Shown here: piece after piece, positions 1 through 64,000 of the stretch
How the letters are laid out: each line of letters starts with the position of its first letter
How positions within the stretch are numbered: position 1 is the stretch's first letter
Origin: Bacteroidetes bacterium OLB11
GTDB taxonomy: Bacteria; Bacteroidota; Bacteroidia; Chitinophagales; Chitinophagaceae
Length of the DNA: 64,000 nt
Direction: 5' to 3'
Assembly: GCA_001567165.1 (NCBI GenBank)
Contig: LNFQ01000013.1
Coordinates: 1-64,000 of the forward strand
Translations under genes and position numbers: made by a program
Notes under the pieces: generated by a model
Databases searched by the model: none
What the model was told of the DNA's origin: nothing
What the model saw: only the letters and a program-made list of their open reading frames with translations

Positions 1-157
1 CATTGGGCTGGATAACTTTTTAAGGGACGACTAAATAGTATAAAGAAGGAATTACAAATTTATTAAAAATTTGAATGAGAATCTCTGAAATTTATCCTAA
101 AATAAGTATTCAATTATTTTTTTTATATCAAAAAAATAAATGCAATTTTTTAGAATA
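1..157. other. Non-coding edge downstream of the SCO gene
   Basis: AT-rich tail with several A and T runs. On the plus strand an open frame from base 2 ends with a stop at 32-34 and could be the last ten codons (IGLDNFLRDD) of a gene entering from the left, but it is too short to judge. No clear terminator hairpin is visible. Confidence 0.3.
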
Positions 158-752
158 TTAGTTTTCTTTCAATGATTGATTAATTGAGCTCAGCACGTGA
201 TTCACATCAATATCTCCTTCTTCTTGGCTGTATAATTGTCCATTTGGTTTGAAAACACTAATGATATTGGAATGTGAAAAATCAATAGGAGAAATTTTTT
301 TTATACTTCATAGAGAGTGCGTTGGCAAACTCATGCGTAGCATCTTCATCAGAGCGTAAAAAAATCCATTGAGGATCGCTCATTTTGTTTTTTATTGAAA
401 ACTCTTTTAAGTGTTCGGGTGTGTCAGTTTCAGGGTCAATAGAAACAAGCACGAGTGAGACTTTATCAATATTTTTTCGATCAATTTTTGATTCGATTGA
501 TTTCATTTTTGCTACTAAAATAGGACAAGCCGTTTTGCATGTTGTATAAATCATAACCACAACGAGTGTCTTTCCTTGAAGGTCTTTCAATTGAATGGTT
601 TGCCCTTCTTGGTTTTGCCACTGAGAGGTTAAGTTGAAGATAGAACTAGATGGAAGTTCGTTTGATGCTACTTTGCTTGAGGACGATTTGTTTGCATCTT
701 TACAAGAAGAAATAAGAAGAGTAAAGAGCAAAATATAATTTATGATTTTCAT
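158..752 (-). CDS. SCO1/SenC family copper chaperone lipoprotein (frameshifted)
   Basis: SCO proteins deliver copper to, or reduce thiols of, copper oxidases and reductases outside the inner membrane. The N-terminus is a lipoprotein signal ending in LISSC. The thioredoxin-like fold carries the CxxxC copper motif in TTCKTACP and the LVSIDPETDTPEHLKEF strand. The frame breaks in a run of eight T at 295-302. Removing one base restores an end containing DFSHSN, whose histidine is the third copper ligand of the family, and a stop at 158-160. It is the last gene of the operon with nirK, 19 bases after the FGE-like gene, so service to the copper nitrite reductase is the natural inference. The start at 752 puts the signal peptide first; an in-frame start at 809 would add a non-signal extension. 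Confidence 0.88.
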
Positions 753-771
753 AAAAAAAAGTTTAAAAATA

Positions 772-1622
772 TTAAGGTTTTGGAGAAGTAAAGGTTGTGT
801 CTTTAGCACATCGAAACCCTAAATTGGCAATGGTATAATTTGCTTTTATAGAGCCGCGTAGTGCGAATCGCATGAAGGCAGCATAATTCAATACATCAGT
901 AGCTGATGTGGCACTTGCAGCACAAAATAATCCTTTGTCGTCATATTGCCCACCGCGAGATTCGCCGGTTGTGAGAACGGAATTAAAATCGTCGGTCCAT
1001 TCCCATATCAGATCAAACATATTATAGACTCCCCAATAGTTTGGCTTTGTATTTTTCACTGCTTGAAATTGTCTGTCTTTTTGTAAATATAAGTCAATGA
1101 TTGCGTCAGAATATTGTGGTTTTTTTCTTGCATTGGGGCTCACTTCATCAGCCATTGCTACAAACTCCCATTCATCTAAAGTGGGCATTCGTTTATGAAC
1201 ACTTTTTGCAAATGCTTTGCAGGCAAACCATGACACTTCACATATTGGAGCATTTGCTAAAGCACTGTCTGAGAGTGTTGTATCGGAAGTCCATGATTTA
1301 AGATAGCTACTATCTGCAAAAATTCTTTTTATATTGGATTTTCTCCATTGAGGATTGGCAATCACAAACTCTAAATATTCTTGATTGGTAACGGGCCTTT
1401 CATCAATTAAAAAGGGTTCTACTTTTACTGATGCAGAGTCGGTACCATAAAATGTTTATATACCCCACCGGGTATATAAACCATTTTGGTATTGTTTTGT
1501 ACAGAAATTAAACTATCAGAAACAGCATTTGTTTTTTCTTTATCAATAATTTCATTATGTTCAATATTGCATGAACTGGCAATGGAAATCGCAATAAGGA
1601 AAAAATATTTTAAGTGCTTCAT
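772..1622 (-). CDS. Formylglycine-generating enzyme (SUMF1/FGE) family lipoprotein (frameshifted)
   Basis: The family ranges from sulfatase-activating oxidases to structural or accessory proteins. The lipoprotein signal ends in IASSC. FGE-fold landmarks are MVYIPGG near the start, the segment MPTLDEWEFVAMA, the WEWTDDF strand and the terminal NLGFRCAK. The frame breaks in a run of four A at 1449-1452; adding one base joins the pieces through YGTDSASVKVEPFLIDERPVT in the expected family order. It lies 27 bases after nirK and 19 before the SCO gene. No sulfatase is nearby, so a role in nitrite reductase assembly is more likely than sulfatase activation; this is inference from position only. Confidence 0.82.
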
Positions 1623-1649
1623 GATAAACTGTTTGTCATTGAGTGTTTT

Positions 1650-2708
1650 CTATTCGGCTGTTATTGCTCCTCCTGCTTTGAATACTTTATGATTAGCATC
1701 GCCTGTTACTTTTAGCTTACCGATACAACCTTTGTTGAAAGCTCTGGATAAAGAGTGGTCAACTAAAACATACTCACCTGGAACATCACATTTAAATTCG
1801 ACAATAGCAGAGCCACCGGCAGGAATCATTGTGGTTTGTATGTTGTGGGAAACTGTTGAGCCTCCTTCAAGATATACATTGTCGAATATTTCACCTATCA
1901 CATGGAAAGATGAGGTTAAGTTAGGTCCCCCATTTCCTACAAATAATCTTACTGTTTCGCCCACTTTTGCTTCAATCATATTGGCACCCAAAAGAGAGCC
2001 TTTTTTCCCATTAAATAATACATAATCTGGATTTTCAGCAACCGCTTTATCGTTGTCAAATTCTAAAAGACCTTTTTTTATTGTAGATGCTTTTGTGTAG
2101 AAATCACCTTGCATAATATAGTATTCTTTGTCGACAGGTTTCAAGCCACCGGCTGGTTCTACAAGAATTAAACCATACATTCCATTTCCAATGTGCATAG
2201 GGACTGGAGGTGCAGCACAGTGATAAACATAAAGACCTGGATTGATGGCTTTAAAAGTAAACGAGGCTTCTTTACCAGGAGCAGCAGTTGTAGCTGCAGC
2301 ACCACCACCAGGTCCTGTAACTGCGTGTAGGTCTATATTGTGAGGTAATACACTATTTGCTGAGTTTTTCAAATTTAAGGTTACTTCATCTCCTTCTCTG
2401 ATACGGATAAAGCTACCGGGTACGGTGTTGTTGAAAGTCCAAAAAGTGTAAGGAATACTATCTGCAATGATTCCTTCTATTTCGGTAGTTTCAAGGTTTA
2501 CAATCCATTTTTTAGGGCCTCTGTTTCCAACAGGAGCAGGAACATGTGGGGCGCCGGTTACTTCGGCAACTTGAGGTTCCCCCTCAGCCACCATGTTAAT
2601 GGCATTGTTAGAATTGCCGGAGCTTTGTTCTGCGTTTTTAGTTAAGCAGCTCGAAAGTCCCAAAAGCATTGTTGCGGTTGCGCAAAGCGCGAGATTTTTG
2701 ATTTTCAT
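1650..2708 (-). CDS. nirK: Copper-containing nitrite reductase NirK, lipoprotein form
   Basis: Reduces nitrite to nitric oxide, the committing step of denitrification, in the periplasm or anchored to a membrane. Two cupredoxin domains follow a lipoprotein signal (LSSC, Cys21). The metal sites are visible. Type 1 copper: His123, Cys164, His172, Met177 (in [11 protein letters not shown] and PMHIGNGM). Type 2 copper: His128, His163 and His318 (VDHSL). Catalytic Asp126 and the second-shell His269 (SFHVIGE) are also present. At 352 residues it is close to normal length and complete. It is the second gene of a four-gene minus-strand operon, preceded by a porin and followed by the FGE-like and SCO proteins. 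No nitric oxide reductase lies in the window. Confidence 0.96.
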
Positions 2709-2726
2709 TGTTTATAAATTTAAAAG

Positions 2727-4079
2727 TTAAAATTTTGATTTAATAAAGGTTGGGTTTACATTTAAAGAAAGCCATGCCCATTGTTGGTATTCTTTTCCTA
2801 GTGGAACACTTTTCAAATAATTTAAAGTTGGTGTGTTTAAATAAAATGAATAGCCTCCCATTAAAGTTGCAAATTTATTTATTTTATATGAGAATGATAA
2901 GTCAAGTTCTTGACCTAAGTCTCCATTATATACTTTTTTAGAAGTATCGATGACTTGATTTGGGGTGTAAAATTGATGAAATGCGGCAGAAAAGCCATGC
3001 CCATCTTTAGACTTATAGTTGAGTTTTAAATAGGTATCAGAGAGCCCCGCATTTTTATGAGTATTTCCAGAATAGTAATAATCCATGTATCCATAAAATT
3101 TATGACCTGTATGAAAATAAGGGTTGAAAGAATTGTTTTCTGAGATAGAAGTGCCCACATCATTTCCGCTAACAAAGTCGGAGCCGATTCCTAAATCCCA
3201 TTTTTTATCAAAATGATAAGCGGCATAAGCTGCAACTAGGTAAGCATTTGTTTGAAGCCCTTTAGGGTTGTTACTGTATTGATAATATAAAGAGGCATTT
3301 GCGGTCACTTTTTTACTATTATGAAAAAAATTAGCTCCTGCCGTTTGAGCGTAAATAGTTACAGTGTCTTTTGTGGTAGTTTGAGCTTGTTGAAAGCCTA
3401 AATTAGTTCCGAGAAATGTAAGTTTAGAATATTTTCCTAAAGGGATAGAGGCCCAAACGGTTTGCATCAATTTATAAGGAAATGCATCGGTGTTGCTGTA
3501 TAAGTTGCCTGTTGGATTGCTTAAATTGTTTCCATATAATGTTTTGTAATTTTGGTTGTAAGAAACAAACCCTTTTACTTCATATTTATTCATATTGAAG
3601 TGAAGTGAAATCGCATCATGCACTCGCCCTCCTTGAGCCCAATCAAGTTCTCCGAAAATTCTTTCATCATCAAGAGAGATAACTTGTCTTCCTAATTTGA
3701 TATTAAATTCTGGATTGACATTTAATTTGGTCCATGCCTCGTATAGTGCAAATCGATTGCCACTGTTTTCAGAACCTTGTACCATATTGGCTTGTCCCCA
3801 AATGCTGACTGTTTGAGGAGAAATGCGTACAGAGATAAGGTCGCTATAATTGTAGTCTAATTTGAGTCGAATGCGTTCACTAATGAGTGCAGCTGGCTTT
3901 TCGTTAGTGGCTAAAGGTCTGAACGCTCCATCTCTTAATTCAAAGCGAGTTCTTAATTGACCCGATATTTGAACTTCGTTTTCTTGGTCTTGTGCAGATG
4001 ATTTTATTGAAAAAAATGAAATCAAAATGCAAAGGAAAGTGTATTGTTTTATTTTAGTATTGAAAAATGAGAATAGCAT
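2727..4079 (-). CDS. Alginate-export family outer-membrane porin
   Basis: A 450-residue protein with a signal peptide (cleaved after FSIKSSAQ) followed by alternating hydrophobic and polar strands typical of a monomeric beta-barrel, and a terminal aromatic (last residue Phe). It resembles the Alg_export/DUF1302-like porins of Bacteroidota: LRTRFELRDGAFRP near the start and RQVISLDDERIFGELDWAQGGR in the first third. The substrate is unknown; as the first gene of the nirK operon, 18 bases upstream, it may pass nitrite or copper, which is inference. A weak -7 like element (TTCCTTTG) lies just upstream. Confidence 0.75.
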   Translation of the reverse strand: MLFSFFNTKIKQYTFLCILISFFSIKSSAQDQENEVQISGQLRTRFELRDGAFRPLATNEKPAALISERIRLKLDYNYSDLISVRISPQTVSIWGQANMVQGSENSGNRFALYEAWTKLNVNPEFNIKLGRQVISLDDERIFGELDWAQGGRVHDAISLHFNMNKYEVKGFVSYNQNYKTLYGNNLSNPTGNLYSNTDAFPYKLMQTVWASIPLGKYSKLTFLGTNLGFQQAQTTTKDTVTIYAQTAGANFFHNSKKVTANASLYYQYSNNPKGLQTNAYLVAAYAAYHFDKKWDLGIGSDFVSGNDVGTSISENNSFNPYFHTGHKFYGYMDYYYSGNTHKNAGLSDTYLKLNYKSKDGHGFSAAFHQFYTPNQVIDTSKKVYNGDLGQELDLSFSYKINKFATLMGGYSFYLNTPTLNYLKSVPLGKEYQQWAWLSLNVNPTFIKSKF

Positions 4080-4374
4080 AAAAAATTGTTATAAATTTAA
4101 TGCAAAGGAAACCACTATTTTTTCTTTGATTTATGATTAAAGTCATACAAAACCATTTACTAAAAAAATGGTTACTTTTTTGATTCTTTGTAACAAGAAA
4201 ATACTGCTTCAAAATGATACGATTGCCTTTATGTTTTTTTTGTACAAAAACTTGTTTGTATGTGGTATTCAAAAGCAAGCAGTAAATATTGACCAGCAAG
4301 TGAATTTTCAATTGTTGTCAAATATTCGGAGGTATGCCTTCTACAAAAAGGCGTTTTTGGAAATATAATATTCT
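4080..4374. other. Intergenic region upstream of the nirK operon, with a small hairpin
   Basis: Contains the operon promoter region and an inverted repeat at 4151-4173 (arms AACCATTT and AAATGGTT, loop 7). The hairpin is followed by a T run on the plus strand. It may be an operator for the operon or a terminator remnant. Open frames here overlap on both strands, have no recognisable content and were not accepted as genes. Confidence 0.4.
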
Positions 4375-4695
4375 TTATAATCTTTGCGGAGTGGATGTTG
4401 TGGAGTTTATATTGTGTGATTGGAATAAATAGTATGTCAATTGCCGGTTGTTCAATTCCATATTGACATTCACATTTGTACCTAGTGTTCCAAACACTTT
4501 CATGATAGTCGTAAATCTTGGTCTGTTGTAATATCCTCAATTTTAGAAATAGATGCTTTTTTTTAACGGCTACTAGTTCTCCTAATTCTTTTTGTGTCAA
4601 GTTGAGTTCTTGTCTTGCCACAATAAGTCGATCTGAATTTCGTATTTAAACGTTTTTAAGTCATTCAGTTCCATGTTTGCTAATGTGTTTGCCAT
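4375..4695 (-). pseudogene. Decayed XRE-type helix-turn-helix protein (antitoxin-like)
   Basis: The frame beginning MANTLANMELNDLKTF shifts into RLIVARQELNLTQKELGELV, a clear HTH start. It shifts again at a run of eight A (about 4563) into ASISKIEDITTDQDL, and a third time into TIMKVFGTLGTNVNVNMEL. In order these match an XRE/HigA-like domain of about 100 residues (LTQKELGEL, then SISKIE, then the terminal strand). Three changes of frame in 320 bases, against intact neighbours such as nirK and dxr, point to a pseudogene, although homopolymer errors are common elsewhere in this window. No intact toxin partner is visible. I cannot tell which antitoxin family it came from. Confidence 0.6.
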
Positions 4696-5022
4696 TCATA
4701 GTATAGTGTCATGCGGAACTGATTTAAATTTAATTGCTGTTATATTTATTTATTTTTTGTCTCCTAAATATTGTTTTCTTTTTCTACCTAAAATTATTAC
4801 TGAAAAACTTGAATTGGAAATCAACCTAATTCATCAAATTGATTGATTTTATTAAATATTTCCCATTTTACAATAAGGTCTAATTTAGGAGTCAATAACT
4901 TATATCGAATTGGTTGATGTGGAATGAATAATTTTAACCATTTCATATTTATTATTTTTTTATGAACTTATCTGCACAAATTTCTTAATTTTGCATACAT
5001 TTTAAAAATCGGACGAGATTAA
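4696..5022. other. Intergenic region between XRE remnant and dxr
   Basis: Mostly AT-rich. On the minus strand a 41-codon open frame (4821-4946, starting MKWLKLFIPHQPIRY) and an adjoining fragment SVIILGRKRKQYLGD lie directly upstream of the XRE remnant. They could be remains of a partner gene, but I recognise neither. The dxr promoter is at the right end. Confidence 0.3.
4986..4993 (+). promoter_or_regulatory. -7 promoter element for dxr
   Basis: TAATTTTG matches the Bacteroidota -7 consensus TAnnTTTG, 30 bases upstream of the dxr start. Confidence 0.55.
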
Positions 5023-6177
5023 ATGAGTAAAAGAAAGGTGGCTATATATGGAAGTACTGGTTCTATCGGAACGCAAGCACTTGAGGTAATCGATACTCAT
5101 AAAGAACTTTTTCAATTAGAAATTTTGAGTGCTCACTCTAATAGCCAATTGCTTATACAACAAGCGTTGAAATATAAGCCTAATATCGTGATTGTAAGTG
5201 ATGAATCAAAATATAAAGAAGTCAATGAAATTTTGTCAAAGGAGCAAATAAAAGTATTTGCAGGAGAGAAGTCGCTGATTGAAATTGCAGCAAGTGATGT
5301 TTACGATATTTTGCTGGCATCCATAGTGGGATTTGCGGGCTTATCATCTACGATAGCGGCTTTGGAGCAAGGGAAAACGGTAGCTTTAGCTAATAAAGAA
5401 ACTTTAGTAGTAGCTGGGGATATTGTGAACGAAACAATCAGGCTGACTCAAGGGAAAATTATTCCGGTTGATAGTGAACATTCTGCTATTTTTCAATGTC
5501 TATTAGGTGAAAAAATAGCGGATGTTGAAAAGATTATTTTGACCGCATCTGGGGGACCTTTTTTAGGTAAAAAAACGAATTTTTTAGTTAATGTTAAAAA
5601 AGACCATGCCTTGCAGCATCCTAACTGGGCTATGGGAGCTAAAATCACAATAGACTCTGCAACATTGATGAATAAAGGGCTTGAGATGATAGAAGCGAAA
5701 TGGCTTTTTCAACTTGAAAACGAACAAATTGAAGTCGTGGTTCATCCACAATCAATCATTCATTCTTTAGTGCAATTCAAAGACAGTAGCATGAAAGCTC
5801 AGTTAGGCTTGCCCGACATGAAATTGCCTATTCAATATGCTTTATCTTATCCTCAGCGTGTAGCAAATTCATTTAAACGATTTAGTTTTAAAGATTTTTC
5901 ATCACTCACATTTGAACAACCAGATTTGAAAACCTTTAGAAACTTAGCTCTTGCCATAGAAGCTATGGAAAAAGGCGGAAATATGCCCTGCGTATTAAAT
6001 GCAGCAAATGAAACGGTTGTGGCCGCATTTCTTAAAAATAAGATTGGCTTTTTAGAAATGAGCGATATAATAGAAAAATGTATGCAACAAATCTCATTCA
6101 TTTCAAAACCTTCATTGCACGATTACAATGAATGCAATTTTGAAACTCAAAAATTGGCATCATCTTTCATCAAATAA
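5023..6177 (+). CDS. dxr: 1-deoxy-D-xylulose 5-phosphate reductoisomerase
   Basis: Second enzyme of the MEP isoprenoid pathway; converts DXP to 2-C-methyl-D-erythritol 4-phosphate with NADPH and a divalent metal. The NADPH loop GSTGSIG (10-16) opens the protein. NKETL (124-128) and PVDSEHSA supply metal ligands Asp150 and Glu152, and NKGLEMIEA supplies Glu221. The flexible lid region is around HPNWAMGAK (199-207). The length (384) is normal and the frame intact. It is followed 15 bases later by rseP; dxr next to the site-2 protease is a common bacterial arrangement. Confidence 0.97.
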   Translation: MSKRKVAIYGSTGSIGTQALEVIDTHKELFQLEILSAHSNSQLLIQQALKYKPNIVIVSDESKYKEVNEILSKEQIKVFAGEKSLIEIAASDVYDILLASIVGFAGLSSTIAALEQGKTVALANKETLVVAGDIVNETIRLTQGKIIPVDSEHSAIFQCLLGEKIADVEKIILTASGGPFLGKKTNFLVNVKKDHALQHPNWAMGAKITIDSATLMNKGLEMIEAKWLFQLENEQIEVVVHPQSIIHSLVQFKDSSMKAQLGLPDMKLPIQYALSYPQRVANSFKRFSFKDFSSLTFEQPDLKTFRNLALAIEAMEKGGNMPCVLNAANETVVAAFLKNKIGFLEMSDIIEKCMQQISFISKPSLHDYNECNFETQKLASSFIK

Positions 6178-6192
6178 TTTTATAAAAATAAC

Positions 6193-7572
6193 ATGTATTT
6201 ACTAGCGATTGATTGGACAGAAGTTGGACTAAAAGCAGGGCAATTGATTTTGGCTCTTAGTATTTTAGTGATTCTGCATGAATTTGGACATTATATTACA
6301 GCTCGCATTTTTGGATGTCGTGTTGAAAAATTTTATTTATTTTTTGACCCTTGGTTTTCTTTGTTTAAAAAGAAAGTTGGTGACACCGAATATGGAGTGG
6401 GCTGGCTACCTCTTGGAGGATATGTGAAAATTGCCGGAATGATAGATGAAAGTATGGACAAAGAGGCTATGAAAAAAGAGCCTCAGCCTTGGGAATTTAG
6501 GACAAAACCAGCTTGGCAACGATTAATTATTATGCTGGGTGGTATTATTATGAATGTGATTGTAGCTATCGTTATTTATGCTTTTGTTCTTCAAATATGG
6601 GGCGATAAAAAAGTACCTACCGAATCAATCAAATATGGAATTGCCGTTACAGATAGCACTTTATATAAAATTGGGTTACGAAGTGGCGATCGCATTGTTT
6701 CGGTTGATGGAAAACCTGTAGAAGATTTTGAAAGAGCATTGAAAAGTATTTTGGTTGCTAATCAAGAAATAGTGGTTGACCGTAATGGGAAAGAGGAGAA
6801 GCTTAAGATACCTATTGACCTACTGGGGCAATTGATTGAGAATAAAAAACAAGGAAAAATTTCACTTATCGAACCTCGAAAACCTTCTATCGTTTTTTAT
6901 GTAGAAGACTCTTCAGCAGCATACCTTTCAGGGTTAAGAAAGGGTGATCGAATTATTCAAATTGATAGCTCGCCGGTGACGTTTCATGATGAAATCGTTC
7001 ATCTTTTAACATCTAAAAAAAATCAAAGAATCAATACCGTTGTTGTAAGAAATGGAGAAGATACTACACTCAGTTTGCCAGTAAACGCTGAAGGTAAAAT
7101 TGGGTTTGTCCCTTATGGATACAATTTTATGCAATTGGACAGCCTCGGCTGGATAAAAATGGTTACAGAAAAATATAGTTTTGTAAGCTCCTTTCCTGCA
7201 GCAGTTAAATTGTGTGTACAAGATGTGGTCGATTATGCTGTTCAACTTAAAAAGATGGTTCAGCCCAAAACAGGGGCATATAAAGGTATGGGAGGGTTTA
7301 AAGGGATTGCAAATGGCTTTTCGGGAAGTGAATGGAATTGGGAGAATTTTTGGAACTTTACAGCATTTATATCGATCGTTTTAGCCTTTATGAATTTGCT
7401 GCCAATTCCGGCTTTGGATGGTGGACATGTGGTGTTTACACTTTATGAAATGATTACAAGACGCAAGCCCAATGAAAAAGTATTGGAGTATGCTCAGTTA
7501 GTTGGAATGATTTTGTTGTTGCTTTTGATGGTTTATGCAAATGGAAATGATTGGTTTGGTTGGGGGAAATAA
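6193..7572 (+). CDS. rseP: Site-2 protease RseP (M50 family)
   Basis: Intramembrane zinc metalloprotease that cleaves transmembrane anchors, typically of anti-sigma factors, and clears signal peptide remnants. HEFGH (29-33) in the first membrane segment gives the two histidines and the catalytic glutamate. Two PDZ domains follow (about 150-215 and 230-300; SGLRKGDRIIQIDSSPV marks the second). The C-terminal membrane segment contains LLPIPALDGGH, with the third zinc ligand. At 459 residues it is full length. It forms an operon with dxr. Confidence 0.95.
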   Translation: MYLLAIDWTEVGLKAGQLILALSILVILHEFGHYITARIFGCRVEKFYLFFDPWFSLFKKKVGDTEYGVGWLPLGGYVKIAGMIDESMDKEAMKKEPQPWEFRTKPAWQRLIIMLGGIIMNVIVAIVIYAFVLQIWGDKKVPTESIKYGIAVTDSTLYKIGLRSGDRIVSVDGKPVEDFERALKSILVANQEIVVDRNGKEEKLKIPIDLLGQLIENKKQGKISLIEPRKPSIVFYVEDSSAAYLSGLRKGDRIIQIDSSPVTFHDEIVHLLTSKKNQRINTVVVRNGEDTTLSLPVNAEGKIGFVPYGYNFMQLDSLGWIKMVTEKYSFVSSFPAAVKLCVQDVVDYAVQLKKMVQPKTGAYKGMGGFKGIANGFSGSEWNWENFWNFTAFISIVLAFMNLLPIPALDGGHVVFTLYEMITRRKPNEKVLEYAQLVGMILLLLLMVYANGNDWFGWGK

Positions 7573-7581
7573 TGAAATGAA

Positions 7582-8357
7582 TTAATTGGGTACATAGTAC
7601 ACTTTTATTTTTCCAACAATAATAGGAGTTTCAATATAGATAGGAATTTTTCGTTTATCATTACTCACATAAACAGTCATTTCTTCGCCACCCCTAAAAA
7701 TAGTACCTTCAATTAGTTTTGGTTTTATTTTAAAGCAGTCAAAAGAGCCGTATTTTGTTTTAATCACTTGTTTTCCCATATATTTCAAATACAGCGAATA
7801 CATTTTATTATCGAGATATAAATCATAAGGAATAAAATCTCCCGTTTTGAATTGGTTATAATCAATATTGCGAGCGTAATAAATCATGGATAGCACATCT
7901 TGTACGCAGTCTGAAATTATTGTTTTGATATTGTTTGAAGTGGCAACATTTTTTTTCTCTATTAAAAAATTGCTTTATGATACATTTTATGACTGCCCTC
8001 TGAAACGTTTCGTGTAAATTGAATAGGGAGTAGGGTTGTCGTGTCCACAATGCTTTCATAAATATCTCGCACTTTGAAAAACCAATCATAAGAAGGATAA
8101 GTATTTCCAACTCCTGAAAGTAAAAATACTGGTTTGCCATCGTGTTTGCTAAGTGTGGTAGAAAAGGCGGCTTCTCCCGCTGGAACATAAACGCCAGCTA
8201 ATGTGTAGAATACATTGTATTTAATGAGTTCTCCATGAAAGATAGTGGTATTTTTTAGCTCACATTTTTGGAGACTTTGAGCACCTAAATTATTTATGGA
8301 AAAACTATAAAGAGTAGAGCATATTACAATTATTTTTAAAGAACAATAGCGTTGCAT
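7582..8357 (-). CDS. DUF3108 domain secreted protein (frameshifted)
   Basis: A signal peptide (ends NNLGAQ) is followed by a beta-rich domain starting GELIKYNVFYTLAGVYVPAGEA, typical of DUF3108, a Bacteroidota periplasmic family of unknown function. The frame breaks in a run of six A at 7964-7969; one added base joins HKAIF to LIEKKNVATSN and then to GDFIPYDLYLDNKMY, giving a protein of about 258 residues. It starts 3 bases after the stop of the PBP1A gene, so the two are co-transcribed, which suggests an envelope role. Confidence 0.7.
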
Positions 8358-8360
8358 TTT

Positions 8361-10595
8361 TTAGTAATCATCTTGAGAAGTTCCTTTTTTAGAATTAGAT
8401 TCATCCCATCCTTTTTCAGAAGGCTCATCATCAGACTCTAATCCTCTTGAGACATTTAATTGGGCATTGGCTCTTTGTAAGCTAATTTCATCCACGGCAT
8501 CACATTCGTCCATCCCTTCCATAATAGCTGGTTTTTCGAAAACAGTTTTTTTATTGTAAGGAGATTTATTGTCAGCTTGTAGTCGTTTGAAAAATTCTCC
8601 CCAAATTGGCATAGCCGCTCTGGAGCCTTCTCCCAATCCGACACCAATAAATTTATCATCACAACCTACCCATACTCCCGCTAATAGCTGAGGGGTGTAT
8701 CCAATAAACCATGCGTCTGATTCACTATTGGTTGTTCCTGTTTTTCCTGCACATTCGCCTTTGATATTCCATGTAGGTTTTAATCTTTTTCCTGTACCAA
8801 TGAGGACGGTTCCCATCATCATTCTTATCATTTTAAAAGCGGTAATTTCATTAATAACTTCTTTACGCTCGGGTATAAAATTTTCTAATAAGTTGCCATT
8901 TCTGTCCTCAATTCGAGTGATATAAATAGGTTGTGTGTTGATACCCAAATTAGGGAACATCGTATAAGCTCTTAGCATTTCATAGATTGAAATATCATCT
9001 GCTCCTAAGCAAATGGAAGGGAAGGCATTTAAGTTACTTGTGATACCTAATTTTTTTAAGAAATCGACAAAAGAATTAATACCTACTAGTTTTAAGATAT
9101 TAACAGTGGCATTGTTGATTGAAAAAGCTAAAGCTCTTTTCATTTCTATTGCTCCTCTTGCTTTGTCGGGACCGTAGTAGCCATGTCCTGGAAAGAAAGC
9201 GGGGTTTCGTGATATGGATTGGCATGGAGAATATCCATTGTCAACTGCTAAGCAATAGAGAAGCGGCTTGATAGTGGAACCTACTTGTCGTTTGGTATTT
9301 TGATTGATATGGTCAAATTGAAAGTACTTGTGATTAATACCTCCAACCCATGCTTTTACTTCACCTGTTGCAGGATCCATCACCATAAAACCTGTTTGCA
9401 CAAATCCCTTCATATATTTAATGCTATCAATAGGAGTCATGGTGGTGTCTTTTTCACGAGTTGCATTCCATGCAAATACTTTCATTTTTGTAGGAATTTC
9501 GAAAGTTTTTAAGATTTCATCTTCTCCTATTTCTGCCATTTTCATACTTTTATATCGATCCGATTCTTTGATTGCTCGATTGAGAGTTTTGGGATGAACT
9601 TTCCACTTAGCTTGAGTTGCAAATCGTGTTTTGCCATACATCTGTTTAGCAACAGCTTCTTCGGCATATTGCTGCATGGTAGTATCAAGACTGGTATATA
9701 TTTTAAGTCCGTCTTTGTATAAATTATAACCATTTTTTTTGCACCAAACCTTCATGTCTTGTTCTACCACTTGTCTAAAATAAGGAGCAACTCCTGAATG
9801 ATGAGAGTCACTCATAGGCGAGAAGTCGAGTACGATAGGATTTTGTTTTAATTGTTGTCCTTCGGATGCAGAAAGTTTAAAGTTTTTTACCATTTGGTCT
9901 ATCACCGTATTTCGTCTGTCTTTGGCTCTATCAGGGTATTTTACAGGGTTGTAAAGTGATGAGCCTTTTAACATTCCGATTAATAAAGCCGATTCTTCTA
10001 CGCTGAGGTTGGCTGGCTTTTTATTAAAATAGGTTTTGGAAGCACTTTTTACCCCAAAAGAATTATACCCCCAAGCAACAGTATTTAAGTAAAGAGTAAT
10101 GATTTCTTGTTTGGTAAGGTTCTTTTCGAGTTTAACGGCAACAATTTGTTCTTTGAGTTTTTGTAGAATAATGGCAAAGGTGTTTTTGGCTCTTTTTTCT
10201 TGTTCTAATAAATGTTTGGCAAGTTGTTGTGTGATTGTGCTTGCTCCACCTTTTCGATTGAAAGTTGCAACCCCATATAAAGCTCTTCCGATGGCTTCGG
10301 CATCAATACCACTATGTTTATAAAATCGTTCATCTTCAGTGGCAACAAGAGCATCTATAATATTTTTTGAAATTTCACTATACTTAACTGGGTCTCTATT
10401 TTCCAAAAAATAGGTTCCAATTTTGGTTCCATTTTCTGCATATAAAATAGAGGCAGTGGCCGATTGCGGGTTTTCTAAATCGGCCATTTTGGGCATATAG
10501 CCAAGCCATCCTGCATTGATACTCCAAATAAGGACATTAAAGCCAAGTATGGAAAGGAATAATAAAACCCATAAGATTTTTATGCTTTTTTTCAT
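8361..10595 (-). CDS. Bifunctional penicillin-binding protein 1A (class A)
   Basis: Polymerises and cross-links peptidoglycan. One N-terminal membrane segment is followed by a GT51 transglycosylase domain with the EDERF motif (Glu87) and GGASTITQQLAKH (116-128). The transpeptidase domain has SxxK as STIK (440-443), SxN at 492-494 and KTGT (618-621). At 744 residues it is complete, and the C-terminus is a charged low-complexity tail. It heads a short operon with the DUF3108 gene. The promoter element TAGATTTG lies 24 bases upstream. Confidence 0.94.
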   Translation of the reverse strand: MKKSIKILWVLLFLSILGFNVLIWSINAGWLGYMPKMADLENPQSATASILYAENGTKIGTYFLENRDPVKYSEISKNIIDALVATEDERFYKHSGIDAEAIGRALYGVATFNRKGGASTITQQLAKHLLEQEKRAKNTFAIILQKLKEQIVAVKLEKNLTKQEIITLYLNTVAWGYNSFGVKSASKTYFNKKPANLSVEESALLIGMLKGSSLYNPVKYPDRAKDRRNTVIDQMVKNFKLSASEGQQLKQNPIVLDFSPMSDSHHSGVAPYFRQVVEQDMKVWCKKNGYNLYKDGLKIYTSLDTTMQQYAEEAVAKQMYGKTRFATQAKWKVHPKTLNRAIKESDRYKSMKMAEIGEDEILKTFEIPTKMKVFAWNATREKDTTMTPIDSIKYMKGFVQTGFMVMDPATGEVKAWVGGINHKYFQFDHINQNTKRQVGSTIKPLLYCLAVDNGYSPCQSISRNPAFFPGHGYYGPDKARGAIEMKRALAFSINNATVNILKLVGINSFVDFLKKLGITSNLNAFPSICLGADDISIYEMLRAYTMFPNLGINTQPIYITRIEDRNGNLLENFIPERKEVINEITAFKMIRMMMGTVLIGTGKRLKPTWNIKGECAGKTGTTNSESDAWFIGYTPQLLAGVWVGCDDKFIGVGLGEGSRAAMPIWGEFFKRLQADNKSPYNKKTVFEKPAIMEGMDECDAVDEISLQRANAQLNVSRGLESDDEPSEKGWDESNSKKGTSQDDY

Positions 10596-10618
10596 GTAAC
10601 TTATCTAATAATACTTAG

Positions 10619-10626
10619 CAAATCTA
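10619..10626 (-). promoter_or_regulatory. -7 promoter element for PBP1A
   Basis: TAGATTTG on the minus strand matches TAnnTTTG, with a leader of about 20 bases. Confidence 0.5.
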
Positions 10627-10837
10627 TAAAAAACTAAGTTAGAAAAATCAAAAAATATTCAATTGCTGATTGGAGTATAATTAGGAGAGGAATTGAATGG
10701 ATGCTTATTCCTTTTTAAGTTAAAAGTGAAATACTTTAGTTGCTTATTATTAAGAGTATTAACTAAAATTGGAATAGGTTAAAATATTTCAAATAAAATT
10801 AACTTTAAGCAAATAAGTAAACTATCATTCAATTTTT

Positions 10838-10845
10838 TATATTTG
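10838..10845 (+). promoter_or_regulatory. -7 promoter element for the DUF2723 gene
   Basis: TATATTTG, an exact match to TAnnTTTG, 27 bases upstream of the start at 10873. The 277-base divergent region 10596-10872 holds this and the PBP1A promoter and nothing else I recognise. Confidence 0.55.
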
Positions 10846-10872
10846 CTCTCTCATTATTTATAAATTTGAAAC

Positions 10873-13800
10873 ATGAATTATAACAAAATAAACAACATCG
10901 TTGGGTGGGTAATCTGTGTGATTGCCTCTGCTGTGTATCTTATGACAAAAGAAGCAACTGCCAGTTTTTGGGATTGTGGAGAGTTTATTGCAGGTGCTGC
11001 AAAATTGGAAGTTGTTCATTCTCCGGGAGCACCGTTATTCTTGATGATTGGTCGTTTTTTTGTAATTTTATTAGGAGGAATTAAAAATGCAGCTTTTGCT
11101 ATTAATTCTATGTCAGCATTGGCAAGTGGATTCACAATTTTGTTTCTCTTTTGGACGATTACCCATTTTGCAAAACGTATTATTTTAAAACAAAATAAAG
11201 AAATTGATTTAAACAGTACACTGCTAATCATGGGAACCGGTGTTGTAGGAGCTTTGGCTTATACTTTTTCTGATACATTTTGGTTTTCGGCTGTAGAGGG
11301 AGAGGTGTATGCAATGTCTTCGCTTTTGACCGCGGTTGTTTTTTGGGCAATTTTAAAATGGGAAGATCGCCTTGAATTAGAAGGTGGAAATGCAGATCGA
11401 TGGATTCTTCTTATTGCCTTTATCATAGGTTTGTCAATTGGTGTGCATTTGTTAAACTTACTTACCATTCCTGCGATTGTGATGGTTTATTATTTCAAAA
11501 AATCCAACGTAACCAAATTGGGAACGTTTTGGGCATTCATCATAGGATGTGTGATTACAGGAGTTGTACAAGTCGGCGTGATTCAATATGTACCTATGTT
11601 AGCTTCTAAAATGGATATTCTATTTGTCAATTCTTTTGGATTGCCATTTAACAGTGGTGTATTCTTTACGTTGATTGTAATTGGAGTGTCTTGTTTTTTT
11701 GTATTAAAATGGGCTAAAGCAAATGGGAAATACTTCTTACATCTCGGCACTTTAAGCTTCGCATTTATATTGATAGGCTATTCCGCATTTTTTCAAACAA
11801 TCATTCGTTCCAATGCAGACGTTCCTATTGATATGACCAATCCTGATAATGCAATTTCACTTATCAAATATTTGCAACGTGAGCAATATGGTAGCCAACC
11901 TTTATTATACGGCCCTGATTTTAATTCAAAACCAATTGGGATGGAAGAAGGCTCTATGCAATACAGGAAAGGACCCAAAAAATATGAAGAACTTGGACTA
12001 AAAGTAGATGCATATAAATATGAACCTAGTGAAGAACGAATTTTCCCAAGAATTTGGGATGGAAATGGTGGTGGCCGCCCTGAATATTATCAGAGTTACC
12101 TTGGATTGCAAGATGGAGAAAAGGCAAGTGGATTAGATAATCTTCGTTTCTTCTTTAGCTACCAAGTCAATCAAATGTGGTGGAGATATTTCTGTTGGAA
12201 TTATATCGGACGACAAAATGATATTCAAAATATTCAAGGCGAACCTCAAAATAGCAATTGGATTTCAGGGATTAAATTTCTTGATAAACCGAGAGTAGGG
12301 GATATTGATAAAATGCCAATATCTATGAGAGAAAGTAAAGCAAGAAATGAACTTTATTTTTTACCATTTTTGCTTGGAATCTTAGGTCTGATTTATCATT
12401 ATAAAAATGACATCAACAACACGTTTATCGTCACGCTTCTATTTTTCTTTACAGGTTTGGCAATTGTCATTTATTTAAATAATACCCCTCTGCAACCTCG
12501 TGAAAGGGATTATGCATATGCCGGTGCTACCTATGCCTTTGCCATTTGGATAGGAATAGGCGTGATGATGGTTTCTGAACTATTGCAAAAATTGAAACTC
12601 GGAAAATCTTCTCCGATAGCAGCCACTCTCTTATGTTTGTTGGCTGTCCCAATGCTAATGGCTTCTAAAGAATGGGACGACCACGACCGTTCACAAAAAA
12701 CACTTGCAAGAGCTACTGCTATCAATTTCTTAGAATCTTGTGAACCCAATGCCATCTTATTTACAGAAGGTGACAATGATACCTACCCACTTTGGTATGC
12801 ACAAGAAGTAGAAGGAATAAGAACGGATGTGCGTTTAATTAATATCAGTTTGTTAGGAATAGACTGGTATATCGATCAGTTGGCAAATGCAGTAAACAAT
12901 GCTGCACCAGTGCCCCTTATCTGGAAACCTGAACAGTATCGAGCAGACTTGAGAAATTATATCCAATACTATGACTCCAAACAAATTCCTCAAGATAAAT
13001 ATGTCAACCTTTCTGAGATTTTACAATGGATAGGGGATGATAAAAATGCACAACAAACTATGAGTGGAAAAGGCATGAATTATTTGCCTACCAAAAACTT
13101 CTTTATTCCAGTTGATAAAGAATTAATTTATAAAAACAAAGTAATATTAGAAGGGGACACATCTCAAATTGTTGATCAAGTAAGATTTACAATGCCAACT
13201 AATGTGGCCTATAAAAATGATTTAGCAATCTTAAATATTTTAGCAGCAAACGCTTGGAAAAGACCAATCTACTTTGCTAATTCTATTGACCCTAATCACT
13301 ATGAAGGGCTTAGCGAATACTTGCAACTAGAAGGTTTGGCATACAAATTAATTCCAGTTAGAACTCCAGGTTCTACACCGAATACGCCTCTTCGTATCAA
13401 TGTAGATAAATGTATTGACTTAGTTTTAAACAAATTCCAATTTGGGGGAGCTGATAAACCAAATGTTTATTTTGATCAAACCAATAGAAGAATGTTGAAT
13501 AGCTCTCGTGTATTAGCTTTTCAACTTGCAGAATATCTTTTAAGAAATAATAGAAAAGAAGATGCCCTCAAAATTGCCAATCATGTTTTGAAAAGTATTC
13601 ATGAAAAAGCATATCCAACAGGACTTAGCCAAGAGGACCGCACCATGATTTTAATGACCAATGTCTTTATAAAATGTGGAGCAAAAGAACAATCTAAAAT
13701 GCTGACAGAAAAACTAACCCAATTTCTTGAAGATGATATTCAGTATATGATGTCTTTATCAGAAAGTAAAAGAGATTATAAACGTGAAGAAATACAATTT

Positions 13801-13914
13801 GAAATCAGTGCGATTGGATATTTAGCAAATGAAGCTCAGCAAAGTGGTATGGAAGATATCGCGAAAAGCATGATGGATGTGGTTGATAAATACCAGAGTC
13901 AACTCAAATTTTAA
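10873..13914 (+). CDS. DUF2723 protein O-mannosyltransferase-like membrane glycosyltransferase
   Basis: A 1013-residue multi-spanning protein of the DUF2723 family, typical of Bacteroidota and related to GT-C protein O-glycosyltransferases. The diagnostic N-terminal block ATASFWDCGEFIAGA then HSPGAP is present at about residues 28-54. About ten membrane segments fill the first 600 residues, with NTPLQPRERDYAYAGATYAF in the middle. The last 400 residues are a soluble, helical region. The likely role is transfer of sugar from a lipid carrier to secreted or surface proteins, which is family-level inference. The start at 10873 leads straight into a hydrophobic segment. Confidence 0.88.
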   Translation: MNYNKINNIVGWVICVIASAVYLMTKEATASFWDCGEFIAGAAKLEVVHSPGAPLFLMIGRFFVILLGGIKNAAFAINSMSALASGFTILFLFWTITHFAKRIILKQNKEIDLNSTLLIMGTGVVGALAYTFSDTFWFSAVEGEVYAMSSLLTAVVFWAILKWEDRLELEGGNADRWILLIAFIIGLSIGVHLLNLLTIPAIVMVYYFKKSNVTKLGTFWAFIIGCVITGVVQVGVIQYVPMLASKMDILFVNSFGLPFNSGVFFTLIVIGVSCFFVLKWAKANGKYFLHLGTLSFAFILIGYSAFFQTIIRSNADVPIDMTNPDNAISLIKYLQREQYGSQPLLYGPDFNSKPIGMEEGSMQYRKGPKKYEELGLKVDAYKYEPSEERIFPRIWDGNGGGRPEYYQSYLGLQDGEKASGLDNLRFFFSYQVNQMWWRYFCWNYIGRQNDIQNIQGEPQNSNWISGIKFLDKPRVGDIDKMPISMRESKARNELYFLPFLLGILGLIYHYKNDINNTFIVTLLFFFTGLAIVIYLNNTPLQPRERDYAYAGATYAFAIWIGIGVMMVSELLQKLKLGKSSPIAATLLCLLAVPMLMASKEWDDHDRSQKTLARATAINFLESCEPNAILFTEGDNDTYPLWYAQEVEGIRTDVRLINISLLGIDWYIDQLANAVNNAAPVPLIWKPEQYRADLRNYIQYYDSKQIPQDKYVNLSEILQWIGDDKNAQQTMSGKGMNYLPTKNFFIPVDKELIYKNKVILEGDTSQIVDQVRFTMPTNVAYKNDLAILNILAANAWKRPIYFANSIDPNHYEGLSEYLQLEGLAYKLIPVRTPGSTPNTPLRINVDKCIDLVLNKFQFGGADKPNVYFDQTNRRMLNSSRVLAFQLAEYLLRNNRKEDALKIANHVLKSIHEKAYPTGLSQEDRTMILMTNVFIKCGAKEQSKMLTEKLTQFLEDDIQYMMSLSESKRDYKREEIQFEISAIGYLANEAQQSGMEDIAKSMMDVVDKYQSQLKF

Positions 13915-13951
13915 TAGCATCTTTGTATAACTTACTAAGAATTAATATAAA

Positions 13952-14903
13952 ATGCAATATTTAAAATCCTATATTTTTATTGGAGTCTTCTTGATGAGTT
14001 TTCTCTTAGATTTATCTGTTTTTGCCCAAAAGTCTTATATCTATTTAGAACTAATCAAAAACATTCCATGTAAAGTAAAACAAAACGGAGTGGAAATGAC
14101 TCAATATAATAAAAATTATATCTTACTGTATGGTGATCATCATTCCGAACAAAAAATTGATATTGAATTTGGTGCTGATTTGTATCCCAAACAAACTTTC
14201 ATTATTGACATGTCGCCCAATAATGCCTTTGCTTATAAATTATCAAAATCAAACGAAACCAGTTTTTATTTAATCGATTTAATCAATAATGGAAAAGTTG
14301 TTGAATCTAATAGTAATACCAATATTGGATTTGCAACCGCTTCTAATCAAATTTATTTTAGTGATAATACTCCTTCCTCTATTGTAAATAACACGACAGC
14401 GACTAAAGAAAAAACTCATTTCAAAATCAAAAAAGACAAAACACAAAGAAGCTGAGCTAAGTGAAACTACCGAAACGCCAGCTTATGGAGTGATAGAAGT
14501 GTTAAGGAATGAATCGAACCCCGAATCAAAAACCAAAAATGAGGAACTCAAAAAAGAAAACAAATTGCCGGTAGAAGCAAATCCTCAAACTCCCAAAAAA
14601 GGCTGTAACTTTATTGCAACCACTCCAGTCATTGATAACTTTTTACAAAAATTAAAAGCTAAAAAAGCCGAAGACGATAAACTGATATTACTCAGAAGAA
14701 ACCAAATAAAAGGCTGTCTGTTGCAAGGACAAATTACTACAATAACATCTCATTTTTCTTCTCAATATGCAAGATTTGAAGCACTAAAAATTCTAAGCCT
14801 ACAGGCAGCTTACCCAAACCAATTGATAGAAGCCGAAAGTTTATTAAAATCACAAGTTTACAAATCTAAATTTGCTGAATTTGTTAGCAACCTCAATTTT
14901 TAA
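13952..14903 (+). CDS. DUF4476 domain secreted protein (frameshifted)
   Basis: The signal peptide is cleaved near SVFAQ. A beta-rich N-terminal half (IYLELIKNIPCKVKQNGVEM), a charged linker and a helical C-terminal domain (FIATTPVIDNFLQKLKAKKAEDDKLILLRR) resembling DUF4476 follow. The frame breaks near a run of four A at 14438-14441; removing one base links KKDKT to HKEAELSETTETP. The product is about 316 residues. It follows the DUF2723 gene by 37 bases and overlaps the convergent lipoprotein gene by 11 bases. Function is unknown; DUF4476 proteins are common secreted proteins in this phylum. Confidence 0.62.
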
Positions 14904-15408
14904 TCGGAATTAAATTAACATAACTAGTATCACCATAAATAATAGTCTTTAAACTCAACGAATCTTGAGTGAGCGATAATATTTTAAATTTCATCATTTC
15001 ACCGTATCCTTTCAAACCAACTTCATCAACCACAATATCGCCTTCCTCAATTCGATATAATGCAGAATCTACCCCATCAATCGAAGTGATATACACAACT
15101 CCATTTGATTGAAATTCCATCAAGGTATTTTCAAGAATGGTGTGTTGCTGCTTGAGCATTTCATCCAGTTCAAATTGTAAAGCTTTTTTCAAACTATCAA
15201 TATCGGTTTTTTGCATCATGGGTGCTTGTCGGCTGACAGTATCAATATAAATTTTCATCAATCGGAGTTCTTCATCCATTTGAGGATTTCTCAACTCGAC
15301 ACTTTTCCATTTCTTTTGTAATAATTGTACGTTGTTTGTACTACAAGCTTGAATAAACAGGCAAGAAATCAGTGTTTTTATCGAAATGTTTATAAAATTA
15401 ATTCTCAT
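14893..15408 (-). CDS. Small lipoprotein of unknown function
   Basis: The start at 15408 gives a lipoprotein signal, MRINFINIS then LFIQACST, whereas the longer open frame to 15549 has no signal and runs into the opposite promoter. The mature part of about 145 residues has a helix rich in Leu, Lys and Gln (KKALQFELDEMLKQQHTILE) followed by short beta strands (VVYITSIDG, MMKFKILSL). The layout resembles the lipocalin-like lipoproteins of Bacteroidota, but I cannot assign it firmly. Confidence 0.6.
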   Translation of the reverse strand: MRINFINISIKTLISCLFIQACSTNNVQLLQKKWKSVELRNPQMDEELRLMKIYIDTVSRQAPMMQKTDIDSLKKALQFELDEMLKQQHTILENTLMEFQSNGVVYITSIDGVDSALYRIEEGDIVVDEVGLKGYGEMMKFKILSLTQDSLSLKTIIYGDTSYVNLIPIKN

Positions 15409-15455
15409 TGTGTAAAAATAAGGATTTGAAAGCAGCCTAAGAAAAGATAAACGAT

Positions 15456-15463
15456 TACATTTG
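15456..15463 (+). promoter_or_regulatory. -7 promoter element for the hydroxyacyl-CoA dehydrogenase gene
   Basis: TACATTTG matches TAnnTTTG. It overlaps the most upstream possible start (15461) and therefore rules it out in favour of 15494. Confidence 0.6.
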
Positions 15464-15493
15464 CAAAAAATAAATTTTAAACATAAATATAAT

Positions 15494-16474
15494 ATGAATA
15501 CAACTGTTCTTGAACCTAAATTAGAAAAAACAATGACAAATAACAGCACAAAATCCTATGCAAGTAAAATAAAAAATGTAACCGTTATCGGCTCTGGCAC
15601 GATGGGAAACGGAATATCACACGTTTTTGCTCAACATGGATATAAAGTGAACATGATGGACGTTTCGCAAGCTGCTTTGGATAGAGCTCTTGGCACTATC
15701 TCTAAAAACTTGGATAGACAAATCGCAAAAGCAAGCTTGACAGAAGATGACAAACAAGCCACTCTTGCAAACATCACTACATTTACCAACTTGAAAGAAT
15801 CATTAGAAAACGCTGATATCGTAGTGGAAGCTGCAACTGAAAATATCGACTTGAAAAACAAAATTTTTGAAGAAATTGATATGTATGCTCCTGAACATTG
15901 CATCTTAGCAACAAATACCTCTTCTATCTCAATCACTCGAATTTCTTCTCATACCAAAAGAATGGGAAAAGTAATCGGAATGCACTTTATGAACCCCGTG
16001 CCTGTAATGAAATTAGTAGAAGTGATTAATGGATTTGCAACAGACAGAGCAACGACCAACACTGTCGTAGAATTATCTAAAATGCTTGGAAAAGTGCCTT
16101 GCGTGGTAGAAGATTATCCCGGTTTTATTTCAAATCGAATTTTACTTCCAATGATTAATGAGGCCATTTTTGCCCTTCAAGAAGGTGTAGCCGGTGTTGA
16201 AGAAATCGATACCATCATGAAATTAGGAATGGCTCATCCAATGGGGCCATTGCAATTAGCCGACTTCATCGGCTTAGATACATGTTATAGTATCATGAAT
16301 GTGTTACACATGGGATTTGGAAACCAAAAATATGCTCCGGCAACACTTTTAGGAAATATGGTGCAAGCTGGTAGATTAGGAGTAAAATCTGGTGAAGGAT
16401 TTTATAAATACACACCCGGAAGTAAAGAATTAGTCGTGAGTGAACGCTTTAAAAATAACAAATGGGAACACTAA
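15494..16474 (+). CDS. 3-hydroxybutyryl-CoA dehydrogenase
   Basis: NAD(P)-dependent interconversion of 3-hydroxybutyryl-CoA and acetoacetyl-CoA. The Rossmann signature is VTVIGSGTMGNGISHVF. The family block HFMNPVPVMKLVEVI carries the catalytic histidine, and the C-terminal domain has YPGFISNRILLPMINEA and HPMGPLQLADFIGLD. The start is placed at 15494 because a promoter element covers 15456-15463; an internal ATG at 15533 is also possible. The gene ends with a clear terminator. With the acyl-CoA dehydrogenase at 21-22 kb it suggests beta-oxidation or short-chain acyl metabolism. Confidence 0.93.
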   Translation: MNTTVLEPKLEKTMTNNSTKSYASKIKNVTVIGSGTMGNGISHVFAQHGYKVNMMDVSQAALDRALGTISKNLDRQIAKASLTEDDKQATLANITTFTNLKESLENADIVVEAATENIDLKNKIFEEIDMYAPEHCILATNTSSISITRISSHTKRMGKVIGMHFMNPVPVMKLVEVINGFATDRATTNTVVELSKMLGKVPCVVEDYPGFISNRILLPMINEAIFALQEGVAGVEEIDTIMKLGMAHPMGPLQLADFIGLDTCYSIMNVLHMGFGNQKYAPATLLGNMVQAGRLGVKSGEGFYKYTPGSKELVVSERFKNNKWEH

Positions 16475-16494
16475 TTCTCTTTTAAAATAAATTC

Positions 16495-16524
16495 AAAAAA
16501 GCTACTTGAAAAAGTAGCTTTTTT
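16495..16524 (+). terminator. Rho-independent terminator after the hydroxyacyl-CoA dehydrogenase gene
   Basis: Arms GCTACTT and AAGTAGC, flanked by an A run and a T6 run, 20 bases after the stop codon. Confidence 0.85.
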
Positions 16525-16687
16525 ATTTAATCCTAAATACACATTCGATTATATGTGATTAAAATTTTGTACAATTCTTCTCAACCTAAAAATATACCAT
16601 CTATTTGGGTTAAATGAAAAAAAGAATCACTTTCAAATCTTCCACTTCATATCAAAAACTTAAAAAACAATATTAAGGAATACGTAT

Positions 16688-16695
16688 TATTTTTG
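16688..16695 (+). promoter_or_regulatory. -7 promoter element abutting prfB
   Basis: TATTTTTG ends 5 bases before the prfB ATG, so the message should be leaderless or nearly so. Confidence 0.55.
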
Positions 16696-16699
16696 CTAC

Positions 16700-17785
16700 A
16701 TGACCCAAGAACAAATTAAAGAAATCACAAAGCGGGTTCAAACGCTTGCTCACTTTATAGCTGTGGATGACAAAAAACAAAAAATCGAAAATGACCGACA
16801 ACTTAGTCTATCCGCAGGTTTTTGGGATGATAATAAAAGAGCAACTACTATATTAAAAGAAATACAAACCAATACATATTGGCTCTCTCTATACGAATCA
16901 CTTCAAAGTGCGTTGGATGATTTTATTATTTTATTTGACTTTTGGAAAGAAGAAGAAGCAAGCGAAGAAGAAGTGCAACAAGCATATCAAGTTTTGATGA
17001 AAAAACTAGAAGAACTCGAATTTAAAACAACATTAAACCAACCTCAAGATGAGCTGTCGGCAGTGATGACCATCAACTCTGGTGCAGGTGGCACAGAGAG
17101 CCAAGATTGGGCTGAAATGCTATTGAGAATGTATAAAATGTATGCAGAAAAAAGTGGCTTTAAAATCAGTGAAATTGATTTGCAATGGGGTGACGGAGCG
17201 GGTATCAAGCAGGTGACGATAGAGATAGATGGTGCTTTTGCTTATGGCTTATTAAAATCAGAAAATGGCGTTCACCGATTGGTCAGAATTTCACCTTTTG
17301 ATTCTAACGCAAGAAGACATACCTCCTTCGCCTCAGTTTTTGTGTATCCTTTGGTTGATGATACAATTGAAATAGATGTGAACCCTTCTGATGTTGAATG
17401 GGAATTTTTTAGAGCCGGAGGAAAAGGAGGGCAAAATGTCAATAAAGTCGAAACGGCAGTTCGCTTGAAACACACGCCTAGCGGGATTATTGTAGAATGC
17501 CAGCAAGCTAGAACACAAGGTGAGAATAGAGAAAAAGCACTCAAAATGCTAAAATCTCAACTTTATGAATTGGAGCTTCAAAGACAAGAAGAATTAAAAA
17601 ATAAATCCAATGCAACAAAAAAGAAAATTGAATGGGGCTCTCAAATTCGCTCCTACGTTTTTCATCCTTACAAAATGATTAAAGATCATCGCACAGACTA
17701 TGAAGTCGGAAATGTTGGGCCTGTGATGGATGGCGATATTGAAGGATTTATAAAGGCATATTTGATGTTGGGAAATACAGAATAA
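16700..17785 (+). CDS. prfB: Peptide chain release factor 2
   Basis: Releases the nascent chain at UGA and UAA codons. The stop-codon reading tripeptide SPF (198-200) identifies RF2 rather than RF1, and GGQ (243-245) is the peptidyl-hydrolysis motif. The N-terminal coiled domain and the C-terminal [14 protein letters not shown] segment are intact; 361 residues in one frame. The programmed +1 frameshift that many bacteria carry near codon 25 is absent: the corresponding stretch (HFIAVDDKK) reads straight through. Confidence 0.97.
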
Positions 17786-17814
17786 ATGTATAATTTTAAT
17801 TTTTGTTATAAAAC

Positions 17815-18843
17815 TTGAAATACTTCATTGTCATATTTTTAGTCATTGCCATCTCATTGGATACCTATGCACAAATACGCGGTTTCTATGATGGAAACCA
17901 CTATTTTGAAAAAGAAAGTAAACCTTTTTTTGCACCACCCAAAAAAAGTACTCACTTTTCTCTCCTCTTCGGACCTTCTAATTATTTGGGAGATTTAGGA
18001 GGCAATACCGGAATCGGGAAGGCTTTTTGGTCGGATAATAATTTTAAAAAGAGAACATTTTTTTATGGATTTGCACTCACACATTATCGTTATGAAGCCG
18101 TTGGAATTCGATTAAACTATTCAGCAGGAAAAATTGCAGGTAGTGATGAAGATGTGACATATAAAAACATCTATGATAATGCTTATTTCCGTTTTAAAAG
18201 AAACTTAAATTTTCAAAGCAAAATTAGTGAAGGAAGTTTATTATTAGAAATCATCCCTTTCAAGTTTATTAATTATAACAAATCAATTAGTCAAATGGCT
18301 TTGCAGCCCTATTTTCTATTAGGTATCGGGCTTTATAAATTTAATCCACAAGGTTCTTACTTTGACGATATCCAAGATGATTATGTATGGGTTGACTTGC
18401 AGCCTTTACGCACCGAAGGACAAGGAATGACAGAGTATCCAACACGAAAAGAATACAAATTGACACAAGCAAATATTCCTTTTGGAATGGGTATTCGATA
18501 TGCAATCAGCGATAAAACATCATTAAGTTTTGAATTTGTCGGAAGAAAATTGTTTACAGATTATTTAGACGATGTGAGTACTAATTATATTTCTCCCGCA
18601 CTTTTTTCAAAATACTTAAATGAAGAAGATGCTGCCATTGCAAAAATTATTAATAATAAATCAAATATTATCGACCCAGATAACCCATATCAAGTCGGTA
18701 ATAAAAGAGGTAATCCAAAACGAAATGATTTTTATTATTCTTTTAATTTGAAGTTTTCTGTGCGGATTAGCAAAATGAAAGATATTGCCAACTTTATTAA
18801 AGGAACAATTTATAAATATGATGATAATGAAATATGTGAATAA
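17815..18843 (+). CDS. DUF6089-like outer-membrane beta-barrel protein
   Basis: Starts with TTG at 17815, which gives a signal peptide ending DTYAQ; no ATG is available. Early FSLLFGPSNYLGDLGGN matches the DUF6089/PorT-like pattern of small Bacteroidota barrels, and LQPYFLLGIGLYKFNP and GIRYAISDKTSLSFEFVGRKLF are typical barrel strands. At 342 residues it lies 29 bases after prfB. Function is not assigned; relatives include gliding and secretion accessory proteins. Confidence 0.65.
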   Translation: MKYFIVIFLVIAISLDTYAQIRGFYDGNHYFEKESKPFFAPPKKSTHFSLLFGPSNYLGDLGGNTGIGKAFWSDNNFKKRTFFYGFALTHYRYEAVGIRLNYSAGKIAGSDEDVTYKNIYDNAYFRFKRNLNFQSKISEGSLLLEIIPFKFINYNKSISQMALQPYFLLGIGLYKFNPQGSYFDDIQDDYVWVDLQPLRTEGQGMTEYPTRKEYKLTQANIPFGMGIRYAISDKTSLSFEFVGRKLFTDYLDDVSTNYISPALFSKYLNEEDAAIAKIINNKSNIIDPDNPYQVGNKRGNPKRNDFYYSFNLKFSVRISKMKDIANFIKGTIYKYDDNEICE

Positions 18844-19150
18844 GCAAAATCGATTATTCTTAATCAATTTTATGGAAATGCTTCGTCCTAAAAAAAGTTT
18901 ACAGATTAAAGATTAAATTCTGCTATTGGTTAATCAGGTTTTTGATAGTCCTGACATCGGGTTCTAAATATTGATTTTTTTTGATTGAAATATTACACTA
19001 CTTTTTTTGCAATATCTATCATTGAAAAAAAACAGAACATCAGTCAATTTTAATCCCTATTTATATCAAAAATTGAAAAAATGATTTTGATTTTTAGTAA
19101 ACATGAAAAAACAAATTTATATTTGTGAGATTTGAAATCTTAAATTAAAA
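18844..19150. other. Intergenic region with promoter of the asparaginase gene
   Basis: No gene seen. TATATTTG at 19118-19125 is an exact -7 element, 25 bases upstream of the asparaginase start. The rest is AT-rich without a convincing hairpin. Confidence 0.5.
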
Positions 19151-20107
19151 ATGTCTAAATATACGATTGTAATTCATGGAGGAGCAGGCACTATTCTAAA
19201 GTCTATGCTAACTCCGGAGTCAGAACAAAATTATATCAGCGGGTTACAAAATGCAGTCAATGCGGGTTATGAAATTCTTAAAAATGGAGGCAGTGCTATT
19301 TCTGCGGTTGAAGCTGCTGTTGTCTCATTGGAAGATAATGAATTGTTTAATGCCGGTAAGGGTGCTGTGTTTACTAAAAAAGGAGTCAATGAAATGGATG
19401 CGGCTATCATGGATGGTAGCGACTTGAGTGCTGGTGCTGTCGCCGGTGTTCGCAATGTTAAAAACCCAATCAAACTAGCAAGAGAAGTGATGACCCATTC
19501 AGGCCATGTCATGTTGGGGGGGAGTGGTGCAAAAGAGTTCGCTATTAATAGAGGTGTAGAATTAGCATCGGATGAATATTTTTTTACAAAATATCGATAC
19601 GATCAATGGGTTGAAATAAGAGATAGTGATTATTATCAATTAGACCATAAAGAGGATAATTTGAAAGGGATGGCTCACGAAGAAAAAAAGTTTGGAACTG
19701 TTGGGGCCGTTGCGATTGATGAATTTGGGCATATTGCTGCTGCTACTTCTACCGGAGGCATGACCAACAAACGATATGGACGCATTGGAGATAGTCCAAT
19801 TATAGGAGCTGGCACTTATGCAAATGATAAAACTTGTGGAGTAAGTTGCACAGGTCATGGTGAATATTTCCTTCGAGCTGTCGTGGCTTATGATGTTTCT
19901 TGCTTGATGGAATATAAAGGATTTAGTTTGAAAGATGCTTGTAATGAAGTAGTGAAAAATAAGCTAGTGAAAATAGGTGGTGAAGGCGGATTGATTGCTG
20001 TTGATTCTTTCGGAAATTATGAACTATGTTTCAATAGTACCGGGATGTATAGAGGGGTGCGTAATGCTGAAGGGGTGAATCAAGTTTCGATTTTCAAAGA
20101 TGAATAA
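19151..20107 (+). CDS. Isoaspartyl peptidase / L-asparaginase (Ntn-hydrolase)
   Basis: Plant-type asparaginase that cleaves isoaspartyl dipeptides and asparagine after self-cleavage. HGGAGTI (9-15) opens the protein. The nucleophile is Thr183 in FGTVGAVAID, with TSTGGMTNKRYGRIGDSP and GHGEYF forming the substrate pocket. At 318 residues it is a full alpha-beta precursor without a signal peptide, so cytoplasmic. It stands alone with its own promoter. Confidence 0.93.
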   Translation: MSKYTIVIHGGAGTILKSMLTPESEQNYISGLQNAVNAGYEILKNGGSAISAVEAAVVSLEDNELFNAGKGAVFTKKGVNEMDAAIMDGSDLSAGAVAGVRNVKNPIKLAREVMTHSGHVMLGGSGAKEFAINRGVELASDEYFFTKYRYDQWVEIRDSDYYQLDHKEDNLKGMAHEEKKFGTVGAVAIDEFGHIAAATSTGGMTNKRYGRIGDSPIIGAGTYANDKTCGVSCTGHGEYFLRAVVAYDVSCLMEYKGFSLKDACNEVVKNKLVKIGGEGGLIAVDSFGNYELCFNSTGMYRGVRNAEGVNQVSIFKDE

Positions 20108-20141
20108 TCTCAACTAATAATCTCAACTAATAATCTCAATC
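20103..20141 (+). repeat. Three tandem 13-bp repeats over the asparaginase stop codon
   Basis: Unit AATAATCTCAACT repeated twice exactly and once with a changed end (TC for CT). The first copy contains the stop codon. Probably replication slippage; no function is evident. Confidence 0.8.
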
Positions 20142-20161
20142 TTTTACCTTTATAAAATCCA

Positions 20162-21235
20162 TTATTGTTTTACAAAATGATGTGATGCTTTTTTCCCATT
20201 AAGTTCCATAATCAATACATAGTTTCCTTTTGCTAGAGGACTCATTTGTATTTTATATTCACCATTAACTGATTTTTCCAGTTGAACTTTTTGTCTTTTT
20301 CCATCGATAGATAGTATATAAATATTTGCCAAAGAGCCATTTATTTTATTGATATACAAATAATCAATTGCAGGATTTGGATATACATTAAATTCAATCG
20401 TGTGCATATCATTTATACCATTTATCAATGCTGTTTGAAATGTATAATCGGTACTATTCGTTGTGCCATTTGCATTAGTAGCTACAATTCGATAGTGATA
20501 AACGGTATTAGCTGTTAGTCCGCTTAGATTAGCACTTGCAGCAATTGGATTAGCTCCATTAATTGGAGAAGGCGACATGGCAACAGATGAGCCATAGGTA
20601 GCTGTTAAGCCATATTCTACAATAGCTGTTGTGGCAGCATTATTTGCATTGATATCTGCATTCACAATTGCCGAATTTGCAGTAATGGATGTGGTATTCA
20701 CATTCGTAATAAGAGGCGAATTATTTGCCCCTCCTGGTGCAGTGGCTGCAAAGGCATCAACATCAAATTCATCATTTGTTGGTTGATTATTGTTATCCAC
20801 AGCGTTACCCGCAACATTTACGACTAAATCAGTATTGCCAGATGGTGGAGCCGTCCATTTAAAAGCCCATTCAGTGATACCAGCATTAGCAGCCTTTGGC
20901 GTGTTGTGATACATTTCTGTACTTCCACCTGTTAAACTAGTTCCCTGTCCTGCTACACTTGAAAGAGTTCCGATATTGACTTTCATATCAAAACCTGCAT
21001 TTGATTTGTTTTGATTAATAACTTTTAATGTGCAATTATAAACAGTCCCATAAGAATATGTTGATGGCAAACCATCCAACTGTATGCTTGTGTTCAAAGA
21101 GGGGTTGTGGCAACCATTACCACCACAGCCCGCAACTGCTTTTCCCGTTATCCCATTTTTGTTTGATGAAAAAACGATAAAGCTAATTGCAAGAAGTGCT
21201 AAAAGATAAATGAAATATGAGTTTTTAGGGGTCAT
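20162..21235 (-). CDS. T9SS-sorted protein with choice-of-anchor V-like and FN3 domains
   Basis: A secreted 357-residue protein with an N-terminal membrane signal. A first domain carries AGCGGNGCH near residues 35-41 and a Reeler-like beta fold (residues 50-160), as in proteins with a choice-of-anchor V domain. An FN3-like domain (about 180-265) follows, then a type A sorting domain starting FNVYPNPAIDYLYI and ending in KGNYVLIMELNGKK. It should be exported by the type IX system and fixed at or released from the surface. It stands alone on the minus strand; the function of the first domain is unknown. Confidence 0.8.
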   Translation of the reverse strand: MTPKNSYFIYLLALLAISFIVFSSNKNGITGKAVAGCGGNGCHNPSLNTSIQLDGLPSTYSYGTVYNCTLKVINQNKSNAGFDMKVNIGTLSSVAGQGTSLTGGSTEMYHNTPKAANAGITEWAFKWTAPPSGNTDLVVNVAGNAVDNNNQPTNDEFDVDAFAATAPGGANNSPLITNVNTTSITANSAIVNADINANNAATTAIVEYGLTATYGSSVAMSPSPINGANPIAASANLSGLTANTVYHYRIVATNANGTTNSTDYTFQTALINGINDMHTIEFNVYPNPAIDYLYINKINGSLANIYILSIDGKRQKVQLEKSVNGEYKIQMSPLAKGNYVLIMELNGKKASHHFVKQ

Positions 21236-21383
21236 TTTTAGATATTTTCGTAAATGTACTAAAAGACCAATCGAAATTTATATATTTTATCGAAAATCTA
21301 AAAATAAAAAATAAATACCTTATTAGCTATTGTAACTCAATTAAGGTTTTAAAAATTTAGATTTAAATAAAATAAGTATTTGC

Positions 21384-22523
21384 TTAGGAAAGAATATCCC
21401 TAGAAATCACGAGTTTTTGAATTTCAGAAGTGCCTTCACCTATTGTACAAAGTTTACTATCACGGTAGTATTTTTCAACAGGAAAATCTTTAGTGTAGCC
21501 ATATCCGCCAAATATTTGTACAGCATCGGTAGCAATTTTCACTGAAATTTCAGAGGCGTAATATTTCGCAAAAGCACTTTGTTTGGTCACTCGTTCTCCT
21601 CTCATCAGTAAGTCAGCGGCTTGATAAATCAGCAATTCGGCAGCTTCAATTTGCGTCGCCATGTCTGCTAATTTCCATTGAATTGCTTGAAAATTAGCTA
21701 TGGGTTGGTCAAATTGGATTCTTTCTTTTGAATATTTGATTGAGGCTTCAAATGCACCTTTTGCGATTCCGAGTGCTAATGCTGCAATGGAAATTCTTCC
21801 ACCGTCAAGTATTTTCATAGCTTGTTTAAATCCATCACCGACTTCACCTAATCTTTGGCTATCAGAAATTACACAGTTATCAAAAACCAATTCGGTGGTT
21901 TCAGAGGCTCTCATTCCCAATTTATTTTCTTTTTTTCCTGCGGAAAATCCTTTTGTTCCTCTTTCTATTGCAAAGGCCGTAATATTATTTTTGGCTCTAG
22001 GTTCGCCAGTTCTGCAAAGCACGACAGCTACATCACCAGTTTTTCCATGTGTAATCCAGTTTTTAGTTCCGTTGATGATCCATTGATCGCCATCTCGAAC
22101 AGCTACACATTTCATATTTCCTGAATCAGAGCCAGTATTGGCTTCAGTCAACCCCCAAGCTCCAATCCATTGACCGCTTGCTAATTTTGGTAAATATTTT
22201 TTCTTCAACTCCTCACTCGCAAATTTATAAATATGATTTGTACAAAGAGAATTATGGGCTGCTACAGATAAGCCGATAGAGCCACAAACCTTTGCAATTT
22301 CACTCACGACCGTGATATATTCATTATATCCTAATCCAGAACCACCATACTCTTCAGGTATCAAAACCCCCATCAATCCTAATTCGCCAAGTTTTCTAAA
22401 AACATCCACAGGAAATTCTTGTTTTTCATCCCATTCCATCATTTTGGGACGAATATTTTTTTCTGCAAAATCTTTAATAACATTTGCAATCTGGAGTTGC
22501 ATTTCGGAAGGAGAAAAATTCAT
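21384..22523 (-). CDS. Acyl-CoA dehydrogenase
   Basis: FAD-dependent alpha-beta dehydrogenation of acyl-CoA. At 379 residues it has the usual domain order: N-terminal helices, a middle beta domain (WGLTEANTGSD, then WIINGTKNWITHG) and a C-terminal helical domain with the catalytic glutamate at 363 in TIGEGTSEIQ. The form resembles short-chain or butyryl-CoA dehydrogenases, though chain length cannot be fixed from sequence alone. It is the last gene of a minus-strand run fabD - HhH protein - this gene, with a 15-base gap. Confidence 0.93.
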   Translation of the reverse strand: MNFSPSEMQLQIANVIKDFAEKNIRPKMMEWDEKQEFPVDVFRKLGELGLMGVLIPEEYGGSGLGYNEYITVVSEIAKVCGSIGLSVAAHNSLCTNHIYKFASEELKKKYLPKLASGQWIGAWGLTEANTGSDSGNMKCVAVRDGDQWIINGTKNWITHGKTGDVAVVLCRTGEPRAKNNITAFAIERGTKGFSAGKKENKLGMRASETTELVFDNCVISDSQRLGEVGDGFKQAMKILDGGRISIAALALGIAKGAFEASIKYSKERIQFDQPIANFQAIQWKLADMATQIEAAELLIYQAADLLMRGERVTKQSAFAKYYASEISVKIATDAVQIFGGYGYTKDFPVEKYYRDSKLCTIGEGTSEIQKLVISRDILS

Positions 22524-22538
22524 AGTTAAAATATTAAT

Positions 22539-23393
22539 TTACTTTAAAATTATATATGGTGCAATTTTACGAAAAATTTCATCATTTATCAATGCTATTT
22601 CTTTTATTTCTTCAATATTTTCAAAATGATAGTCTTTCTTTTTTCTCAAATCAATCAATTCTTTGCATATATTTCCTTTAAAATATGGATGTTGATTCAG
22701 CTCATTATAAGTAATTTCATTCAAATTTATTTTTTGAATTTTTGACTTATCTACCCAAATTTGATTCTTCACTTTAGTAAACGTTTCCGGAGAAATTCCA
22801 TATACTTCATTTAGCTGATTGATTGTATAAAATCCACCTAGCTGTTTTCGATATTGAATAATATTCATACTGAGTTTAGCACCAATTCCATTCAGCTTTA
22901 CTAGTTCGCTCGTGTCAGCAGAGTTAATTTCAATATGCAAGTTTGCTTGTTGTTTTGTTTGATTCCATTTATTTTTTACCGAATTGATTTGTATATAAGA
23001 TTCCATTTGCACATACTCTTCATCTTTGAGTCCATACATTTTTTTTACATCCTCTTTTGAGTAAAATTGACCTCCTTTGTTTCTATAATTCAAAATAGTG
23101 TGAATGAGTTTTGGTCTTAAACCCATTTTGGCAAACCCTAGAGAATCCAATGTGTTAGGGTCAAAAGTGAAAGGCGTTAACTGACTCAACTCTTGTATTT
23201 TTTCTTTAAAAAATGAATCTTTTGGTTTTATTTGAAGGGCTAGTTCATTTAAGGTCAGCGAGTCAATTTTTGGATTTGATCGATGATAAGATGGTGTGTA
23301 ATAGTATAAACTCCAACTCAGTATTATTCCAAGAATGATGCTAATGATAGCAATCTTTTGATTTTTTGAAAAAGAAAAATATTCTTTAATCAT
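22539..23393 (-). CDS. Membrane-anchored helix-hairpin-helix protein (ComEA-like)
   Basis: One N-terminal membrane segment (IAIISIILGIILSW) is followed by three helix-hairpin-helix repeats of about 65 residues: LGFAKMGLRPKLIHTILNYR, then LVKLNGIGAKLSMNIIQYR, then LNQHPYFKGNICKELIDLR. The middle repeat is closest to the ComEA DNA-binding consensus (NGIGAKLS). Such proteins bind DNA non-specifically outside the membrane during uptake. A competence role is inferred; no other competence gene is visible here. Sits between fabD and the acyl-CoA dehydrogenase gene. Confidence 0.82.
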   Translation of the reverse strand: MIKEYFSFSKNQKIAIISIILGIILSWSLYYYTPSYHRSNPKIDSLTLNELALQIKPKDSFFKEKIQELSQLTPFTFDPNTLDSLGFAKMGLRPKLIHTILNYRNKGGQFYSKEDVKKMYGLKDEEYVQMESYIQINSVKNKWNQTKQQANLHIEINSADTSELVKLNGIGAKLSMNIIQYRKQLGGFYTINQLNEVYGISPETFTKVKNQIWVDKSKIQKINLNEITYNELNQHPYFKGNICKELIDLRKKKDYHFENIEEIKEIALINDEIFRKIAPYIILK

Positions 23394-23430
23394 ATTGGTA
23401 GGTTATAAAAAGGGAAGCCGTTCAGCAAAA

Positions 23431-24313
23431 CTAGCTCACACCATCAACAGACATCGTTTTGTTTATTTTAAGTACAAGACCTTGTAACACTTTGCCTGGT
23501 CCGACTTCGGTAAAATGAGTTGCTCCATCATCAATCATTTTCAACACACTTTGCGTCCATCGAACAGAAGCTGTTAATTGTGAAATCAAATTTTTCTTTA
23601 TCTCATTTTCATCAAATACAGCGGTAGCATTCACATTTTGGTAGATTGGATATTTTGGTTTTGCAAACTGAATATTTTCAATAGCCTCTTGCAACTCTTT
23701 TCTTGCAGGCTCCATCAAAGGAGAATGGAAAGCCCCACCAACCGGTAGAATCAATGTTCTCTTTGCATTTGCATTTTTCATTTTTTCACAAGCGATTTCA
23801 ATCCCTTTCATTGTTCCTGAAATAACGATTTGACCAGGACAATTATAATTTGCAGGCACCACAACTTCATCCTTAATTGAACTGCATATTTCTTCTACAA
23901 TAGCATCATCTAGGTTTAAAATAGCAGCCATTGTAGATGGAGCTAGCTCACACGCCTTCTGCATAGCATTTGCACGAATCGAAACCAATCGGAGAGCATC
24001 TTGAAAAGTCAATGTGCCATTGGCTACCAAAGCAGAGAACTCACCCAATGAATGCCCGGCAACCATATCGGGCTTAAAATCTTCATTGATTAAAAATAAA
24101 ATCACAGAATGTAAAAAAACCGCAGGTTGTGTAACATTAGTCTGTTTCAAATCCTCAGCACTCCCGTCAAACATTATCGACGAAATATCAAATCCTAAGA
24201 TATCATTTGCTTCTTCAAAAAGCATTTTTGCTTTTGGATTATTTGAAAAAAAGTTCTTTCCCCATTCCTGGAAATTGCGAACCTTGACCCGGAAAAATAT
24301 ATGCGTGCTTCAT
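23431..24313 (-). CDS. fabD: Malonyl-CoA:ACP transacylase FabD (frameshifted)
   Basis: Loads malonyl groups onto acyl carrier protein for fatty acid synthesis. FPGQGSQFPGMG opens the protein, the nucleophile is Ser88 in GHSLGE and His196 lies in GGAFHSPLM. The frame breaks after KELF in a run of seven A at 24246-24252; removing one base connects to SNNPKAKMLFEEAN. The corrected protein starts at 24313 and has about 293 residues, normal for FabD. Because the gene is essential, the break is more likely a sequence error than a real mutation. Confidence 0.92.
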
Positions 24314-24500
24314 CTGTTTTGAATATTTTTAGGGTGTGAAAATAATGAAAGATGGAGTTTCTACAAACAATTTTTAAGATAAAAAAAGGATTTACTTTTT
24401 GGTAGAAAATGAGAAAAAATAGCTAAAAAAGTCATGTAATTTCTGACATAAAATGTAAATTAACTGACAAATAATACATAAAATCAACTAAAAAAACAGA

Positions 24501-24514
24501 TGGCATAATCATTG
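24501..24514 (+). promoter_or_regulatory. Possible sigma-54 type promoter for dnaK
   Basis: TGGCA at 24501-24505 and TTG at 24512-24514 keep the exact spacing of the -24/-12 consensus (TGGCAC, five bases, TTGC). The C after TTG is a T, so the match is imperfect. A start about 12 bases downstream would leave a leader of roughly 16 bases. A weak TATGTTTT -7 element at 24520-24527 is a competing reading. Confidence 0.35.
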
Positions 24515-24541
24515 TCATTTATGTTTTTAAAAATAAATAAT

Positions 24542-26440
24542 ATGGGAAAAATAATAGGAATTGACTTAGGAACGACCAACTCATGCGTTAGTGTGATGGA
24601 AGGGAACGAGCCTGTAGTCATAGCGAACGATGAAGGAAAAAGAACTACTCCTTCAGTCATTGGATTTTTGAAAAATGGAGAACGAAAAGTAGGAGACCCT
24701 GCAAAACGTCAAGCCATTACCAATCCGATCAATACCATTATGAGTATTAAACGATTCATGGGACGTCGTTTTGATGAAGTGGCAGAAGAAATCAGCCAAT
24801 CAAGCTACAAAGTAGCAAAGGGAGATAATAATACTCCACGTGTGGATATTGATGGCAGGCTTTATACCCCACAAGAAATTTCAGCAATGGTACTTCAAAA
24901 AATGAAAAAAACAGCTGAAGACTTTTTAGGTCAAGAAGTGACAGAAGCTGTGATTACAGTGCCAGCTTATTTCAACGACTCTCAACGACAAGCTACTAAA
25001 GAAGCCGGAGAAATTGCAGGTTTACATGTAAAAAGAATTATTAATGAACCTACCGCTGCCGCTTTGGCCTATGGCTTAGATAAAAAACATACGGACACCA
25101 AAATTGTCGTTTTCGATTTAGGTGGTGGAACCTTCGATGTATCCATTCTAGAATTAGGGGATGGCGTTTTTGAAGTGAAATCAACAAATGGGGACACTCA
25201 TTTAGGGGGTGACGATTTTGATAAAGCGATTATGGATTGGCTCGCTGACGAATTTAAAGCAGAAGAAAATGTTGATCTCCGCAAAGATCCAATGAGCTGG
25301 CAACGTCTGAAAGAAGCTAGTGAAAAAGCAAAAATTGAACTTTCATCTGCAACTGAAACTGAAATCAATTTACCTTATATTACTGCAATTGACAATGTTC
25401 CAAAACACTTAGTGAAAAAACTCACTCGTGCAAAATTTGAACAACTAGTGGACTCTTTAGTTGAACGCACTTTAGAACCTTGTCGTAAAGCATTAAAAGA
25501 TGCAGGTATGTCGCCCAATGAATTAGATGAAGTTATCCTTGTTGGTGGTAGCACTCGTATTCCAAAAATACAAGAAGTAGTTGAAAAATTCTTTGGTAAA
25601 AAACCAAACAAAAGTGTGAATCCTGACGAAGTAGTTGCTATAGGAGCAGCTATTCAAGGAGGCGTATTAAGTGGAGATGTGAAAGACGTGCTTTTGTTAG
25701 ATGTAACCCCGCTTTCTTTAGGTATCGAAACATTAGGTGGTGTGTTCACAAAATTGATTGAAAGCAACACAACCATCCCAACCAAAAAGTCAGAAGTATT
25801 CTCAACAGCAGCCGAAAACCAACCAAGTGTTGAAATCAATATCTTGCAAGGAGAACGCCCAATGGCAAAAGACAATAAAACACTCGGTCGATTTATTCTA
25901 GATGGTATCCCACCAGCCCCTAGAGGAGTACCCCAAATTGAAGTGGTGTTTGATATTGATGCAAACGGAATCATCCATGTGAGTGCCTTAGACAAAGGAA
26001 CTGGCAAAAGACAAAATATCAGAATCGAAGCAGGTAGTGGACTGAGTAAAGATGAAATTGAAAAAATGAAAAATGATGCTAAAATGAATGAGGAAGCTGA
26101 TAGAAAGGTCAAAGAAGAAATTGAAAAAGTGAATATGGCAGATAGTCAAATTTTCAATACTGAAAAACAATTAAAAGAATTTGGGGATCGAATACCAGCA
26201 GATAAAAAACAGGCTATCTCTGATGCTCTTGCTAAACTAAAATCTGCTCATCAAGCTCGTGATATTTCAGGAATTGACAACGGACTTGAAGAACTGAACA
26301 AGGCATGGCACGCAGCCAGCGAAGACTTGAATAAAGCGATGAATGATCAACAACAAGGTCAGGCTCAACATGCAGACCCTAACTCATCTAGTGCTGGAGA
26401 CGAACCAATTCAAGATGCTGAGATTATTGATGAAAAATAA
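24542..26440 (+). CDS. dnaK: Chaperone DnaK (Hsp70)
   Basis: ATP-driven chaperone. The start at 24542 gives the canonical [16 protein letters not shown]; the frame runs 10 codons further upstream but without a sensible start. The nucleotide-binding domain has [15 protein letters not shown] and [11 protein letters not shown]. The linker [16 protein letters not shown] precedes the substrate domain, and the lid ends in the conserved tail DAEIIDEK. Complete at 632 residues. Transcribed alone, without dnaJ or grpE, and ended by a strong terminator. Confidence 0.98.
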
Positions 26441-26461
26441 GAATCGTTTTTTAATCGAAAT

Positions 26462-26492
26462 AAAAAAGCTACATTTTAATGTAGCTTTTTTT
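26462..26492 (+). terminator. Rho-independent terminator after dnaK
   Basis: Arms of 14 bases (A6 then GCTACATT, and AATGTAGC then T6) with a two-base loop, 21 bases after the dnaK stop. The stem resembles the one at 16495. Confidence 0.85.
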
Positions 26493-26624
26493 GTTGATGA
26501 ATGTTTTTTTTATGATTTCAAATTCCTTATGAACAATTTTGGATTATACATTCATTTTTGGCATAAAAAAATACGAAATGAAGAATATCCATTTCGTATT
26601 TTAATTTTATCAATTTAAAGATTT

Positions 26625-28031
26625 TTAAATATCTGTTGCTTCACCATAAGCCATGGCAGTTGCTTCTTTGATAGCTTCACTCATGGTTGGATGAGGATGT
26701 ACCGCATTTAAAACTTCTTTGTAAGTTGTTTCTAATTTTCTTCCTAAAACGGTTTCAGCAATCATATCTGTTACGCCCACTCCAATCATGTGAGTTCCTA
26801 GCCATTCGCCGTATTTTGCATCATAAATTACTTTCACAAAACCTTCTTTGTTGCCACCTGCTGCAGCTTTACCACTTGCAACAAATGGGAATTTACCAAT
26901 TTTTAATTCATATCCGGCTTCTCTTGCTGCTTTTTCTGTCATGCCGACACTAGCAATTTCAGGCATACAATAAGTACAACCCGGAATATTTCCATAGTCG
27001 ATTGGCTCAGGTTTGTGTGATGATTTTTTCTCATTGAATGCGATATTTTCAGCACAAACAATTGCTTCTTTACTTGCGACATGAGCTAATGCTTGTGTTG
27101 GCAAAACATCTCCAATTGCATAGATTCCTGGAATATTTGTTTGACCATAAGCATCGGTTACAATTCTTCCTTTTTCTGTTTTCACTCCGACTGTTTCCAA
27201 TCCGATATTTTCAATATTTGCAACCACTCCAACGGCACTCAATACTATATCGGCTTCTAAGATTTGTTCTCCATTAGCTGTTTTTACAGTCGCTTTCACT
27301 CCATTCCCTGTCGTATCCACTTTTTCAACAGAGGCATTTGTCATAATTTGAATACCTTGTTTTTTGAAACTTTTTTCTAATTCTTTTGATATATCTTCAT
27401 CTTCAACCGGCACAATACGAGGCATAAATTCAACCACAGTCACTTTAGTACCAATGCTATTATAGAAATAAGCAAACTCAATTCCGATTGCTCCACTTCC
27501 TACAACAATCATTGATTTAGGTTGCTCAGGCAAAACCAAAGCTTCACGATATCCTATCACTTTTTTTCCGTCTATTGGAAGGTTAGGTAATGATCTTGCT
27601 CTACCACCAGTTGCAACAATAATATGAGAGGCTTCTAATACTTGCACTTTACCATCGCTTGCCGTTACTTCCACTTGTCCTTTTGCTTTTATTTTCCCAT
27701 AACCCATCACAACATCAATTTTATTTTTTTTCATCAAAAACTGCACCCCTTTACTCATATCTCCTGCTACTCCTCGACTTCTTTTTACGATAGCCTGAAA
27801 ATCCGCTTTGGGATTTTCTACACTAACTCCATAGTTAGCGGCGTGTTTTGCATAGTCAAATACTTGAGCAGATTTTAAAAGTGCTTTGGTGGGAATACAT
27901 CCCCAATTTAGGCAAATGCCTCCGAGGCTTTCTTTTTCTATAATTGCTGTTTTAAACCCTAATTGTGAAGATCTGATAGCCCCTACATATCCTCCGGGTC
28001 CTGAACCGATTACGATAACGTCGTATTTCAT
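26625..28031 (-). CDS. lpdA: Dihydrolipoyl dehydrogenase (E3)
   Basis: Flavoprotein that reoxidises lipoamide in pyruvate and 2-oxoglutarate dehydrogenase complexes. The FAD fold is VIVIGSGPGGYVGAIR. The redox disulfide is Cys40 and Cys45 in GGICLNWGCIPTK, the NAD-binding site is VVGSGAIGIEFA and the catalytic His-Glu pair sits in HPHPTMSEAI. At 468 residues it is full length with no lipoyl domain. It is monocistronic, with TACTTTTG at 28080-28087 as -7 element. The E1 and E2 genes are not in the window. Confidence 0.96.
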   Translation of the reverse strand: MKYDVIVIGSGPGGYVGAIRSSQLGFKTAIIEKESLGGICLNWGCIPTKALLKSAQVFDYAKHAANYGVSVENPKADFQAIVKRSRGVAGDMSKGVQFLMKKNKIDVVMGYGKIKAKGQVEVTASDGKVQVLEASHIIVATGGRARSLPNLPIDGKKVIGYREALVLPEQPKSMIVVGSGAIGIEFAYFYNSIGTKVTVVEFMPRIVPVEDEDISKELEKSFKKQGIQIMTNASVEKVDTTGNGVKATVKTANGEQILEADIVLSAVGVVANIENIGLETVGVKTEKGRIVTDAYGQTNIPGIYAIGDVLPTQALAHVASKEAIVCAENIAFNEKKSSHKPEPIDYGNIPGCTYCMPEIASVGMTEKAAREAGYELKIGKFPFVASGKAAAGGNKEGFVKVIYDAKYGEWLGTHMIGVGVTDMIAETVLGRKLETTYKEVLNAVHPHPTMSEAIKEATAMAYGEATDI

Positions 28032-28079
28032 GAGTTTTTTTTTAAATTTTAATTTTGAAGTTCAAATTTTGAATGAGGA

Positions 28080-28087
28080 CAAAAGTA
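28080..28087 (-). promoter_or_regulatory. -7 promoter element for lpdA
   Basis: TACTTTTG on the minus strand, 48 bases upstream of the start. Confidence 0.5.
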
Positions 28088-28125
28088 ACACATCCTATTC
28101 AAAATATAAAATCATTCCACCTTGC

Positions 28126-28777
28126 TTATTTAAAATATTTTTCCAATTTCTTTTGAAATTTTTCTGCTGCATTGCAAGTATAGCCTTCCGTTTTTTTTAA
28201 AAAATTACTAGGAGATTTGAGTATAATTTTGGTGTATTGCAATGTATTTTTTAAAGGTTTAAAATCTTCATCATAACATACAACACCGTATTCTCTTGAG
28301 TTTGCAAAATCTCTTTCTTTGCTTTGAATTTCATTGCCGTTCTTATCAAGCTCATTATATTCAGGTGCAGGAGGATAAGCAATTTCAGCAATTAGATAGT
28401 TTTCAAGTTGAGTGAGTGATATCTTTTTACTTTCAGTCAATGATTCTACATCATAAAATTCCACTTGATTCCATTCTTTATTTTTTACAAAATGATATTG
28501 TGAATCGTAAAAAAAAATAGACGGGACAAAATTTGAAGTTGAGCAAAAAATCACTGATAATCGATGTATTCTTATCCAAATCATCTTGATAAATTTCATT
28601 AGCACTATGTGTTTCGCCCTGCTTTTTGAGAGATTCTATTTTGTTAGTACTAAGATGAAGCATGATTAAAATGGCACTCGGTTTGACTTTTTCATTTTTA
28701 GGCACAAATCCATTTGCTTTCAAAATGATGATACTTAACAGAAAGATGATGCAGTATTTTATACTTAATATTTTCAT
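28126..28777 (-). CDS. Secreted protein of unknown function (frameshifted)
   Basis: I do not recognise this protein. It has a signal peptide (IIFLLSIIILKANG) and a charged body of about 216 residues with a repeated Lys/Glu/Asn character (YNELDKNGNEIQSKERDFAN) and a lysine-rich end (AEKFQKKLEKYF). The frame breaks in a run of nine A at 28509-28517; removing one base joins FKFCPVYFF to YDSQYHFVKNKEWNQ. A -7 element TATTTTTG lies six bases upstream of the start. Confidence 0.55.
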
Positions 28778-28782
28778 TGTTT

Positions 28783-28790
28783 CAAAAATA
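28783..28790 (-). promoter_or_regulatory. -7 promoter element abutting the unknown gene at 28777
   Basis: TATTTTTG on the minus strand, G six bases from the start codon, again suggesting a nearly leaderless message. Confidence 0.45.
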
Positions 28791-28859
28791 AAATAAATAT
28801 AAATGATTTTGAGATTCAGTTGTTTAAAAAATTAATTAAATTGTATCTCTCTCATTAAA

Positions 28860-28867
28860 TATATTTG
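28860..28867 (+). promoter_or_regulatory. -7 promoter element abutting the exonuclease gene
   Basis: TATATTTG, exact consensus, ends five bases before the ATG at 28872. Confidence 0.55.
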
Positions 28868-28871
28868 CCTT

Positions 28872-29645
28872 ATGAAATTAGCATTAACCAATCCTATTGC
28901 GTGTATTGATTTAGAAACAACAGGTACAAGCATTACACAAGATCGAATCGTTGAAATTTCTATCGTGAAGTTATTTCCAGATGGCAATAAAGAAATCAAA
29001 ACAAGAAGGATGAACCCTACTATTCCAATTCCTAATCAAGCAAGTCAAGTGCATGGCATTTATGATGATGATGTGAAAGCGGAGCCTACTTTTCGTGAAC
29101 TCGCAAACGGTATCAAAAAATACTTGGAGAATTGTGATTTATGCGGTTTTAATAGTAATAAATTTGATATTCCTATTTTAACAGAAGAGTTTTTAAGAGT
29201 GGGAATTGATGTGGATTTTAGAGAACGAAAATTAGTAGATGTTCAACAAATATTTTTTAAAAAAGAACCTCGAAATTTAAGTGCTGCCTATAAACTTTAT
29301 TGCAATAAATCGCTTGAAAATGCACACAGTGCTGAGGCTGATGCCTTGGCAACTTTGGATATTTTAGAAGCTCAAATAAACTATTATGATGATTTAGATA
29401 ATAATATTGACTTTTTAAGTAAATTTTCTACAGGGGAAGACGGTATTGATTATGCAAGGCGTTTGAGAATTGTCAATAATGTGGTTGTTTTTAATTTTGG
29501 AAAACACAAAGACAAATCAATTATTGAAGTGTTTTCAAATGAGCCTAGCTACTACGATTGGATAATGAAAGGTGATTTTGCTTTAGATACAAAAAGAATT
29601 ATTAGTAAAATTTATTTAGATCATAAACTAAAAAAAGGGGTATAA
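28872..29645 (+). CDS. 3'-5' exonuclease of the DnaQ/ExoX type
   Basis: DEDDh exonuclease: Asp13 and Glu15 in CIDLETTG, Asp99 in NSNKFDIPIL, His152 and Asp157 in NAHSAEADA. A C-terminal extension (FNFGKHKDKSIIEVF, about residues 212-250) resembles the exonuclease X C-terminal domain. It is separate from a polymerase, so a repair or proofreading accessory role is likely rather than the replicative epsilon subunit; this is inference. Convergent with the META lipoprotein gene, 3 bases apart. Confidence 0.9.
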   Translation: MKLALTNPIACIDLETTGTSITQDRIVEISIVKLFPDGNKEIKTRRMNPTIPIPNQASQVHGIYDDDVKAEPTFRELANGIKKYLENCDLCGFNSNKFDIPILTEEFLRVGIDVDFRERKLVDVQQIFFKKEPRNLSAAYKLYCNKSLENAHSAEADALATLDILEAQINYYDDLDNNIDFLSKFSTGEDGIDYARRLRIVNNVVVFNFGKHKDKSIIEVFSNEPSYYDWIMKGDFALDTKRIISKIYLDHKLKKGV

Positions 29646-29648
29646 GAA

Positions 29649-30137
29649 TTATCCTTCTGACCTTTTCATTATGAAATATGGCTTCCCTTCTAGACCAATA
29701 AGTTTGAGTATTTGCCCTTCAATACTATACGATTGAATTTGTTTTAGATATTCTACGAAAATGGCTTCTCCTCTTGCATTGCAGCTCATGCGTGTCATCA
29801 TTATTGGTTCTATAAACTGAATTTTATCTGCATTAAGCATGATTTTTCCGCTGATATTATTGCAGCCAGTTGTGCCACTAAATTGTTTATTTTTAATGTC
29901 AAAATTCAAAGTGGGGACACTGAATGGAAAGAGCAAATTGACGTTTTGAATATTCATAGTAAAGTATTCAAAATGCCAAATGCCGTTTAGTTGTTTCTCT
30001 TGATTATTTTTTGAAACTGCGATCTCCTGTTGCTCATTTTCATTCAGTTTTTTAGGTTGAGTTGAAGAATTATTTTTTGAAACACTGCATTGTGTAAATA
30101 AAAAACTTGTGAGAAGGATGAAAAATATTCGATTCAT
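29649..30137 (-). CDS. META domain lipoprotein (HslJ-like)
   Basis: Lipoprotein signal (SFLFTQCSVSK) followed by a META domain: LNGIWHFEYF, FSGTTGCNNISGK, and MMTRMSCNARGEAIFVEYL, the expected conserved blocks with their two cysteines. At 162 residues it is complete. Its start overlaps the end of the methyltransferase gene by 4 bases, so the two are translationally coupled, although no functional link is apparent. Confidence 0.85.
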   Translation of the reverse strand: MNRIFFILLTSFLFTQCSVSKNNSSTQPKKLNENEQQEIAVSKNNQEKQLNGIWHFEYFTMNIQNVNLLFPFSVPTLNFDIKNKQFSGTTGCNNISGKIMLNADKIQFIEPIMMTRMSCNARGEAIFVEYLKQIQSYSIEGQILKLIGLEGKPYFIMKRSEG

Positions 30138-31393
30138 TTGAGAGTGATGATTTTAAAATATTGAAGATTTTGCTTTAGGGCTTTATATTTTTTTTGCGAT
30201 TTATTTTCATAACCGTTGATGATTCTTTGCAAACGAGTGTAGGTGATGTTTTCACAAATATTATATTCGTTACTTGTGCAAAGAATACACGTCAGTTGTG
30301 TTTGGTTCAATTCATTCCATTCCATCACGGCTTGAGCAGTAGAGCCACTTCCAGCGAAAAAATCAAGAACTATTGAATGACGATTTGTTGAAATAGATAA
30401 TAAATATTGAATGAGCGAAATGGGTTTTGCATTATTAAAATTGAGATCGAAAAATTTGATTTCGTTTGTGCCTTTGATTGATGGAACGTCGATAAAATTT
30501 CCAGCGTTTTGTAATGAATTTGATTTTTTTAATTGTAAAATTTTATATTTTTTTGAATGTCGAATATAAACGACTTTTAGCTCATTATTTTTTAAACGCT
30601 TGGTAGCTGTTTCTATTCCATTTTCCCAAAAGCCTAATTCGTTTTTTGCATTTTGAGGTCGAATTTCAATATGATGATTTTGTTCTTTTTGCAGTGAAAG
30701 CGTGTTTGCAACAGGGTCGTAGAAAAATGGGAAATGTTGCTTAGGTCTATATTTTTTTTGCCATTGCCCCCCCGACTTTCGATAATCTCTCCATATTGTT
30801 GTAGGTTGGTTTGCTGTTTGTATTTTGTGAAATTTTAGATGTGCTTTTTCTTTTGCATATGCCAAAATAAATTCCGTTTGTGCAACCACCGAGCCTTTTT
30901 TATACTGTCCTCCACTCGTTCTTTTTTTCCAAATAAAATATTGAATAAAATTTTCTTCGCCAAATAATTCATCACATAAAAGTTTTAAATGTGCCAACTC
31001 TCCTTCATCAATTGAAATAAAAATAAGCCCCGTTTGACTTAGTAAACTTTTTGCAATTTCAAGACGGGGAAATAAAAAGTTGAGCCATGCTGAATGGTTG
31101 TATTGAAATTCGTTTTTTTGTAAAAAATCATCATAAACAAATCCTTCTTGACCTTGCTTGTAGCCAGTGTTGTAGGGTGGGTCGATGTATATAAAATCAA
31201 TTTTGGATTGATAGTTTTTTTGTAAAAATTTCAACGAATAAATATTATCTCCTTCTATCAATTGATGAGTGGGCTTGTCTTTGTGGAGGATGATGTTTTT
31301 TTCTTTAATTTCTTCAACTTTAAACTTTTTAAATTTAATTTCATCACGTTCCCATTGAAGTCCATATTTTGGAAATGAATTTGACGATTTCAT
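30134..31393 (-). CDS. Site-specific DNA methyltransferase, type III Mod-like (orphan)
   Basis: Beta-class amino-methyltransferase, probably adenine-N6. Motif IV is DPPYNTG in KIDFIYIDPPYNTGYKQG (about residues 68-85). A variable target-recognition stretch lies in the middle, and motif I VLDFFAGSGSTAQAVMEW is near residue 345, the order expected for type III Mod proteins. At 419 residues it is shorter than typical Mod (about 600) but has both ends. No restriction subunit is present within 30 kb on either side, so it appears to be a solitary methylase. It sits in an operon of envelope and rRNA-modification genes, one base after the GT9 gene start direction. Confidence 0.87.
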   Translation of the reverse strand: MKSSNSFPKYGLQWERDEIKFKKFKVEEIKEKNIILHKDKPTHQLIEGDNIYSLKFLQKNYQSKIDFIYIDPPYNTGYKQGQEGFVYDDFLQKNEFQYNHSAWLNFLFPRLEIAKSLLSQTGLIFISIDEGELAHLKLLCDELFGEENFIQYFIWKKRTSGGQYKKGSVVAQTEFILAYAKEKAHLKFHKIQTANQPTTIWRDYRKSGGQWQKKYRPKQHFPFFYDPVANTLSLQKEQNHHIEIRPQNAKNELGFWENGIETATKRLKNNELKVVYIRHSKKYKILQLKKSNSLQNAGNFIDVPSIKGTNEIKFFDLNFNNAKPISLIQYLLSISTNRHSIVLDFFAGSGSTAQAVMEWNELNQTQLTCILCTSNEYNICENITYTRLQRIINGYENKSQKKYKALKQNLQYFKIITLK

Positions 31394-31394
31394 T

Positions 31395-32420
31395 TTATGA
31401 GGCGATCTGTTGATTTACATTTTGCAAAATTTCATCTATTGAAATAAGATTCATGCAACGGAAATGTTTTTTTGGACATTCATGATATCCTATTTTACTA
31501 CAAGGCCTACATGAAACATGTTTAACTTCAATCATGATTGATTTCTTGGTCACTTTTGATAATAAATCATTATTTCCATAATACGGAAACATTCCAAATT
31601 TTGGGACAGTATTTCCCCAAATGCTAATTATATTTCTTTGAAATGCAGCTGCAATGTGCATGAGTCCTGTGTCGTGGGTTATCACAAATTTTGCTTTGCG
31701 AATAATGTCTGCACTTTCATTGATTGAGTATTTGCCGCAAGCATTATATATTTTTATTGGGTCGATTTTTTTTAGTTCTTCTCCAAAGGCTTGATCTTCT
31801 TTCCCTCCCATCAATACAATTGGATGTTCAATTTTTTGACATATTTCTTTCCATTTTTCTAAAGGCATTTTTTTTGTAAAATATTGCCCGCCAATAGAAC
31901 AAGCAATAAATCCACACACATGACTTGTTGGCAAATCACCTTTATTAATTTCATCTTCTTTTGAAATAAAATAATCAAGACCTTGATGATCATTTTGGAT
32001 TTTAATTTCTTTGACGCATTCAAACATTCTATCGACAATGCTAATTGGAGGAAGGATATTGATTTTGAAAGTAGTCATGAGCCACTTTTTAAAATTCAGT
32101 TTATTGAAAGAATACACTTGAACTTTGGAGTTAAAAGCTTGTTTGAGAATACTCTTTACATATAGCGTTCGCAGGTTGTGATGCAAATCAATTATGTAAT
32201 CAAACTGCTCATGTATCAAGGATTGCATGATGGGTTGCACGTCATCTTTGATGGTATGAATTTTAGAAATATAGGGATTTGCTTTTAAAATAGGTTCAAA
32301 TTTTTCTTTAGTTAAAAAATGAATTTCTGCATGAGGGTATTGCTTTTTGCTACAACGAATAATCGGTGTAGTCAATACAATATCGCCTATACTTGAAAAT
32401 CGAATAATGAGAATTTTCAT
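31395..32420 (-). CDS. Glycosyltransferase family 9 (heptosyltransferase-like)
   Basis: GT-B fold enzyme for lipopolysaccharide or capsule core assembly, cytoplasmic face. MKILIIRFSSIGDIVLTTPI is the classic start, and THDTGLMHIAAAF is the C-terminal nucleotide-sugar block. At 341 residues it is complete. A cysteine-rich tail (HVSCRPCSKIGYHECPKKHFRC) is seen in many Bacteroidota members. In an operon with the methyltransferase (1 base gap) and, upstream, the DPBB protein (51 base gap). Confidence 0.9.
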   Translation of the reverse strand: MKILIIRFSSIGDIVLTTPIIRCSKKQYPHAEIHFLTKEKFEPILKANPYISKIHTIKDDVQPIMQSLIHEQFDYIIDLHHNLRTLYVKSILKQAFNSKVQVYSFNKLNFKKWLMTTFKINILPPISIVDRMFECVKEIKIQNDHQGLDYFISKEDEINKGDLPTSHVCGFIACSIGGQYFTKKMPLEKWKEICQKIEHPIVLMGGKEDQAFGEELKKIDPIKIYNACGKYSINESADIIRKAKFVITHDTGLMHIAAAFQRNIISIWGNTVPKFGMFPYYGNNDLLSKVTKKSIMIEVKHVSCRPCSKIGYHECPKKHFRCMNLISIDEILQNVNQQIAS

Positions 32421-32471
32421 CTGAAAACTATAAAGAAATTGGATATAAAGTTAACTATTAAAAGGAAATGT

Positions 32472-33596
32472 TTAATAATTAATTTTCACATTGAATGTAT
32501 TGTTTTTCTGATCGAGTGGAAGTTTGGCGTTATCACTTAGTTTTAAGATTATTCCAGACTTAATATCCTTAGCGGGTAAATTATCCATAATTTCTGCATA
32601 AACTGATTTTCCATTGGATAGATTAGTTACTTTAATAATTTCACCTTTATTGGATAAATTTGAAATGGCATAAATTTTTCCATTCACGATTCCAGAATAA
32701 AAGTAGGCTGATTTTCCAGTGGCTGAACTTGTTAATGATAATGATTTGATTTCATTTCTTATTACATTTTCTTTGTGAATCTCATGTTTGATTTCATTCT
32801 TTGCTTCAATTTTTGCTTCATCTTTCACCTCTTTTTTTGCTACAAGTTTTGTTTCGTCCATTTTCATTTCAGCAAAAGGTTTTGTTATTGTTTTTGAATT
32901 AATTGATTTTTCTGATGTTTTAGGAATTACATTTTTGGCTTCTGCAACTGCTATATTTTTAGATGGAGTCATCTTTAGCATTTGATTAGAAGGTGTCAAT
33001 GAATTTGATGGAACTACCTGAACTTTGGATTTGATGGTGTCTTTCTTTAATGCAACTTTAGGAGTTGGTTTTGGGGTTGTTTTTTTTATCCCTTTTTCAT
33101 ACAAGACATTTCCTGGTTTGTAGTATGAATTATAATTTCTTTTGACTGTAGTTGGATTCGGAGTTGTTCTATTGTTTGAAGCAATTGCTGGCGATTTTTC
33201 TTTGTTTGTCGTTTCTTTTCCATTGAGGAGTTTACTCAAAAAAGATTGTTCTTTTTTAGGTTTGGTGTTTTTGGGAACCACTTCAGAACTTGTCTGATAT
33301 GTACGCTTTGGTTCGTATTTTGATTTATCTATTTGATCTGTTTTTTGAGAAACATAGGATTGTTTTTTGCGTAATTTATTTACATTTCTGTTGGGATCAT
33401 TTTTTAGTTAGCACCGGCTCACTAATGGCAGACTTTGGTTTCTCTTTTATTGAAAATACTTTTTTTTACTTTTGTCCAAAACCCTTCTTTTTCAACAGCT
33501 TTTTTCGTAATAATGCTCATTGCTCACTTCTGAAACTTGTGCGTATAAATTAGCAGATATAAATAGAGAAATAAGTAGGATGCCAATATTTTTCAT
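32472..33596 (-). CDS. Secreted protein with C-terminal double-psi beta-barrel (RlpA-like), frameshifted
   Basis: Signal peptide from 33596 (LLISLFISANLYAQ). A long, low-complexity Lys/Pro/Thr/Glu-rich middle contains a repetitive KKEVKDEAKIEAKNEIKHEI stretch. The C-terminal domain has GEIIKVTNLSNGKSVYAEI, as in RlpA-like DPBB modules that act on or bind peptidoglycan. Three breaks occur: a run of six T at 33500-33505 (base missing), four T at 33445-33448 (extra base) and six T at 33400-33405 (extra base). Corrected length is about 374 residues. An extracellular peptidoglycan-related role is inferred. Confidence 0.65.
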
Positions 33597-33614
33597 ATAC
33601 CGCAAATTTCAGCA

Positions 33615-34982
33615 TTATTCATTAGATAACAAATTTTTTGAACTTAAAATTCGGTAATTAACAGGATAATAATTATTGATTCTATTACCGATATTTTTTA
33701 TCCAACCAATCGGTAAGTCTTGATATTTCATTAAAAACCATCCTGTTTTGTTCAATTCCACTTTGAAATTTTCTTTTTTCAAATATAAAATAGCGGTTTC
33801 CTTATCCACATTGCAAATGGAATTATAGTTATCCATTCCTTCATATAGTGCGATTTCGTGGCTTGGTATCATTTCTTTTGAACCTAGTTTTCCAATATGA
33901 ATTCCTTTTTTAATCAATTTGATTTTTGACTTTAGATATTCATAATTTCGCAAGTGATTTTCATAAATTAAAAAATAATTATCATGCTCATTGATTTCTA
34001 TTCGATTATTTTTTTGTGTAAATTGTTTATAATATTTTGCTTGATTGTTTTTGCTTTTTTTTTTATGTCAAAAATAGGAGGTATTCCTGTTGATTTTTTT
34101 TTGAAATATAGCAAGGAAAAAACCTTCTCCTTTTAATAAATGTGGCGACAATCGATATCCATACGCTTTTGATTTTTCGCTTTGTGTTTCGAAAATATGA
34201 AAATGAGGAGGCACGGAAATTTTGCAGGATTCAACATCAAATTCATTTGAAATAAAATCTAAAATTTGTTCATTTTCTGCTTCACTCATCGAGCAAGTCA
34301 TGTACACAAGAAATCCATTGTAGGCTAATGCATCCCAAGCATCAGCTAAAATTCGTTTTTGTCTTTGAGCACAATGAAGGACCAAATCAAGATTGAAATC
34401 TTGAGCATAAGAAGGAATTTTTCTGAATAAGCCCGAACCCGAACATGGAGCATCGACAAGCATCAAATTAAAAAATGAAGTCGTTCTTTTAAAATGAGAT
34501 GGATCAGCATTGGAAACCCAAGTATTATCGTAGCCCCATTTGCAAATGTTTTCATTGAGGATAGTGGCTCTACTTCCAATAATTTCATTACTAATCAATA
34601 GCGAATCTTCACTCAGCAAAGAAGCGATATGTGTGCTTTTGCCACCTGGAGCTGCACATAAATCCAACACATTTTGAGAATGATTAAAATCTATAAACTG
34701 TTTTACAGCATATTCTAGAAACATGGATGAGGCTTCTTGCACATAGTATGCACCAGCATGAAATAATGGGTCAAAAGTAAACGAGGGTCTTTCAGCTAAA
34801 TATCTACCATATTGTGACCAAGGAATTTGCTCACTATTAGGAAATTCTTCTATTGGCTTTTTCGGATTCAATCTGATAGAAGTGGGAGGTGCTGATTGAT
34901 GAGCTAATTCCAAGCTATCCCATTCATTTTGTAAGAAAAATGGCAAAGTAGGTTTTAATGAAATGGGTAACGAATTTTTCAA
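33615..34982 (-). CDS. 16S rRNA m5C methyltransferase, RsmF/NOL1-NOP2 family (frameshifted)
   Basis: SAM-dependent RNA cytosine-5 methyltransferase. VLDLCAAPGGKSTHIA binds SAM; DAPCSGSGLF and TCSMSEAENEQ hold the two catalytic cysteines. The C-terminal RsmF extension (about 33615-33953, GKLGSKEMIPSHEIAL) is out of frame because of an extra base in nine T at 34094-34102 and a missing base in ten T at 34035-34044. Start is TTG at 34982. Corrected length is about 455 residues, as in RsmF. Diverges from aroK with only 33 bases between start codons. Confidence 0.87.
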
Positions 34983-35002
34983 GATATTCTATATATTTGA
35001 TT

Positions 35003-35018
35003 GACATTTGCAAATATG
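35003..35018. promoter_or_regulatory. Two abutting, opposed -7 elements for aroK and rsmF
   Basis: GACATTTG (35003-35010, plus) and CATATTTG (35011-35018, minus) each differ from TAnnTTTG in one position. They share the palindrome ATTTGCAAAT at their junction. The plus element ends 6 bases before the aroK ATG, and the minus element overlaps that ATG. Confidence 0.45.
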
Positions 35019-35523
35019 AGATTTTTCTTAGTAGGATTACCGGGAAGTGGCAAATCTTTTTGGGGTAAAAAAATAGCAACGTTTTTTAAATTTGAAATTT
35101 ATAGATTTGGACGAGGAGATTATTAAAAGCAAACAAAAAGATATCCATACCCTTTTTGTAGAAAATGGAGAAAATGATTTTAGAGAAATCGAACATTCTC
35201 TTTTAAAAGAAATAATCAATCAATCTACTAATTTTATTTTATCAACAGGCGGTGGAACACCTTGTTTTAAAGACAATTTAAATCTAATGAAAAAAGGGGG
35301 GGCTGTTTTTTTTCTTGATTCTTCTATCAAATCTATAGCTGAAAGATTAATGGCAAATCATAAAAATGAAAGGCCTTTGCTGGAATATTCTACTCAAGAT
35401 GAATTGATGATTTTACTATCAAATTTATTAAATAAACGAAGGAAATTTTATGAACAAGCTCACAAAGTATTGGATTTGGATAAGCTAAGTGAAGCTGAAA
35501 TTTTAAATCATTTTATTGTATAA
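35016..35523 (+). CDS. aroK: Shikimate kinase (frameshifted)
   Basis: Phosphorylates shikimate in the chorismate pathway. Walker A is GLPGSGKSFWGKK, the substrate Asp lies in FIDLDEEI, the second substrate block is LSTGGGTPC, and the lid is ERPLLE with the C-terminal arginine RRKFYEQAH. The frame breaks in six T at 35082-35087; removing one base gives KIATFLNLKFIDLDEE. Corrected length is about 168 residues, normal for AroK. The start at 35016 is required to include Walker A. Confidence 0.92.
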
Positions 35524-35532
35524 AAACTTTAA

Positions 35533-35540
35533 TACATTTG
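35533..35540 (+). promoter_or_regulatory. -7 promoter element for the DUF423 gene
   Basis: TACATTTG, exact consensus, 20 bases upstream of 35561. Confidence 0.5.
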
Positions 35541-35560
35541 CCTTCAAACATATTTTAATT

Positions 35561-35968
35561 ATGAACAAAAATGCATTAATCTTTGGAGCTATTTTCACGA
35601 TGCTTAGTGTCGTTCTAGGAGCATTTGGAGCACACTATTTAAAAACGATATTCACTCCTGAAATTCTTTCTAGTTTTGAAACAGGTGTGAGATACCAGTT
35701 TTATCACGGTCTGGCTTTAATCTTAGTGGCTATTCTTGCAAAAGAAAATTTGAAATATATTCAGCTTATTTATTATTGCTTTTTGAGTGGCACTATTTTA
35801 TTTTCATTTTCAATATACCTATTATGTTTTTTAAAATCAACTGAAACATTAGGGCTAAATGGGATAGGAATTATCACGCCGATTGGAGGTTTGTTTTTTA
35901 TTGTCGGATGGTCTTTATTGATTATTTCTGCAATGCAATATTCTCACAAAGAAATTAAGAACTCATAA
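35561..35968 (+). CDS. DUF423 family small membrane protein
   Basis: A 135-residue protein with four predicted membrane helices. The N-terminal block FGAIFTMLSVVLGAFGAHYLK and the following FETGVRYQFYHGLALIL are diagnostic of DUF423 (YgdD/TMEM256-like). The start at 35561 is chosen because a promoter element sits at 35533-35540; the frame also runs upstream to 35516. Function unknown. Converges on cdaA with a 2-base gap. Confidence 0.9.
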   Translation: MNKNALIFGAIFTMLSVVLGAFGAHYLKTIFTPEILSSFETGVRYQFYHGLALILVAILAKENLKYIQLIYYCFLSGTILFSFSIYLLCFLKSTETLGLNGIGIITPIGGLFFIVGWSLLIISAMQYSHKEIKNS

Positions 35969-35970
35969 CG

Positions 35971-36756
35971 TCAAAAAAGTTGTTTTTTCACATCTTCTAA
36001 AGGAACATTCATTTGAAGTTTTCCATCAAATGCGATAGACAATTTGGAAGTTTCTTCAGACACAACTACAACTAATACATCACTAGTTTCAGAAGCACCT
36101 ACCGCTGAACGATGCCGCAATCCGATATTGGAAGGGAGCTCAGTATTTTGACTTAAAGGCAGCACAACTCCGGCTGAAATAATCATATTTTTTTCAATCA
36201 CGACTGCACCATCATGTAAAGGGGTGCTTTTTGAAAAAATTGTTTCTAAAAGTTTTGCACTTAATGTGCCGTTGATTTGATGCCCTGTATTAGTATCAAA
36301 CCCAAAGCTATTAGAAAGAGTAATCACTAAGATAGCACCAAGCTTCTTTTCCTGTAAATAGCGTATAGCTATTGTTATTTCTTCAATGACATCTTCTTCT
36401 AAAATATATTTATTTAGAGACTTATAATTTAGAAATTTTGTAATAAAGCTATTTTTTCCGATAGATGACCGCCTTCCTAATACGATTAAAAATTTTCTCA
36501 CTTCTGGTTGAAACACAACTAACAATCCTATTAATCCTATACTAACTAAACGATCTAAAATTTCACTCATAAAAGGCATCTGTAATTTCTTAACGATTAG
36601 CCAAGAAATATAAACGATTAAAGCTCCAATAAAAATATTAAAAGCTCTACTTCCTTTTAATGATCTAAATAATTGAAATACAATTAGTAGGACTAGTAAA
36701 ATGTCTAATACTTCAATTGCTTTAATGTCATTGAAAAAAAAATCATGTTGAATCAT
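35971..36756 (-). CDS. cdaA: Diadenylate cyclase CdaA (c-di-AMP synthase)
   Basis: Makes cyclic di-AMP, a second messenger for potassium, osmotic and cell-wall homeostasis. Three N-terminal membrane helices are followed by a DAC domain with DGA (182-184) and RHR (214-216), both required for catalysis. [12 protein letters not shown] in the linker is typical of CdaA. The start is set at 36756, because an exact -7 element (36763-36770) overlaps the alternative TTG at 36765. At 261 residues it is normal. No CdaR or GlmM gene is adjacent, unlike in Firmicutes. Confidence 0.93.
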
Positions 36757-36762
36757 CTCGGG

Positions 36763-36770
36763 CAAATATA
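36763..36770 (-). promoter_or_regulatory. -7 promoter element abutting cdaA
   Basis: TATATTTG on the minus strand, G seven bases before the ATG at 36756. Confidence 0.55.
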
Positions 36771-36791
36771 CTAATTTTAAACTTTATCTTT

Positions 36792-37465
36792 ATGACAAAC
36801 CCTTTAATCGAAGTAAACAATTTATATAAATTTTATAAAATGGGAGATCAAACGATTGATGTCTTAAAAGGGATTCAATTCCAAATTTTAGCAAACGAAT
36901 ATATTGCTCTCATGGGGCCTTCCGGCTCTGGAAAATCTACATTGATGAATATTTTAGGATGCTTAGACAGTCCTAGTTCGGGTAGTTATATTTTAAAAGG
37001 AAATAATGTGAGCAATTTAGATGATGAGGAATTGGCAAAAGTGAGAAACCAAGAAATCGGATTTGTTTTTCAACAATTCAATTTATTACCTCGACTGAGT
37101 GCATTAGAGAATGTGGCTCTCCCAATGATTTATTCAGGCGTGGACAAGGCAACAAGATTAAGAAGAGCAGAAGAAATGTTAGCAAAAGTTCAATTGAAAC
37201 ATCGAATTCACCACAAACCTAATGAGCTATCTGGTGGACAATGCCAACGTGTTGCTATCGCAAGAGCTTTGGTGAATCATCCTTCCATTTTATTAGCCGA
37301 CGAACCAACAGGTAACTTGGATAGTAAAACTTCTGAAGAAATTATGACTATTTTCGAAGAGCTACATTCAGCGGGGCATACTATTATTTTGGTAACACAT
37401 GAAGAAGATATTGCACAAAAGCTAAACGAATTATTCGTTTAAAAGATGGCAAATTGGCAACTTAA
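36792..37465 (+). CDS. ABC transporter ATP-binding protein, LolD/MacB type (frameshifted end)
   Basis: ATPase of the lipoprotein-release/macrolide-exporter family. Walker A is GPSGSGKST (42-50), with Q-loop [12 protein letters not shown], signature [15 protein letters not shown], and Walker [13 protein letters not shown]. The usual ending is out of frame: a run of four A at 37417-37420 lacks a base, and adding it gives [15 protein letters not shown] with a stop at 37463-37465. Corrected length is about 225. No permease gene follows; the next gene is a T9SS adhesin. Confidence 0.9.
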
Positions 37466-37595
37466 ATTTTTTTACATTTTCCTATGTTGATTTTTTCTTT
37501 TATTTTTAACTTTTTAATTAAGAAAAAAACGGAGTATAAAGAATTTTATTCTGCAATTTATTGATATTTAAAGCACTTTTCATTTTAAAAAATCA

Positions 37596-37603
37596 TAATT
37601 TTG
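37596..37603 (+). promoter_or_regulatory. -7 promoter element for the T9SS adhesin
   Basis: TAATTTTG, exact consensus, 27 bases upstream of 37631. Confidence 0.5.
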
Positions 37604-37630
37604 CATAGCCTCTCATGGTTAATACATTCA

Positions 37631-39796
37631 ATGAAATATAAAATATTATTCCTATTTTTCTTACTCCTGCATTTGCATTTTTTATCGACTTCTCAATGTG
37701 CAATTACAATTAATTCGTTTCCTTATAATGAAGATTTTGAAGCCACAAATGGTAATTGGGTTAATGGTGGAGTGCTTGATGATTGGGCATGGGGCTCACC
37801 TTCAAAATCAATTATTCAAAATGCAGGTGGTGGTGCCAAATGCTGGATAGTTGGCGGTTTGAGTGGAAATTTTTACAACTACAATGAACGCTCATATATC
37901 CTTAGCCCATGCTTTGATTTTACAAATTTAACTCACCCTTTTGTGAAATTTAAAATCTATTGGGAAACAGAAAATGTTTATGACGGAGCGACATTTCAGT
38001 ATTCATTAAATAACGGAGCTACATGGGTAAATGTCGGTGCGTATAATGAATCTTATGATTGTCTTAATCAAAATTGGTTTAATCAAAATTATATCAATGC
38101 TCTAAATACGTTGGCATCACCCCAGCAAGGCTGGGCTGGCACTTCATTACCAACAGCAGGTAGCTGTAATGGCGGTGCAGGTAGCATGGGATGGCTTACT
38201 GCTCAACATACTTTGCAAAACTTAGCAGGGCAACCCAATGTCCAATTTCGATTTGCTTTTGGTGCAGGCTCTATTTGCAATAATTTTAATGGATTTGCAA
38301 TGGATGATTTTATGATTGCCAATGCAGTTCCTATTTCTTGGACAGCAGTAGCTCCCAATAATATCACTTGTAATGGTGTGAATAATGGAAGTATTAATGC
38401 ATTAGCAAGTGGAATAGGACCAATAACTTATCATCTCGCCCCCAACAATCTTACAAATTTTAATGGTACTTTCAACTCACTCTATGCAGGTTCGTACACT
38501 GTCACAGCAACGGATGCAAATGGATGTTCTATTTCAAGTTCTGTCGTATTGATACAGCCAAGTCCAATTGTTTTTAACAGTATAGACACTACAAATCTGA
38601 ATTGTTATAATGATGGCAGTGGCGTTATCAAATTAAACTATTCTGGTGGTGTTGGCACTTTGGTATATCAAGTATTTCCTTCTGGACAAATTAGTAATAA
38701 TGGTATATTCACTGGGCTAAATGGTGGCACTTACACCATTACTGTGAAAGACGCCGCAAACTGTTCGATGTCAACAAGCATTACGCTGAGTGCACCGCCT
38801 CCTATCATTCTCACGGAACCGGTCATTCATCATCCGAGTTGCAATCCTAATAATGATGGCTCCATCTCATTTCACGGAACTGGCGGCACTCCTCCCTTGG
38901 CTTATTCCATCGGAGGTCCTTTCGAAACAAACCCACAATTTTCAAATCTTACAACTGGAATTTATACAATCGTTGCCAAAGATGCTCATGGATGTACTGA
39001 AACAAAAACAGCTCAATTGATTAACCCTAATGCACCTATTTTCTCATTAATAAACACAACAAATTGTACTTGCTTTAATATTTTTGACGGTGCCATTCAA
39101 GTAACAGCGACGAGCAATAACCCTATTTTAAATTACACCATGCAACCGCAAAATATAGTGAGTGGAAATGGACAATTTTCAAATTTACAATCTGGCACAT
39201 ACACAATTACTGTTAGTGATGTCAATAGTTGCACAAGTTCAACATTGATAACCATTATAGCTCCTGATGATATTAAAATAATTTCAGTTGACAAATCACT
39301 TCGCCCATGTAATGAAGGGGCATACAATGCCACTATTGTCGTTGCTGCATCCGGTGGCATCATGCCTTTGACTTATTCTATTCCGGCTTTAAACGAAAGT
39401 AATACGAATGGTATTTTTAAAGACATCACGACTAAGGATATTTACACTGTGATTGTTTCTGATGCTAATCAATGTCAAATAAGCACGAAACTTGAATTGC
39501 CTGATTTGATATGTTGTGATAAGTTAATTTTACCCAATGCTTTTTCTCCAAATGCAGATTCAAAAAATGATTATTTTAAAATTATCAATGCTCAAAATAT
39601 TATTTTGAAAACATTTGTAATTTATAATCGGTTTGGTGGTTTAGCATTTCAAGCTCAAAATATTAATGATTCATGGGATGGAAAAACACATGGAATTGAA
39701 GCCGAAATTGGTACTTACTACTATATGATAAAATATATTTGTTTAGGCAGTGGGAAAGAGCATACAATATGGGGTGATGTAATGCTCGTTCGATAA
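37631..39796 (+). CDS. Large SprB-repeat surface protein with CHU_C (T9SS type B) domain
   Basis: Signal peptide (FLFFLLLHLHFLSTSQC), then a MAM-like domain beginning FPYNEDFEATNGNW (residues about 25-230). Five or so SprB-type repeats of about 80 residues follow, each with a cysteine pair and a GTYTITVKDANGC-like end. The C-terminus LPNAFSPNADSKNDYFKI ... WGDVMLVR is the gliding-motility-associated CHU_C domain that directs type IX secretion. Corrected start at 37631 gives 721 residues. Likely a cell-surface adhesin, as for SprB in gliding flavobacteria. Confidence 0.88.
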   Translation: MKYKILFLFFLLLHLHFLSTSQCAITINSFPYNEDFEATNGNWVNGGVLDDWAWGSPSKSIIQNAGGGAKCWIVGGLSGNFYNYNERSYILSPCFDFTNLTHPFVKFKIYWETENVYDGATFQYSLNNGATWVNVGAYNESYDCLNQNWFNQNYINALNTLASPQQGWAGTSLPTAGSCNGGAGSMGWLTAQHTLQNLAGQPNVQFRFAFGAGSICNNFNGFAMDDFMIANAVPISWTAVAPNNITCNGVNNGSINALASGIGPITYHLAPNNLTNFNGTFNSLYAGSYTVTATDANGCSISSSVVLIQPSPIVFNSIDTTNLNCYNDGSGVIKLNYSGGVGTLVYQVFPSGQISNNGIFTGLNGGTYTITVKDAANCSMSTSITLSAPPPIILTEPVIHHPSCNPNNDGSISFHGTGGTPPLAYSIGGPFETNPQFSNLTTGIYTIVAKDAHGCTETKTAQLINPNAPIFSLINTTNCTCFNIFDGAIQVTATSNNPILNYTMQPQNIVSGNGQFSNLQSGTYTITVSDVNSCTSSTLITIIAPDDIKIISVDKSLRPCNEGAYNATIVVAASGGIMPLTYSIPALNESNTNGIFKDITTKDIYTVIVSDANQCQISTKLELPDLICCDKLILPNAFSPNADSKNDYFKIINAQNIILKTFVIYNRFGGLAFQAQNINDSWDGKTHGIEAEIGTYYYMIKYICLGSGKEHTIWGDVMLVR

Positions 39797-39798
39797 AA

Positions 39799-40718
39799 TT
39801 ATAAAAGAGATTTATCGATTAAAACCTGTACAATATCTTTCACAATAGTGTAAATATCACCTTTGGGTAAAGGAATGTTCCATGTTTTATTGTCAGAGAC
39901 TGTCAATAATTCACACTGCTCATCGGTATTGATAAAACGTGCGATTGCAATTTTATCCCCACTATATCCAAAAAAAGTCACTTGCTTTCCTTCTTGTCCT
40001 AACAACAATTTGTTTTCCTCTTTGAAACTTCCAATCTCTTTATAATCTTGTCTGATTTTACTTCCACTTAAATAAAGTTGTTGTTTGGTATCTCTTTTGA
40101 CTATTCCATTTTCTAAAACAATATCATCTTCATCATTTTGACTTATTTCGTTATTATTATTAGTCACTACATTTTGTGGTTGTTCTACTACCTCTTCTTG
40201 ATTAGTGATTTTTTACATCCTCCTGTTCTATTTTTCGTTTCAGGAACTTTTGCTACTCGATCGCTTCGTCTTTTAGGACTAGGGTTTTCAACCAAATCGG
40301 AAGCAATATATTTTGATGGATAACTTTCTAAATTATAATTTTTACAAAGAATAGCTACCCCTTCAGCATTCAGTTTATTATTTTTGACAACATTATAATT
40401 GACTAAAAGCCTTGCTAATTGTTTTTTGAAATTTACACTATATGGCAAATAGGCTTCCATATTGGGCATACCTTCAAACATGAATTTCATTAAAATCGTT
40501 CCTTGATTGTTTCGCAAAGTTGATTGGTCAATTAATATTAATTCATTTTCATTTAAATTTTTAATTTTATATGCCGGATGCCGAATTGTTCCTACATTAT
40601 ACAATTTAAACATTTCATCTTTTTCTGTATAAACAGTATTTCCTCTAACATAAGCTGATTGAGCAAATGAAGAGAATTGGCATAAAAGGAGGAAAATAAA
40701 AAAGGGTATGAATCTCAT
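39799..40718 (-). CDS. Secreted protein of unknown function (frameshifted)
   Basis: I do not recognise a family. The start at 40718 gives a signal peptide (FFIFLLLCQFSSFAQ). The first half has YVRGNTVYTEKDEMFKLYNVG and an ordered mixed fold. A linker follows with PKRRSDRVAKVP and a run of asparagines. The C-terminal 100 residues (QLYLSGSKIRQDYKEIGSF) look beta-rich. The frame breaks in six T at 40209-40214; adding one base connects GGCKK to ITNQEEVVEQPQNVV. About 305 residues. Convergent with the adhesin gene, 2 bases apart. Confidence 0.55.
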
Positions 40719-40832
40719 GGGGTAATTTTTTGCAAAATTAGCCAACATGATTCTTTAAATTATCACAATTTTATTTAAAAAAATAACTTATTAACAAGTT
40801 ATCAAACTGTACAAAAAATGATAAAATAGGGT

Positions 40833-42027
40833 TTAATTCATATAGTTTCTTTGTTCTGCACTTGCATCAAAAATATATTGGAAAAGTCTTTCTTCAATAT
40901 TATCAAATTCGATTTTTCTTCTTGCAAAAACACGTCTTGCTGTATCGATTGCTTTTTTTAATTGATATTCTGCCATACCACTTGCACTGCCCCAACTATA
41001 TGATGGTATGAAATTTCTTGGAAATCCTGCTCCAAAAATATTGCAACTAAATCCAACAACAGTGCCTGTATTGAACATTGTATTGATGCCACATTTGGAA
41101 TGGTCACCCATTATCAGACCACAAAATTGAAGCCCAGTTTTCACAAACGATTTTTGAGATTCGCTCCATAATTTCACTTCTTCATAATTATTTTTCAAAT
41201 TGGAATTATTAGAATCAGCTCCTAAATTACACCATTCACCAATCACACTATTTCCTAAAAATCCATCATGTGCTTTATTTGAATTTGCAATCATTACACT
41301 ATTATTTACCTCACCTCCTACTTTGCACCCCGGACCTAAAGTTGTAGCTCCATATATCTTTGCTCCCATTTTAAGAACTGCATGTTCACCCATAGCAAAA
41401 GGACCTCTTATTACACATCCTTCCATCACTTCTGCATTTCTGCCAATATACACTGGGCCTGTATTTGAGTTGATGATTGCTCCTTCGACATAAGCTCCTT
41501 CTTCAATGAAAATTTGATGGCCAATCAGCGTATTTGTGTGGGATAATGACTGTGATTCACGTCCATTTGTGATGCGTTCATAGTCTTGTCGCAGCGCTTT
41601 ATCATTGAATGAAAAAATATCCCAAAGATGATTGAGCTGCATCACTTCTTTATCATACTCTATCAGTGTACAATCTTGTGGTATTGTTTCCACTTGAAAT
41701 TTACTTGCAATGCTTTGTTCTAAACGAGCAGCCAACAAGATATTATTTGCAATCAAACAAGAATTTTTTTTTCAACTGAATTATAGCTTCAAACAGTTGC
41801 TTGTCGGGAAATAAGGCACTATTGATAAAGATATTATTTTCACTTAATTCAAACGGAAACTTTTCTTGAAGATGTTTTTGAGTAAAATAATAAGGTTTTA
41901 AACCTACAACAAATTCCCATTTTTCACGCATGGTAAGTATCCCACATCTTAATTCAGAAATAGGCCTACTGTGAGTTAGCGGCAAAAAGTGAGAATATCT
42001 TTTGTCATCAAACAGAACAAAATTCAT
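40833..42027 (-). CDS. GlmU-like putative sugar nucleotidyltransferase with left-handed beta-helix (frameshifted)
   Basis: The N-terminal part starts FVLFDDKRYSHFLPLTHSRPISELR, the degenerate nucleotidyltransferase opening of the Bacteroidota GlmU-family proteins. The C-terminal half is a hexapeptide-repeat beta-helix (GPVYIGRNAEVMEGCVIRGP, KIYGATTLGPGCKVGGEV). The frame breaks in nine T at 41764-41772; removing one base joins LKK to NSCLIANNILLAARL. Corrected length is about 397. Sugar-1-phosphate activation or acyl transfer is expected, but the substrate cannot be read from the sequence. Confidence 0.85.
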
Positions 42028-42042
42028 AGTAATTATTTTTTT

Positions 42043-42330
42043 TTAAGAATGATTAGTCGATTCATTAGTGCGTTTTTCAAGTAAATAATTTACAAAATGA
42101 AAACCCGCAAAAGCAAAAGGAATAACAAGCAAAGATACTTTAAGCGAAACTTTTGGATTAATAAAATCACTCGGGGTGAAAAATAAAAGAGCAACAAGCG
42201 TTCCGATAATTTCACCAACCACCCAAGCAACTACTGTGTAAAGTCGCCATGTGCCTCCATTTAGCCCTTTCTTTTGAGCAATGCGACCATTATACATTGT
42301 GAGCAAAACCATGGCAATAATATCAAGCAT
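42043..42330 (-). CDS. Small membrane protein of unknown function
   Basis: The start at 42330 gives a 95-residue protein with three hydrophobic segments: MLDIIAMVLLTMY, then YTVVAWVVGEIIGTLVALLFF, then SLLVIPFAFAGFHFVNYLL. Between the first two is a basic loop (GRIAQKKGLNGGTWR). Conserved glycine-rich pattern, but no named family that I recognise. It is 15 bases upstream of the GlmU-like gene and probably co-transcribed with it. Confidence 0.6.
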   Translation of the reverse strand: MLDIIAMVLLTMYNGRIAQKKGLNGGTWRLYTVVAWVVGEIIGTLVALLFFTPSDFINPKVSLKVSLLVIPFAFAGFHFVNYLLEKRTNESTNHS

Positions 42331-42395
42331 GTATAAATTGTTTTTAATTAAAAAGAATAAGCAAAGTAAATACTTTTTTATTCTACTTGCTGATG

Positions 42396-42403
42396 TAATT
42401 TTG
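42396..42403 (+). promoter_or_regulatory. -7 promoter element for the FabZ-like gene
   Basis: TAATTTTG, exact consensus, G seven bases before the ATG at 42410. Confidence 0.5.
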
Positions 42404-42409
42404 AAGACA

Positions 42410-42816
42410 ATGAAAATAAATACCACAGATTTAATACCGCAAAAACCACCATTTGTAATGGTTGATTATTTAGTGAATTTTTCTGAAGATGAATATAAAA
42501 CTGAATTTACAATACAGTCGGATAATATTTTATTATTTGACAATGAGTTTTCAGCAGGAGGACTAATTGAGAATATCGCACAGAGTGCAGCTGCGGGGTC
42601 GGGGTATCATTTTACATCCCAAAATCAAGCTGTCCCGCTTGGATATATCGGTGCTGTAAAAAATACAATCATTCACTCATTACCTCAAATCGGTGATACA
42701 ATTCAAACTGAAATTAAATCAAAAATAAAATTGGAAATGCATCAATTGTCGAAGGAAAAATATTTTTAAGAAATCAATTGATTTCAAGCTGCGAATTGAC
42801 TATTTTTACATCATAA
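42410..42816 (+). CDS. FabZ-like 3-hydroxyacyl-ACP dehydratase, hot-dog fold (frameshifted end)
   Basis: Small hot-dog protein: IPQKPPFVMVDYLV at the start and FSAGGLIENIAQSAAAGSGYHF in the central helix; catalytic His/Glu positions are not obvious, as in the divergent dehydratases of polyene clusters. Start 42410 is set by the -7 element. The end is shifted by a missing base near 42735-42741; corrected, it reads NASIVEGKIFLRNQLISSCELTIF with a stop at 42814-42816, about 135 residues. It heads a three-gene run with an unknown protein and a ketosynthase. Confidence 0.72.
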
Positions 42817-42829
42817 AAATAAGAAAACT

Positions 42830-43486
42830 ATGAAAAACTTTATATTAAACTCCAGATTATTTATGGTTGTTTTATTATTACCTTTTATCACTTCTAATTT
42901 ATTTGCTCAAAATGCTAAGCTTGATATTTTTGATAATAAAAATCAAGTAACTTGGCTCGGAGTAGATTTTTCTGAAGTACGATTTGTAGGACCAGCTAGT
43001 GATTGGGGCGATGCAATTGTCAAAACACCAACAGAAATGAGGGATAAATATTTTCCTGCTTGGAATGATTTAATTTTGAATGAACCCAATGCATTTAAGG
43101 TAGCAGATGCAATTAATAGATCAGAAATAATCAATGATATTAGTGCTATCACAACTGTTAATAATAAAACTGATAAAAAAGATATTTTCACAGAAGACAT
43201 TTCGTCATATCAGTCACTCAATGAAAGTGCCGTTGCAAGGATGGTAAAAAAATACAATCTTAAAGACAAAAATGGAATTGGATTTTTACTCATTGCAGAA
43301 GGAATGAGTAAAGGAAAAAATGAAGCTAGCTATTGGGTTACTTTTATTGACATGCATTCAAAAGAAGTTATTTTAACAAAAAGGATGACAGGAAAAGCAA
43401 GCGGTTTTGGATTTAGAAACTATTGGGCAGGCTCCATCAAAAGTGTTTTCAAATCAATGAAAAAAGAATTTAAACATTGGGAATAG
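42830..43486 (+). CDS. Secreted protein of unknown function
   Basis: A 218-residue protein with a signal peptide ending NLFAQ. I recognise no family. The sequence WLGVDFSEVRFVGPASDWGDAI is followed by a helical middle and a C-terminal part with FLLIAEGMSKGKNEASYWVTFIDM and a basic end (SVFKSMKKEFKHWE). It is embedded between the FabZ-like and ketosynthase genes, so it may be an exported partner of their product. Confidence 0.6.
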   Translation: MKNFILNSRLFMVVLLLPFITSNLFAQNAKLDIFDNKNQVTWLGVDFSEVRFVGPASDWGDAIVKTPTEMRDKYFPAWNDLILNEPNAFKVADAINRSEIINDISAITTVNNKTDKKDIFTEDISSYQSLNESAVARMVKKYNLKDKNGIGFLLIAEGMSKGKNEASYWVTFIDMHSKEVILTKRMTGKASGFGFRNYWAGSIKSVFKSMKKEFKHWE

Positions 43487-43488
43487 CT

Positions 43489-44632
43489 TTGTTCAATCAC
43501 GCAATCTCTATTATTGACACTGCATTCATCAGTCCATTGGGATTGAATACAGAAGATAACTTTCAAGCATTATTAAACGAAAAATCTTCTATCCGAAAAA
43601 TCGATGACCCTTCATTTTACTCTCAACCTATTTTGACTTCTATCTTCGATGATGCTTTTATAAATCAATTGAAAATTGAATTGCAAACAGAAACTCGTTT
43701 CGATACCATTTTATTAAAATGTGCTGAATCACTAAAGCAAAAATCAACCATCGATTTTCAAGATAAAAAAACATTATTCATCCTATCCACCACAAAAGGA
43801 AATGTTGAATTATTAGACAAAAATGAATATTCAGAAAGATTGCCTTTTAAGTTTTTCTGCCAAAAAATTACAATCCTATTTCAACAATCCTAATGAAGTT
43901 ATAATTGTGTCAAACGCTTGTATATCGGGAGTTTCTGCCTCCATTATTGCCAAACGATTTTTAGATTATGATGACTTCAATCATGTTGTGGTTTTAGGTT
44001 GTGATGTTGTAACAAAATTTGTACTCAGTGGGTTTCAATCATTTAAAGCAATTTCAAAAAATGAATGTAAACCTTTTGATAAAAATCGCGATGGTGTTGT
44101 ATTGGGTGAAGCATCAGGTGCAATTATTTTTAGTAAAAAAATAAGTAGCGAAATTCAGTTTTTAGGAGGCTCTATATCAAATGATGCCAATCATATTTCA
44201 GGTCCTTCAAAAACCGGAGAGGAGTTGGCTTTTTGTATAAATAATGCACTGCAAAATGCGAACATCACACACGACAAAATTGATTTTGTGATGGCTCACG
44301 GTACTGCAACCCATTATAATGACGAAATGGAATCAAAAGCAATTTCATTGAATAAAATAAATAACACCCCAGTAGTGAGCATCAAAGGAAATTACGGACA
44401 TACATTAGGGGCTTCGGGAATTATTGAAATGATTACTGCTGTGGAATGTATGAAACATGGCCTTATTTTCCCAAGTTATGGTTTTGAAGAAAAGGGAATT
44501 AGTGGAGACATTTTAGTCAACTCTGTTCATCAAAAAAAGGAAATCAATTATGCACTCAAAACAACATCCGGTTTTGGTGGTTGTAATGCAGCGGCTGTTT
44601 TAGCAAAGTCTCAATCTGCAATTTATTACTAA
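43489..44632 (+). CDS. Beta-ketoacyl synthase (KAS I/II type), frameshifted
   Basis: Condensing enzyme of fatty-acid or polyketide type. The full Cys-His-His triad is visible: SNACISG, MAHGTATHYND and KGNYGHTLGASG. The frame breaks in five T at 43852-43856; removing one base joins LPFKF to SAKKLQSYFNNP. Corrected length is about 380, a little short for FabF. The start is TTG (43489, or 43477 overlapping the previous gene); no ATG is available. With the FabZ-like gene it suggests a small dedicated lipid or aryl-polyene type product. Confidence 0.82.
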
Positions 44633-44663
44633 AACCAATTTGAATATTGGATAAAATAAAATT

Positions 44664-45425
44664 CTAAAAATCACGCAATGCTTTACCTGTTAAATTTAGA
44701 AAGACATCTTCGAGGTTAGCGGCTTTCACTTTTTTAGTTCTTTCAAACCCACTTTCAATCAAATGATCAATCATAGCATCTGGTGTATCGAGTTTGATAA
44801 TTTTCCCAGAATCGACAATTGCAATGCGGTCACATAAAACTTCCGCTTCATCCATGTAATGAGTGGTAATAACAATGGTGGTTCCGTTGTCTTTCAATTT
44901 TTTAATTAAATCCCAGAGATTCCTTCTTGCTTGAGGGTCTAAGCCAGTTGTGGGTTCATCTAAAAAAATAATTTTGGGTTTGTTGATTAGAGTTGTAGCA
45001 ATCGAAAATCGTTGTTTTTGTCCGCCGCTTAATTCTTTAAACTTGTTCTTAGCTTTATCTTTAAGGTTAACTTCGTCAAGAATTTGTATTGGGTCGATTT
45101 TTATATTATATAGCCCTGCAAATACTTCCAATAATTCTTTTAAATTGAGGTTGGGATAATAGCCGGCTGCTTGCAATTGCACTCCAATTATTTTTTTGAT
45201 ATCTTGTTTTTGAGTATCAATAGACATTCCATCTACGATAACTTCTCCTTCATTTTTGTCACACAAGGTTTCAATAATTTCAAGGGTTGTTGTTTTTCCT
45301 GCTCCGTTGGGTCCTAGCAAGCCAAATATTTCATTTTGATAGACATCAAACGAAATATGATCAACAGCAGTAAATTGATTGTATTTTTTGACTAAATTTT
45401 TTACTTGTATAATGGGCAATTCCAT
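44664..45425 (-). CDS. ABC transporter ATP-binding protein (CcmA/daunorubicin-resistance type)
   Basis: Walker A GPNGAGKTT, signature LSGGQKQRFSIATTL, Walker B KIIFLDEPTTGLDP, H-loop VITTHYMDEAE. At 253 residues with the C-terminal NLEDVFLNLTG end typical of ABC-2 exporter ATPases. It is the third gene of ftsY - rimO - this gene (17-base gap). The permease is not adjacent in the window, so its cargo is unknown. Confidence 0.9.
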   Translation of the reverse strand: MELPIIQVKNLVKKYNQFTAVDHISFDVYQNEIFGLLGPNGAGKTTTLEIIETLCDKNEGEVIVDGMSIDTQKQDIKKIIGVQLQAAGYYPNLNLKELLEVFAGLYNIKIDPIQILDEVNLKDKAKNKFKELSGGQKQRFSIATTLINKPKIIFLDEPTTGLDPQARRNLWDLIKKLKDNGTTIVITTHYMDEAEVLCDRIAIVDSGKIIKLDTPDAMIDHLIESGFERTKKVKAANLEDVFLNLTGKALRDF

Positions 45426-45442
45426 TGGTTAATTTATTTGGG

Positions 45443-46753
45443 TTATGAAACGAGAATCCCTTCTAAGTCGTAATCAAAGGCTTTGGTGATTTGAACTTGA
45501 ACAAATTCCCCAATGTTTAATTTTTGTTTTGTTTGAATGATGATTTCATTATCTACTTCAACGCTATCAAATTCTGTTCGTCCAATATAACGTCCGGCTT
45601 CTCTTTTATCAATAATAACTTTAAAAATTTTTCCGATTTTCTGTTCATTTTTTTCTAAGGAAATATCTTGTTGTGCTGCCATCACTTCTTCAGCTCTTCG
45701 TTCTTTTTCTTTTTGGCTTAAAGAGTCTTTTAGTTGATAAGCATCTGTATCTTCTTCATGGGAATAAGTGAAAACGCCTACTCGGTCAAATTTCGTATCT
45801 TTAATAAATTGGATTAATTCTTTTATATCCTGTTTGGTCTCGCCTGGAAATCCAACGATAAATGTCGTTCTGATACAAATATCCGGTAGAATTGCTCTTA
45901 TTTTTTGAATTAATTCAATAATGTCTTTTTGGTTTATATGTCGCTTCATTGCCTTCAGCATATTGTCTGAAATGTGTTGTAAAGGCAAGTCGAGGTAATT
46001 GCATATTTTGGGTTGTTTCTTAATGGTCTCAACGATTTCTAGAGGAAATTTATGAGGGTAAGCATAATGTAATCTTATCCATTCGATTCCTTCTATTTCG
46101 CAAAGTGCGTTTAAGAGTTCGGGTAGTTTTCTTTCTTTATAAATATCCAGTCCATAATAGGTCAGCTCTTGAGCTATCAACATAATTTCTTTTACACCTT
46201 TTTGAACAAGTAGAGTTGCTTCTTTGATGATAGCTTCAATTGTTTTGGATTGATGTTTTCCTCTCATTAATGGAATTGCACAAAAGGAGCAAGTTCGATT
46301 GCAGCCTTCGGATATTTTTAAATAGGCATAATGACTGGGAGTGCTCAATATTCTCTCACCTATTAGTTCAGTCTTGTAATCGGCTTCAAATGCTTTTAAT
46401 ATATTGGGAAGTTCCATCGTGCCAAACCATGCATCAACTCCGGGAATTTCCTCTTCTAGGTCGTTTCGATAGCGTTCACTCAAGCAGCCTGTCACATACA
46501 CTTTTTCAAGCATGCCCTGTTCTTTTAATTGCACATGTTCTAAGATGGTTTGAATGCTTTCTGCTTTGGCTTTGTCAATAAACCCACAAGTGTTGATGAT
46601 TGAAATATTAAAATCGGGTTTTTCACTTTCATGTTTTACTTTGATTCCATTAGCCATCAATTGACCACTAAGCACTTCACTATCCACCATGTTTTTACTA
46701 CAACCTAATGTTGTTATGTTTACAATGTCTTTGTGTAGTTTTTTTGATTTCAT
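45443..46753 (-). CDS. rimO: Ribosomal protein S12 methylthiotransferase RimO
   Basis: Radical-SAM enzyme that methylthiolates Asp89 of S12. The N-terminal cluster cysteines are Cys18, Cys56 and Cys90. The radical-SAM cluster is Cys151, Cys155, Cys158 in EGCNRTCSFCAIP. A C-terminal TRAM domain (from about residue 370) ends the 436 residues. LGCSKNMVDSE at the start distinguishes RimO from MiaB. Between ftsY (13 bases) and the ABC ATPase. Confidence 0.95.
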   Translation of the reverse strand: MKSKKLHKDIVNITTLGCSKNMVDSEVLSGQLMANGIKVKHESEKPDFNISIINTCGFIDKAKAESIQTILEHVQLKEQGMLEKVYVTGCLSERYRNDLEEEIPGVDAWFGTMELPNILKAFEADYKTELIGERILSTPSHYAYLKISEGCNRTCSFCAIPLMRGKHQSKTIEAIIKEATLLVQKGVKEIMLIAQELTYYGLDIYKERKLPELLNALCEIEGIEWIRLHYAYPHKFPLEIVETIKKQPKICNYLDLPLQHISDNMLKAMKRHINQKDIIELIQKIRAILPDICIRTTFIVGFPGETKQDIKELIQFIKDTKFDRVGVFTYSHEEDTDAYQLKDSLSQKEKERRAEEVMAAQQDISLEKNEQKIGKIFKVIIDKREAGRYIGRTEFDSVEVDNEIIIQTKQKLNIGEFVQVQITKAFDYDLEGILVS

Positions 46754-46766
46754 ACTTTTAAAAAGA

Positions 46767-47744
46767 TTACTTCAAACGGAATAGGCTATCGACAAATTCG
46801 TATTTGTTGAAGATTTGCAAATCCTGCATTTGTTCGCCGACACCAATATATTTGACTGGAATTTTAAACTGATGTGCGATTGCCAACACGACTCCGCCTT
46901 TTGCAGTGCCATCGAGTTTGGTAATAGCTAAGGAGGAAACGTCGGTTGTTTGAGTAAATTGCTTGGCTTGTTCTAGGGCATTTTGTCCTGTGCTTCCATC
47001 AAGCACGAGTAGCACTTCATGTGGTGCATTGGGAATTACTTTTTGAATGACTCTTTTTATTTTATTCAGCTCATCCATTAGGTGAATCTTGTTATGAAGC
47101 CTTCCTGCAGTATCAATGATTAACACATCAGCTTGTCGAGCGATTGCACTATTGACGCTGTCAAAAGCTACAGAGGCGGGGTCGCTTCCCATTTCTTTTT
47201 TTATGATATCAACACCTACTCGTTCACTCCAAATTGTCAATTGGTCAACGGCTGCTGCTCTAAAGGTATCTGCTGCACCTAAAACGACTTTTTTTTCCTG
47301 TGTTTTTAAAATTGTAAGCGAGTTTGCCAATTGTAGTTGTTTTGCCCACTCCGTTGACACCCACAACTAAAATAATATGGGGTTTGTGATCGGCTGGAAG
47401 GTCAAAATTTTGATATTCTTGCGAAGGAGCATCGGTCAATACATTCACCATTTCTTCTTGCAAGATGGAGTTTAGTTCTTTTGTGCCTAAATATTTATCT
47501 TTTGCTACTCTTTCTTCAATTCGTTTGATAATTTCTACAGTCGTTGCCACACCTACATCTGAGGTCATAAGGGCTTCTTCTAGATTATCGAGAACTTCTA
47601 CATCTACTTCTGATTTGCCGGCTATGGCTTTGGTTATTTTTTGAAAAAAAACTATCTTTTGTTTTTTTCTAAACCTTTGTCTAAAGTTTCTTTAGCCTCT
47701 TCTTGTACTTTGTTTCTTTTAAATAGTTTATCAAATAAACCCAT
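46767..47744 (-). CDS. ftsY: Signal recognition particle receptor FtsY (three frameshifts)
   Basis: SRP receptor GTPase. N-terminal acidic/basic region MGLFDKLFKRNK, NG domain with GVNGVGKTTTIGKLA (P-loop), AADTFRAAAVDQL, LIIDTAGRLHNK and TKLDGTAKGGVV. Single extra bases interrupt it in seven T at 47662-47668, eight A at 47644-47651 and eight T at 47289-47296. Corrected length is about 324. FtsY is essential, so these are very unlikely to be true inactivating mutations. Confidence 0.93.
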
Positions 47745-47867
47745 GATGATGTTGAATGAATTTGCAAATATAGTGATAAAACTACTTTGCAAGTGATTTT
47801 ATATTCAGGCGATTTGATGAATCGATTTCAAAATAAGTCTGTGAATCATTCAAATCAATTGAAATGT

Positions 47868-48794
47868 TTAGGATGTTGTTTTCCCAGAAAGGAGATATAA
47901 GACAGCCATTCGGATAGCAACACCGTTTTCTACTTGATTTAAAATAATAGAATGATGACTGTCGGCGGCATCTGAGCTAAGTTCTACTCCACGATTGATA
48001 GGGCCGGGATGCATAATCAAGATTTCTTTTTTGAGTGAATCTAGCATTTTTTTATTGATTCCGTAGTAGAGTGAATATTCTCTGAGAGTAGAAAAAAGGG
48101 GCATATTTTGCCTTTCGAGTTGAATCCTTAAAACATTGGCTACATCACACCATTCAAGAGCTTCTGCGACATTATAGGTCACTTGCACGCCAAGCGATTC
48201 GATATGTTTGGGGATTAAAGTAGGAGGGCCGGATACGGTTACTTTTGCTCCCATTTTTTTTAAACAATAAATATTCGATAGTGCAACCCTCGAGTGCATA
48301 ATATCACCGATGATTGTAATTTTTTTATCTTTTAAAGTGTTGAATTTTTCGCGAATCGAATAGCTATCAAGTAAGGCTTGTGTTGGATGCTCGTTAGTGC
48401 CATCACCAGCGTTGATAATTGCAGCGGGAATATGTTGGGACAAAAAATGAGGAGCACCGCTTGCTTGATGTCGCATTACGACCATATCAACTTTCATTGA
48501 TAGAATATTTTTTACTGTATCAATTAAGGTTTCCCCTTTTGAAACACTAGATGAACTTGCGGTGAAATTAATCGTATCGGCACCTAGTCTTTTTTCGGCA
48601 AGTTCAAACGAGATACGAGTTCGAGTGGAATTTTCATAAAACAAATTGACAATGGTTGTATCTCTCAATGAGGGGACTTTTTTGATAGGCCTTTGTAAAA
48701 TTCCTTTGAAAGTATCTGCTGTTTGAAATATTAATTCAATGTCGTTTGCATTTAAGTTTTTTATTCCTAAAAGGTGTTTGGTGCTTAATGACAT
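47868..48794 (-). CDS. pyrB: Aspartate carbamoyltransferase catalytic subunit
   Basis: Second step of pyrimidine synthesis. The carbamoyl-phosphate loop is STRTRISFE, the 80s-loop SSSVSKGETLIDTV and HPTQALLDSY follows; the C-terminal aspartate-binding block is MHPGPINRGVEL. At 308 residues it is complete. Downstream of pyrR with a 19-base gap. No regulatory PyrI subunit is present in the window; a dihydroorotase homologue with degenerate metal ligands lies 4 kb away. Confidence 0.96.
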   Translation of the reverse strand: MSLSTKHLLGIKNLNANDIELIFQTADTFKGILQRPIKKVPSLRDTTIVNLFYENSTRTRISFELAEKRLGADTINFTASSSSVSKGETLIDTVKNILSMKVDMVVMRHQASGAPHFLSQHIPAAIINAGDGTNEHPTQALLDSYSIREKFNTLKDKKITIIGDIMHSRVALSNIYCLKKMGAKVTVSGPPTLIPKHIESLGVQVTYNVAEALEWCDVANVLRIQLERQNMPLFSTLREYSLYYGINKKMLDSLKKEILIMHPGPINRGVELSSDAADSHHSIILNQVENGVAIRMAVLYLLSGKTTS

Positions 48795-48813
48795 GTTTTA
48801 ATATTTTGTGGTT

Positions 48814-49359
48814 TTAATTTTTATCATTTTCGGTGTCTAATAGGATAACCTCATCTTTTTTGTCATGTTCAGCCCAAAGTACTTTCACTTTTTGACTTAA
48901 AATAGAATCGATAGTAAGACCGATATAATCTGCTTGAATAGGGAGCTGCCTGCTAAATCTTCTGTCAATTAAAGTGAGTAGTTCTACTTTTGAAGGTCGT
49001 CCAAAATCAATGATGGCTTCCATTGCACTACGAATTGTTCGGCCTGTAAAAAGTACATCATCAATTAATACTACTTTTTTATTTTCTATTGAAAATTCAA
49101 TATTCGTAATATCAGGAAGGTGAACGTTTTTGGAGGTGTGATAATCATCTCGATAAAAGGTGATATCCAACTTTCCGTATTGTAATTGAATTTGTAGAAT
49201 GTTTTCAATATAAGATACAATACGATCAGCTAAAAATACACCTCGTGGCTGAATCCCAATAAGAACAGTTTGATCAAATGTGTAATGATTCTCGATAAGC
49301 TGATTGGCTAATCGCTCAATAACAATGTTGAATTTATTTTTATCTAATATCGTTTTCAA
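48814..49359 (-). CDS. pyrR: PyrR-type uracil phosphoribosyltransferase / pyr regulator
   Basis: PRPP-binding loop VVLIDDVLFTGRTIRSAMEA and GIQPRGVFLADRI near the start identify PyrR, which binds pyr mRNA and UMP in Gram-positives and is often an enzyme elsewhere. The start is placed at TTG 49359 (MKTILDKNKFNIVIERLANQ), because an exact -7 element (49378-49385) overlaps the longer TTG start at 49380. Co-transcribed with pyrB. I see no PyrR-binding attenuator in the short leader. Confidence 0.88.
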   Translation of the reverse strand: MKTILDKNKFNIVIERLANQLIENHYTFDQTVLIGIQPRGVFLADRIVSYIENILQIQLQYGKLDITFYRDDYHTSKNVHLPDITNIEFSIENKKVVLIDDVLFTGRTIRSAMEAIIDFGRPSKVELLTLIDRRFSRQLPIQADYIGLTIDSILSQKVKVLWAEHDKKDEVILLDTENDKN

Positions 49360-49377
49360 CGATTGGAATTTATGTGG

Positions 49378-49385
49378 CAAATATA
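49378..49385 (-). promoter_or_regulatory. -7 promoter element for pyrR-pyrB
   Basis: TATATTTG on the minus strand. It excludes the TTG at 49380 as start, giving a leader of under 20 bases to the TTG at 49359. Confidence 0.5.
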
Positions 49386-49534
49386 AAAATATTTAGAAGA
49401 TAAAGTGAATTTATCTTTTTGGAGTATTTCGCTAGTAGTTTGATTAAGTAAAATTGTAAAATAAAATAAGGAGAAAGTATTTTTTAATTCTTGAATATTA
49501 TAAAATGAATAATTTGGGTTCAATCTTGATTGTT

Positions 49535-50188
49535 CTAAAAATTAATTTTCTCTTCAAGGAGTTCATTTATTTTAGAAAAATGCTTACAACCAAAAAATCC
49601 ATGATATGCAGAAAGCGGAGAGGGGTGTGCTGCTTTTAGTATGACGTGTTTTTGAGTTTGAATAAGAGCCTCTTTTTGTTGTGCAAATTTACCCCAAAGA
49701 ATAAAAATGACTTTGTCTTTTTTGTCCGAAACGGCTTTGATAACAGCATCGGTAAATATTTGCCAACCAATATTTGCATGACTAAGCGGTTTGCCTTCTT
49801 CTACCGTCAATGAAGCATTTAAGAGCAAAATACCTTGAGCAGCCCAATGTGATAAATCGCCACTGGAAGGTATAGGAATTTGAAGGTCGTTTTGCAACTC
49901 TTTAAAGATATTAATCAATGACGGGGGTGGTTTTATCCCTTTTTGAACACTAAAACACAAACCATGTGCCTGTCCAGCACCGTGATAAGGATCTTGACCT
50001 AGAAGTAAAACTCTGACCTTGTCAAATGGAGTCTGCTGAAACGCATTAAAAATGTTTTTTCCTTCGGGATATATTTTTTTTCCAATCGATTTTTCATGTT
50101 TTAAAAAACTTACTAATTGCTTAAAATAGGGCTTCTCAAATTCATCTTGTAAGACAGCTTTCCAACTATGTTCAATATTGACGTTCAT
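49535..50188 (-). CDS. ung: Uracil-DNA glycosylase
   Basis: Family 1 UDG that removes uracil from DNA. The water-activating loop is GQDPYHGAGQAHGLCFSV with Asp66, and the DNA-intercalation loop HPSPLSAYHGFFGCKHF carries the catalytic His. At 217 residues it is normal length and the frame is intact. It stands alone, divergent from the small membrane protein at 50253. Confidence 0.97.
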   Translation of the reverse strand: MNVNIEHSWKAVLQDEFEKPYFKQLVSFLKHEKSIGKKIYPEGKNIFNAFQQTPFDKVRVLLLGQDPYHGAGQAHGLCFSVQKGIKPPPSLINIFKELQNDLQIPIPSSGDLSHWAAQGILLLNASLTVEEGKPLSHANIGWQIFTDAVIKAVSDKKDKVIFILWGKFAQQKEALIQTQKHVILKAAHPSPLSAYHGFFGCKHFSKINELLEEKINF

Positions 50189-50252
50189 AAAAATTTCAAC
50201 TAAAAAATAGAATTTATTGAATTTGTGTTATTTTTGATAAAATTATAAAAAA

Positions 50253-50567
50253 ATGCACTATATCCAAAATTCGCTTTTTATCAATTACGGAGTATGGCTG
50301 TTAAGTTTTCTATTCTTAATGGTATGTGTGATATTTTATATTCAAAACAATAAACACTCTCTGCGAAAATCAATTGCTGTTTTTTTTGTTTTCTTATTTT
50401 TAAATTTAATCGCTCATTTTAGTATCTCAAAAGTTTCAAACATTTCAAATGAAGAAACGGCAATGAACGCATTCAAAGTAAATCAAGACCGAATACAGTC
50501 CACATCCAGTGTCCTTTATGTGCTTCATTTTCTTAAAAATATGATAAGTACTAAAATCTCTGAATAG
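50253..50567 (+). CDS. Small membrane protein of unknown function
   Basis: A 104-residue protein with two hydrophobic segments (YGVWLLSFLFLMVCVIFYI and KSIAVFFVFLFLNLIAHF) and a polar C-terminus. No family recognised. It lies 41 bases upstream of the BatA gene, which has its own promoter element. Confidence 0.55.
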   Translation: MHYIQNSLFINYGVWLLSFLFLMVCVIFYIQNNKHSLRKSIAVFFVFLFLNLIAHFSISKVSNISNEETAMNAFKVNQDRIQSTSSVLYVLHFLKNMISTKISE

Positions 50568-50595
50568 AATTTTTCTTCTCTAATAGATTATAGCT

Positions 50596-50603
50596 TACAT
50601 TTG
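50596..50603 (+). promoter_or_regulatory. -7 promoter element abutting the BatA gene
   Basis: TACATTTG, exact consensus, G six bases before the GTG start at 50609. Confidence 0.5.
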
Positions 50604-50608
50604 TTTCC

Positions 50609-52631
50609 GTGAATTTTCTCTATCCATTTTTCTTAATTGCGGGTATTGCAATTGTAGCACCAATTATCATTCATTTATTTAATTTTAAGAAATACAAAAA
50701 GGTATTTTTTCCGGATATTCGATTCCTCAAAGAAATTCAAGAACAAACACAAAAGAGTTCAAAACTGAAACATCTGCTTGTCTTATTGAGTAGGATAGCT
50801 GCAATACTATTTTTGGTAGCCGCTTTTGCTCAACCTTTTTTTTTCAAAAGATAAAGAGAAAATAAGTAACACTCCCAAAGCCATCAGCATTTATATTGAT
50901 AATTCATTCAGTATGGGTATTGAAAAAAATGGATTATCGGTGTTGGACATTGCTAAAACAAAGGCCAGTGAAGTGATTCAAAAACTAAACGATGCCGATA
51001 AAGTACAAATTTTGACAAATGATTTTGGATTTGGTGAAAATCGTTTTCTTGAAAAAAATGAAGCACTTCGTTTTCTAAGTACGATTTCGATTTCACCAAT
51101 TAGTAAAAGTCCTTATTCGATTATTGAGAAGCAAAAACTCTTACTCAGCAGTGAAGCCGCTTTTCAAAAACAAATTATTTATATATCCGACTTTCAAAAA
51201 AGTAGTTTTCCTGCTCAAATGAAAACGGAAGATTCTATCAAAAAATTTTTTGTTATAGCCGCTAATTATTCCACTAACAATATTTCAATTGATACCGCTT
51301 ACTTTGAAACCCCTGCCATTGCAATAAATGAAGAAAATCCACTCAAAGTAAAAATCAAAAACAATAGTGAAGAGGAGGTGTCAACTACAATCAATTTGAA
51401 CGTCAATAATCAATTGAAAAGCGTGTCGAATGTGCATTTGAAACCGAAAGAAACTAAATATGAAGTCATCCAATATACTCCATCAAATGCAGGCAGTCAG
51501 AATATTGCACTCTATTTGAACGATTACCCAATGACCTTTGACGATACATTTTATGTGTCTGCAAAATTAAATGCAAGCTATTCAGTAGCAGTTCTCAATC
51601 AAAGTAATTCAAACCCTTTTTTGAGTGCTGTCTTTCGGCCCAATTTACAATTCAAATCAGTACATTTTCAAGTTGATCATTTTAATCTTTCGCTTCTATC
51701 CGATTACTCATTGGTTATTTTAAACAGTGTCACCAACATGAGTGAACCGCTGATGAATGCACTCAATCAACATTTGAATAATGGAGGCAACGTATTATGT
51801 TTTGCTCCCACGAGCCGTCAATTGGGCAATATCAATTCATTTTTAAATAAATGTGCTTCCTGCTCTTATGCTCAATTTGACACATCCAAAATATATGTCA
51901 GTAGCTTTGCAAAATCACATGAATTATTTAAAGATTTATTTGTGAAAATTCCTGAAAATATTGATTTGCCAATAGCATATCATCACTATGAAATCAATTC
52001 TAGCTCATTGAGTGGGGAGCAAAAATTATTTAGTTTTTCAAATGGAACATCCTTTTTATCATCTTTTAGTGTTGGAAATGGAAAGCTATATTTGTGTGCT
52101 TCTAGTGCTGAAAGCAATGCGAGTACTTTTCCAAAATCATATTGGTTTTTACCCCTCATATACAAAATGGCATACAGTGCAGTCCCAAATACCATCAACG
52201 CACTTACAATTAATAAAAATCCACAACTCCTGATTCCTAATAATAAAATCAATGACAAGACCGTCTATCACTTGGTCAGCCAACAGTTTGATGCAATTCC
52301 CGAACAGCGAACCTTTGGAAACAAGATGCTCATCAATATCAATAATGCCATTACTCAAGCCGGATTTTATACCCTAAAACAAGCGAATGCAAATGATACC
52401 TTATCGGTTGCAATTAATTATGACAGAGATGAATCAGATTTAAGCTATTGGAATATTGATGAATTGAAAAAAATGACTCATTTGAAAAACGCGGAATGGA
52501 TAAATTCGAATGCAAATATTTCTGAAACCATATTTGATTTGCAAAACGGAATCCCATTATGGAAAGTATGTATTTCGTTGGTTTTATTATTTTTGCTAAT
52601 TGAAATGGGACTTATCCGATTTATGAAATAA
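50609..52631 (+). CDS. BatA-domain membrane protein with von Willebrand-like region (frameshifted)
   Basis: The N-terminal BatA module (FLYPFFLIAGIAIVAPIIIHLFNF) has two membrane helices. Then comes a large periplasmic domain with IYIDNSFSMG, a degenerate MIDAS-type motif of von Willebrand domains, and a C-terminal membrane helix (LVLLFLLIEMGLIRFM). The frame breaks in nine T at 50836-50844; removing one base joins AFAQPFF to SKDKEKISNT. Start is GTG. About 673 residues. The next gene follows at 17 bases, in the order conserved in many Bacteroidota: BatA, dihydroorotase-like, DUF4199, GT2. Confidence 0.85.
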
Positions 52632-52648
52632 TATTTTAGAAAAAAACT

Positions 52649-53909
52649 ATGCAAGTATTAATAAAAAATGCACACATTCTAAATGTAAAGTCAAAATATC
52701 ACCAAAAAAAGAAAGATATTTTCATTCAAGATGGAATTATTCAAAAAATTGCTACCCACATAAATGAAAAAGCAGACTATATCATACAAGCACCAAACTC
52801 ATTTGTGAGTTTAGGGTGGGTTGACATATTTGCTGATTTTTGTGAACCCGGATTTGAACATAAAGAGACCATCGAATCGGGTATTCAAACAGCTGCTGCT
52901 GGTGGTTATACTGATGTTTTTTTAATTCCCAACTTGTTTCCAACTACTTCAAGTAAAGCCAATGTAGAGTTTTTAAAATCTGAAAATCAAATCGTCAATA
53001 CACATCCGATAGGATCAATTTCAAACCAACTAAAAGGAAAAGAATTGGCCGAAATGAGTGATATGAATCATGCCGGTGCCATTGCCTTTTCTGACGGAAC
53101 TCAACCTGTACAAAATGCAGGATTACTCTTAAAAGCATTGCAGTATGTGAAAACGTTTGATGGCATTCTTATCGAAATTCCCGAAGATCAAAGCCTCACA
53201 CTTCGTGGATTGATGAATGAAGGAATTACCTCCACCCAAATTGGGCTACAAGGCAAGCCCGCACTTGCTGAAGATACTTACACATTTCGAAATATTGAAT
53301 TGCTCAATTATACTCAATCAAAACTGCATCTAACAGGAGTGAGTACAAAAAAATCAATAGAAATGATAAAGCAGGCAAAAAAGAAAAATCAAAACTTGAC
53401 CTGCTCTGTCACTCCCTATCATTTGCTTTATAATGAAACAGCATTAATCAACTATAATACACATTTTAAAGTGACTCCCCCTTTGCGTAGCGAGGAGGAT
53501 AGAAAAGCACTCATCAAAGCCATTCAAGATGGTACAATTGATTGCATTGCCTCTCATCATATTCCTCAAACTTTTGATGAAAAACAATTAGAATTTGAAT
53601 ATGCCAAAAATGGAATGATTTCATTACAAGTAATGCTGAGCATGCTTTTGAAACTTGATGCCCAAATCCCTATAGAAAAATGGATCGAACTATTGAGTGA
53701 AAATCCACGTAAAATATTTAAACTGCCTCAACCAAAAATTGAAGAGGGAGAAGCCGCAACCCTAACAGTTTTTAACTTAAATGAGCAGTGGAAATTTGAT
53801 AAAAAAAAATAATAAAAGCCTATCAGAAAACTCACCTTTGTTTCAACAAGAATTAACAGGGAAAGTGATAGCAACCATCAACAATCATTTTATACATATC
53901 AATGAATAA
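52649..53909 (+). CDS. Dihydroorotase homologue lacking key metal ligands (frameshifted end)
   Basis: Amidohydrolase-fold protein of the dihydroorotase (PyrC) family in pyrimidine synthesis. The motif normally reading DxHxH is D59-I-F61-A-D63, so both zinc-binding histidines are missing. The catalytic aspartate site (normally SDH) is His303 in CIASHHIPQ. The gene is therefore likely a non-catalytic homologue, like the PyrC' partner of ATCase in pseudomonads, or uses another mechanism. The end is shifted by an extra base in nine A at 53801-53809; corrected it reads NNKSLSENSPLF and IATINNHFIHINE to a stop at 53907-53909. Confidence 0.88.
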
Positions 53910-54307
53910 AAAAATATCAACCAACGTAGGAGCCATTACCGGCATTATCATCTTGGCTTATATGCTTTTAATAAGGGCTTGGGTTAATGAAGAACATTCC
54001 TATTTGGTTTTGGGCTCCTATCTGCTACTGCTTTTTGGAATGATTATTTCTACTTTAATTTTATATAAATATTATAGCGATATCAAAGTAATAGATGCCT
54101 TTATTCACAACGCACGCACTGGAATCACTGCACTCGTAATCATACTCATAGGTTCCACACTGATGTACCTATTTTTTATCTCCTCAAAAAACATTTACAG
54201 ATTATAATATTCAACTCATGAAAATTGTTTTTAGCTTTACAATAAGTGGATTGATTTCATCTTTATTTACATCTGTAATTTTTAATATATTTGCCAAATA
54301 TTTTTAA
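53902..54307 (+). CDS. DUF4199 membrane protein (frameshifted)
   Basis: Four hydrophobic segments, the DUF4199 pattern common in Bacteroidota, starting NVGAITGIIILAYMLL. It overlaps the corrected end of the dihydroorotase homologue by 8 bases. The frame breaks in a run of six A near 54186-54191; removing one base turns the early stop into TFTDYNIQLMKIVFSFTISG and a stop at 54305-54307. About 134 residues. Function unknown; in many genomes it lies in the same gene order with a GT2. Confidence 0.75.
54286..54293 (+). promoter_or_regulatory. Possible -7 element for the GT2 gene
   Basis: TATATTTG inside the end of the DUF4199 gene, 17 bases before the TTG start. Confidence 0.35.
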
Positions 54308-54310
54308 TTC

Positions 54311-55256
54311 TTGCAACTATCAATTGTCATACCATTTTTGAATGAAGAAGAATCACTACCTGAGTTAATCTCTTGGATAAAAAAGTGATGAATGAAAATC
54401 AATTCTCCTACGAGATTATATTGGTGGACGATGGCAGCACTGATAATAGCTGGGAGATAGTGAAAGAAATGCAAGCGAATGATACTACAATCAAAGGCAT
54501 ATCCTTTCAACGAAATTATGGAAAATCGGCAGCATTATATGTTGCATTCAAACGAGCCAAAGGTGACTATGTCATTACGATGGATGCCGACTTACAAGAC
54601 TCCCCCGACGAAATCCCATCGCTTTACCAAATGATTACAGAAGGAGGATTTGATATAGTCAGTGGTTGGAAAAAAAAGCGATATGACAATGCTTTAACCA
54701 AAAATTTACCTTCAAAACTATATAACTATATAACCGGAAAAATGAGCGGCGTGAAACTTCATGACATGAATTGTGGATTGAAAATTTACAGAAAAAAAGT
54801 TATCAAATCAATTGAAGTCTATGGAGAAATGCACCGTTATATTCCTGTATTAGCCAAGTGGCAAGGATTTACCAAAATAACAGAAAAACCTGTTATTCAT
54901 CAAGCTCGAAAATATGGATATAGTAAGTTTGGTTGGGAACGATTTGTGAATGGTTTTTTAGATTTAGCATCAATTCTTTTTGTGGGTAAATATGGAAAAA
55001 AACCGATGCATGTTTTTGGATTTTGGGGAGTCATTGTGTTTTTGATAGGGGCAGCTATTTGGATTTATTTAGCCATTGCAAAATTTGTTTTTTTACAATA
55101 CAAAATGACAGAACGCCCACTTTTTTTGTAGGGATAATCTCAATTGTAATCGGGGTGCAACTATTTTTAGCCGGATTTATTGGAGAGCTAATTTCTCGAA
55201 ACTCAATTGATCGAAACCAATACCAAATTGCAGAAGAAATCAATATAGATGATTGA
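54311..55256 (+). CDS. Glycosyltransferase family 2, membrane-anchored (two frameshifts)
   Basis: DPM1/ArnC-type GT2 that loads sugars onto polyprenyl phosphate. Starts TTG with LSIVIPFLNEEESLPELI. Metal site is MDADLQDSP, with LVDDGSTDNSW before it and GWKKKRYDN after. Two C-terminal membrane helices (FWGVIVFLIGAAIWIYLAI and VIGVQLFLAGFIGELI) match the ArnC-like subgroup. Single bases are missing in six A at 54379-54384 and in seven T at 55131-55137; corrected length is about 316. Ends 6 bases before the tRNA. Confidence 0.88.
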
Positions 55257-55262
55257 AATAAT

Positions 55263-55337
55263 GGTCCCGTAGTTCAATGGATAGAACGAAAGTTTCCTAA
55301 ACTTTAGATACAAGTTCGATTCTTGTCGGGACTACCA
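55263..55337 (+). tRNA. tRNA-Arg, anticodon CCT, with encoded CCA
   Basis: Cloverleaf by eye: acceptor GGTCCCG with CGGGACT, D stem GTTC/GAAC, anticodon stem AAAGT/ACTTT around loop TTCCTAA (anticodon CCT, reading AGG), T stem ACAAG/CTTGT with TTCGATT loop, then A and CCA at 55334-55337. The first acceptor pair is G-U. Only tRNA found in the window. Confidence 0.93.
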
Positions 55338-55433
55338 AATATTTTAAAGTTTTGTTAGTGTCTGAAAAATAATTTAAATAAATGAATAGACTATTATACA
55401 TTTTGAAAAAAATTAAATAAAAATTAAATAAAA

Positions 55434-55673
55434 ATGAAAAAAGTCTTAAACACAATGATGGCAGTTTGTATGCTTGCATTATTTAGCTCTTGTGGTGAAA
55501 AACCGGTTGATCCAGCAGTAATTCAAGCAAAAGTTGATTCAATTGCCAATGAGAAAATTTCTGCATTATCTGCATCAGCAATTTCTGAATGTGAAACACG
55601 CATGGCTACTGAAGTAAAACAAAAAACAGATTCACTAGTGAATGCAGCTCAAATGGCAAATGCAGCACAATAA
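55434..55673 (+). CDS. Small lipoprotein with coiled-coil body (first of a tandem pair)
   Basis: 79 residues: signal ending FSSCGEKP, then a helix-forming region (AKVDSIANEKISALSASAIS, then CETRMATEVKQKTDSLVNAA) with a second cysteine. Its body resembles that of the next gene (AKVxxxAxxK ... C-D/E ... KxDSx), so the two look like duplicates, the second carrying an added tail. Function unknown. Confidence 0.7.
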   Translation: MKKVLNTMMAVCMLALFSSCGEKPVDPAVIQAKVDSIANEKISALSASAISECETRMATEVKQKTDSLVNAAQMANAAQ

Positions 55674-55714
55674 TTAAATCTTAATTTACAAAAACAAAAA
55701 ACAAAATTTTAAAA

Positions 55715-56215
55715 ATGAAAAACATAAAATATATGATTCTTCCTGTTCTTGCAGGAATCTTTTTTACAGCCTGCAATGAAGGAACTCAAGCACCTTCTCA
55801 ATCTGAAATTGACCAACAAGTGGAAGCAAAAGTGAAAGAAGCAACTGATAAATTAAAAGCAGATTGCGATGCTCAAATTATGAATGCTGCACAACAAAAG
55901 AAAGATAGTATTCTTGTAAGATTAGGTAAAGCAACAACTACTGTTACTAAAGTAGTACCTGCTCCAGCTCCAAAACCAGCTCCAAAACCAACAACTGCTC
56001 CACCTAAAACAAAAGAACCAACTAAAGAAGCCCCTGTTCAAAATGTTCCTCAACCAAAAGAACAACCGAAAGGTATAAAATCGTTGAGCGACCAAAACAA
56101 ACAAGAATCAGGAAAATCTGGTGGTATAAAATCGTTGAGTGACCAAAACAAAGCTCAAGAAGCGAATAAACAACAAGGTGGCGGAGGATTAAAATCGCTA
56201 CGTGATAATAAATAA
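55715..56215 (+). CDS. Lipoprotein with C-terminal GIKSLSDQNK repeats (second of the pair)
   Basis: 166 residues: signal ending FFTACNEG, a coiled body with one internal cysteine (ADCDAQIMNAAQQKKDSIL), a proline/lysine spacer (PAPAPKPAPKPTTAPPK), then GIKSLSDQNK twice and a variant GLKSLRDNK at the very end. The spacer length suggests it spans the periplasm or reaches from the surface. It follows its paralogue by 41 bases and is closed by a strong terminator. Function unknown. Confidence 0.75.
   Translation: MKNIKYMILPVLAGIFFTACNEGTQAPSQSEIDQQVEAKVKEATDKLKADCDAQIMNAAQQKKDSILVRLGKATTTVTKVVPAPAPKPAPKPTTAPPKTKEPTKEAPVQNVPQPKEQPKGIKSLSDQNKQESGKSGGIKSLSDQNKAQEANKQQGGGGLKSLRDNK
56072..56152 (+). 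repeat. Two 30-bp in-frame DNA repeats in the lipoprotein tail
   Basis: Copies at 56072-56101 and 56123-56152 differ in one base and encode GIKSLSDQNK; a third, degenerate copy starts at 56186 and ends the gene. Confidence 0.85.
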
Positions 56216-56230
56216 AAATCACAAAAATCA

Positions 56231-56273
56231 TTAATATAAAAAGAGTCGCTTTTAGCGACTCTTTTTATATTAA
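56231..56273 (+). terminator. Perfect 20-bp hairpin terminator
   Basis: Two 20-base arms pair without a mismatch around a three-T loop, with core AAGAGTCGCT/AGCGACTCTT. The long A/T flank makes it work in either direction, for the lipoproteins and for the T9SS gene coming from the right. Confidence 0.85.
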
Positions 56274-56697
56274 TATAGGATAGTTTTTAACCCAAATGAC
56301 ACTTTAGAAATTAAGAATACATAAATTGATATTATAAACTTTACTGCAATTGATGACCTTTTCAACAACAATTCAAAAAATTGAATTGCTTTCTTCATAT
56401 ACCGACAACAGTAGCATGATATTTATCTTTAAATATAAAAAAAGAAAAATAGACATTGTTTTATTTTTTCTTTTTTATGTGAATTAACCTAACCATATTT
56501 TAATGCATACGCAGTTAACTCGTCTATTAAGTAGCAAGCCTAACCAAGTAGTAATACATTATCTGATATGAAACGAATTGATAGTCATATTTGAGAAAAA
56601 TTTTATCGCAGAATGTGCTATGAAGTGACAGACAAATAGGTACTCAAATTTTGAATATTCATTAAATTTTAATGCTATATTAATATAAAGAGAATGT
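56274..56697. other. Intergenic region, 424 bases
   Basis: No gene seen. It holds a perfect inverted repeat at 56369-56388 (arms CAATTCAA and TTGAATTG around AAAA) and an imperfect A/T-rich inverted repeat at 56435-56478. Neither has an obvious partner gene; they may be decayed terminators or small hairpin elements. Confidence 0.4.
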
Positions 56698-58071
56698 CTA
56701 TTCTTTCACAAATTTTACAACAGTTCCATAGTTCAAAGGTTTAATAAAGTAAATGCCTTTTGTAAGATTACTTATATCTATGCAATTTACTCCTTTGTTT
56801 AGTTGTTTAGTAGCCACGGTTGAACCTAATATATTTATAATATTGATGCATACAGTTTTTTCTCTATTTAGTGAAGTAGAAATGGTTTCTGCTTCAATGT
56901 TTAAAAAATGATTAGCTGGGTTAGGGTACATTTTCAGAAATGCAGTATTTTCTGATATTTCATTGAAGCCGGATGCTAAATCAAGTTTCATTACGGTTGC
57001 CTTGTCTGAGTTGCCACCATCTTGAAATGCCACATAAGGTATTTCATTTATAGGATGTAAAGCAATAGTAATATATGCTGAAAAACTTGTAGAAAACCCA
57101 GCAGAGCCTACGCTTATCCAGTCAGTACCGTTAAATTTCATAACTGTAGCTTTATATGAATTGCCTGCATCCATATAAGATACATAAGGCTCGTCATTAG
57201 AGTTTAATGCAAGAGATACATAAATTGCATTACCTGCGGAGAATCCAGCAGAGCCTACGTTTACCCAATCTGTACCATTAAACTTCATAACTGTGGATTT
57301 ATTTGAATGTCCTTCATCTTCGTAAGCTACATAAGGGACATCAGCAGAATTGAATGCAAGCGAAGTATATTCCATATCTCCAGCTGAAAAACGAGGGGAA
57401 CCTACAATGTACCAGTCGGTACTATCAAATTTCATTACGGTCACTTTTTTGCTTGAAGTATCAATATCTTTAAAAGCCACATAAGGAACATCAGCAGAGT
57501 TGAATGCAAGTGAAGGACTTCCACCAATATTTGGCGAAAATCCTGCAGGTCCCACATTGATCCAATTGGTACCATCAAATTTCATGACTGAAAGCTTATA
57601 CGAATTTCCCCCATCGCTATAAGCGACATAAGGCTCACCCAAAGCATTGAATGCAAGAGAAACATTATAAGTTCCTCCAGCTGAAAATCCTGCTACTCCT
57701 ACTATATCCCATGTTGTACCATTAAATTTCATTACTGAAACTTTGTAAGAGTTTGCAGCATCTTGATATGCAATATATAGCTCATCTGCAGGACTAATTT
57801 TAAAACTGGGATATCCAATAGCTCCAGCTGAAAATCCTGCCAATCCAACAATTTCCCAAGTTGTACCATTGAACTTCATTACTGTAGCTTTGTTTGAATT
57901 TGTTTCATCCTTAAAAGCAACGTATGGTTCTCCGGTTGAGCTAAAAGCAAATGACGTTTCATGTGCTTTTCCTGTTGTAAATCCAGCATTACCTACTGTT
58001 GTCCATTGAGCATTTAATTGTAGTGTGCCAAAACACAAAGCACATACTATTATTAGTATTAGTGTTCTCAT
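56698..58071 (-). CDS. T9SS-secreted seven-repeat, beta-propeller-like protein
   Basis: 457 residues with a signal peptide (ends GTLQLNAQ). Seven repeats of about 47 residues follow, each with a W-x-x-VG-xAGFS start, a EPYVAY-type strand and a KATVMKF end; seven such units would close a beta-propeller. The C-terminal 80 residues are a type A sorting domain (MYPNPANHFLNIEA ... LTKGIYFIKPL). Upstream is the first of three matching regulatory elements (58142-58170), so it is a likely target of the LytTR regulator at 59687. The ligand is unknown. Confidence 0.82.
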   Translation of the reverse strand: MRTLILIIVCALCFGTLQLNAQWTTVGNAGFTTGKAHETSFAFSSTGEPYVAFKDETNSNKATVMKFNGTTWEIVGLAGFSAGAIGYPSFKISPADELYIAYQDAANSYKVSVMKFNGTTWDIVGVAGFSAGGTYNVSLAFNALGEPYVAYSDGGNSYKLSVMKFDGTNWINVGPAGFSPNIGGSPSLAFNSADVPYVAFKDIDTSSKKVTVMKFDSTDWYIVGSPRFSAGDMEYTSLAFNSADVPYVAYEDEGHSNKSTVMKFNGTDWVNVGSAGFSAGNAIYVSLALNSNDEPYVSYMDAGNSYKATVMKFNGTDWISVGSAGFSTSFSAYITIALHPINEIPYVAFQDGGNSDKATVMKLDLASGFNEISENTAFLKMYPNPANHFLNIEAETISTSLNREKTVCINIINILGSTVATKQLNKGVNCIDISNLTKGIYFIKPLNYGTVVKFVKE

Positions 58072-58103
58072 TTTTTTATTTTTTTTAAGTTTTAATTAGG
58101 CTA

Positions 58104-58111
58104 CAAAAATG
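58104..58111 (-). promoter_or_regulatory. -7 like element of the propeller gene
   Basis: CATTTTTG on the minus strand, one mismatch to TAnnTTTG, inside a 15-base block (58101-58115) also present upstream of the WG gene. It is 30 bases from the proximal half-site of the element at 58142. Confidence 0.5.
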
Positions 58112-58141
58112 AAATATAAAGCAACAGATTTTTAAATTTTA

Positions 58142-58170
58142 TTTCCAAACGGTATGATTTACTTTCCGAA
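58142..58170 (-). promoter_or_regulatory. Direct-repeat regulatory element, copy 1 (putative LytTR site)
   Basis: Half-sites TTCGGAAA (58163-58170) and TTTGGAAA (58142-58149) read on the minus strand, 21 bases apart, 71 bases upstream of the propeller gene start. Confidence 0.65.
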
Positions 58171-58404
58171 AGCAAGCTGAATTGAAACTATAAACGTAAT
58201 GATCTATAAAAACTGAAATTAAGTTTAAAAAAAACAATGAGTATTTTCACACCAGACACATTATGAAAGTATAGGCAGAAAGAAATGATAAAAATGAAGA
58301 AATTGATAGAATAAGCATTTTTTTTACTAAGAATCAAATAAATTATTAGGGTTTAAAGAATAGCTATTGTGTTGTCAAATATGGATAAAATGCACCTAAA
58401 GAAA

Positions 58405-58436
58405 AAAAACCTGCTTCTGAAAAGAAACAGGTTTTT
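58405..58436 (-). terminator. Terminator of the WG-repeat gene
   Basis: Arms AAAAACCTG and CAGGTTTTT around a 14-base loop, 59 bases after the stop codon. Confidence 0.65.
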
Positions 58437-58494
58437 GAAGTGGTTGGGATTGAAATTGTAAATAATATTTTTTGTTTTCAACTTGGAAAACGAA

Positions 58495-59493
58495 CTACTT
58501 TTGTGACCATCCATGATTATGAGTTCCTCCTGGATTCTTAACACTACAGCCACTTAAACCTGGAGCACCCGTATTACTTTGTACTGATTTACCACAATAT
58601 CTACAAGTATAAGTTTTCATTTCTTTAGCTGGCTTTTCTTTTTTCTCTTTAGAGTCAACTTTTTTATTATCTGTTTTAGAAGAGCTGCTTGAAGAAGATG
58701 AAGAACTTGAGGGAGAGCTACTACCTGAGCTTGCAGCACCCACATAAGTTTCTACCCCTTTTTCAGAAACTTCATAAGCTCCGCCATCTCTTTCGGTTTT
58801 GTACACTATAGGTGTGTTTATTGTCGTAAACATAAGTTGGTTATCATATTTTACTTCTGTTAAAAGTTTACCTTCATCTAAACCGTATAAACCATATTTT
58901 CCATTTTGTTTTAGGTTGAAATGTTTAGACCCATTTGAAGGAGTGAGTGGAACATCTCTTATTTGTTCATATTCTATTGGTACTAACACCTTCCCTGTAT
59001 AGTCAATTAAACCCCATTTGCTATTTTTTTTGGCAAGTAAAGCATGTGTTTTATTGGAGCTATTGTCAACCAAGGCATTATATTCAAAAGGGATAATCGT
59101 TTTCCCATCTGTACCAAGTAATCCTTTATTGCCATCTTTTTGAGCAACAATTTTTCCATTTTTCAAAAAAAGTTCTTCTTTGTATTCCAAAGGAATAACT
59201 ACTTCTCCTGTTTTGTTGATAGCTCCCCATAGGTTGCTTTCTTTTCCTTGTACAATTGCGATGCCTGCCTGTTCATCAAAATCTTTAGAGGAGCAAGTAT
59301 ATACGGGCTTAATAACGAACTTTGGTCCCATAAGTCCCTTTTTTGAGCCTTTAATAACATAGCCACAACTACCATTTCCTGCAGTTGGTTGTTTTTCTAA
59401 TTCTTGAGCAAAGCTCATGGTGCTTGCAAAAGTCATTCCTATCAAAAGTGTTGCTTTCAATACGATTTTTGTTACAGGTTTAAATTTTTTCAT
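58495..59493 (-). CDS. Secreted WG-repeat protein with Cys/His-rich C-terminal motif
   Basis: Signal peptide (TMSFAQ), then four or more WG repeats (SNLWGAINKTGEVVIPLEY, SKWGLIDYTGKVLVPIEYE, GKYGLYGLDEGKLLTEVKY) forming most of the protein. A serine run of about 20 residues follows near position 255-275, then a Lys/Glu linker and a C-terminal 38-residue motif: CRYCG, then GCSVKNPGGTHNHGW. The two Cys, one Cys and two His look like a small zinc site. WG-repeat function is not settled. Its promoter carries the second copy of the regulatory element. Confidence 0.82.
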   Translation of the reverse strand: MKKFKPVTKIVLKATLLIGMTFASTMSFAQELEKQPTAGNGSCGYVIKGSKKGLMGPKFVIKPVYTCSSKDFDEQAGIAIVQGKESNLWGAINKTGEVVIPLEYKEELFLKNGKIVAQKDGNKGLLGTDGKTIIPFEYNALVDNSSNKTHALLAKKNSKWGLIDYTGKVLVPIEYEQIRDVPLTPSNGSKHFNLKQNGKYGLYGLDEGKLLTEVKYDNQLMFTTINTPIVYKTERDGGAYEVSEKGVETYVGAASSGSSSPSSSSSSSSSSSKTDNKKVDSKEKKEKPAKEMKTYTCRYCGKSVQSNTGAPGLSGCSVKNPGGTHNHGWSQK

Positions 59494-59517
59494 TTTGTTT
59501 AAATTTTTATTATGCTA

Positions 59518-59525
59518 CAAAAATG
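59518..59525 (-). promoter_or_regulatory. -7 like element of the WG-repeat gene
   Basis: CATTTTTG on the minus strand, in the same sequence block as at 58104, 30 bases from the proximal half-site at 59556. Confidence 0.5.
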
Positions 59526-59555
59526 AAATGAATAATAGTGAGTTTTATAGGCTAC

Positions 59556-59584
59556 TTTCCCAATAGTAGAATTTAATTTCCGAA
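59556..59584 (-). promoter_or_regulatory. Direct-repeat regulatory element, copy 2 (putative LytTR site)
   Basis: Half-sites TTCGGAAA (59577-59584) and TTGGGAAA (59556-59563) on the minus strand, 21 bases apart, 63 bases upstream of the WG gene start. Confidence 0.7.
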
Positions 59585-59686
59585 AGGAAGACAAAACTAA
59601 AATTCAAAATGAAATAAGTTGTTTTAGAGAAAATTTTGTAGGAATGGTAGGATTACAGAAATATATAAAAAAGTTGGATGTGTTTT

Positions 59687-60439
59687 TTAAGCCAATTTCA
59701 ACTCTTTGAGTAAACTCTCAAAATCGCTTTTTCGCTCTCGGGCAACTGAAACCGTAAAATTATTGTCCATTGTTATTAGAGATTCGCCACGCAAATATTT
59801 TTTGATATAGCGAACATTGATAAGGTAGGAACGGTGTGGGCGGAAAATAAATTGGCGATCACTTAATAAATCTTCAAACGTACGCATCGGTTTGCTTACG
59901 GTAAATTTTGAACCATCAGCCATAAAAACATTGGTGTAGGCTCTTTCCGCTTCAAATAATACTATGTTATTCACTTCTACAAACAATAAACCATTGCTCA
60001 TTTGGAGTGCAATTTTTTGAAAGTCATTTCCGCTATAAACTTCCCTCATCAGATTCAAGCGTTGCATGGTGTTTGTTGTATTGCATTTATTCTTTACTTT
60101 ATCTATAGAAACTTTCAAACTATCTATTTCAATAGGTTTGAGTAAATAATCTACCGCAGAAACTTCAAACGCACGAATGGCATATTGGCTGTATGCTGTA
60201 ACAAAAATAATTTCAAAATTGATTTTTTTAAAAAAACCTAGCAATTCAAATCCGTTGTATTCGGGCATTTCTACATCTAGAAACACAACATCAGGGTTAT
60301 GTTTATTAATAGCTAGTACTCCTTCTGGAACAGTAGAACATTGAGCCATAATATGGATGTCGGGTGCGTATTCAGCAAGCAAAGCTGCAAGTGTAATTCT
60401 TGCATTTTCTTCATCATCAATTATAATGGCTTTTAACAT
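59687..60439 (-). CDS. LytTR-family response regulator
   Basis: Receiver domain (IIIDDEENARITLAALL, phosphorylated Asp55 in VVFLDVEMPEYNG, Lys in DYLLKPIE) and a C-terminal LytTR DNA-binding domain (about residues 145-248: NNIVLFEAERAYTNVFM, then FIFRPHRSYLINVRYI). 250 residues, intact. The paired kinase gene ends 74 bases upstream. The third copy of the regulatory element lies in that gap, so the regulator probably controls itself. LytTR domains bind direct repeats about two helical turns apart, as seen here. Confidence 0.93.
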   Translation of the reverse strand: MLKAIIIDDEENARITLAALLAEYAPDIHIMAQCSTVPEGVLAINKHNPDVVFLDVEMPEYNGFELLGFFKKINFEIIFVTAYSQYAIRAFEVSAVDYLLKPIEIDSLKVSIDKVKNKCNTTNTMQRLNLMREVYSGNDFQKIALQMSNGLLFVEVNNIVLFEAERAYTNVFMADGSKFTVSKPMRTFEDLLSDRQFIFRPHRSYLINVRYIKKYLRGESLITMDNNFTVSVARERKSDFESLLKELKLA

Positions 60440-60443
60440 AGTA

Positions 60444-60451
60444 CAAATGTT
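60444..60451 (-). promoter_or_regulatory. -7 like element abutting the response regulator gene
   Basis: AACATTTG on the minus strand, one mismatch, G five bases before the ATG, again 30 bases from the proximal half-site (60482). Confidence 0.5.
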
Positions 60452-60481
60452 ATAATTATTATGTATTATTGCTTTGTCAAA

Positions 60482-60510
60482 TTTCCCAACAGCAGATTTG
60501 AGTTTCCGAA
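60482..60510 (-). promoter_or_regulatory. Direct-repeat regulatory element, copy 3 (putative LytTR site)
   Basis: Half-sites TTCGGAAA (60503-60510) and TTGGGAAA (60482-60489) on the minus strand, 21 bases apart, between the kinase stop and the regulator start. Confidence 0.7.
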
Positions 60511-60513
60511 TGC

Positions 60514-63398
60514 TTACGTCAAATTTAAAGCACCAAAAATTCTCAAAACAACTTCTGTGCCGCTTGGATTATTGTTTTCGTATAAATCGTTTATTTCTAG
60601 TTCAATGTTTTTATGATAAGTAGAATTAATTAATGTCAATCTCTTTTGTGTGGCATCAGTTGAAAACGATGTGTATTTTTCTTGTTGACGTTTTTTTAAT
60701 TTCAGCAGAATGTTTTCGGCCTATACCATTGTCTTTAATGCGACAAAGTATATGGTTTGTTTCTTTTTCTAAACGTATGATTAATTGTTTTTCACCCTTT
60801 TTATGTAATAATCCGTGTTTTATAGCATTTTCGACAAAAGGCTGCAATAATAAAGGGGGGAGAAAAATTGCTTGGGTTTCAACCTCATTTGAAATAATAA
60901 TTTTATATAAAAAATCATTTCCAAAACGCAATTTTTCAAGTGAAAGATATAATTCTAGAATTTCAATTTCTTCTTGAATTGAAATTTCATCTCGCCCTGA
61001 AACGTCTAGTACCTTACGCATTAAGTGACTAAATTTACTCAAATATAAATTGGAGTTTTTAATATCTTGTTTTAAAATTAAGGCTTGTATGCTATTGAGT
61101 GTGTTGTACATGAAATGTGGATTCATCTGAGCTTTAAGGGCTGTTAATTGCAGATGTGCGAGTTTGCGTTTTTTGTTTTTCTTTTCGGCGGAAGTTGGTT
61201 ATATTTTTTGTACTATAAAAAAAATCAATATGGTTGAAAGGAGTATTAAAAGTAAAGTAAACCACCACGTTTTCCAAAACGGTGGGTTGATATAGCCTTC
61301 CAATTTAATTATATTTTCTGAATCTCTGCCTAAATAATCAATGGCTTTCAATTCAATTTCAAAATTTCCTATCGGTATGTTTTGGATTTCTATTTGTTCA
61401 ATTGTGGCAGGTAATTTTATCCATTCATTTTTATTTAAACGATAAGCATATACAAATTGACCGTTACTACTGTAATGTGCTACTTCGGGGTGTAAAACGA
61501 AAGCTTCATTATAATTGAATTGAAGTTGATCTATTGGAAATTTAAAATTATTTTTGAGATAAACTCTTGCAAGTTTTTGTTGTTGCTCTAATTTATTTAG
61601 TGGAATTTTTTGTAAGCCATTTACAGTTACAAGCCACAAGTTTGAATCTACTATTGTGATATCTTGTACATTGTCAGATACAAGCCCCAATAGGCGATTG
61701 ATAAATTTTAATGAATGTGTTTTTGGATCAAAAAATTGCTACTCCTACATTGCTACTGATGTATAATTTGTCTTGATAAATTTGTAATTTATTTGCTTGT
61801 ATATTTTCTGGTATTTGTAGAAATTCAGATGTTTCATTTTGACTATTTACTACAAAAAATTTGACCTGTGAAGGTTAGTACATAAAGCAATTTTTTATCT
61901 ACATCAAAATCAATAGAAATAATTTGAGTATTGGACAAAAGAGTGTCTGATAAATACCATTCGTTGTTTTTGGATATAATTTTTAGTAAGCCACTATTTG
62001 ACGCAACCCATAAGCATTGATTTATTACATCATATTCGATTTGCCTTGCCCAATTCGTGTTAATTCGTTTCCCATTGATATAAGTGCCGTATGTAGAGGT
62101 TGCGAATAAAGAGCCATTGACACTTTTTGCTGACTTTATAGCAGGAATATTATCATTATTAATTTCGCTTATTGCATTTCCCTTCAATTTAAAAAGATGA
62201 TTGTTGATATTGAATAAAAGAGCATTCTCTGAAGTATTGTAATCAAAGCTTTGTATGTCGGCATTGTGCTTGGTGTGAAATAGTTCGGTAGTTTCATTCA
62301 GAAGATTCAATCTTCCGATTTCTCCTTTTTGGCTTGCAAAAAAGATGTGTGTTTCACTGTTTGTTACACGTGTAAGTTTGTTGTATTGCTTCCACACTAT
62401 AAAATGCAAATTTGGTACACGCAAAATACCTTCTAGTAAAGTTGTAAACCAATAATTTCCTTCTTGGTCAATTAAACAATCAGAAAAAGATAAGTCAGGA
62501 TAAAGCAAAATAGCAGAATCTGTATTTGGTGTATAACGGATGAGCCCACTGTATGTGCAAATCCACAAAGCACTATCTCTCATTGTTCTTACATTGGTAA
62601 TTTTTTCTACCAGATAGGATTTTGTTAAGTTGAGAATTTTTTTATTTGCTCTAAATGATTTTTTTGAAAAACGATAAATATTTTCAGTTTTCCTTAGCAA
62701 AAATCCATAAGACGTCAGAATAAGTTTCAAGTTCAAATTTGCCCGATGTGATGCTTTCAAATAATTCCGTGTTGTATATTTGTTTTAGTTTGTTATTTTC
62801 TATAGTTGCAACTCCTTTTGAATAGATAAATGGGATGACGTCACGTCCATTTCCTTTTACTGATTTTGCAGTCAATTGTTCGTTATTGTTTTTTTTCTAT
62901 ATTGCCATAATTTATATAATTATTCCATTGTTTACTTTTTTCGCTATAGCGAGAAATGCCACCAAAATGTGTTGCGTAAATATTCCCATTATTATCGGAA
63001 ACGAGATTGTTAATGAAGCCTTTTGGAAAAGGATGTTTTATTTCTTTTAACGTATCATTTTCTAAGCAGAATAATTGTGATTGAAAATTATAACAGTAAA
63101 TATTGCCAGAAGAAGAAATTGTTAAACCTGTAATTGGTTTTGAATTTTGCGTTTTACTTTTATATGAAGTATAATGCACGCCATTAAATTTATACAGCCC
63201 AACATTGCATCCTATCCAAATAAAACCATTATTATCTTGAACAATACTATATACTTCATTGCTCGGCAATGCATTTTCACTATCATAAGCAATGTATTGA
63301 GGATATTGAGCAAACACATTGAAAGTGGTCACGATTAGTAATGAAACAAGTATGTAAATAAATTTCTTCAAAAGGTTCTGTTTGTAATAAATTTTCAA
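60514..63398 (-). CDS. Reg_prop/Y_Y_Y sensor histidine kinase, LytS-type (multiple breaks)
   Basis: N-terminal signal (LIVTTFNVFAQ) from a TTG start (63398 or 63371), then two-component-propeller repeats (GFIWIGCNVGLYKFNG, ALWICTYSGLIRYTPN, CLWVASNSGLLKI), a Y_Y_Y domain (FVYAYRLNKNEWIKLP), one membrane helix and a His_kinase/HATPase pair: AQMNPHFMYNTLNSIQAL (phospho-His), LQPFVENAIKHG, DNGIGRKH. Single extra bases in A/T runs break it at 62889-62896, 62698-62701, 61854-61859, 61730-61735 and 60691-60697, and an in-frame TAA lies at 61199-61201 just after the membrane helix. About 960 residues when joined. Cognate partner of the LytTR regulator. Confidence 0.85.
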
Positions 63399-63737
63399 GG
63401 AATTGAACGCGTTATTTGGGTTAAATATAATGTTCTATTTTTTAATTTATGGAGAAGTATTATCATATAAAGGAGTCATCATTTATTTTTTTATTCTTGG
63501 CTTTTAATTCTAATGCCAGCGTTCTTGCTTGCTCCTATGATAAAGAATGCTTCGGCATTGCTTTTTCCTCCTTCAGTAAAACCTAGCTGTTCTGTATGTG
63601 AAAATTATTTGATTATGGTCTGTTTTTTTATATCTGATTTGTTTAATTAAAAAACCCTTGCCGCAGTAGTATTGTACTTTGACAAGGGTTTTTAATTAAC
63701 TTTATTGCTCCAATCTATTTAGAGCAAATAAATTGGA
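63399..63737. other. Intergenic region between hppD and the sensor kinase
   Basis: Contains the hppD terminator. On the minus strand an open frame without start (63491-63604) reads FTEGGKSNAEAFFIIGAS; it is bounded by stops, matches nothing I know and is at most a gene remnant. No regulatory element of the 29-bp type is present upstream of the kinase. Confidence 0.4.
63643..63699 (-). terminator. Hairpin terminator after hppD
   Basis: Arms TTAATTAAAAAACCCTTG and CAAGGGTTTTTAATTAA around a loop of about 20 bases, directly downstream of the hppD stop. Confidence 0.7.

Positions 63738-64000
<263 letters not shown>

Follow-up and report, generated by a model that had tools for sequence, protein, structure and literature searches.

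The window, a stretch of 64,000 nucleotides, belongs to a genome of 2,188,196 bp in 72 contigs (92% complete), and its distal part carries a response regulator gene between a sensor kinase gene and two genes for predicted exported proteins:

56698 to 58071, minus strand: predicted secreted beta-propeller-like repeat protein, 457 aa, with a signal peptide and a Por_Secre_tail domain
58495 to 59493, minus strand: WG-repeat protein, 332 aa, with an apparent signal peptide, a serine-rich linker and a C-terminal Cys/His tail
59687 to 60439, minus strand: LytTR response regulator P0001, with receiver (5-112) and LytTR (151-244) domains and an FRPHRS motif
60514 to 63398, minus strand: sensor histidine kinase gene encoding Reg_prop, Y_Y_Y and His_kinase/HATPase domains in that order, split by frameshifts

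In P0001 a LytTR domain (PF04397) follows a receiver (PF00072), at 59.4 and 68.4 bits, above the curated cut-offs. Its FRPHRS (FRxHRS) motif stands where AgrA has FFRCHNS, and the conserved DNA-contact histidine, H202 in P0001, is invariant in 15 sequences; a PDB search gave receiver-domain matches only, among the 60 matches listed. The propeller protein carries the sorting domain of type IX secretion (T9SS) cargo (PF18962 Por_Secre_tail, 51 bits), and no sorting domain was found in the WG protein, for which the domain search gave WG repeats only. The regulator gene comes after the kinase gene, whose product has Reg_prop, Y_Y_Y and His_kinase domains. The partner of P0001 appears to be this propeller-type sensor kinase, the pair forming a two-component system, which adds to the initial annotation of this DNA.

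As assembled, the kinase gene is broken by five frameshifts and one in-frame stop, and four of the five frameshifts coincide with homopolymers of A or T at least six long. Similar interruptions, in some cases at homopolymers, affect further genes in the window:

7582 to 8357: DUF3108 gene, split by a frameshift
40833 to 42027: nucleotidyl transferase gene, split by a frameshift
43477 to 44632: ketoacyl synthase gene, split by a frameshift
46767 to 47568: ftsY, split by a frameshift
54310 to 55257: family-2 glycosyltransferase gene, shifted, by inspection

The contig assembly thus probably carries indel errors and, because ftsY and at least four other window genes are also frameshifted, the breaks in the kinase gene are probably assembly error, which is likelier than decay. 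Two adjacent small genes at 55434-56215, downstream of tRNA-Arg(CCT) (55263-55337), encode predicted exported Ala/Gln/Lys-rich proteins, the second with KSLSDQNK repeats.

The initial annotation had described three 29-bp minus-strand elements preceding the propeller, WG and LytTR genes, and we confirm them, with their sequences, exactly at these positions:

58142 to 58170, minus strand: LytTR-type direct-repeat element 1, TTCGGAAA-N13-TTTGGAAA, 5' of the T9SS propeller gene
59556 to 59584, minus strand: LytTR-type direct-repeat element 2, TTCGGAAA-N13-TTGGGAAA, 5' of the WG-repeat gene
60482 to 60510, minus strand: LytTR-type direct-repeat element 3, TTCGGAAA-N13-TTGGGAAA, 5' of the regulator gene in the kinase-regulator gap

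Each of the three genes (starts 58071, 59493 and 60439, respectively) has one element as its nearest upstream, and element 3 starts 3 bp past the kinase stop codon. Recounting returned the identities first given, 20 of 29 columns invariant across the copies and 24 positions shared by copies 2 and 3, with 23 shared by copies 1 and 2 and 21 by copies 1 and 3. The half-sites TTCGGAAA and TTKGGAAA lie exactly 21 bp apart in all three, also as annotated.

A search of the whole genome for TTCGGAAA-N13-TTKGGAAA found these three exact matches, each upstream of a gene, none at one mismatch, and 19 at two mismatches, where the reversed-pattern control gave 9. When the element was combined with the TTTGTA box described below and up to three mismatches were allowed, the genome returned only these three sites (control 0). 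All genomic sites fall within 2.4 kb around the P0001 gene, which one of them precedes. The annotated restriction of the elements to these genes holds for the genome as for the window, making the regulon a local one that has no site beyond this locus. A two-mismatch site at C68:6616, resembling copy 3 (22/29), was dropped as a chance match because it lies inside a long intact 597-aa reading frame. The other LytTR loci of the same genome are without this element, and a pattern search did not find it in 13 other genomes of the same genus. For one of those LytTR loci, on contig C5, an 11/12 direct repeat with a 21-bp period and other half-sites, AAACCTACCAAT...AAACCAACCAAT (L124 12998-13137), was seen about 3 kb away between divergent genes; a second LytTR protein is a candidate binder of this repeat.

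Bacteroidota commonly encode LytTR regulators. The LytTR consensus consists of two copies of [TA][AC][CA]GTTN[AG][TG] (WMMGTTNRK-like) with 12 bp between them, giving a period of 21 or, less often, 20 or 22. The six half-sites of the window align in register with this consensus as two 9-bp half-sites separated by 12 bp, matching at 7+9, 8+7 and 7+7 of 9 positions in elements 1, 2 and 3; the downstream half-site of element 1, ACCGTTTGG, matches throughout (9/9), and several others fit imperfectly (7/9). Consensus scoring was used only alongside other evidence because it is weak alone, a score of 14/18 at 21-bp offset occurring 830 times in 128,000 positions. LytTR repeats with 12 bp between are known to be placed just upstream of promoters (PMC6193735), and the three elements have a further feature of this kind that the initial annotation lacked, a TTTGTA sequence starting exactly 34 nt past the last base of the element in all three promoters:

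58102 to 58107, minus strand: TTTGTA -7 box core of element 1 (CATTTTTG, read as TAnnTTTG)
59516 to 59521, minus strand: TTTGTA -7 box core 34 nt past element 2
60442 to 60447, minus strand: TTTGTA -7 box core 34 nt past element 3

TAnnTTTG is the Bacteroidota sigma-A -7 box, located at -12 to -5 in mapped Flavobacterium psychrophilum promoters (PMC9723704), and TTTGTA holds TTTG, the conserved part of this box. By the F. psychrophilum -7 geometry the elements would span about -71 to -43, centred at -57, and transcription is predicted to start at about 58099 for the propeller gene (leader about 28 nt) and about 59513 for the WG gene (about 20 nt). For the regulator gene the predicted +1 falls on the A of the ATG (0-nt leader), i.e. 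a leaderless mRNA, a class that makes up 5.5% of messages in F. psychrophilum (PMC9723704). The -7 boxes are imperfect, one base off consensus, and none of the three promoters shows a recognisable -33 box, as would be expected if they depend on an activator. A fixed upstream distance to the promoter, characteristic of LytTR sites, is thus seen here at 34 nt in all three cases and at 33-34 nt in most sites of relatives.

No close P0001 homologue was found in the genus, the best being 44-55% identical and coming almost entirely from elsewhere in the order, outside the family; a contig scan with P0001 as query gave unrelated response regulators only. The homologues in other families adjoin genes for exported proteins, many with a T9SS sorting tail (Por_Secre_tail in family f9), and when 12-bp direct repeats were counted upstream of 148 genes in the loci of these homologues, window excluded, they peaked at period 21 with 21 genes; shuffled sequence gave 1.4, and none of 18 other periods had more than 5 genes (range 0-5). 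This enrichment comes from the relatives, as a count over all ORFs of the window itself shows no peak at period 21 (7 at 21, 12 at 18, 9 at both 22 and 30). Less related LytTR loci are also raised at periods 20-22 (7, 11 and 6). Representative sites read TTCGTAAA-N13-TTCGTAAA in G044 and G063, TTCATGAA-N13-TTCATGAA in G126 and TTCACAAG-N13-TTCACAAG in G088, with period 22 instead in G099 and some G063 and G044 sites, and TTTG lies 33 or 34 nt beyond the repeats in most aligned sites. A regular expression for the whole architecture, repeat and TTTG, gave 21 matches in 14 loci of relatives, where shuffles expect 0.1; some of the 21 are one repeat counted again, from the opposite strand or through loci that overlap. 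The comparison with relatives that the initial annotation had proposed thus finds the same geometry beside homologous regulators in other families; the GGA core of the window half-site TTCGGAAA was not seen in sites elsewhere. An order-wide pattern, CATTCRTGAA-N11-CATTCRTGAA, was discarded as too strict (1 of 299 genomes matched). In genome G390 a LytTR regulator has, about 6 kb away, a 692-aa gene preceded by a perfect 12-bp direct repeat of period 21, TTGTCCGTTTTG, with a LytTR-like TCCGTTTTG (L090 1401-1433).

The architecture was also sought without reference to genes, by searching each of 20 genomes whole for TTYRTRAA-N13-TTYRTRAA followed by N33 or N34 and TTTG. In these genomes, mostly picked for holding P0001 homologues, there were 17 matches compared with 2 for the reversed control, and 14 of the 17 lay within 11 kb of a P0001 homologue. 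An ORF starts 6-48 nt downstream of 16 matches, the seventeenth lying near a contig end, and these ORFs encode exported proteins or lipoproteins, the exceptions being a kinase and a LytTR regulator. The match at this regulator stands 82 bp upstream of its gene (G044 C1:321542, L139), where the element, N34 and TTTG leave only 6 nt to the ATG, an arrangement that by its sequence would be autoregulation through an almost leaderless message, like that of the window's regulator. The three unlinked matches, in three species of genus g43 (L126, L135 and L137), precede short lipoproteins of 136-140 aa that are similar in sequence, and these genes are a possible conserved distant target.

The letters of the half-site may also vary with the regulator. 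By path length, the closest regulators to P0001 in the tree are those of G099, G044 C4 and G063 (moderate support), and the G044 C4 and G063 half-site, TTCGTAAA, is one base from TTCGGAAA; half-sites of more distant regulators read TTCATGAA, TTTGTGAA or TTCACAAG. That half-site letters follow the regulator tree is only suggestive, because the sample is small and the same G044 and G063 loci also hold period-22 sites reading TTCATGAA/TTCGTGAA.

Together the consensus fit, the 34-nt distance, the geometry at homologous loci and the tree support the initial proposal of a LytTR regulon with P0001 as its binder, and we consider it most likely that a P0001 dimer, phosphorylated by the kinase, binds the three elements and activates its own gene and those for the WG and propeller proteins. 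We infer each part of this reading, namely binding by P0001, activation rather than repression, and phosphorylation by the adjacent kinase. In such a mechanism the Reg_prop/Y_Y_Y sensor kinase would phosphorylate P0001 on an extracellular cue, and a P0001 dimer would bind each pair of half-sites on one face of the DNA, 21 bp being two helical turns. Bound at about -71 to -43, the dimer could contact RNA polymerase and activate a weak sigma-A promoter, switching on the genes for the WG-repeat protein and the T9SS-tailed propeller protein, both predicted to be exported, and, from the promoter in the kinase-regulator gap, raising its own transcription in a positive feedback.

The same sites might be bound by another LytTR protein, of which the genome has about four besides P0001, or by an AraC-family protein, as AraC sites, too, are direct repeats with a spacing of about 21 bp, and the 21-bp period alone does not single out LytTR. 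We regard this as improbable given the confinement of all genomic sites to the 2.4 kb around the P0001 gene, one of them preceding it, and the recurrence of the geometry beside P0001 homologues in other families. The half-sites moreover follow the P0001 tree, in a small sample, and a repeat of another sequence (AAACCTACCAAT) lies near one of the other LytTR proteins. There is a similarly small chance that P0001 is a repressor of these genes (negative autoregulation), or that it acts without being phosphorylated, the kinase being dead. A dead kinase would agree with the five frameshifts and the stop in the gene as assembled, but these are better attributed to assembly error given the frameshifts in ftsY and the other window genes; repression is countered by sites that end near -43, leaving the -33/-7 region free as in LytTR activation, and by the imperfect -7 boxes. 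Least probable, and in our view barely credible, is that duplication of a single promoter left the elements as passive copies that play no part in regulation. Copies 1 and 2 do also have the -7 region and leader in common (TTTCATTTTTGTAGC), yet copy 3 shares with them only the element and the box, the rest differing. Half-sites and spacing are kept while spacers differ between copies, and the same architecture recurs in other families with other letters.

Activation of the three genes by phosphorylated P0001 remains our preferred reading. We see an even chance that Bacteroidota possess a LytTR two-component subfamily dedicated to exported-protein genes, whose promoters follow a single rigid grammar (half-site, 21/22-bp period, 33-34 nt, TTTG), with drift confined to the letters of the half-site, which change along with the regulator. 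If so, genome sequences would reveal local regulons and a protein-DNA recognition code. With its geometry fixed, the architecture makes targets of such LytTR regulators simple to predict, and pairs of a site and a diverged regulator could help to work out DNA reading by the beta-strand LytTR domain. This kind of LytTR site is known, and the three sites here are new instances. In the literature searched, most subscription journals lying outside it, no paper was found to combine such sites with exported and T9SS cargo genes and the rigid promoter geometry of Bacteroidota; that literature held only one predicted LytTR site pair for Bacteroidota, in Bacteroides LRS-like operons, without a link to T9SS cargo.

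Transcriptional control tied to the type IX system is also exerted by PorXY/SigP, which regulate T9SS genes. To our knowledge PorX stands outside the LytTR proteins and acts on the T9SS machinery, whereas the targets here are single cargo-type genes beside the regulator. Like regulators of the AgrA/VirR/ComE type, P0001 combines a receiver with a LytTR domain, its sites comprise two 9-bp half-sites with 12 bp between and lie upstream of weak promoters, and autoregulation is likely; the AgrA repeats centre near -60 (PMC4227749), compared with about -57 predicted here. The present system differs from that type in its Bacteroidota sigma-A promoter with a TAnnTTTG -7 box, in its exported targets, one with a T9SS tail, in a half-site extended by AAA, and in its kinase, which has a Reg_prop propeller in place of an AgrC-like sensor. 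With the LytTR Regulatory Systems (LRS), including the LRS-like operons predicted in Bacteroides thetaiotaomicron and B. ovatus (PMC6193735), it shares direct repeats with a 21-22 bp period that immediately precede a Bacteroidota promoter (in B. thetaiotaomicron TCCGGTATTCA/ACCGGAAATCA, period 22) and a proposed autoregulation. An LRS, however, comprises a regulator without a receiver and a co-transcribed inhibitory membrane protein (PMC6193735), and P0001 falls outside this definition, pairing instead a receiver-LytTR protein with a histidine kinase.
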